Below are positions 1 to 28,234 of a DNA stretch of 28,234 nucleotides, piece by piece. Position 1 is the first letter of the stretch; the number at the start of each line of letters is the position of its first letter. The DNA comes from a virus. The position numbers and the translations under genes are program-made. The DNA lies in IMG/VR virus record IMGVR_UViG_3300021959_008455, positions 1 through 28,234 of that record; one strand, written 5' to 3'. The notes below the pieces were generated by a model. The model ran no database searches and was not told where the DNA came from. It saw only the letters and a list, made by a program, of their open reading frames with translations.

Positions 1-860
1 GACAGAGTAGCTAGATTCATATTACCGTATTCAACTTTCTTCTCACCCAGCTCTAATTCACCAATAGCGTCAAGCTTATAGCTCTCACGAAGCCCCATCG
101 AAAACTTTTTATATACATCGAGGTAATCGAGAAGTGATATACCTTCTATAGTCCATTTTACCTGATCTCTACCAAAGGCACCCTTGATAACTCTACTTGT
201 TACATTACCGGTAGGTGACATACGAGCTACCCATTCATCGCCGAGTATACGGCGACATCGGTTAATGATGTAAGGTATATCAAAGAACTCAGAGTTCCAA
301 CCTGATAAGATATCAGGGAAGTCTTGCTCTAGGTGTTGAATATATTTCTTAAAAAGATCTCGCTCATTATCACACTTAATGTAAGTCACATCATCCTGAT
401 GATTCTTGTAGTCGTGTAGACCCCAAGTAGTGAAGTGATCTGCTAGAGTATCATATACAGTTATAACAGTTACTTTATGATTACCAGTCTCAATATTCGG
501 GAAGTCATCAGGTGAGTAAGTCTCGATATCAATAAACATCGTCTTAATAGGATGCTTATTAAAGTCTTCATCCTCATTCTCTTGCCAGTATCTATCAACC
601 AGGTATTGTTGATGCGATTGTAGGTTTTCAAATACGCGCTTTATACCAGTATCCTTAATAAACTTATAACGACCATACTGATTCTGGAATTTTTTCTTAA
701 TCAGCTTAGTACCGAAGATAGACTCATACTTACCATTACCCTCTACAAATAGATACGGTTCATGCGACGCTTCGTACGATATACGGTTACCATCTTCATC
801 CCACGTAAAGAGCTTAACTGAACTCTCCCTACCATTATATACTATATTTCGATAACTCAC
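1..860 (-). CDS. 43: DNA polymerase, family B, T4 gp43-like (N-terminal part, cut by window edge)
   Basis: Replicative DNA polymerase; about 286 residues of the N-terminal and 3'-5' exonuclease region are visible and the polymerase domain lies beyond the left edge. The exonuclease I motif is seen as FIDIETYSPDDFP and the exonuclease II region as DFPDILSGWNSEFFDIPYI, both typical of T4-type gp43. The frame has no ATG: an in-frame stop lies at 885-887 and the first start is GTG at 858-860. That GTG is preceded by TATAAT (867-872) at exactly 6 nt, the same spacing seen before other genes here, which supports a GTG start on a nearly leaderless mRNA. ATGs at 886-888 and 893-895 are in other frames and stop at once. 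Family call is very secure; the start is moderately secure. Confidence 0.96.
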   Translation of the reverse strand, partial: MSYRNIVYNGRESSVKLFTWDEDGNRISYEASHEPYLFVEGNGKYESIFGTKLIKKKFQNQYGRYKFIKDTGIKRVFENLQSHQQYLVDRYWQENEDEDFNKHPIKTMFIDIETYSPDDFPNIETGNHKVTVITVYDTLADHFTTWGLHDYKNHQDDVTYIKCDNERDLFKKYIQHLEQDFPDILSGWNSEFFDIPYIINRCRRILGDEWVARMSPTGNVTSRVIKGAFGRDQVKWTIEGISLLDYLDVYKKFSMGLRESYKLDAIGELELGEKKVEYGNMNLATL

Positions 861-866
861 ACCATA

Positions 867-894
867 ATTATAGTGTAGTTCCGCTCATAGTCCA
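867..894 (-). promoter_or_regulatory. sigma70-like promoter of DNA polymerase
   Basis: On the minus strand TGGACT (889-894), a 16-bp spacer and TATAAT (867-872), followed by 6 nt and the GTG start. The -35 matches TTGACA at four of six positions. The predicted transcription start falls on the GTG. Confidence 0.6.
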
Positions 895-895
895 T

Positions 896-2110
896 CTATT
901 TGTTGTACCTAGATATATTAATTCGCTTAGGGTCGCCGATATGGTATTGATATACTTCTGTATAGCAGTCAATGTTGTTATCACTTTCTAGCCAGCGAGT
1001 ATCAGCATAACCTGAGGCTTTCTTACATAGTGATTTATAGCGCTTTCTATCACCTAGTGTCTTTTCAATTTGAGCGATCATTTCGTCGCCCGTTTTGAAT
1101 CTAATAGGTGCATTTTCGTATGTACATATATCTTGACATGCAATAGGTAGGCCTAGGGCGCATGCTTCAATATATTTTAAATCGGATTTGGACCGGTTAA
1201 ATACATTATCTTGTAGAGGTGCTACAACCATATTAACGTTTAAATCACGTAACTTGTCACCGTATTCAAACAACCTGGCCCAGGGATGGAATTCAATCTT
1301 ACCAGACATCACGAGCGGTTTGAGTGATAGTGGGAAAGCTCCTAGAAATACCCATTGATATTTATCGACTGTTTTAGCAATCACCCTATTTACATGTTCG
1401 AAGTCGTCCTTCTGACCTACATTATTATCGACGTCAAAATGAGCTCCGGAACCGGCGTATAAGATTCTTGGCTTCTCCTTATTATCCTCGAAGCTTTTCA
1501 TTGTTCGATTTAGATCGCTTCTGTTACCTAGCCAGAACTTCGGCATAAAATTAGGTATAACAGTTACATTTTCATTACCAGTCTTTTCCTTGTAATAATC
1601 ACGCATGAATGGACATGTAACAGTAATCTCATCACACATGGCCATAATCTCCTGAGCACTCTTTCTAATCTGTGGGTCGGTAAATGCCTTCTTAAACTTA
1701 TTATAATCTGGTATATCTTCAGAAAAACAAATATCATCAATTTCATATATAAGCCTAAAGTCGCGTTCGTCTGCAACTTTACGTAAGAACTTAATAAAAT
1801 CTAATTGCTGTGGTGTTGCTTGTCTTTGTATACGTACACCCTTTAAACCTATGTACTGGCGAGCATCTCCATTCATTACCGTCGTACCATGTACTACAGC
1901 CTTATTATGAGCATTCATAACCTGTTCAGGCCATATCATTCTCCAGTGACCACAACCAGAGTAATCAGCATAGTAGTTCATAAAGCGTGGACACGCAAGC
2001 TCTGGTGGTTGTGGTGTTGGTTTTTGTTTAGCACTACGTACTTGACTAGCCAACCCCATTGGCAAAGCTAATTGCATAGGAGAAGGTGGAAATGGAGACT
2101 GGTTAAGCAT
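896..2110 (-). CDS. GT4-type glycosyltransferase
   Basis: A 404-residue protein resembling GT-B fold glycosyltransferases of the GT4 (glycosyltransferase group 1) type. The C-terminal half carries the nucleotide-sugar region: PRILYAGSGAHF, then SDLKYIEACALGLPIAC, which matches the acidic E-x7-E-like signature of the family. An N-terminal segment of about 45 residues is Pro/Gln-rich and probably disordered. It sits alone between the recombination operon and DNA polymerase; a TATAAT lies 11 nt before the ATG but no good -35 is obvious. Such enzymes in phages can modify phage DNA, virion proteins or host glycans; the acceptor and sugar cannot be read from the sequence. Confidence 0.75.
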   Translation of the reverse strand: MLNQSPFPPSPMQLALPMGLASQVRSAKQKPTPQPPELACPRFMNYYADYSGCGHWRMIWPEQVMNAHNKAVVHGTTVMNGDARQYIGLKGVRIQRQATPQQLDFIKFLRKVADERDFRLIYEIDDICFSEDIPDYNKFKKAFTDPQIRKSAQEIMAMCDEITVTCPFMRDYYKEKTGNENVTVIPNFMPKFWLGNRSDLNRTMKSFEDNKEKPRILYAGSGAHFDVDNNVGQKDDFEHVNRVIAKTVDKYQWVFLGAFPLSLKPLVMSGKIEFHPWARLFEYGDKLRDLNVNMVVAPLQDNVFNRSKSDLKYIEACALGLPIACQDICTYENAPIRFKTGDEMIAQIEKTLGDRKRYKSLCKKASGYADTRWLESDNNIDCYTEVYQYHIGDPKRINISRYNK

Positions 2111-2139
2111 ATATACTATTAATTATAAGGGATATTATT

Positions 2140-3945
2140 TTAATCCACGAATTCAACACGTTTAGTAATACCATTACTCTTCTCTAAAAATACAATATCT
2201 CCAGTTGCTGATTTAATACTTTCTTTACGGTGACTAATAACAAATATACACTCTTTCTGCGTCGCGACACGATCATTTAAGATCTCTAAAACAAGATCAA
2301 CACCCTTCTCATCAAAGCTACTATCAAATAGCTCATCATAAAAACTAATATTATAGTGTACATCGCCTTGCGCCTTTCTCATATCCATAAATGAAAAGAG
2401 GCATGCAAGATCAATAGCTTTTCTCTCGGCACCTGAGAAGTTATTATAGAGGCATACCTTGCCCTTTTCATTGATAATCTCTTCTTCAAAATACTCATTA
2501 AAAATACAAATACTATTACTATCCAGTTTCTTGAGATAGTGTGTGAGTTTAGAGTTAAAGTTGCGTAAGATCTTCTTAACTATAAAACTCTTCACCCCTT
2601 CCTCAGATACAACAAACTTTGCAACGTCGAGAAAATCTAATCTGTTCTTCAAGTCATTAATTTCATCTTTAATTACACAAGCCTTAGTTCCATAGTCCTG
2701 AACTATACTATCAAATGTGTTAGTTTCGTTTTTTGCTTCTTCTAGCTCACATTCAATTTCTGTTATACACTTTTGTATATAATCGACAGATTCTTTAACC
2801 TGTGTAACACTATATTTTTCACGCTCTATATCAGCAATTTTATCTGCTATAGTTTGAATTGCATTATTAACCCTCACTTCGAGAGCTTTCTTATCATCCA
2901 ACTTACCAGTAAGATCATCTAGCTTTATTTTTTGGTCATTTATACCTGCCTTTATGATACTTTTCTTTTCATTGATAGCCTTAATATCATGATCAGCAAT
3001 TGGTCGAAGACATACTGGGCAATCAGCCTCCGATGTACCTATCTGTTTGTAATCTTCTGCCGCGGTCCTTAACGTCAGCTTACACTCAATTAAGTCGTGA
3101 TTAATTACATCTATTTCTCCGCGAACCTTCTTCTTTTTCAGAGTCACCTCATCCCTCTTTTCCTCTAGAAGAGTAGCATCTAAGTTATTAATAGCGTCGA
3201 GCCTTTTATTAGCTGCTTCGAGATCAGTAGAGTGTCGATCACGTGTTAATTTTAATGCACTAACTTTTCGTTTATGCTCAGTATCAAAATTATCTTTATG
3301 GTTCTGCTGCAATCGCAGATAGCCATTCGTTTCTTCTAGCCGTGTAACGTTAATATCAAAGTCTTTCTTGATCTCACCTTGATCGCATCTAACGTCATTT
3401 AACATCTTAGAGAATACTTCAAGGTTAAATATCTTTTCAATAAACTTACGCTTCTCTACCTTATTTTTAGCCATGAAAGGTATGTGGTTATTAAGAGTCA
3501 TAATAACACAATTTTGAAATATCTCCGGCGAGGATGATAATACAGTCTCAATATACTGGTTTGTATTCTGAATAGTATCACGTGTCTTATCGACGTCGTT
3601 CTTATATATGGTACATTTTGATGGACCTAATGTACGTACAATTTTAAAATCATTCATACCGTATTGAGGATCATCTACACTAAATGATAACTCGACAGAT
3701 GTCTTACCGTCAGTCAGATTGTTAGGTATAAAGGTCTTCTTAATTTCTCTTAGTGTATTACCGAATATAGAGAAGTACAGGGCATCGGCAATGGTACTCT
3801 TACCAACACCATTTCGTCTATCCTCTTTATCGCGGTTTATACCAGTAACAATATGCAACCCTGTCTCAAAGTTCACCGTCACTGCCTCTTCACCTACTGA
3901 TAAAAAGTTCTTAATTTTTAGTTCTTTAAAATTTACGTACTTCAT
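2140..3945 (-). CDS. 46: recombination endonuclease subunit gp46 (Rad50/SbcC-like ATPase)
   Basis: Large subunit of the T4-type gp46/gp47 complex, the phage version of Rad50/SbcC, which resects DNA ends for recombination-dependent replication. The Walker A loop is NGVGKST at about residues 45-51, with an inserted charged stretch before it (INRDKEDRR). Two coiled-coil arms surround a zinc hook C-P-V-C at residues 309-312. The ABC signature is FSGAERK and the Walker B is ISFYDELFD near residue 560. At 601 residues it is slightly longer than T4 gp46. The ATG overlaps the end of gene 47 by 4 nt (ATGA), indicating translational coupling in the 55-47-46 operon. Confidence 0.95.
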   Translation of the reverse strand: MKYVNFKELKIKNFLSVGEEAVTVNFETGLHIVTGINRDKEDRRNGVGKSTIADALYFSIFGNTLREIKKTFIPNNLTDGKTSVELSFSVDDPQYGMNDFKIVRTLGPSKCTIYKNDVDKTRDTIQNTNQYIETVLSSSPEIFQNCVIMTLNNHIPFMAKNKVEKRKFIEKIFNLEVFSKMLNDVRCDQGEIKKDFDINVTRLEETNGYLRLQQNHKDNFDTEHKRKVSALKLTRDRHSTDLEAANKRLDAINNLDATLLEEKRDEVTLKKKKVRGEIDVINHDLIECKLTLRTAAEDYKQIGTSEADCPVCLRPIADHDIKAINEKKSIIKAGINDQKIKLDDLTGKLDDKKALEVRVNNAIQTIADKIADIEREKYSVTQVKESVDYIQKCITEIECELEEAKNETNTFDSIVQDYGTKACVIKDEINDLKNRLDFLDVAKFVVSEEGVKSFIVKKILRNFNSKLTHYLKKLDSNSICIFNEYFEEEIINEKGKVCLYNNFSGAERKAIDLACLFSFMDMRKAQGDVHYNISFYDELFDSSFDEKGVDLVLEILNDRVATQKECIFVISHRKESIKSATGDIVFLEKSNGITKRVEFVD

Positions 3946-4991
3946 TTTGGTCTATCTACTGATCGATTATATAGTTCAGTAGTATATTTTGCAACTTCAC
4001 CTTTATTATCAATATCCAACATATTAATAAACTCAGTAATAGCTTCTGTCATATCAACACCAGAAAGGTCGAACTCACTCTCTTCGGCAAATTGTACCTT
4101 ATTATAGTTAGCATCATAATCGATTCTAATATCACTAGGCTTGTAACTAGCTAACTTAGTAACTAGTAGATCCATATCTGCAGAATTAACATTCTTATCT
4201 ACAATAAACTTAATAATGTTATTTGTAACCTCTGATTTGAAATATGATTCAGGATCTTTTTGTTCAATTAGCTTAGATAAAAATATCTTAACATGCTTTG
4301 GTGTTACTGTATTTTTATAAAACTCATAACTTAGATCCTTGAGATCTAAAACATAATATCCTTTTGTTTGACCAGAATCACCGAAATCCATTTCATATGG
4401 ATTACCTACATATACAATTTCACTACTATCGATTACTCTACTCGCTCTTAAATGAAAATGGCCAGAGAATACTAGAGGTGCTTTATTAGCTAAAGTTTCC
4501 GGACTATCGCCATGGTCACATACCTTGAAAGAGTTCATCTTAAAGTTTACTAACTCAAAGTGACCGAAGACTAAGTCACAATTAGGGATGTCTTTTAATT
4601 GTGTACCCCATGGGCAGAATACTGTATTAACTCCGTGTATATTACATTGAGCCATTTTATCATATACAGTTAGATTGCTATAACCTTTCAAAATACTCAG
4701 ACTGTTAATCTCACTAGTGTCCTTGTACCACGCATCATGGTTACCAGTAATCATTGTGATATTAAAATCATTAAACTTATCTAGAAAATCCTTAGCAAAG
4801 TTTAGTGTCTTGACGCTTATTTCGTCCCTATAATGAAAGAAGTCTCCACAAAAGATAATATCAGATATACCTTTTGACTTTAAGTCTTTAATATACCAAT
4901 CACTCCATTGATTAGCTACACCCAACCAGAAGTCACTATTCTGATGAACACCGAGATGTATATCAGAAAATATCGCTACCTTTGTGTTCAT
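3942..4991 (-). CDS. 47: recombination endonuclease subunit gp47 (Mre11/SbcD-like nuclease)
   Basis: Metallophosphoesterase partner of gp46. The calcineurin-type metal motifs are present in order: DIHLG (D10, H12), GDFFHYRDE (D50), GNHDAWY (N84-H85-D86), and SGHFHLRAS with the last metal histidines. At 349 residues it matches the T4 gp47 length. It begins 1 nt after the stop of gene 55 and overlaps gene 46, so all three are read from the promoter in front of gene 55. No Shine-Dalgarno sequence is visible; coupled translation is likely. Confidence 0.95.
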   Translation of the reverse strand: MNTKVAIFSDIHLGVHQNSDFWLGVANQWSDWYIKDLKSKGISDIIFCGDFFHYRDEISVKTLNFAKDFLDKFNDFNITMITGNHDAWYKDTSEINSLSILKGYSNLTVYDKMAQCNIHGVNTVFCPWGTQLKDIPNCDLVFGHFELVNFKMNSFKVCDHGDSPETLANKAPLVFSGHFHLRASRVIDSSEIVYVGNPYEMDFGDSGQTKGYYVLDLKDLSYEFYKNTVTPKHVKIFLSKLIEQKDPESYFKSEVTNNIIKFIVDKNVNSADMDLLVTKLASYKPSDIRIDYDANYNKVQFAEESEFDLSGVDMTEAITEFINMLDIDNKGEVAKYTTELYNRSVDRPK

Positions 4992-4992
4992 A

Positions 4993-5520
4993 TTATTCGT
5001 CGTCAGTATTAGGCTTTACATAAACCTGACCACCGCCGGACTCTAACATCTCTCTCTCATATACCTGCTCTCTATAATCGCATAGAGTCTGGTGATGTTT
5101 CTTTTCCTTTTTAATTCTATTAATGAAGGCGTGAAATGCGATAGTAGTAAAATATGAGAAAGGATTGTACTCTGAATCAACATTAAACTTTTTATTCTGT
5201 AAAGCAGTATACATCTTAACCAGAGCGTCACCTATCATTTCTTCTTTATAGGTATAATTTATAAAGTTAGATTTATTACCCAACCCATAAGCAATCTTTT
5301 TAAGTGAGTTGGCAAGATCGAAAATACAATCTTCAGTCACATAATACTCTCTAATCTGCTCCTTGAATACAGCCGGGTTGACATAGTACTCATCAATCTT
5401 CGGCTTAGGTCCCCTCTTCTTAGGTTTTGGTTTTTCCTCGACCACGGGAGCCTCATCAGTCTTAGGCTTCTCATCAGTCTTAGGCTTCTCGTCGGCTTTA
5501 GGTTCTTTATCGCTTGGCAT
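4993..5520 (-). CDS. 55: late-transcription sigma factor gp55
   Basis: Sigma-like factor that directs host RNA polymerase to TATAAATA late promoters. Residues about 44-150 align by eye with T4 gp55: YVN near the start, then a region-2-like block FINYTYKEEMIGDALVKM and FHAFINRIKKEKK. The first 43 residues are an added charged tail made of K-P-K-T-D-E repeats and a KKRGPKPK stretch. T4 gp55 ends with a hydrophobic sliding-clamp-binding motif; this protein ends VKPNTDDE and shows no such motif. Many TAAATA boxes in this window are its presumed targets. It is the first gene of the 55-47-46 operon. Confidence 0.92.
   Translation of the reverse strand: MPSDKEPKADEKPKTDEKPKTDEAPVVEEKPKPKKRGPKPKIDEYYVNPAVFKEQIREYYVTEDCIFDLANSLKKIAYGLGNKSNFINYTYKEEMIGDALVKMYTALQNKKFNVDSEYNPFSYFTTIAFHAFINRIKKEKKHHQTLCDYREQVYEREMLESGGGQVYVKPNTDDE
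5453..5506. repeat. 18-bp tandem repeat within gene 55
   Basis: Two perfect 18-bp copies (5453-5470 and 5471-5488) followed by a diverged third copy (5489-5506). They encode the K-P-K-T-D-E repeats of the gp55 N-terminal tail, so unit number could vary without a frameshift. Confidence 0.9.
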
Positions 5521-5530
5521 AATATAACTA

Positions 5531-5559
5531 AGTATAATATGTAACTACAGTAATATCAA
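5531..5559 (-). promoter_or_regulatory. sigma70-like promoter of the 55-47-46 operon
   Basis: Minus strand TTGATA (5554-5559), a 17-bp spacer and TATACT (5531-5536), 10 nt before the ATG of gene 55. The -35 touches the stop codon of uvsW. The predicted leader is only about 4 nt. Confidence 0.65.
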
Positions 5560-5560
5560 C

Positions 5561-6994
5561 TTATTTTTCTGTTACCTGTACTATTTTATAGGGTATTCTT
5601 TCTTGCTCGTATATTTCTTTTCTACGAGTTACGTGCTTTTGACCATATTTAAGTTGGTCCGCTATATCAATTATCTTAAGATTATCCTTACTGTCATGCA
5701 GGCGTAGTCCACGTCCAATAGTCTGTATAGTGCGTATGGAGCTTTTACCGCCGGCGGCGAATACAATCATGTGTATATTTTTAATATTAACACCAGTACT
5801 GAAGATAGAACTCATAGCTATACATACTACGTTACTATCTACCTCCATTATACTTTTAATTTTCTCACGCTCTTGAACCTCTAGCTCACCCTTAACAAAA
5901 TATACTTGCTTATGCTTTAAGGTTGACATTAGGTCATATAGTGTTTCGCCATGCTTTAGGTGATTCACCAGTACGAGAATGTTATTGTTAAAATTATTAC
6001 ATATCTGCTCTATTACATTATTTCGAAATTGATTCTCGTATATAAAGTCCAACTCGAGCCTATAGTTTAGTTTAGCATCTGCACCTGTCTTATATGCTGG
6101 TGAATTTACAAAATTAGCCTCGATAATAGTAGCGTTAGCTGGTGTTAAGTGTTTTTCAGTACGTAGTTGAAAACTATCCTTCTCGTATATAATGCTGCCT
6201 ATCTTGCCAATAATATTCCATTCATCAACCTTACTATCTGGCATAGTACCAGTTAGTCCGAACTTATGAACAGTTCTTATTTGCTGTACCATTTTACTCA
6301 CCTTATTAGTTTTTTTAACTTTGTGGCACTCGTCTATAACTAGCATGTCTACCTTCTCCAACCAATCATTATCTTTAAACTGACTCTGCAGTATGCCTAA
6401 GTTAGCTATAATAACATTGGCAGTAAAATCTGGTTTGTTTTTACCGGACCACTTCGTATATTTAAAAGGTGCGTTATATTCATTAAAGTCACCAAACGTT
6501 TGATTAACTAAACCTAAATCCGGTACAATCAGGAGGCATTTAAATGTATCACCCTTACTCTTAAACATACTCGATAGTAGCGAGCATATTGTTAAGGTTT
6601 TACCAGCACCGGTACCCATTTTCAGAATACCTCTACCAAATTGAATTGCTTTCTCACATGCAGCTAGCTGATAATCTCTTAAAGGTAGTGTTAGATCATC
6701 ATATATATCTGCGGATGTTAATGTAGGCTTTATAATATTAGATACGTCCCTATCGATTTGTATCTCTTCATCAGGATAGACTTCCTTAATGTATCTCAAT
6801 ATATCGAAAAACAGACCAGCCTCGAATAGACCAGTAGGCGTAATACAGTAATTTCTAATATCAGCAAAATGTCTAGCTCGGCCCTTTAATCTGAACCGAG
6901 CAGTTGCATCAGTCTCACTAAAAAAATCGCGAATATCAGGTACTAGGTCTCCTGATATTCTAAGCTTACTCTTAACTACTTCAAATCTAATCAT
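5561..6994 (-). CDS. uvsW: ATP-dependent helicase UvsW
   Basis: Superfamily 2 DNA/RNA helicase that in T4 unwinds R-loops and recombination intermediates and shuts off origin-dependent replication. The N-terminal 100 residues match the UvsW lead-in domain. Helicase motifs follow: I MGTGAGKT (126-133), II DECHK (about 221-225), III GLTGT (about 246-250), and VI near residue 440 as TIGRGLRLH. Length 477 fits T4 UvsW. It starts 2 nt after the uvsY-like gene and shares its promoter, a gene order common in T4-type phages. Confidence 0.93.
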   Translation of the reverse strand: MIRFEVVKSKLRISGDLVPDIRDFFSETDATARFRLKGRARHFADIRNYCITPTGLFEAGLFFDILRYIKEVYPDEEIQIDRDVSNIIKPTLTSADIYDDLTLPLRDYQLAACEKAIQFGRGILKMGTGAGKTLTICSLLSSMFKSKGDTFKCLLIVPDLGLVNQTFGDFNEYNAPFKYTKWSGKNKPDFTANVIIANLGILQSQFKDNDWLEKVDMLVIDECHKVKKTNKVSKMVQQIRTVHKFGLTGTMPDSKVDEWNIIGKIGSIIYEKDSFQLRTEKHLTPANATIIEANFVNSPAYKTGADAKLNYRLELDFIYENQFRNNVIEQICNNFNNNILVLVNHLKHGETLYDLMSTLKHKQVYFVKGELEVQEREKIKSIMEVDSNVVCIAMSSIFSTGVNIKNIHMIVFAAGGKSSIRTIQTIGRGLRLHDSKDNLKIIDIADQLKYGQKHVTRRKEIYEQERIPYKIVQVTEK

Positions 6995-6996
6995 TT

Positions 6997-7398
6997 CTAT
7001 ATTGTTTCCATCTTCATTATCTCTATAATATTTTTGATATCAAAGCCTAGGCTCGTGAATGTCCTCTCAACCTTTTCTAAGTAGTCTACAATTAACTCTT
7101 GCTCACTTATCCTATTTTGCAGCTCTACCATTCCTTCGTGTTGATATGAACTTTTTTCTGCTATAGGCCTGGTTACCTTTACTGGTGACTCTCGTTGTAT
7201 GGCTTGTATAATATCCTCTCTTAAAGAGTACCTTTCAGCTTTTAAGTTGAGGAGAGACTTTTTATGTTGAATTAAACGACATACCCAGAAGTGTTTACGT
7301 GCCGGTGTTTTAAGAGACATTTCTTTGATATTAAACTCATCGATATGTAGTTCTTTCTCAATCTCCTCACTGTATCTCTCAATTATTTCCGCATTCAC
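6997..7398 (-). CDS. uvsY: UvsY-like recombination mediator
   Basis: Small protein (133 residues) in the position of UvsY, directly before uvsW. T4 UvsY loads the UvsX recombinase on single-stranded DNA covered with gp32. Similarity is weak but spread over the length: an early KHFWVCRLIQHKKSLLNLKA helix and a C-terminal S-x-GF-x-IK-x-I-x-x-M pattern (SLGFDIKNIIEIMKMET) that parallels the T4 UvsY end. The start is GTG at 7396-7398, chosen because a strong promoter -10 lies exactly 6 nt upstream. Family by similarity and context; moderately secure. Confidence 0.78.
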   Translation of the reverse strand: MNAEIIERYSEEIEKELHIDEFNIKEMSLKTPARKHFWVCRLIQHKKSLLNLKAERYSLREDIIQAIQRESPVKVTRPIAEKSSYQHEGMVELQNRISEQELIVDYLEKVERTFTSLGFDIKNIIEIMKMETI

Positions 7399-7404
7399 AT
7401 GCTT

Positions 7405-7432
7405 ATTATAACTGCTTATATACGTGATGCAA
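7405..7432 (-). promoter_or_regulatory. sigma70-like promoter of uvsY-uvsW
   Basis: Minus strand TTGCAT (7427-7432), a 16-bp spacer, TATAAT (7405-7410), then 6 nt to the GTG start. It is nearly identical in layout to the promoter at 25081-25108. Confidence 0.7.
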
Positions 7433-7465
7433 CTATTAACTAGTGATATAGTGTATGATAATACT

Positions 7466-7475
7466 TAAATAAATA
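7466..7475 (+). promoter_or_regulatory. T4-type late promoter
   Basis: Overlapping TAAATA boxes (7466-7471, 7470-7475); the second stands 5 nt before the ATG at 7481. It starts the plus-strand late region. Confidence 0.65.
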
Positions 7476-7480
7476 TTAAT

Positions 7481-7762
7481 ATGGAGGATACTCAAAGATT
7501 GTTCGAACGTACAGTAGATAAGCTGCTAAAGAGAGTTGAGGGTACTGATTCTAGTAAGAAAAAGCCTAAGAAGGTATATGATGAAGATGAAGGTAATACT
7601 GTTGGTGGTGGTGCACTAGGACCCGCGGCTGCAGTAGGTCACTCTCAATCAGGTGACTGGTATGCCCCTGGTGATTACAGAGTACCTAAAGCACTCGGCG
7701 CTATACAGACGCGTAACGGTGCTATTGGCCGGAAGCGTAGAAAAAAGAAAAAGAAGAAGTAA
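7481..7762 (+). CDS. small basic-tailed late protein
   Basis: A 93-residue protein of unknown function. The first 20 residues form a charged amphipathic helix with possible prohead-protease sites LFE/R (residues 7-9) or RVE/G near residue 20, similar in type to the N-termini of other late proteins here. The middle is Gly/Ala-rich and the C-terminus is an extreme basic tail, RKRRKKKKKK, suited to DNA or RNA contact. It lies directly behind a late promoter. A packaged DNA-binding internal protein is plausible but unproven. Confidence 0.7.
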   Translation: MEDTQRLFERTVDKLLKRVEGTDSSKKKPKKVYDEDEGNTVGGGALGPAAAVGHSQSGDWYAPGDYRVPKALGAIQTRNGAIGRKRRKKKKKK

Positions 7763-7771
7763 GTACGTGTG

Positions 7772-8209
7772 ATGGAAGCAGGTCACTGGACAATACACGG
7801 CGAGATACCCGAGGGCGCCTTTGGTTTTATATACGAAATTACTAACACAGTAAATCAAAAGAAGTATATAGGTAAGAAGCAGATGGTGAAGCGTATTAAA
7901 CGACAGCCACTCAAAGGTAAAAAGCGTAAAAGGATTGATTTAGTAGAAAGTGACTGGAAGTCTTATACCGGTTCTTCGGATAGACTTAATGCTGATATAG
8001 AAGAGTTCGGTAAAGATACTTTTACATTTCAAATCTTAAGATTTTGTGGCAGTAAATTTGAACTAAGTTATTTTGAATCAAAAATGCAATTTGAGCGTGA
8101 TGTTTTATTAAGTGAAGATTACTATAATGGTATTATAAACTGTAGAATAGGCAGACCACCTAAAGCTTTAAAGGAACACTATTATAATAAGCGTAATGAA
8201 CAACGTTGA
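7772..8209 (+). CDS. GIY-YIG family endonuclease-like protein
   Basis: The N-terminal region carries the GIY-YIG core as GFIYEITN and KKYIGKK, about 15 residues apart, followed by a basic linker and the block DWKSYTGSSDRLNADIEEFG common to phage GIY-YIG-like proteins. At 146 residues it is about the size of the catalytic domain alone, with no separate DNA-binding domain apparent. It could be a free-standing nuclease or a Seg-like homing remnant. GTG at 7769 is adjacent to ATG at 7772; the ATG is preferred. No promoter of its own was seen; it lies 9 nt after the previous gene and overlaps the next by 14 nt. Confidence 0.8.
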   Translation: MEAGHWTIHGEIPEGAFGFIYEITNTVNQKKYIGKKQMVKRIKRQPLKGKKRKRIDLVESDWKSYTGSSDRLNADIEEFGKDTFTFQILRFCGSKFELSYFESKMQFERDVLLSEDYYNGIINCRIGRPPKALKEHYYNKRNEQR

Positions 8210-8753
8210 TCTAGGCATATACAATATAAACCTTATTAACTGTAATGAAATTTTTAAGGATGCTAGTGATAATATTGTAGATGACTTATATAAATTTGAC
8301 CTACTTCATAAATCTCTAAATAATGCTGTTGTAAAGCGGTTATTCCTACACTATACCATACTTCATATATGTGAAGCAGTCTTAAAGAGTAAGTCTAATA
8401 AGAAAAATATAATATTTTTTAATGATACACAGTTAAATGACGTTTCTTTAGCTAAGTTCTATAATGAGAGTGATATTATCAAATCTATATGTAGTGTCCT
8501 CAGGAAGATAAAGGTTATACTACCTCTAAAAGTATATATAAGCAAATATAGCTTAGATTATTTCTACCACTTACTTGAATCAAACCAGGGAAAGGGTCAC
8601 CTACTACTAAACGAAGTGAGGAATGCAGCAGATTATGATAACTCACGATTCACCTTCAGTAAAATTAAGCAATATACCAAAAAATATGAATTAACTTGGC
8701 TTAATGAAGAGTACTTTAATAGACTATCAACTAAGTTTCTTCTGATTAAATAA
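8196..8753 (+). CDS. conserved-looking phage protein of unknown function
   Basis: A 185-residue protein that I do not recognise. It is rich in Leu, Ile, Lys and Tyr, with helical segments and no signal peptide or membrane segment. It overlaps the GIY-YIG gene by 14 nt and its stop codon is part of the TAAATA box of the next late promoter, so it is the last gene of the first late unit. Its amino acid use fits the surrounding phage genes. Confidence 0.75.
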   Translation: MNNVDLGIYNINLINCNEIFKDASDNIVDDLYKFDLLHKSLNNAVVKRLFLHYTILHICEAVLKSKSNKKNIIFFNDTQLNDVSLAKFYNESDIIKSICSVLRKIKVILPLKVYISKYSLDYFYHLLESNQGKGHLLLNEVRNAADYDNSRFTFSKIKQYTKKYELTWLNEEYFNRLSTKFLLIK

Positions 8754-8756
8754 ATA
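8747..8756 (+). promoter_or_regulatory. T4-type late promoter of the 8762-12565 operon
   Basis: Overlapping TAAATA boxes (8747-8752 and 8751-8756); the second ends 5 nt before the ATG at 8762. It overlaps the stop codon of the previous gene. Confidence 0.7.
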
Positions 8757-8761
8757 ATAAT

Positions 8762-9343
8762 ATGGATAATTACACCCAACTTGCAAATAAGCTCCTTAAG
8801 GAGAGTATGGATAGTGCAACTCCTCACAGTGATACATCATTAGCGGATCAAATGATTGCACTGGATGATGATGGTAGATTCATCGCACCACCAGTAAAGA
8901 GTTATATAGAAGATGCGGAATCGTCTGCAGACCCAGTTATGGCTATTCTACAAAAGTATCCAGATGAAGTAGAAGATCTTAAAAATGGTGGAGAGTTAGC
9001 TCAGAATTTGTATGAAGAGTTATTTGAATACTATCTAGATAGTGGTGAGATACCATATGGTGTTGCAAAGGCTAGAACAGGTGATCCATATGAGTGGGTA
9101 TCCGATCAGCTGGATGAGCTAGGTATATTTACAGGGACACAACCTGAGGATAATGAGCCTGAAGATAATGAAGCAGAAATTACTGATGATGATCTAAAGA
9201 CCCTTCAGACTGCTAAAGAGTTAGCTGGCGGCCAAGCTAAAGGTGGTCTGTTTAGCAATCCAGAGAAGCAAATACAGAAAGCGTATGGTAAAATGCTTTC
9301 TAAAGTCTCAAAAAAAATAAACCAAGTAGCTAACAAAGTGTAA
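8762..9343 (+). CDS. acidic late virion-type protein with putative capsid-targeting N-terminus
   Basis: A 193-residue acidic protein of unknown function. The N-terminus MDNYTQLANKLLKE, followed by S, matches the pattern of a T4 internal-protein targeting peptide ending in a prohead protease site (L-K-E/S). The middle holds a compact domain (about residues 55-125), then an acidic D/E-N-P repeat (EDNEPEDNEAE) and a basic C-terminal helix. It is the first of four late genes separated by gaps of only 2 nt. A head-associated role is inferred from the context and tag. Confidence 0.72.
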   Translation: MDNYTQLANKLLKESMDSATPHSDTSLADQMIALDDDGRFIAPPVKSYIEDAESSADPVMAILQKYPDEVEDLKNGGELAQNLYEELFEYYLDSGEIPYGVAKARTGDPYEWVSDQLDELGIFTGTQPEDNEPEDNEAEITDDDLKTLQTAKELAGGQAKGGLFSNPEKQIQKAYGKMLSKVSKKINQVANKV

Positions 9344-9345
9344 TT

Positions 9346-9681
9346 ATGACTAAATTTTTAAAAAGAATATACGACCTCGATCTAATCAATGAAGAGGATC
9401 AAGCACCACCGCCTCCAGGAGCTGATGATGTCAATGATGTAACACCTCAAGAGGCAGAGGCTGCTGCAGATACAGAACCTGAAGTAGGTATACTGTCTCC
9501 TGAGAGTGAGGTAATGTATGTCAGACTACTAAAGAAGGCTCTAGTTATAGATCTCGATCCTGAGGATATTGACAATATTAATAACCTAGCAGAGGTAAAT
9601 GAAGAGAATGCTAAGCAAGCGCTAGCAGATATCCTTCAAATTATAAAGAGTTACTCAACAGAAATTGATATAGAAAGTTAA
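9346..9681 (+). CDS. small acidic late protein with putative capsid-targeting N-terminus
   Basis: A 111-residue acidic protein. The N-terminus MTKFLKRIYDLDLINE is basic-amphipathic and ends with I-N-E, a candidate prohead protease site. A Pro/Ala-rich acidic linker follows, then a helical C-terminal domain beginning LSPESEVMYVRLLKKAL. The gene lies between two tagged genes with 2-nt gaps on either side and no Shine-Dalgarno sequence, so it is probably translated by reinitiation. No enzyme motif is visible. Confidence 0.72.
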   Translation: MTKFLKRIYDLDLINEEDQAPPPPGADDVNDVTPQEAEAAADTEPEVGILSPESEVMYVRLLKKALVIDLDPEDIDNINNLAEVNEENAKQALADILQIIKSYSTEIDIES

Positions 9682-9683
9682 TT

Positions 9684-10742
9684 ATGAGCTGGAAATCATT
9701 AGACCAAGTATATATACAAGAAGCTGCCCTAAAAAACGTAGCTAAATTACCGCGTCAACAGATAATTGGTGAGGATGTCTCAATATATGCTAAAGAAGAA
9801 GGTGGTAAGACGAATCATATCGGTGATGTGAGTAAGGAATACTATGATGAAGTTCTGATGAATAGAGTCAAATTAGGTTCGCATGCGAACGTTAGCCTAC
9901 GCAAAGAGGTAGAGCAACGTTTGGATAACTGTAATGGTAATATAGATAACAATGCTGATATATGGCAGAACTATATGTTAGAGGGTGCCTTCGATATGTC
10001 GGGTGCTAATTTTAAGAGCAGTGAAGATTATTTACTTTCTCTAATTTCACAAAGTAAACCGTTTTACTTAACAGATTTTATTAAAGCAAACTGGCCTGAT
10101 GCAGATGTTACTAACAAATATTATAAGCCTGCATTTTTAAGTATACCCGAAGCCCCAGTTTTTGGTAGACCAGGGGCTGGTGAATTATATTTAGCTTATT
10201 TTGCAAATGGAGAAAAACCTAAGAAAGGCGATTTAAATATAGCTGGCGTTGATATTGAACTCAAAGGACCTGGAGGTCGTCTTTTCAAAACTAAAAAAAT
10301 AGTTAATGATTTCAGTGACCTTCAACGGGATTATGAAAATGAAGATGTTGTATTGAATGGTATTGCAGAATTTATTACTAAAATGTCTCAAACTACGCAA
10401 TATAAATCAATGGTCTTAGAATTAGTAAAAATGTTTAAAGATTCTATGCTAAAAGAATATAACTATTTTAAAGAGCGTGGTAAATTAAGACCCGGAAACG
10501 AATTTACTTATATAGGTGGTTTAGCTCAATTATACGGCTATAAACAATTACAAGGATTTGATGTTTTTATGTCATTTTCCGTACAAAAAGATGGCAGAAT
10601 ACTTTTTAAACCTGTAGATATGAGAAATATTAATAATTTATCAGAATTACATAGCCTAATTAGTAGAGATACATTCTATAAATTTAGTATTAATAGAGAT
10701 GGTGCCGGATGGTCACTAGATAAAACACACCCGAAAAATTAA
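9684..10742 (+). CDS. putative packaged PD-(D/E)XK-like nuclease
   Basis: A 352-residue protein with a short N-terminal tag, MSWKSLDQVYIQE/AAL, whose I-Q-E/A end fits the T4 gp21 cleavage rule. The centre shows a restriction-endonuclease-like active site: GAGELYL (E167), GDLNIAG (D183) and VDIELKGPGG (E192, K194), giving E-x15-D-x8-E-x-K. This arrangement is typical of PD-(D/E)XK nucleases and several type II restriction enzymes. The rest is helical and not recognised. It is followed 2 nt later by the ligase/NMNAT fusion. Reading: a nuclease carried in the head, to act on host DNA or DNA ends. The fold call rests on motif spacing only. Confidence 0.62.
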   Translation: MSWKSLDQVYIQEAALKNVAKLPRQQIIGEDVSIYAKEEGGKTNHIGDVSKEYYDEVLMNRVKLGSHANVSLRKEVEQRLDNCNGNIDNNADIWQNYMLEGAFDMSGANFKSSEDYLLSLISQSKPFYLTDFIKANWPDADVTNKYYKPAFLSIPEAPVFGRPGAGELYLAYFANGEKPKKGDLNIAGVDIELKGPGGRLFKTKKIVNDFSDLQRDYENEDVVLNGIAEFITKMSQTTQYKSMVLELVKMFKDSMLKEYNYFKERGKLRPGNEFTYIGGLAQLYGYKQLQGFDVFMSFSVQKDGRILFKPVDMRNINNLSELHSLISRDTFYKFSINRDGAGWSLDKTHPKN

Positions 10743-10744
10743 AG

Positions 10745-12565
10745 ATGAAAACATTCAAACAATATTACAGTACTATTCTTAATGAAGGTGGTGCAGCTGG
10801 TCACATGGCTCATCCATTTGACCTACCTCAAGTTAAAACCGGTAAGGATCTAATAGGCTTTTTTGATAGAGCAGTTGGATCAATTAAGACTAACCCTCCT
10901 TCTGTTAAGATTGATGGTGTAAATGCTAGTTTTCGACTGATTGATACGCCTGAAGGGAAGGAGTTCGCACTTGATAGAGGTAGTATGAAGCCTTTAGATT
11001 TAGAAGGTATTACGATCGATAAGCTTGTAGATAGATTTGGTGAAGGTCACGGAATGGTTAATGCTGGTCGTACACTATTAACTATTATGAACGAGTCTAT
11101 TGATGGGATCACACCTGAACTTAAGCAATTAGGTATGTGGGATAACACAAATAGGTTCTTTAATACAGAGTTTGTACAAGGTACTACTAATGTTCTACAG
11201 TATGATAATGATTTCCTTGCTATTCACGGTATTAACGAGTTTTATCAAGCGACTCCTAGAAGAAGAGCTAGTAAAGAGGTAGAGTATAGTCCAAAAGTAC
11301 TCGACTCCCTCATTAAGAAGCTCGATAAGAATGCAGAGCAATATAACTTCAAGGTATACGGCAGTGTACCTGCTACCTTAACTAAGCAGCCTAACTACAC
11401 TCATGTGCTTAATAAGAACTTCAACGTCAATGTAGGTACAGAGAGGATTTCAAAACCCTTACGCGACTATCTTAATGAGGCTAATAACCCATTCGGTGAT
11501 AAAATTACATTACAGGACGGTAAGAAGGTAGGAGCTCTTAGCAAGTTTGTATATTTACAGATTCTTAACGGTGTACCGCTTGATACATTTATAAAAGATG
11601 AAGCAGATCATCAAAAAGCTATTGACGGTGCTGCGATATACCATGCTACTAGGCTCTTAGGTGATGAGTTACTAACAACCTTAACGTCAGACATGGGAGA
11701 CGTTAAATATCACGAGGGTATCGTTATAAGAGACCCAAAATTCCATAGTGCACCAGTAAAGGTTACCGGAGAATTTATTATCGGTGGTATGGCGTCTCAA
11801 TTTAGAAAAGAGGATGAAGAAATGACCCCTTACTACTCTAATTACGTTACAGAACCACCAGCAAGAGGAGATTTTTTCGGAAAAGGTAGGTTCAAACAGA
11901 GTGTTGACCCGATCGGTGAGAGTTTTGATGCAATATACAACAGCGTTATGCTAAATGAGTTTGAAGAGCCTGATAATGAGCGTGTTGTTGTTATTTACCC
12001 TGGTAGATTTCACCCGTTCCATAAAGGACATTCATCCATCTACAATAAACTAACGCAGAAGTTTCCTTATGCTGATGTATACATCACTACATCTGGTAAG
12101 ACTGATAGTGAAACTTCACCTTTTACGTTTGATGAGAAGAAAGAAATGATGTTATCAGCGGGAGTGGATGCTGATAAGATTGTTCAAGTAGCATCGCCTT
12201 ATATTGCTAAAGAGATCACTCAGAGATACGATGGCGATAATACTAAGATAATCTACGTGGTGTCACAAAAAGACATGGAGGGGAAAGATGCAAGGTTTAA
12301 GTTTGGTACCAAGCGAAACGGTGAGCCTAGTTACTTTCAACCTTTTGAAAGTGTAGGTGAGAGTGAATATATGTCTAAGCACGGGTATGTCGATGTTCTA
12401 CCGACAATGGACTTCAAGATTAACGATGAGAGTGTTCGTAGTGCTTCAGAAATCAGAGATATGTATAAGAATGCTGATGATAGCCAGAGGCTAGATCTTA
12501 TACAGAGCTTATACGGGTCTAGAGACCAGAAAATAAAGGATATTTTCGATAGTAAGTTGGTTTAA
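10745..12565 (+). CDS. ligase-like nucleotidyltransferase fused to NMNAT-like domain, with capsid-targeting N-terminus
   Basis: A 606-residue multidomain protein. Residues 1-14, MKTFKQYYSTILNE, followed by GG, match the T4 internal-protein tag and L-x-E/G protease site very closely. Residues about 30-350 show covalent nucleotidyltransferase (DNA/RNA ligase) motifs in order: KIDG (55-58, motif I with the lysine nucleophile), FNTEFV (139-144, motif III), HEGIVIRD (323-330, motif IV) and VKVTGEF (338-344, motif V). Residues about 412-575 are a cytidylyltransferase/NMNAT-like domain with GRFHPFHKGH (420-429, HxGH) and SVRSASEIR (563-571). The fusion could join ligation or RNA repair to NAD or nucleotide chemistry. 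Substrates are unknown. It closes the operon and is followed by a weak hairpin. Confidence 0.85.
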   Translation: MKTFKQYYSTILNEGGAAGHMAHPFDLPQVKTGKDLIGFFDRAVGSIKTNPPSVKIDGVNASFRLIDTPEGKEFALDRGSMKPLDLEGITIDKLVDRFGEGHGMVNAGRTLLTIMNESIDGITPELKQLGMWDNTNRFFNTEFVQGTTNVLQYDNDFLAIHGINEFYQATPRRRASKEVEYSPKVLDSLIKKLDKNAEQYNFKVYGSVPATLTKQPNYTHVLNKNFNVNVGTERISKPLRDYLNEANNPFGDKITLQDGKKVGALSKFVYLQILNGVPLDTFIKDEADHQKAIDGAAIYHATRLLGDELLTTLTSDMGDVKYHEGIVIRDPKFHSAPVKVTGEFIIGGMASQFRKEDEEMTPYYSNYVTEPPARGDFFGKGRFKQSVDPIGESFDAIYNSVMLNEFEEPDNERVVVIYPGRFHPFHKGHSSIYNKLTQKFPYADVYITTSGKTDSETSPFTFDEKKEMMLSAGVDADKIVQVASPYIAKEITQRYDGDNTKIIYVVSQKDMEGKDARFKFGTKRNGEPSYFQPFESVGESEYMSKHGYVDVLPTMDFKINDESVRSASEIRDMYKNADDSQRLDLIQSLYGSRDQKIKDIFDSKLV

Positions 12566-12576
12566 TTAAGCTCTTT

Positions 12577-12602
12577 AATAGCAAACTGCTATTTACTTTT
12601 TG
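12577..12602 (+). terminator. weak rho-independent terminator
   Basis: A 7-bp stem AATAGCA/TGCTATT with a 3-nt loop, followed by TAC and a run of five T. It lies between the convergent genes ending at 12565 and 12608. The stem is AT-rich, so strength is uncertain. Confidence 0.5.
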
Positions 12603-12607
12603 TTTGG

Positions 12608-13369
12608 TCATTCACCATCTTCAATCTCTGGATTATCGACTCTAAAGTTTAGAGGTCTGACGCCTTTAGTAGTAGCAGCGTCTTGCTCATCTTCCACTTG
12701 ATCGTAATTATCTTGATAATCGAGGTGATGGAATACTGAAGAGAGGTAATCAGATGCTTTTGTAATCTTTGCTGCGACCCACCCGTCGAGAGAATCTACA
12801 TTAGCTATATGGTCAAAAAGCTTCGTTGAATATTCTTGAGCTTTTAGGAGATCTGCTCTTGCCATATCAACCTCACCATCATAATCGTCATGTTGATTAT
12901 GTCCACATTCATCATCTACTGGACCAGCTTGTATAAATACCGCTTCATCTTCTACGGCACCGCGGATGTTTGGTATACTACGAACCTTTGAATGCGGTGT
13001 TGTATTGCCAATTGACGTTACTCTAATCATAGAAGGTGTATTAGGACCTAACCCTAAATCATCTTCCTCTGCCGGCTTCTCCTCTACATCACCAGTAGAT
13101 TTACTTGCTATTTTACCTGCTACTGCTGGTGCTAATGCTCTAACAACGGTGCCCACGATAGGAGCAAAAGCAGCAAAATCTTCTTCAGGAACCTCTTCAT
13201 CATTAGGATTGACATAGGTCGGATCTGATCTAAATTTCGGACCACCTCTACCATCTGAGTCTGCATCACCTTTACGTAGCTGCCCACCTTTTGTATAGTG
13301 TTTACCTTTAGGAGCTTCTTTTGCTTCCATATATGCTTCAAATATGAGTCCGGATTCTACTTTAGCCAT
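12608..13369 (-). CDS. virion-type protein with putative capsid-targeting N-terminus
   Basis: A 253-residue acidic protein. The N-terminus MAKVESGLIFE, followed by AYMEA, contains I-F-E/A, a candidate prohead protease site. The next 50 residues are Gly/Lys/Asp-rich; residues about 64-90 are Ala/Val-rich and hydrophobic. Near residue 198 is WVAAKITKASDYLSSVFHHL, a W-V-x-x-K-I-T-K-A-x-D-Y-L pattern I associate with small virion-type proteins of marine T4-like phages. It is read leftward from a perfect TATAAATA box, divergent from the gene at 13402. Function unknown. Confidence 0.72.
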   Translation of the reverse strand: MAKVESGLIFEAYMEAKEAPKGKHYTKGGQLRKGDADSDGRGGPKFRSDPTYVNPNDEEVPEEDFAAFAPIVGTVVRALAPAVAGKIASKSTGDVEEKPAEEDDLGLGPNTPSMIRVTSIGNTTPHSKVRSIPNIRGAVEDEAVFIQAGPVDDECGHNQHDDYDGEVDMARADLLKAQEYSTKLFDHIANVDSLDGWVAAKITKASDYLSSVFHHLDYQDNYDQVEDEQDAATTKGVRPLNFRVDNPEIEDGE

Positions 13370-13374
13370 AATAT

Positions 13375-13382
13375 TATTTATA
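13375..13382 (-). promoter_or_regulatory. T4-type late promoter
   Basis: Perfect TATAAATA on the minus strand, exactly 5 nt before the ATG at 13369. Divergent from the box at 13391-13396. Confidence 0.75.
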
Positions 13383-13390
13383 CTATCTAT

Positions 13391-13396
13391 TAAATA
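13391..13396 (+). promoter_or_regulatory. T4-type late promoter
   Basis: TAAATA preceded by T, 5 nt before the ATG at 13402. The two divergent late boxes are 8 bp apart. Confidence 0.65.
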
Positions 13397-13401
13397 ATTA
13401 T

Positions 13402-13752
13402 ATGGAATTTGATAAGTTGTATAATCAGCTCATGGAGACACTAGAGGAAAGTGCGGGAGAGCGTAAGTATGCAGAGGAAGATGCTGAGTATAGAGGTAGA
13501 AAAGTTACTCTCAATAAACCTATGCGCGGCGACGTTAAGAAGTTTAAAGTATATGTCAAAGATCCAAAGACAGGTAACGTTAAGAAAGTAAACTTCGGCC
13601 ATGGCGGTACATCCGCTAAAAGAAAGGGTGAGAAGACAATGAAGATTCGTAAGAGTAATCCAAAAGCTCGTAAGTCATTTAGGGCTAGACATAATTGTGA
13701 TAATCCAGGTCCAAAAACAAAAGCTCGTTACTGGAGCTGCAAGAAGTGGTAA
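13402..13752 (+). CDS. small basic Cys-containing late protein (RARHNC...YWSCKKW type)
   Basis: A 116-residue strongly basic protein. The N-terminus MEFDKLYNQLMETLEE/S resembles the other tags, with L-M-E or L-E-E as candidate protease sites. The remainder contains VKDPKTGNVKKVNFG and a C-terminal block KSFRARHNCDNPG...KARYWSCKKW with two cysteines. I recognise this block as recurring in T4-like phages, but no function is known to me. Charge and tag suggest a packaged DNA-binding protein. It leads a late unit with the structural gene 3 nt downstream. Confidence 0.75.
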   Translation: MEFDKLYNQLMETLEESAGERKYAEEDAEYRGRKVTLNKPMRGDVKKFKVYVKDPKTGNVKKVNFGHGGTSAKRKGEKTMKIRKSNPKARKSFRARHNCDNPGPKTKARYWSCKKW

Positions 13753-13755
13753 GTT

Positions 13756-14649
13756 ATGAGCATTAAATCGACTATAAATACTCCGGAGAATACTCTCAAC
13801 TACATGAAGTATGTTGAGATTGAAAATGATACTCGCTACCCAGCAGTAACTGGTGGCTCGGGTCAGGATGTCTTTAATAAGTCTGCAATTTTAGTGCAGC
13901 AAGTCGATCCGCTCGGGTTAGGTGTTGGAGGACAATCTGGTACTGATTATGTTGAAAAATTTGGTGCTAATTTAAATGTTGAGAACAATTTAGAAACTAT
14001 CTGGGAAACAGGTGGGCTATATACCTTCCTAACTACTGCCGCACCAATTTCAGCAGTAGCTACAGGTATTACAGATAGTCAAGCAGGTACCGGTGCACGG
14101 GAGATAGAAATTTTAGGTCTTGATGAGAATTATGAAACTATAACTGAGCTGATTTCGACTAATGCGACTGATGGTCGTAATGGTGGACCGATATCTACTC
14201 AAAGCTTTCTAAGACTTTATAGAGCTAGAGTAACTAAAGCAGGTTCGTCAGGTACTAATGATAATGTTATAACGATGACATCTGGTAATACAACAGTTAT
14301 TACAATAGGTACACACGGTACAGGTGTGAATAAGGAAGGGTTTGGTCAATCGCAGTTAGGTGTATATACTATACCCGCGGGTAAGACAGGGTATTTAACA
14401 CAATGGACTATGGGGTGTAGCCGGTATAATGAAGGAGTACAAGCATTCATTTATGTAAGACCACACGATGGTAACGGTACTACATCAATATTAGATAATG
14501 TCTTTTTTGTTGGCAATACAGTAAAAGACTATAAAGTACCGCTACCTTTGTCCGAGAAAACTGATATCGAAATTAGAGCATACAACGGCGCAACTGGTGT
14601 ACCTGTCAACACCACGTTTAATATTACATTGATTGATCAAAATATATAA
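13756..14649 (+). CDS. phage structural protein (beta-rich)
   Basis: A 297-residue Gly/Thr/Asn-rich protein with the look of a beta-structured virion protein. It contains ENNLETIWETGGLYTFL, a central GLDENYETITELI repeat-like strand region, an SFLRLYRARVTKAGSSG stretch and YTIPAGKTGYL. These patterns recur in structural proteins of marine phages. No capsid-targeting-like N-terminus is present, unlike its neighbours. It has no late box of its own and is probably coupled to the basic protein before it. Whether it is a capsid decoration, neck or fibre component cannot be told. Confidence 0.75.
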   Translation: MSIKSTINTPENTLNYMKYVEIENDTRYPAVTGGSGQDVFNKSAILVQQVDPLGLGVGGQSGTDYVEKFGANLNVENNLETIWETGGLYTFLTTAAPISAVATGITDSQAGTGAREIEILGLDENYETITELISTNATDGRNGGPISTQSFLRLYRARVTKAGSSGTNDNVITMTSGNTTVITIGTHGTGVNKEGFGQSQLGVYTIPAGKTGYLTQWTMGCSRYNEGVQAFIYVRPHDGNGTTSILDNVFFVGNTVKDYKVPLPLSEKTDIEIRAYNGATGVPVNTTFNITLIDQNI

Positions 14650-14652
14650 ATA
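14645..14652 (+). promoter_or_regulatory. T4-type late promoter
   Basis: Perfect TATAAATA, exactly 5 nt before the ATG at 14658. It overlaps the stop codon of the structural gene. Confidence 0.75.
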
Positions 14653-14657
14653 ATAAG

Positions 14658-14831
14658 ATGAGATCATTTAAAACATTCTTCGAGCAACTAAAGGCAAAGT
14701 CTCATGAAGACGAGGATGCCCAAGACCGGTGCAAGAGAAAGGCTGATAAAGTATATGGTAAAAAAACCTCCGCTTACAAGTCCGGGGCTATAGTGAGATG
14801 TCGTAAAGGTAAAATTTGGAAAAAGAAATGA
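14658..14831 (+). CDS. 57-residue basic Cys-containing late protein with tag
   Basis: A very short gene. It begins MRSFKTFFE/QLK, close to the MKTFKQFFE of the gene at 15641, with F-F-E as candidate protease site. After an acidic link it continues RCKRKADKVYGKK, SAYKSGAIVRCRKGKIW and ends KKK. The C-x-n-K-V-Y / AYxSGAxVxCRKG pattern is one I recognise from small proteins of T4-type phages. It has its own late promoter, and its stop overlaps the next ATG (ATGA). Probably an internal head or DNA-binding protein. Confidence 0.8.
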   Translation: MRSFKTFFEQLKAKSHEDEDAQDRCKRKADKVYGKKTSAYKSGAIVRCRKGKIWKKK

Positions 14832-15103
14832 AGTTTGACGATTTAGTAGATAAATACCTTACTGAGGCGAGTGACAGCTTGCATCAGTGGTTTAAACGTG
14901 GTGGTACTGATCCAAAGACTGGTAAGAAGTTTAGTGGGTGGGTGAATTGTAAGACGGGTGGTCCTTGTGGCAGGAAATCTAAAAAATCAGGAGGTAGTTA
15001 TCCTGCGTGTAGACCAACAAAAGCCGCTTGCAAAAAAATAGAAGGCAAGATGTATAAAAAGAAGAGTTCGAAGAGGGTTAGTTGGAAAAAAGGTAAGAAG
15101 TAA
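14828..15103 (+). CDS. small basic Cys-containing late protein (GWVxC...YPACRPT type)
   Basis: A 91-residue basic protein. The start ATG at 14828 overlaps the previous stop. The tag MKFDDLVDKYLTE is followed by ASD, giving L-T-E/A, an excellent match to the T4 prohead protease rule. The body carries LHQWFKR, SGWVNCKTGGPCGRK and YPACRPTKAACKK, a cysteine/lysine motif family shared by many phages and some large eukaryotic viruses (DUF5872-like, from memory). The tail is KKKSSKRVSWKKGKK. A metal-bound DNA-binding role is plausible, not shown. Confidence 0.82.
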   Translation: MKFDDLVDKYLTEASDSLHQWFKRGGTDPKTGKKFSGWVNCKTGGPCGRKSKKSGGSYPACRPTKAACKKIEGKMYKKKSSKRVSWKKGKK

Positions 15104-15110
15104 ATAAATA
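15101..15110 (+). promoter_or_regulatory. T4-type late promoter before a tiny or decayed gene
   Basis: Overlapping TAAATA boxes that include the previous stop codon; the second (15105-15110) is exactly 5 nt before the ATG at 15116. Confidence 0.6.
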
Positions 15111-15115
15111 ATCTC

Positions 15116-15193
15116 ATGAGCGGAGTAGTACCAAGGACAGGTTAAATGAGTTTCCACTGTACAGAGCTAAGGGAGACGTACAGCAATATATAA
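15116..15193 (+). pseudogene. tiny interrupted ORF, possible fibre-type remnant
   Basis: ATG at 15116 encodes MSGVVPRTG and stops (TAA 15143-15145). The same frame resumes at once with ATG 15146, MSFHCTELRETYSNI, then stops at 15191-15193. Read through the TAA, the joined peptide resembles the N-terminal start of small phage structural or fibre proteins (xVPRTGxMSFxxLRxTYSN). A late promoter stands at the standard distance, so transcription is likely. It may be a decayed gene, two micro-peptides, or a readthrough product. Confidence 0.4.
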
Positions 15194-15200
15194 TTGCGGT

Positions 15201-15404
15201 GTGTCTGTTATAAATAGTAAACTATGGAGAGAACTAAACCTCATAGAGATACCGCTAAAATATTATGAGAGTATTAAGAGTACGTCTCACTGGAAAAATG
15301 ATGAACCTACTGATGCTTATAAGAGAGCTAACATTGTACACTACTATGGTACGTACATTAAAGGTAAACCTTTTCATAATGAATTTGCCATTCACCCAGA
15401 CTGA
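15201..15404 (+). CDS. small conserved phage protein (GTYIKGKPFxNEFAIHP type), start uncertain
   Basis: An open frame ending with GTYIKGKPFHNEFAIHPD, a C-terminus I recognise from small proteins of T4-like phages; function unknown. The only conventional in-frame start is GTG at 15201. However a perfect TATAAATA (15209-15216) lies downstream of that GTG, so a late transcript would begin near 15222 and lack it. No other in-frame ATG, GTG or TTG follows before the conserved part, while an ATG at 15224 is out of frame. Either the gene has another promoter, a non-standard start, or a frameshift or sequence error near 15224. Confidence 0.6.
   Translation: MSVINSKLWRELNLIEIPLKYYESIKSTSHWKNDEPTDAYKRANIVHYYGTYIKGKPFHNEFAIHPD
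15209..15216 (+). promoter_or_regulatory. T4-type late promoter (inside the annotated ORF start)
   Basis: Perfect TATAAATA. It is 7 nt before ATG 15224, which is out of frame with the conserved protein, and 5 nt before the in-frame codon CTA at 15222. Confidence 0.6.
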
Positions 15405-15406
15405 TG

Positions 15407-15412
15407 TAAATA
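15407..15412 (+). promoter_or_regulatory. T4-type late promoter
   Basis: TAAATA, 6 nt before the ATG at 15419, immediately after the previous stop codon. Confidence 0.6.
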
Positions 15413-15418
15413 ATCTAT

Positions 15419-15616
15419 ATGAACGAAGACATTCAATTAAAAATCCAAGATCTAGCAGAATATCACACTCACTTTACAGTTGATGTTGATTTGTTTCTAG
15501 AAAAAGGCAACAAGTCAGCAGCAACTAGAGCGCGTAAATCGCTACTAGAGATCTCTAAGCTATGTAAAGAGGTTAGAAAAGAAATCCAAGAGATTAAAAA
15601 TAGCGCATCTGCATAG
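15419..15616 (+). CDS. histone H1-like (Hc1-type) small protein
   Basis: A 65-residue helical protein. The core FLEKGNKSAATRARKSLLEISKLCKEVRKEIQE (read as two halves) matches the N-terminal pattern of bacterial and chlamydial histone H1-like Hc1 proteins: EKGNK-A-x-R-x-RK, then a long charged helix. It lacks the lysine/alanine-rich tail of full Hc1. Unlike its neighbours it has no clear capsid-targeting N-terminus. It has its own late promoter and lies in the cluster of small basic late proteins, consistent with nucleoid or packaged-DNA binding. Confidence 0.72.
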   Translation: MNEDIQLKIQDLAEYHTHFTVDVDLFLEKGNKSAATRARKSLLEISKLCKEVRKEIQEIKNSASA

Positions 15617-15629
15617 TACATATACTGCT

Positions 15630-15635
15630 TAAATA
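15630..15635 (+). promoter_or_regulatory. T4-type late promoter
   Basis: TAAATA exactly 5 nt before the GTG start at 15641, which supports GTG as the true start. Confidence 0.65.
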
Positions 15636-15640
15636 ATAAT

Positions 15641-16087
15641 GTGAAAACATTTAAGCAATTCTTTGAAGCAAATAAGCCACTCGGCTTAATCGAAACGCTT
15701 CATTTTCAAGATTTAGGTCCCATTGAAGCTAAAGTTGATAGCGGCAATGGGGCTTATAATGTACTCCATGGAGTAAATCTGCAGTACGGTAGTGGGTTAA
15801 AAGATGACGACGGTCACGGTAGATCTCATGTTACTTTTGATACTGTCAATAATAAAGCTCTAACAGAACCTATAAAGGAGGAGATCGATATTAATATTGG
15901 CTCCGGTAATATAGAGACTAGACCAGTCGTCGAACTTGATATTAAGGTTGGTGAAGAAAGCTTCCCCAATACAAGATTTTCTATAGGTGATAGGTCCTCG
16001 AACGAGTATAAGATCCTTCTAGGTAAAGAATTTATTGAGCAGTTAGGCGGTCTTATTGACGTAAGCGCTGAAAATAATTTAGACTAA
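15641..16087 (+). CDS. retropepsin-like (RimK-associated protease type) protein with capsid-targeting N-terminus
   Basis: A 148-residue protein, GTG start set by the late promoter 5 nt upstream. The tag MKTFKQFFE/ANK is nearly the same as in two other late proteins. The body matches the PF05618-type domain, once called an ATP-dependent zinc protease and now considered retropepsin-like: IEAKVDSGNGAYNVLHG with Asp33-Ser-Gly as the candidate catalytic triad, then TRPVVELDIKVG, FSIGDRS and YKILLGKEFI. A single domain of this kind would need to dimerise to be active. It may be a packaged protease or a structural relic of one. It overlaps the convergent gene by 4 nt. Confidence 0.75.
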   Translation: MKTFKQFFEANKPLGLIETLHFQDLGPIEAKVDSGNGAYNVLHGVNLQYGSGLKDDDGHGRSHVTFDTVNNKALTEPIKEEIDINIGSGNIETRPVVELDIKVGEESFPNTRFSIGDRSSNEYKILLGKEFIEQLGGLIDVSAENNLD

Positions 16088-16617
16088 TACCAGCTAGGCC
16101 TGTTCACTGCAGTCCAAGTCGCAAAAGGTTTATCCTTTCGAATATATTCCCGGTACTGGTCAATCACCGGTAAGTTATCAAAATTACTATTTTGCTGTCT
16201 ACAATTACAATCTTGATTGATAGCGACAGCAAATTCTGTTAACCCGGTTTTATTGATAATAGTATTGTGTGCATTTACCTTGCACCACTTAATAAAATCT
16301 AGTGTGAAATGCTCCTTTGAGTCGGGCCACCTAGCCATGCGCTCAGTAAACATTTCCAGCGTGTGATCTACTAACCACATAAAATTATCAGTGGTTTCAC
16401 GCGCCCATATACTACATTGATGATTAAAGTATCCTTTACCTCTCTTACGTGGTTTACCTGTCGAAGTTCTCGGGCATTCTTCATGATTTAACGCTTCTTG
16501 TGGAAAGGCATGTGCCAGCATTATAGCACCTTCAATTTGCATCTTTGAACGAACATGCTGATCGCATAATTCCTTCGCTGCTGTAACCGGGTCATTATCA
16601 GTACAAAAAATATTCAT
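16084..16617 (-). CDS. conserved phage protein, possible DNA-repair glycosylase-like
   Basis: A 177-residue protein starting MNIFCTDNDPVTAAKELCDQHV, with NHQCSIWARETTDNFMWL in the middle and FATWTAVNRPSWY at the end. I recognise this as a family spread in T4-like phages; some database entries label such proteins pyrimidine-dimer DNA glycosylase, but I see no firm link to T4 DenV beyond a His near the N-terminus and a final RPxWY. Several conserved Cys, His and Trp residues suggest an enzyme. A TATAAT lies 7 nt before the ATG; the strong terminator upstream separates it from folE2. Confidence 0.68.
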   Translation of the reverse strand: MNIFCTDNDPVTAAKELCDQHVRSKMQIEGAIMLAHAFPQEALNHEECPRTSTGKPRKRGKGYFNHQCSIWARETTDNFMWLVDHTLEMFTERMARWPDSKEHFTLDFIKWCKVNAHNTIINKTGLTEFAVAINQDCNCRQQNSNFDNLPVIDQYREYIRKDKPFATWTAVNRPSWY

Positions 16618-16624
16618 ATAACTT

Positions 16625-16630
16625 ATTATA
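16625..16630 (-). promoter_or_regulatory. -10 element of sigma70-like promoter
   Basis: TATAAT on the minus strand, 7 nt before the ATG at 16617. No good -35 is seen; that region coincides with the T-tract of the terminator. Confidence 0.45.
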
Positions 16631-16648
16631 TGATAGTTCCTCTATGAT

Positions 16649-16686
16649 AAAAAAGAAGGCTACCACATATATGTGATAACCTTCTT
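16649..16686 (-). terminator. rho-independent terminator after folE2
   Basis: Read on the minus strand, a stem AAGAAGG/CCTTCTT with an inner CACAT/ATGTG stem is followed by a run of six T. It ends the folE2 transcript before the next gene. Confidence 0.85.
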
Positions 16687-16716
16687 GAGTCCGTATATAA
16701 AAAATATATCTACCTA

Positions 16717-17760
16717 TTAACGTAAGCCAGTCGACTCAAATACATCTCTCGCAACACCTGCTGAGAAGCCACCTTCAACACCCTTCACAATAACTGATAC
16801 AGCATTATGACTATGGAGACTTTCATTATGAGAAGCTACAATCTTAAAGTCTTTAATACGTGACTCATTGCTAAGCTTCTCGAAGAGTAATCTTACAGCA
16901 TCCTCAACAAACTTAAGATATGCACCGTTCTTTTCAGCAAATGCTTGCTCATCTTCACGCTTAACCATAACTTGTGTCTCTGTCTGTAGAGCTGATAAGC
17001 ACAATTCTTGAAGATCTTCTACCCATAACATATCTTCAAACCTAACACTAACCCGAGCTACGCTTCGCTGACTATGAGGTACAGTAGCTCTATTACGGTA
17101 TTTCTCTGCATGCTCACTAAGCTCAAAACTACAAGGACATGCTGATGAATATACGAAGTCGAAGTGCATATATTTCTTAAACTCACCATCCTTCGTTAAG
17201 TCACCTTCAAAAACAACATCGTAATACTGATAACCTTCGAGACCACTCCGCAAGCTTGTCTGCTTAATAGGATATGAAGTCTTAAGCATAATACGTGAGT
17301 CAAAGCTATTAAGATTATTTCTATATGACTCAAGTACATCCTTTACTTTACCTAAACAAAACGTTTCATCCTTATGGTCATAAAAACTTCTCATAATACG
17401 AGACATGTTAATGCCTTTCTTATGAGCTTCTAAACTCACACTACCAGTTACACTAGTCTCAAGTTCAATTGTCTTACCATCACGCTTTTTATATGAAAGA
17501 GGCAATCTAAAGTTATGAATACCAACTTGCTGAATAGGTACCGGTGCGCCTTGAATCAGACTCGAAGGACCGTTTTGAAGATCTGGCAGAGAAGAGATGT
17601 ATTTCTTATCAGTCTTAAGGTTATCATCGTATACTCTAATAGGTGGGAAGTAGCCTTTACTAAACTCACCTCCCATTATCTCTCTTGCGATGACATCTTT
17701 TTCACCGGTAAGCTCATCATCTTCGCCTAACCACTCGTAACTGTTATTTTTATCGGACAT
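16717..17760 (-). CDS. folE2: GTP cyclohydrolase I, type IB (FolE2)
   Basis: Converts GTP to 7,8-dihydroneopterin triphosphate, the first step of folate and of preQ0/queuosine synthesis. Family motifs are clear: DLQNGPSSLIQGAPVPIQQVG (start at residue 60), KGINMSR (115-121), SSACPCS with Cys208 and Cys210, and VPHSQRS with His229. At 347 residues it is longer than usual FolE2 because of about 55 extra N-terminal residues. QueD and QueE lie nearby, so the product probably feeds preQ0 for tRNA or phage DNA modification. It has its own sigma70-like promoter and terminator. Confidence 0.95.
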   Translation of the reverse strand: MSDKNNSYEWLGEDDELTGEKDVIAREIMGGEFSKGYFPPIRVYDDNLKTDKKYISSLPDLQNGPSSLIQGAPVPIQQVGIHNFRLPLSYKKRDGKTIELETSVTGSVSLEAHKKGINMSRIMRSFYDHKDETFCLGKVKDVLESYRNNLNSFDSRIMLKTSYPIKQTSLRSGLEGYQYYDVVFEGDLTKDGEFKKYMHFDFVYSSACPCSFELSEHAEKYRNRATVPHSQRSVARVSVRFEDMLWVEDLQELCLSALQTETQVMVKREDEQAFAEKNGAYLKFVEDAVRLLFEKLSNESRIKDFKIVASHNESLHSHNAVSVIVKGVEGGFSAGVARDVFESTGLR

Positions 17761-17766
17761 ACCACT

Positions 17767-17794
17767 ATTATATAGTATAGTGCAACAAAAGCAA
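17767..17794 (-). promoter_or_regulatory. sigma70-like promoter of folE2
   Basis: Minus strand TTGCTT (17789-17794), a 16-bp spacer, TATAAT (17767-17772), then exactly 6 nt to the ATG. Confidence 0.65.
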
Positions 17795-17804
17795 TAAATA
17801 AATT
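17795..17804 (+). promoter_or_regulatory. T4-type late promoter
   Basis: TAAATA (17795-17800) overlapping TAAATT (17799-17804). The second is 6 nt before the ATG at 17811, the first 10 nt. It abuts the divergent folE2 promoter. Confidence 0.5.
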
Positions 17805-17810
17805 TATATT

Positions 17811-19274
17811 ATGAGTAACTTTTTAAAGCTAGTTCAGGAAGTAACCCCAGCGGCAGGGGCTACAGGGAGTGAACCGGTAACGACTCCACCAGCTAGCAAA
17901 ACCTCACCGGCAGGTAAAAAGCCGGGTATACTTAATAAAGTGGTAAGTGGTGTACAAAAGATATCTAGTGCTATTGATACGATAAATAAGTATGGTACAG
18001 GTAAGTGGGATATTAATGATACTTTACAGGGTATACTTTCTAAGCAATTAGATAAAAGCACAGATAAAATGGGCCTGTTTGGTAAGTCAAAATACAGTCA
18101 AATCAAATTAGGTGAGGGTATAGTTACAAAAATTAATAACTATATAGGTGAAGAGAGTTCCGATGCTGATGCTGGTGTAGAGGGAGTGTCACAAGAGGGA
18201 GACTCGGTTACAAGTGAGTCAACATTAAATGGTAATTTTCTAAGAATGGTTGGAGAAGCTACTGCCGTGGTGGATAAAGATAAAGAGGGTAAATTTAAAA
18301 ACACGGCTCAGATGAAAGGTGGCGAAAAAGGTAAGTCTGTAAAATTAAAGGTTTGGGATGTACTAAAAGATGCTTTAGCTCTGCCAGATGATGCATCTAT
18401 CACTCTCAAAAATCCAGATCCTCAAATGAGCGGTAAAAAGGTAGTTGATAGGAGGGTTGATTGGATTACTAAAGGCGTACCAGCATTCCTCAAGAACATT
18501 AAAGATGAATATCCAGATATACCGTTTACATATGAAGGTCACAGCAAGGATGACGGTTTATCGGTATCAGCAATTGGACAAGAGGAGGAAGAGTTCAATT
18601 TTATGGATACTACCAGGCAGGATTGGATCAAAACCCTGGGTGCAGAAAAAGCAGAGAAGATTGTTAGAGGGCTTGTAGACATATACCCCGGTGATCGTAT
18701 TGTGTTTGAAGAGCCAGTAGAAGATGCGCCGGTAAAACTAACGAATGAAAATGCTATATTTAATTTAGCAGGTAGAACAAGCTTTGGCGCGAAGGGTATA
18801 CAATGGACTCTTAAGCCTCAATCTGCAGATGTAGCTGATATACTAGCTAAAGGTAATATAAAATATGTTACATATCTATTGCAAACACCCGATAATTCTT
18901 TTAAAGCTCCGGAGAGAAATACTGGTATTATATATGCATATGATGAAAACAACCAACCTATAAATTCAATAACTACAAAAGATGTCCGGTTTCAGTGGAA
19001 TGGGCAGGAAGGTTTATACACACTCAGCACTAATAATAATGAGTTAATGGGAGTTAAATACAGTGAAGGTCAGTTCCCTATTGGTAAGGATGAAGTTATG
19101 CCACTGACTGATGGTAAGCATATATTGTATAGACCTGATGAAAATTCTGCTTATTTTAAATTTAAGATAATACAGGATATGAACGACGCTGGTAAATATC
19201 TGATAGATAAGGATAAAGGTATTGCTGCGACCGAGCAAGATATAAAAGAGGCCGAAGCTAACGCAGACAGGTAA
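17811..19274 (+). CDS. large late virion-type protein with two capsid-targeting-like segments
   Basis: A 487-residue protein that I cannot assign. Residues 1-10, MSNFLKLVQE, resemble the tags of other late proteins. A second copy occurs inside at residues 142-149 (NFLRMVGE followed by A), so the protein looks like two tagged modules joined. Residues 11-135 are a Pro/Ala/Gly-rich linker with a helical part; 150-300 form a mixed domain (SVKLKVWDVLKDALALPDDAS); 300-470 are beta-rich. No enzyme motif is seen. Context and tag suggest an internal head protein. Confidence 0.72.
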   Translation: MSNFLKLVQEVTPAAGATGSEPVTTPPASKTSPAGKKPGILNKVVSGVQKISSAIDTINKYGTGKWDINDTLQGILSKQLDKSTDKMGLFGKSKYSQIKLGEGIVTKINNYIGEESSDADAGVEGVSQEGDSVTSESTLNGNFLRMVGEATAVVDKDKEGKFKNTAQMKGGEKGKSVKLKVWDVLKDALALPDDASITLKNPDPQMSGKKVVDRRVDWITKGVPAFLKNIKDEYPDIPFTYEGHSKDDGLSVSAIGQEEEEFNFMDTTRQDWIKTLGAEKAEKIVRGLVDIYPGDRIVFEEPVEDAPVKLTNENAIFNLAGRTSFGAKGIQWTLKPQSADVADILAKGNIKYVTYLLQTPDNSFKAPERNTGIIYAYDENNQPINSITTKDVRFQWNGQEGLYTLSTNNNELMGVKYSEGQFPIGKDEVMPLTDGKHILYRPDENSAYFKFKIIQDMNDAGKYLIDKDKGIAATEQDIKEAEANADR

Positions 19275-19359
19275 TCTCTCCCCCGTCCCTCTTATCTAAA
19301 GATATTTTAAGCTTACTATTTTAATAAATCAACTAGTTTTTTTAATTTTGTTAATTTAG
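19275..19359. other. AT-rich intergenic stretch with inverted repeat
   Basis: Noncoding. It starts with a C-rich segment and contains the left arm of AATCAACTA (19327-19335) and TAGTTGATT (19357-19365), separated by 21 nt; the right arm overlaps the queD -35 box. The T-tract lies in the loop, so it is not a usual terminator and could be an operator. Confidence 0.45.
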
Positions 19360-19387
19360 TTGATTACAGCTATTAATAGGTTATAAT
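19360..19387 (+). promoter_or_regulatory. sigma70-like promoter of queD
   Basis: TTGATT (19360-19365), a 16-bp spacer and TATAAT (19382-19387), exactly 6 nt before the ATG at 19394. The -35 overlaps an inverted repeat arm. Confidence 0.7.
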
Positions 19388-19393
19388 AGAATT

Positions 19394-19975
19394 ATGAAAT
19401 ACTTATCTACTAAGGTTATACCTATGGGCAGTACTGCCTTTCGTCAATGGCGAGCAGAGAGCCATTGCAAATTTATTCACGGTTATCGATTGCAATGTAA
19501 ATTATGGTTCTCTACGGATTCCCTCGATGACCGTAATTGGGTGTTTGATTTTGGTGATTGTAAAGATATTAAGGTTGCATTGGAAGAGCAGTTTGACCAT
19601 ACTACATGTGTAGCGGCGGATGATCCTGAGCTTCACAGCTTTCAGCATTTAAATGACCGCGGCCTAATACAACTTCGTATTATGGAGGATGGTGTTGGTA
19701 TTGAGAGGTCGGCTGAGTGGGTATATAACAAGGCGAGTGAGATTGTTAAAAGCAAGACTAATGGTAGGGTATTTGTCGATAAGGTCGAGGTATGGGAACA
19801 TGAAGGTAATAGTGCTGTATATGAGCAAGATCGCGTCTTTGCAGAAGACAGTGTAGGTGTTGATTCAGAGCCTAGCGATATACCTGAACCTAATAAGGAG
19901 CCTAGTGCGCCGCCTAGACAGAGAGTTACACAGGGAATGTCTAACCCGTTCGGAGGTACAAGCTGGGGAGAGTAA
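19394..19975 (+). CDS. queD: 6-carboxytetrahydropterin synthase-like (QueD)
   Basis: Second enzyme of preQ0 synthesis, converting dihydroneopterin triphosphate to 6-carboxytetrahydropterin. The zinc/catalytic region is FRQWRAESHCKFIHGYRL (residues 16-33): Cys25 fits the catalytic cysteine and His24 and His29 are candidate zinc ligands, but the usual HGH motif is HGY. DRNWVFDFGD, FDHTTCVA and the acid near VEVWEHEGNSAVY complete the family pattern. The last 45 residues form an extra Pro/Ser-rich tail. It overlaps the next ATG by 1 nt (TAATG). Confidence 0.88.
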   Translation: MKYLSTKVIPMGSTAFRQWRAESHCKFIHGYRLQCKLWFSTDSLDDRNWVFDFGDCKDIKVALEEQFDHTTCVAADDPELHSFQHLNDRGLIQLRIMEDGVGIERSAEWVYNKASEIVKSKTNGRVFVDKVEVWEHEGNSAVYEQDRVFAEDSVGVDSEPSDIPEPNKEPSAPPRQRVTQGMSNPFGGTSWGE

Positions 19976-20238
19976 TGAGTTTAGATAACGCTTACAATAG
20001 AGTACCTAAACATACTGTAGGCGGTACTGGAATGGGGATACCTGCATCGAGAGAGAGGGACCCTCAGCTCCAGAAATTAGAAGGTGATGTATTTTCTAAA
20101 ATGAATCAAGCGATTGTACCTCATACTACTCCACAAGATCTACCAGACGTGAAGAGTATTGAGGTACAATCAATTGGATTTGAGCAAGCCTTGAAAGAGT
20201 TAGCTAATGGTGTCGAGTCTCTCGATGATGAATCTTAG
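19975..20238 (+). CDS. small protein coupled to queD, unknown function
   Basis: An 87-residue protein starting at the last base of the queD stop codon, so it is certainly co-translated. It begins MSLDNAYNRVPKHTVGGTGMGIP and ends in an acidic helix. No domain is recognised. Its last 39 nt overlap the convergent phoH-like gene. It may assist QueD or be an unrelated phage protein in the same unit. Confidence 0.65.
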   Translation: MSLDNAYNRVPKHTVGGTGMGIPASRERDPQLQKLEGDVFSKMNQAIVPHTTPQDLPDVKSIEVQSIGFEQALKELANGVESLDDES

Positions 20239-20970
20239 TACCTTGCTCCTCACAATATCCTCCCCAGTAAACTTATAAGTGTGTATACCTTGATCTACAC
20301 ATGACTGTGAATTAAAAGCATTATATATAACATCAAACCCACCCCTATCATTAATATCTGATTGATTAGTATCACCAACGATCATATACTTACTGTGATT
20401 ACCGAAGCGAGTTAGTAGTGTTACTAGCTCGTTTTTTGTTAAGTTCTGAGCTTCGTCAATAATTACGCAGGAGTTACGAAATGTCATACCCCTCGTGAAG
20501 TTAACAGGTAGACAGGTAATATAATTCTTATGTAAAAGATTACTAGCTACGTTTGGGTGAATTAGTTCGTCAAGCTTATCTACTAACGGCATAGACCACG
20601 GAGCAAACTTATCTTCCATTTCTCCGGGTAAAAAACCTAAGCTCTTAGAGGCACTTTCAACAATAGATCTAATATATACTATATTGTCAACTTCCCTATC
20701 TCTTAACATATTAAGAGCAGCGAGAACAGCAATGTATGTCTTAGCTGTACCTGCAGGTCCATCTACAAACCCCATTTTAGTTGCTGGTAACATCATATGA
20801 TCATAGAAACTATGTTGTGTTGATGTTAGTCTAAAATGATGACTTATTTTAAATGTTAAGTCGAAATCAATCTGATTGTTTTCAACCATCTCATCCATAA
20901 TATTAACACTTGAATGGCGCATCTTCCCCGACATTTTCGAACCCTTACGGGTACTCTTTTTTGTGGTCAT
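20200..20970 (-). CDS. phoH: PhoH-like ATPase
   Basis: A 256-residue P-loop ATPase of the PhoH family, common in marine phages. The Walker A is GPAGTAKT (71-78), the Walker B is CVIIDEAQN, and the sensor-like region reads MIVGDTNQSD. The first 20 residues are a basic tail (KKSTRKGSK). The biochemical role of phage PhoH is unsettled; ATPase or RNA helicase/nuclease links and phosphate stress have been proposed for the family. A TAAATA box is 6 nt before the start. Confidence 0.93.
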   Translation of the reverse strand: MTTKKSTRKGSKMSGKMRHSSVNIMDEMVENNQIDFDLTFKISHHFRLTSTQHSFYDHMMLPATKMGFVDGPAGTAKTYIAVLAALNMLRDREVDNIVYIRSIVESASKSLGFLPGEMEDKFAPWSMPLVDKLDELIHPNVASNLLHKNYITCLPVNFTRGMTFRNSCVIIDEAQNLTKNELVTLLTRFGNHSKYMIVGDTNQSDINDRGGFDVIYNAFNSQSCVDQGIHTYKFTGEDIVRSKVLRFIIERLDTIS

Positions 20971-20976
20971 TAATCA

Positions 20977-20982
20977 TATTTA
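20977..20982 (-). promoter_or_regulatory. late-type or -10 box before phoH
   Basis: TAAATA on the minus strand, 6 nt before the ATG at 20970. It could act as a late box or as a sigma70 -10; TTGTCA lies 17 bp further upstream. Confidence 0.5.
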
Positions 20983-21041
20983 TCATATATATGACTGGCT
21001 GACAAAGGTTCAAAAAGTTACTGCAGAGGTATAAATAGTAG

Positions 21042-21070
21042 TTGAAAAATATAGATATATACGTTATAAT
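21042..21070 (+). promoter_or_regulatory. sigma70-like promoter of queE
   Basis: TTGAAA (21042-21047), a 17-bp spacer and TATAAT (21065-21070), 10 nt before the ATG at 21081. Close to consensus; the predicted leader is about 4 nt. Confidence 0.8.
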
Positions 21071-21080
21071 AGTATTAGTT

Positions 21081-21839
21081 ATGGATTTAGAAAAAGAAAC
21101 ATTAATACTGTCTGATGATAAGATATTTTATACAATAGAGGGTGAAGGTGAATTCGTTGGTCAGCGGTCTCTATTTATGAGGATGGCGATGTGTAACCTA
21201 ACTTGTATTGGGTTTGCATCTGAAGACTCTCCTCATGGTTGTGATTCATTTATCTCTTGGAGGGTCAAGAATAAGATGACTTTTAATGAAATCTTTCAGA
21301 TGATGGAAGATAATAACTGGATTGAGAAGCTCGAGAAGGGTACGATTTGGAAACTAACTGGAGGTGAACCTCTTATTCAGCAGAAGCAATTACTTAAGCT
21401 TGTAGAGGCTTTTGTTACTAAATATAATTTCTCTCCTAAGATCGATTTTGAAACTAATGCTACTCTTATGCCTAGTCCTAGATGGAAACAAGAATTTGAA
21501 GCTACCTTTACTACCTCACCGAAGCTAACTACTAACGGTGATCCTGAAGCTAAAACCTATAAACCTGAAGTTCTTAAGTATCATAGAGAGATTAACTCTG
21601 GTTTTAAGTTTGTTATTAATGATCCTGCAGAAGACATAAAGGAAATCTGGAGTAAGTACGTAGAGGATGATAATGGTATTAATGTGAGCCGTGATAGAAT
21701 CTGGTTTATGCCTTGCGCAGGCTCCCGTGAAGAGCATATTGCTAATGCTGAGGCTGTTGTCGAATACGCTAAGTCGATGCATGTTCATTTTTCACCTCGA
21801 TTGCATTTGCTAGTCTGGGATAAAGCTCTCAAGGTATAA
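21081..21839 (+). CDS. queE: 7-carboxy-7-deazaguanine synthase-like radical SAM enzyme (QueE)
   Basis: Radical SAM enzyme forming 7-carboxy-7-deazaguanine from 6-carboxytetrahydropterin. FYTIEGEGEFVGQRSLFMR is the usual QueE start, and LTGGEPLIQ and DFETNAT are the SAM-binding strands. The cluster cysteines are spaced C38-x3-C42-x11-C54, with an insertion in place of the canonical CX3CX2C. The start is ATG 21081 because an upstream TTG at 21042 is the -35 box of its promoter. Length is 252 residues. It ends before a strong terminator. Confidence 0.92.
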   Translation: MDLEKETLILSDDKIFYTIEGEGEFVGQRSLFMRMAMCNLTCIGFASEDSPHGCDSFISWRVKNKMTFNEIFQMMEDNNWIEKLEKGTIWKLTGGEPLIQQKQLLKLVEAFVTKYNFSPKIDFETNATLMPSPRWKQEFEATFTTSPKLTTNGDPEAKTYKPEVLKYHREINSGFKFVINDPAEDIKEIWSKYVEDDNGINVSRDRIWFMPCAGSREEHIANAEAVVEYAKSMHVHFSPRLHLLVWDKALKV

Positions 21840-21865
21840 CTAATATACATAACTAATATACATAA
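21840..21865. repeat. 13-bp direct repeat
   Basis: ACTAATATACATA occurs twice in tandem just after the queE stop and before the terminator. No function is evident. Confidence 0.7.
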
Positions 21866-21867
21866 CT

Positions 21868-21903
21868 AAAAAAAAGCCGTACAGTTAACTGTACGGCTTT
21901 TTT
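21868..21903. terminator. strong bidirectional rho-independent terminator
   Basis: A perfect palindrome with 11-bp arms GCCGTACAGTT (21876-21897), flanked by an A-run on the left and a T-run on the right, so it works for both strands. It separates queE from the convergent gene ending at 21923. Confidence 0.93.
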
Positions 21904-21922
21904 GATATATATTATGTAAATA

Positions 21923-22330
21923 CTATAGATAACCTAGATTAACTAACTTCCTGATACGAGGACTGATTGCATTTCTGTCTTGAGCTGTAACAGTCTGATT
22001 TTCAACATTGGTGTCAAGGGTAAACTGGATTGAGTTAAACTCCGGATCAATAACAGCAAACTCCATACCATTAAATGAATCGTCAATGTCCATTGTAAAT
22101 ACATACGGGGTTTCAACACCGAAACCTGCATAAGATGGAAAACCTACAGCAGATACTGTCCTTGCAGTTGAGTTACCAATGGCACCGGGGATGTCCTGAT
22201 ATAGTAGCTCGCAATCTAAACCCGCAGGTGATAGACCGTTCGGAAATGTATCGATATTGTTGACAGTGTCTTGGTTAGGTACATTCGGAGCACCAGAAAA
22301 GGTTAAAGAGTTAGTGAATGAGATAGGCAT
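21923..22330 (-). CDS. small structural-type protein, unknown
   Basis: A 135-residue protein rich in Asn, Thr, Phe and Pro, probably beta-structured (ISFTNSLTFSGAPNVPNQD at the start). No known motif and no capsid tag. It is read from a TAAATA late box 5 nt before the ATG, so a virion role is likely. The sequence ends in a basic helix, RIRKLVNLGYL. Confidence 0.68.
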   Translation of the reverse strand: MPISFTNSLTFSGAPNVPNQDTVNNIDTFPNGLSPAGLDCELLYQDIPGAIGNSTARTVSAVGFPSYAGFGVETPYVFTMDIDDSFNGMEFAVIDPEFNSIQFTLDTNVENQTVTAQDRNAISPRIRKLVNLGYL

Positions 22331-22335
22331 ATTAT

Positions 22336-22341
22336 TATTTA
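22336..22341 (-). promoter_or_regulatory. T4-type late promoter
   Basis: CTAAATA context on the minus strand; TAAATA is exactly 5 nt before the ATG at 22330. Confidence 0.65.
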
Positions 22342-22351
22342 GTCTATATAG

Positions 22352-22579
22352 TTAATTTTTAGGCGGTAAACCATAACGTTCTCTAAATGTAGGTTTACGC
22401 TTCGAAGTTTTAGGCTCCTTAACAGTCTTTGTTACTGCAGACTTAGCGGTTATAAAAAGAGAAATTGCTGTTGAGATAAGTTTACTCTTTTTAAGTCTTC
22501 TATCTAATTCGACACCCTTCTCTCTGCAGAGAACTTCAAGCTCAACTTTAGACATCTGTTTTATTTCTTTTTCAGTCAT
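22352..22579 (-). CDS. small SAP/HeH-like DNA-binding candidate
   Basis: A 75-residue basic protein. MSKVELEVLCREKGVELD followed by RRLKKSKLI resembles the helix-extended-loop-helix of SAP/HeH-type DNA-binding motifs (L-S-K-x-E-L-x-x-L-C-x-x-x-G-x). The C-terminal half is Lys/Thr-rich. Late promoter 5 nt before the ATG. A DNA-binding virion or packaging accessory role is possible; the evidence is one short motif. Confidence 0.65.
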   Translation of the reverse strand: MTEKEIKQMSKVELEVLCREKGVELDRRLKKSKLISTAISLFITAKSAVTKTVKEPKTSKRKPTFRERYGLPPKN

Positions 22580-22584
22580 ATATA

Positions 22585-22590
22585 TATTTA
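22585..22590 (-). promoter_or_regulatory. T4-type late promoter
   Basis: ATAAATA on the minus strand; TAAATA is exactly 5 nt before the ATG at 22579. Confidence 0.65.
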
Positions 22591-22615
22591 TGGTTGATTA
22601 CATTTTTTTTATTAC

Positions 22616-22621
22616 TAAATA
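22616..22621 (+). promoter_or_regulatory. T4-type late promoter
   Basis: CTAAATA context; TAAATA is 6 nt before the ATG at 22628. Divergent from the box at 22585. Confidence 0.62.
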
Positions 22622-22627
22622 ATTTTT

Positions 22628-22843
22628 ATGGAAACAGTAATTACATTAATAGTATTCATCATTGGGTTTATCGTCGGTGCATTAGTTACTCGCAACAACA
22701 CCAGTAAAGTTAATAGAGCCGTAGAAGACGCTGAGGTATTTGCATCACAGATTAATCGAAAGATCGATTCGCTCCGCGATGAGGTTACTGCTAAGCTGGT
22801 GAAGAAGCCTGCTAAGCGTGGCCGGCCGGCGACTAAGAAATAA
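22628..22843 (+). CDS. small membrane-anchored protein with AT-hook-like tail
   Basis: A 71-residue protein. Residues 4-20 (VITLIVFIIGFIVGALV) form one N-terminal membrane segment, followed by a short coiled-coil-like helix and a basic tail KKPAKRGRPATKK that contains the R-G-R-P core of an AT-hook. The cytoplasmic tail could bind AT-rich DNA at the membrane. It is a late gene upstream of the tRNA. Spanin or membrane-tether roles are alternatives. Confidence 0.65.
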   Translation: METVITLIVFIIGFIVGALVTRNNTSKVNRAVEDAEVFASQINRKIDSLRDEVTAKLVKKPAKRGRPATKK

Positions 22844-22859
22844 CTACATACTATAAAGA

Positions 22860-22934
22860 TCCTTGATAGCTCAGCGGTAGAGCGGGTGACTGTTAATCAC
22901 TAGGTCCAAGGTTCGAATCCTTGTCGAGGAGCCA
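22860..22934 (+). tRNA. tRNA-Asn (GTT)
   Basis: Complete cloverleaf of 75 nt. Acceptor arms TCCTTGA and TCGAGGA pair with one G-T; the anticodon stem GGTGA/TCACT encloses loop CTGTTAA with anticodon GTT (Asn). The T-loop is TTCGAAT, and CCA is encoded at 22932-22934. A T-run follows. It reads AAC and AAT, which suits this Asn-rich, AT-rich phage. Confidence 0.95.
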
Positions 22935-22999
22935 CTTTTTTTGCGGTGATTTACTACCGCTTAATAACGGCAACATAATAAAACAATAGGTAATACCGT

Positions 23000-23485
23000 C
23001 TATTTACCTCCCGCGACGGGCGTAAAGTAAAATCCTATTATCGCCCCCAGAGTGGCGATTGAGACCAGAGAGATGTGCCCCGTTGTGATTGCTGATACGA
23101 CTTCATCTCCTCTTGGGATGGTAATAAGTCCCCATAGGATTTCGATGTTCCTCGATTGTGCGTTTGGGGTAAAGGTAATGATCGTGACACTTGGCCACAA
23201 CGTACACAATATTGATATTGCGGAGAAGTTGAGCATGCCGATAAGAGCAATAATCCTGCGAGTAGTACGAGTAAATATATATGTTTTTTCATTTGGTTCT
23301 CCGAATACGGCTTTTTGCATTTCTATACTTGCCTTGGATAAAGCCAAATCCCTTGCAAGTTCACGTTTAGCGTTAGTTGCTTTTGCGTCACTAATCGCAG
23401 TAAATATACCGGCTATAATTTTAAGCATAGAGCCCATCCCGGTTGCACCGAGTGTTGAAAAAAGCATTGTTAGTAGTCCAGACAT
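23000..23485 (-). CDS. multi-span membrane protein, holin candidate
   Basis: A 161-residue protein with about three hydrophobic segments: residues 3-30, about 79-105 (IIALIGMLNFSAISILCTLW) and 135-157 (ISLVSIATLGAIIGFYF). Between them is a charged helix (DAKATNAKRELARDLALSKA) and a TRTTRR stretch. Size and topology would fit a holin, but I do not recognise the family. It is the only gene here with a clear Shine-Dalgarno sequence and a long leader from its late promoter, suggesting regulation different from the leaderless genes. Confidence 0.6.
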   Translation of the reverse strand: MSGLLTMLFSTLGATGMGSMLKIIAGIFTAISDAKATNAKRELARDLALSKASIEMQKAVFGEPNEKTYIFTRTTRRIIALIGMLNFSAISILCTLWPSVTIITFTPNAQSRNIEILWGLITIPRGDEVVSAITTGHISLVSIATLGAIIGFYFTPVAGGK

Positions 23486-23511
23486 ATTATATTCCCTCTA
23501 TTCTATATAAA
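23486..23511 (-). promoter_or_regulatory. leader with canonical ribosome binding site
   Basis: Minus strand AGAGGG with GAGGG at 23494-23498, 8 nt before the ATG at 23485. Canonical sites like this are otherwise absent in the window. Confidence 0.75.
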
Positions 23512-23519
23512 TATTTATA
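23506..23519. promoter_or_regulatory. palindromic bidirectional late promoter
   Basis: TATAAATATTTATA is a perfect palindrome holding TATAAATA on the plus strand (23506-23513) and on the minus strand (23512-23519). It could fire toward both the membrane protein and the gene at 23579. Confidence 0.65.
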
Positions 23520-23578
23520 TATAATTACATGATTTGGTATTATAAACACTAAATTAAGGTATATACTAAAATGACGTA

Positions 23579-23791
23579 ATGATTAAATTTAATACATTTT
23601 TTGAAAACTACGCTGATGGCAAGGTGAAAGGTAAGAGTAAACCCGGTCGGGTAAAGCGCTCTGGTGCTAGTTGTAAGGGCTCTATAACTGAACTAAAACG
23701 CAAAGCTAAGAAGTATGGTGGTGAAAAAGGTAAAATGTATCAGTGGTGTCTTAACATGAAAGCTGGTAGAAAAAAAAGTGAAAATAAATAA
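23579..23791 (+). CDS. small basic late protein with tag (GASCKGS...YxWCxNMK type)
   Basis: A 70-residue basic protein. The tag MIKFNTFFE/NYA parallels the MKTFKQFFE and MRSFKTFFE starts. The body KPGRVKRSGASCKGSITELKRKAKK and MYQWCLNMKAGRKK (read separately) is a motif family I know from small proteins of T4-like phages, with two cysteines. Function unknown; a packaged DNA-binding role fits charge and tag. Its last codons contain the TAAATA box of the superoxide dismutase promoter. Confidence 0.78.
   Translation: MIKFNTFFENYADGKVKGKSKPGRVKRSGASCKGSITELKRKAKKYGGEKGKMYQWCLNMKAGRKKSENK
23785..23790 (+). promoter_or_regulatory. T4-type late promoter of superoxide dismutase
   Basis: TAAATA overlapping the previous stop codon, exactly 5 nt before the ATG at 23796. 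This fixes the start of the dismutase. Confidence 0.68.
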
Positions 23792-23795
23792 GAAG

Positions 23796-24422
23796 ATGAA
23801 GCATAATTATAATAAGTTAGCTGCCCTTGTATTAGAGAGTCTCGGAGGTTATAAACCAATCACACTACCATACTCGCTTGATGATTTAGAACCTCATATC
23901 GACGCGGAGACAATGAAGCTCCACTATAATAAGCATTATAAGGGATATGTAAAAAAACTAAATGATGCTATCGGCGCAAATCAACCACCTCTAAAGGAAT
24001 TAGTTAAAAAAACAGCTAATAAAAAAGCAGCAATTCGCAATAATGCCGGTGGTGCTTACAATCATCAACTCTTTTGGAATATGATGACCCCGCACAAGCA
24101 TTCGTGTAGAGGTTTAATAAAAGATGCAATTGAAAAGAAGTTTGGTTCAGTTGAAGAGTTCTACAGTGAATTTACCGACCAAGCTAAATCACACTTTGGT
24201 TCCGGCTGGGTATGGCTCGTAAAGAGTGGTAATACCTTAAAAATTATACAAACAGACAATCAAGATAACCCTCTTATGTTTGATCAAGGAGAACCGATAT
24301 TAGGTATTGATGTATGGGAGCATGCTTACTATAAAAAGTATGGCCCAGATAGAGAGAAGTATATTAAAAACTTTTTAAAGGTAGTTAACTGGGACTATTG
24401 TAATCAGCTACTATCGCTTTGA
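23796..24422 (+). CDS. sodA: Mn-type superoxide dismutase with putative capsid-targeting N-terminus
   Basis: Fe/Mn superoxide dismutase, 208 residues from the chosen ATG. All four metal ligands are present: His43 (KLHYNKH), His90 (AYNHQLFW), Asp172 and His176 (GIDVWEHAYY). GG at 85-86 with Gln156 in DNQDNPL is the Mn-type pattern. The enzyme proper begins at about residue 22 (YKPITLPYSLDDLEPHI has the normal start). Before it is a 14-residue segment MKHNYNKLAALVLE followed by S, absent from ordinary dismutases and like the prohead-protease tags of the late proteins. A TAAATA late box is 5 nt upstream. Inferred: a late, head-packaged dismutase. The longer frame from 23778 would lie upstream of the transcript start. 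Confidence 0.9.
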   Translation: MKHNYNKLAALVLESLGGYKPITLPYSLDDLEPHIDAETMKLHYNKHYKGYVKKLNDAIGANQPPLKELVKKTANKKAAIRNNAGGAYNHQLFWNMMTPHKHSCRGLIKDAIEKKFGSVEEFYSEFTDQAKSHFGSGWVWLVKSGNTLKIIQTDNQDNPLMFDQGEPILGIDVWEHAYYKKYGPDREKYIKNFLKVVNWDYCNQLLSL

Positions 24423-25074
24423 CCTCTTCTTTGAGGTAATTTACATGTATTTTTGACCACTCGTACTTTTCGGGATTTTTGTAGAATATAACTAACCCGT
24501 CACATTTCTTACCTGAAATCGCTTCATACATATGTGCATATAGAGATAGCTGTAGAGCGTATGAATTAAATTCACATACCGTTAAGTGACTTACTGGACC
24601 GGTCATGTACTCTCCATATTCGTTAGTATACCGAAAGCGCTTGTTGGTTTTAAAATCACCTACCTTAAAACTCTTCGAGTTCTCATAAATTAAATCTCCT
24701 GTACCTGCGATTCCATTAACAGTGTCATATAGTTTTTCTTCAGCATGTAGCTTAGGGTAACCTTTAAATACATCTTCGTGCGAGCTATATGATGCATAGA
24801 GCTCTTTATATTCATCTTCTATCTTGCCGTCTACAAGAAAATCCTCCATTACTTTATGTATATGGGTACCGTAATCACACGCTTTATTTTTAGTTTCTTC
24901 CCATTGCTCGAGAATAAAGTCAACATGAACACCTTCGCGTTTTGCAACTCGAGTGGCATTACCTATCGCATCGAACTTAGGCTTATATTTACCGAGTAAG
25001 GTAGTTACAGATATTAGCTGCTTACCAGTCTCCGTATCCGTGTATGTATGGGATGCCTCATCAAAATGGATCAT
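24385..25074 (-). CDS. PD-(D/E)XK exonuclease-like (RecB/Cas4 type)
   Basis: A 229-residue nuclease-like protein. The RecB-family core is in order: GTHIHKVMEDF (about 73-83), EEKLYD then IAGTGDLIYE (Asp in GDLI), VGDFKTNK (D-x-K catalytic pair), and YALQLSLYAHMYE (QxxxY motif). The N-terminal SVTTLLGKY is also typical of this group in phages. It may process DNA ends in recombination or replication. Its 3' end overlaps the dismutase gene by 38 nt, convergently. Its promoter is interlocked with that of the kinase-like gene. Confidence 0.87.
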   Translation of the reverse strand: MIHFDEASHTYTDTETGKQLISVTTLLGKYKPKFDAIGNATRVAKREGVHVDFILEQWEETKNKACDYGTHIHKVMEDFLVDGKIEDEYKELYASYSSHEDVFKGYPKLHAEEKLYDTVNGIAGTGDLIYENSKSFKVGDFKTNKRFRYTNEYGEYMTGPVSHLTVCEFNSYALQLSLYAHMYEAISGKKCDGLVIFYKNPEKYEWSKIHVNYLKEEVKAIVADYNSPS

Positions 25075-25080
25075 AATATT

Positions 25081-25108
25081 ATTATAACATAAGCCCTTGA
25101 AAATGCAA
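25081..25108 (-). promoter_or_regulatory. sigma70-like promoter of the nuclease gene
   Basis: Minus strand TTGCAT (25103-25108), a 16-bp spacer, TATAAT (25081-25086), then exactly 6 nt to the ATG at 25074. Confidence 0.7.
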
Positions 25109-25124
25109 ATTCTTATTATAAAAT
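25097..25124 (+). promoter_or_regulatory. sigma70-like promoter of the kinase-like gene
   Basis: TTGAAA (25097-25102), a 16-bp spacer, TAAAAT (25119-25124), then exactly 6 nt to the ATG at 25131. Its -35 directly abuts the -35 of the opposite promoter. Confidence 0.68.
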
Positions 25125-25130
25125 ATATGT

Positions 25131-25940
25131 ATGAGATTAGCTATTAGCGGTACAGGGTGTCAAGGTAAGTCAACATTGATTAAGGATTTTCTTGAAGAAT
25201 GGCCTATGTATAAAACTGAGAGCCAGACGTATCGTGATGTCCTTACTGGCGAGAAGTTGCCTCACAGTAAAGAAGCTACTAAAGACACTCAATGGAAGAT
25301 TCTCAATCATATGATTGATGAAATGCAGACATTTGAACACGGTGATAATATCATTATGGATAGATGCCCTATTGATAATTTAGTCTACTCTCTCTGGTGT
25401 TTTGAGAAGGGTGTAGGTGATATCGATAAGGAGTTCATTGACAAGTGTATTCCGCTTGTATGTGAGAGTTTAAAGCAGTTAGATATTATATTTTTCACAC
25501 CTATTACCAAAGCAGCTCCTATCACTCCTGAGGATGATGGTATGCGTGAGGCAGATCCTACCTATATTAAAGAGATTGACAATATTTTCAAAATGATAGG
25601 AGCACAGCATATTGAAAATAACGGGCTCAACCCATTCTTTCCAAAAGAAGATGCACCTGGTTGGATTGAGGTGTTCGGAGAAAGGTCTGTTAGAATAGCT
25701 ATGATTAAGCAATATCTTGATGAAACTGGCGATCTAGTAGGTGGGTGGGAAGTTACACCAGAACCTGATATTGTTGATCCTAATAATCAATCTGTAGATG
25801 AGGGGGTAAATGCTATGAAAGCATTAATTGATGATCAAGAGGCCGCAAAGAAGTTTGATAAGGAACTGGCACATCAAAAGGGACTAATCAAAGCGATGGG
25901 TGAAAAGAACATTGACGACATTACCGCTGCCGGGTTCTAA
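25131..25940 (+). CDS. P-loop ATPase/kinase (NadR-kinase-like, AAA_28 type)
   Basis: A 269-residue P-loop protein. The Walker A is SGTGCQGKST (6-15), and IIMDRCPIDNLVYSLW carries the kinase-type DRxxxD region. The pattern SGTGCQGKSTLI, then Y-x-T and YRD, resembles the AAA_28 group, which includes the ribosylnicotinamide-kinase domain of NadR. A deoxynucleoside or other small-molecule kinase is also possible. The last 50 residues are a charged helix. Its promoter is of the sigma70-like leaderless class. Confidence 0.75.
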   Translation: MRLAISGTGCQGKSTLIKDFLEEWPMYKTESQTYRDVLTGEKLPHSKEATKDTQWKILNHMIDEMQTFEHGDNIIMDRCPIDNLVYSLWCFEKGVGDIDKEFIDKCIPLVCESLKQLDIIFFTPITKAAPITPEDDGMREADPTYIKEIDNIFKMIGAQHIENNGLNPFFPKEDAPGWIEVFGERSVRIAMIKQYLDETGDLVGGWEVTPEPDIVDPNNQSVDEGVNAMKALIDDQEAAKKFDKELAHQKGLIKAMGEKNIDDITAAGF

Positions 25941-25955
25941 TATAGATTTAACTGA

Positions 25956-26801
25956 TTAAGAGGTAAATAGTTCCTCTAGAAGTAGAACTGATACACCGGT
26001 TGCATCACTTGCATTATCCTGCTGCGACCTATTCTGTAGAAAATCTACGCCAGTCTCCAACCTTATCGCGACGCGAATATATAAGATATTATTTGTACCT
26101 AGAACAGTAGGTTCATATACCCCAGTGAATGTTGAAGTGTGTCCTTCCTCATTAGCGGAATCACCTCCAAGTATGACAGTACCTCGGAGAGCTGAATTAC
26201 TAACCACTCCGAGAAAATCCGGAATATCCGACCACCCAACCCCATCTTGCGAATACTGTAGTACAAGAGCTGCTGTATGGTCATTCAGATTGAGCGAACC
26301 CGGTACAGTGAATGATATTTTTAATCTTGAATTGAGACTTTTTAACGTGATGTTTGACTCCAAATCAATATCTGTTGTTGCTCCAGTGCTCCCTGCACGG
26401 GTAGTGACTGTATTATATATCGTCTGCGCATATGCCGGGTAACCTCTGAAGACATCACCACTTACATACAACTCATCAGCTGATAGACTCACTACTGATA
26501 AGACACTCATAGTCGTCTCTGTCGATAGAGCCTCGATATTTGTTGTGTTTGTGTTAATAGCAGCACTTAACGGGGCTAAATTCTGCTCCCCTGGTATATT
26601 CTCAATTTCTGCTGACAAGGCTTGAATTTCTGTTGTGTGTAGCTCAATAGTACTTCCAAACGTAGTATTCTCGAGACCTACAACAAAGTTACTGAAATTC
26701 AACCTATTTGTTGCATTAGGTGTCTGGAGGATTATAAAGTCACCATTAACGACTTGGTTGGTTTCGGGTAACTGATTGATACTAACGTCTGTGCTTGCCA
26801 T
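25956..26801 (-). CDS. fibre-like structural protein
   Basis: A 281-residue Ser/Thr/Asn-rich protein. It begins MASTDVSINQLPETNQVVNG with DFIILQT, a common start for phage fibre or appendage proteins. Residues about 45-110 are a trimeric-coiled-coil-like heptad stretch (IELHTTEIQALSAEIENI; AAINTNTTNIEALSTE). The C-terminal 160 residues are beta-rich and may be a receptor-binding or adaptor domain. Late promoter TAAATA is 6 nt before the ATG. Confidence 0.75.
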   Translation of the reverse strand: MASTDVSINQLPETNQVVNGDFIILQTPNATNRLNFSNFVVGLENTTFGSTIELHTTEIQALSAEIENIPGEQNLAPLSAAINTNTTNIEALSTETTMSVLSVVSLSADELYVSGDVFRGYPAYAQTIYNTVTTRAGSTGATTDIDLESNITLKSLNSRLKISFTVPGSLNLNDHTAALVLQYSQDGVGWSDIPDFLGVVSNSALRGTVILGGDSANEEGHTSTFTGVYEPTVLGTNNILYIRVAIRLETGVDFLQNRSQQDNASDATGVSVLLLEELFTS

Positions 26802-26822
26802 ATAAATTATTTATTATAAAAT
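26795..26822 (+). promoter_or_regulatory. sigma70-like promoter of the GT2 gene
   Basis: TTGCCA (26795-26800), a 16-bp spacer, TAAAAT (26817-26822), 7 nt before the ATG at 26830. The -35 lies in the start region of the divergent gene. Confidence 0.5.
26808..26813 (-). promoter_or_regulatory. T4-type late promoter of the fibre-like gene
   Basis: AATAAATA context on the minus strand; TAAATA is 6 nt before the ATG at 26801. Confidence 0.62.
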
Positions 26823-26829
26823 ATATATA

Positions 26830-27627
26830 ATGTCAAAGATTGGGGTAGGTATAGTAACGTGTAATAGAGATGACTTCTATAATACGTGTGTTGGTAGCAT
26901 TAATCCTAGCTGGTACGATGAAATTATCACCGTTAATGACGGCGATAACGGGATCGTAGGTACGTGTCAGTTACCTGATCACTATGTTATCAACAATGAG
27001 AGTAATTTAGGGGTATGTAAGAGTAAGAATAAGGCACTTTCATACCTACTCTCGAAAGGGTGTGATTATATTTTCCTTGTTGAGGATGATATGATGTTTA
27101 AAGGTAATGCATTTGAAGAATATATTAGAGCGAGTAAAGCTACGGGTATACAGCATATGTCGTTTGCATACCATGGACCTGCTAATAAAGGTAATATTAG
27201 TAAAGGGGTACCTAAACCGAGGAAAGTAATTGATTACGGGGATGTAAAAATCGCTTTAAATCAACATTCAGTAGGAGCGGTATGTTTTTATACTAAAGAG
27301 TCGCTTGATGATGTAGGTATATTTGACGAAGAGTTTGATAAAAATAATTTCGAGCATGTTGAGCATTCATATAGTCTCGCGAAAGCAGGTTATAGTACAC
27401 CTTATTGGTGGTGGGCGGACCTAGCTAATAGTTGCGATTTTATTGAAGAGCAGGCTTGTAGTGAAGAATCATCCTCAATAAGGAGGGGGTGTGACTGGAA
27501 GCAGAAGATAATTGATAGTGCTCATTTATTTCAGAAGAAGCATGGATATATGCCAGCTTGGCAAAATGCGGTACCTGATACCCCATTAGTTGACGTTATT
27601 AAGATTTTAAAAAGTATGAAGAAATGA
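26830..27627 (+). CDS. GT2-type glycosyltransferase
   Basis: A 265-residue GT-A fold glycosyltransferase. The family-2 start MSKIGVGIVTCNRDDF is followed by ITVNDGD, NESNLGVCKSKN (the N-x-G-x-x-x-x-x-N signature) and IFLVEDDMMF, which holds the metal-binding acidic motif. The acceptor region AYSTPYWWWADL is Trp-rich. It overlaps the next glycosyltransferase gene by 4 nt (ATGA), so the two probably act on one glycan or one modified base. Donor and acceptor are unknown. Confidence 0.85.
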   Translation: MSKIGVGIVTCNRDDFYNTCVGSINPSWYDEIITVNDGDNGIVGTCQLPDHYVINNESNLGVCKSKNKALSYLLSKGCDYIFLVEDDMMFKGNAFEEYIRASKATGIQHMSFAYHGPANKGNISKGVPKPRKVIDYGDVKIALNQHSVGAVCFYTKESLDDVGIFDEEFDKNNFEHVEHSYSLAKAGYSTPYWWWADLANSCDFIEEQACSEESSSIRRGCDWKQKIIDSAHLFQKKHGYMPAWQNAVPDTPLVDVIKILKSMKK

Positions 27628-28234
27628 TAACTTTTATTATAGCATACAAACAAGATACAGAAGAGAGAGCTGTAAATTTAGAATACTGTATACAGTACTA
27701 CAACCAGCTTATACCTGGTTGTGAGATTATAATTAAAGAATCATTAGATAGAAACTTCAATAAATGTAAATTGTATAATGAGGGTGCATTACAGGCTCGA
27801 CACAATACTTTATGTTTCCTAGACAGCGACGTTTTTGTCTCAGAATACTCTATTCAAAAATCTATTGAATTGGCCGACTGTAACAATGTCGTTATAGGTT
27901 ATAATGGTGTAGCTATATATCTTTCGTATAAAGCCAAGAGTGCTCTAGCAGGTGACCTAACGTATAAAAATATGCTCAAGTTACTACCAGAAAAATACAC
28001 ACCGGTTCAATCAGATAAAAACGAAATGTTTGAAGTAGGTAACCTAAAGGCTGTCGGTGGCTGCCTAGTAATGTCTAAAGATTGCTTTAAGGATGTCAAT
28101 GGTTTTAATCCTAACTTTATTAACTGGGGATATGAAGATAATGAAATTGTAACTAGAAGTCATAAACTTAAAAAAAATGTTATTATGGTTAATGTAGAAG
28201 ACCCTTACCTATTCCACCTACCTCACCACGCTGT
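27624..28234 (+). CDS. galactosyltransferase-type glycosyltransferase (cut by window edge)
   Basis: About 203 residues are visible, starting MITFIIAYKQDTEERAVNLEY. The GT-A metal site is CFLDSDVFV. Near residue 160 is AVGGCLVMSKDCFKDVNGFN, then INWGYEDNEIVTR, the W-G-x-E-D-x-x signature of the GT7/galactosyltransferase C-terminal domain. It is translationally coupled to the preceding GT2 gene. The end lies outside the window, so completeness is unknown. Confidence 0.85.
   Translation, partial: MITFIIAYKQDTEERAVNLEYCIQYYNQLIPGCEIIIKESLDRNFNKCKLYNEGALQARHNTLCFLDSDVFVSEYSIQKSIELADCNNVVIGYNGVAIYLSYKAKSALAGDLTYKNMLKLLPEKYTPVQSDKNEMFEVGNLKAVGGCLVMSKDCFKDVNGFNPNFINWGYEDNEIVTRSHKLKKNVIMVNVEDPYLFHLPHHA

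Follow-up and report, generated by a model that had tools for sequence, protein, structure and literature searches.

A candidate capsid-targeted Mn-type superoxide dismutase encoded by a marine T4-like phage

Phage superoxide dismutase (SOD) genes are usually interpreted as metabolic helpers in the infected cell. The SOD gene of the viral fragment IMGVR_UViG_3300021959_008455 raises the question of whether such an enzyme might instead travel in the virion, as its product begins with extra residues in front of the enzyme and its start codon is preceded by a TAAATA motif. An earlier note on this DNA had read these features as a late gene with a capsid-targeting-like, cleavable N-terminus. The window analyzed here is the whole fragment of 28,234 bases. 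It contains no head genes, and it encodes homologues of gp46, gp47, gp55 and uvsW amid marine T4-like genes. The gp55-like late sigma factor (4993..5520, (-); match to T4 gp55, 9e-11) is a component of the T4-type late transcription programme. A tRNA-Asn-like stretch at about 22845-22938 matches many phage tRNA-Asn genes.

Relatives of the gene are common among uncultured viruses. At least 585 matched stretches were found in the viral contig collection, and IMG/VR yielded 33 related SOD loci, one of them on a 185-kb contig (G001) that also encodes portal, prohead protease, major capsid, sheath and polymerase homologues. We examined 91 phage SODs closely (26 marine and 65 freshwater). A search for a close SOD in an isolate returned no phage record at 60% identity, and several of the best hits of that search resemble bacterial sequence within phage records.

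An intact Mn-type dismutase with a phage-specific N-terminus

Both Pfam domains of Fe/Mn SODs, Sod_Fe_N (2.5e-24) and Sod_Fe_C (1.5e-37), are found in the product of the SOD ORF (23796-24422, (+), 208 aa). The metal ligands H43 (codon 23922-23924), H90 (24063-24065), D172 (24309-24311) and H176 (24321-24323), all on the (+) strand, do not vary among 16 aligned phage homologues; the same is true of the Mn-type Q156 (24261-24263, (+)) and the helix Gly-Gly pair GG85-86. This bears out the earlier observation that all metal ligands and the Mn-type Gln are present. Several second-shell residues are likewise invariant among phage SODs, across deep divergence. An AlphaFold model of the protein has a mean pLDDT of 89; nearly all of residues 1-15 score below 50. 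Superposed on S. aureus SodA, the model matches over residues 18-208, starting at SodA residue 2 (Z about 30, rmsd 1.2). Cleavage behind Glu14 would thus yield an enzyme of ordinary SOD length; the predicted mature protein runs from Ser15 to Leu208 (23838..24422, (+); stop 24420-24422). The gene is a Mn-type SOD with intact ligands and a confident SodA-like fold. It shares fold, ligands and Mn-type Gln with bacterial SodA and is 44-47% identical to SodA structures, but differs in its 14-residue phage-specific N-terminal extension and its position on a separate branch of the tree.

The extension, MKHNYNKLAALVLE (residues 1-14; 23796..23837, (+)), is a putative capsid-targeting propeptide of low pLDDT with a predicted cut after Glu14; as had been pointed out, the segment ahead of the enzyme finishes with LVLE/S in the window (here and below, a slash marks the putative cut). 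Every close phage homologue that is complete at its N-terminus bears the extension, typically as M-[NK]-[YF]-x-x-[LI]-x-x-[LI]-I-L-E with a variable linker behind it. Glu14 does not change among the 16 aligned phage SODs, unlike the linker, and the junction motif [I/L/V]-x-E lies just before the enzyme. The putative P3 residue is Val in the window (V-L-E) and mostly Ile in relatives, while T4 sites use Leu or Ile; the Val is a conservative departure from the [L/I]-x-E motif. Since P1 is always Glu while P3 and P1' vary, the pattern is as expected of a protease site.

We counted [LIVF]-x-E within 5-17 residues upstream of the SOD domain in a uniform way. The motif was found in 25/26 marine and 65/65 freshwater phage SODs, compared to 4/77 bacterial SODs. 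The sole marine miss (L027) also has V-L-E, which was lost to the anchor rule of the count, and a cleavage-like site is thus present in all 91 phage SODs. The earlier note had named conservation of the N-terminus in cellular dismutases as evidence against its reading, and such conservation was not seen. The 77 bacterial SODs lack the 14-residue extension; cellular SODs mostly begin M-A-F-E-L-P-x-LPY or bear unrelated leaders.

In the freshwater branch the front piece is different and longer, frequently with 34-45 residues counted from the likely start; some loci have a longer open frame. The same [I/L]-x-E junction is nevertheless present in 65/65 of these SODs, and is located 8 residues before LPY in 60/65. 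Most have Met at P1', making a shorter start possible. The front pieces of this branch (L160-L224) are coiled-coil-like and end in [IL]-x-E, with several frames open for at least 160 residues upstream, possibly as fusions. A tree splits cellular from phage SODs (100/100). The phage SODs look like, and are consistent with, a single old viral lineage, and the 91 tagged sequences should therefore not be counted as independent gains.

A TAAATA motif at late-type spacing

A late-promoter-like TAAATA box lies at 23785..23790 (+), exactly 5 nt before ATG 23796, as first reported. With one more A in front (ATAAATA, 23784-23790), the box shares bases with the final AAA-TAA of the gene upstream. Spacing was counted for 509 genes, from the window and four relatives (G001, G002, G004 and G006). 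TAAATA preceded the start by 5 nt in 92/509 genes, by 6 nt in 37 and by 7 nt in 18, against a background of 7/1713 internal ATGs (0.4%) with the motif at 4-9 nt. Structural orthologues carried it within 4-9 nt far more often than replication orthologues (15/23 vs 3/22; p=7e-4, a generous value because the five genomes are related). TAAATA at 5 nt is a real, non-random signature in this phage group. Together, motif spacing and structural-gene enrichment support the proposal that the SOD gene is probably expressed late.

This geometry differs from that of T4, whose own TATAAATA lies 14-34 nt upstream, whereas the box of the window's clade lies at 5 nt; no 5-nt TAAATA peak was seen in phage C48C1. 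With T4 promoter geometry, a 5-nt gap would have transcripts begin at the ATG or directly beside it. By this analogy, the 92 starts with TAAATA at 5 nt predict that late mRNAs in the clade would be leaderless.

The SOD gene has its own TAAATA, at 5-7 nt, in the window and nine relatives. In most other relatives there is no conserved box, and SOD follows another gene, usually one for a tagged small basic protein, with which it overlaps as ATGA. The upstream gene of the window (23579..23791, (+)) encodes a small basic protein with the tag-like start MIKFNTFFE/N, and it is the homologue of this gene that overlaps the SOD start in most relatives.

Tag-like starts on other proteins and the T4 precedent

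In T4, the prohead protease gp21 trims IPI-IPIII and Alt at their N-termini and also cleaves gp23 and gp24; the internal proteins are plentiful, and assembly can largely do without them (PMC9958956). T4 IPI-IPIII begin MKTFKEF or MKTYQEFIAE/A, the latter in IPII and IPIII. A gp21-type (Peptidase_S77) prohead protease is encoded in 9/19 records related to the window (including G001, G002, G006, G014, G019 and G020) and was not seen in the other 10/19, many of which are fragments. The major capsid proteins of relatives carry [LI]-x-E/A near the T4 gp23 site. The likeness to T4 comprises a short aromatic or hydrophobic N-terminal tag ending in [LI]-x-E, an enzyme or inhibitor as cargo, and a gp21-family protease in the clade. 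In contrast to T4, the cargo here is a dismutase, whose packaging we infer, and the tag letters (Y..L..LILE) differ from MKTYQEFIAE.

Similar starts occur on other proteins of the window. Some of these have TAAATA at 5 nt together with a tag or tag-like start: a late-type protein beginning MDNYTQLANKLLKE/S (8762..9343, (+)), a protein with a second tag style, MAKVESGLIFE/A (12608..13369, (-)), a small protein with the T4-IP-like start MRSFKTFFE/Q (14658..14831, (+)), and a Zn_protease/retropepsin-like protein with the T4-IP-like start KTFKQFFE/A (15641..16087, (+)), which is a candidate packaged enzyme. Another candidate packaged enzyme is a cytidylyltransferase-domain protein tagged MKTFKQYYSTILNE/G (10745..12565, (+)); this start and KTFKQFFE/A are close to the starts of the T4 internal proteins. 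Further tagged proteins begin MSWKSLDQVYIQE/A (9684..10742, (+)), MKFDDLVDKYLTE/A (a small basic protein; 14828..15103, (+)) and MSNFLKLVQE/V (17811..19274, (+)).

A regular expression for tag-like starts, composed after examples had been seen, matched 34/509 proteins in the five genomes compared to about 1.5-2% of internal positions. On T4 it caught IPII and IPIII of the four internal proteins tested, plus a false hit, gp43. A matrix built from the SOD tags alone gave scores of at least 6 for 12/497 other N-termini vs 8/2485 internal segments (p=1.4e-5). The T4 internal proteins score poorly on this matrix, which suggests that the tags share a style and a cut motif, not one strict sequence.

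An HVA1-like basic protein (13402..13752, (+)) with the tag MEFDKLYNQLME/T and TAAATA at 5 nt allows a separate comparison. The window, G001 and the T4-like phages HTVC008M and C48C1 all encode it with an N-terminal extension. Its counterparts in five small phages infecting marine bacteria begin directly at the conserved domain, without a tag. The protein is an independent case of a tag limited to T4-like phages.

Packaging in the head and alternative readings

The intact SOD, its phage-specific tag, the shared junction, the fit of that junction to gp21-type processing with a prohead protease present in relatives, the similar tags on other proteins and the late motif together support a packaged dismutase. 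We propose that the window encodes a late, capsid-targeted Mn-SOD that is packaged in the head, with the prohead protease cutting it behind Glu14, and give this reading a probability of roughly 0.74; several comparative tests thus favor the capsid-targeting-like, cleavable N-terminus of the original proposal. The phage would express the enzyme late in infection, and its first 14 residues would act as a capsid-targeting sequence, with the amphipathic segment binding the prohead core. Core-bound SOD would co-assemble into the head, where a gp21-type protease would cut after Glu14, leaving a SodA-length dismutase with the DNA in the mature virion. There it might scavenge superoxide within the particle, or it might be ejected into the next host; the earlier note had suggested that it would protect packaged DNA or the next host at entry. 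If this is true, a packaged, processed dismutase would place antioxidant action in the particle or within minutes of the onset of infection.

We favor neither of these fates strongly. An active Mn-SOD ejected with the DNA could quench superoxide at entry, and aquatic T4-like phages would then bring a ready-made antioxidant to the next host, which we consider possible but doubtful. Ejected SOD would need to pass the tail tube, probably unfolded, and could lose its metal on the way; action within the particle would avoid this passage.

The gene could also be an ordinary auxiliary metabolic gene whose product acts in the late-infected cell, with the N-terminus serving as a phage-specific docking element or one that binds a membrane or partner, unrelated to the capsid. 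SOD-like genes are found on many phages, including contigs that show no T4 head machinery, the enzyme has every appearance of full activity, and late timing alone need not mean packaging. However, a metabolic role would not lead one to expect that two SOD branches share an invariant Glu in a prohead-protease-like motif immediately ahead of the domain, that unrelated proteins of these phages bear tags of the same style, or that the HVA1-like protein has lost its tag in small phages. We consider this explanation unlikely.

Tagged partners of the SOD are mostly small basic proteins without an assigned function, and the dispensability of the T4 internal proteins despite their abundance (PMC9958956) would also fit a packaged core component whose activity is incidental, the SOD fold being a filler or a scaffold-associated internal protein. 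Under such a role, the invariance of the ligands, the Mn-type Gln and several second-shell residues across deep divergence would be unexpected. The invariant active-site residues argue for selection on catalysis, and we judge incidental packaging to be improbable. That the extension is a product of chance or of a mis-assigned start, with the true protein starting at the SOD domain, is hardly credible: Met at P1' in part of the freshwater branch would allow it, but it finds no support in the window, whose protein has no second Met between residues 1 and 40, all marine relatives keep the extension as amino-acid sequence, and TAAATA stands 5 nt from ATG 23796.

Returning to the packaged dismutase, the earlier note knew of no described case. 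This holds for phages, as no virion-packaged or capsid-targeted phage SOD was found in the literature searched, with most subscription papers outside its coverage. It does not hold for viruses in general, since virion-packaged SODs have been reported for giant eukaryotic viruses (PMC9405923, which cites work on the Cu,Zn-SOD of Megavirus). These SODs are likewise virus-encoded and virion-associated, but the enzyme of the cited case is of the Cu,Zn type, the host is eukaryotic and there is no T4-type capsid-targeting tag. For uncultured T4-like phages, sequence alone gives a testable list of further candidate packaged proteins.

EST35_0261, a distant SOD-like protein of the Pseudomonas jumbo phage PA5oct, carries an annotation of detection by ESI-MS/MS. 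We downgraded this label as support for a virion location, as RNR, ThyA and FtsH, which are likely infected-cell enzymes, carry the same one. PA5oct is an unrelated phage, and its protein differs from the window SOD in being only about 27% identical and in lacking, by eye, the Mn-type Gln. It resembles the window SOD in having, also by eye, the four ligands, and in an I-A-E/A site near its N-terminus.
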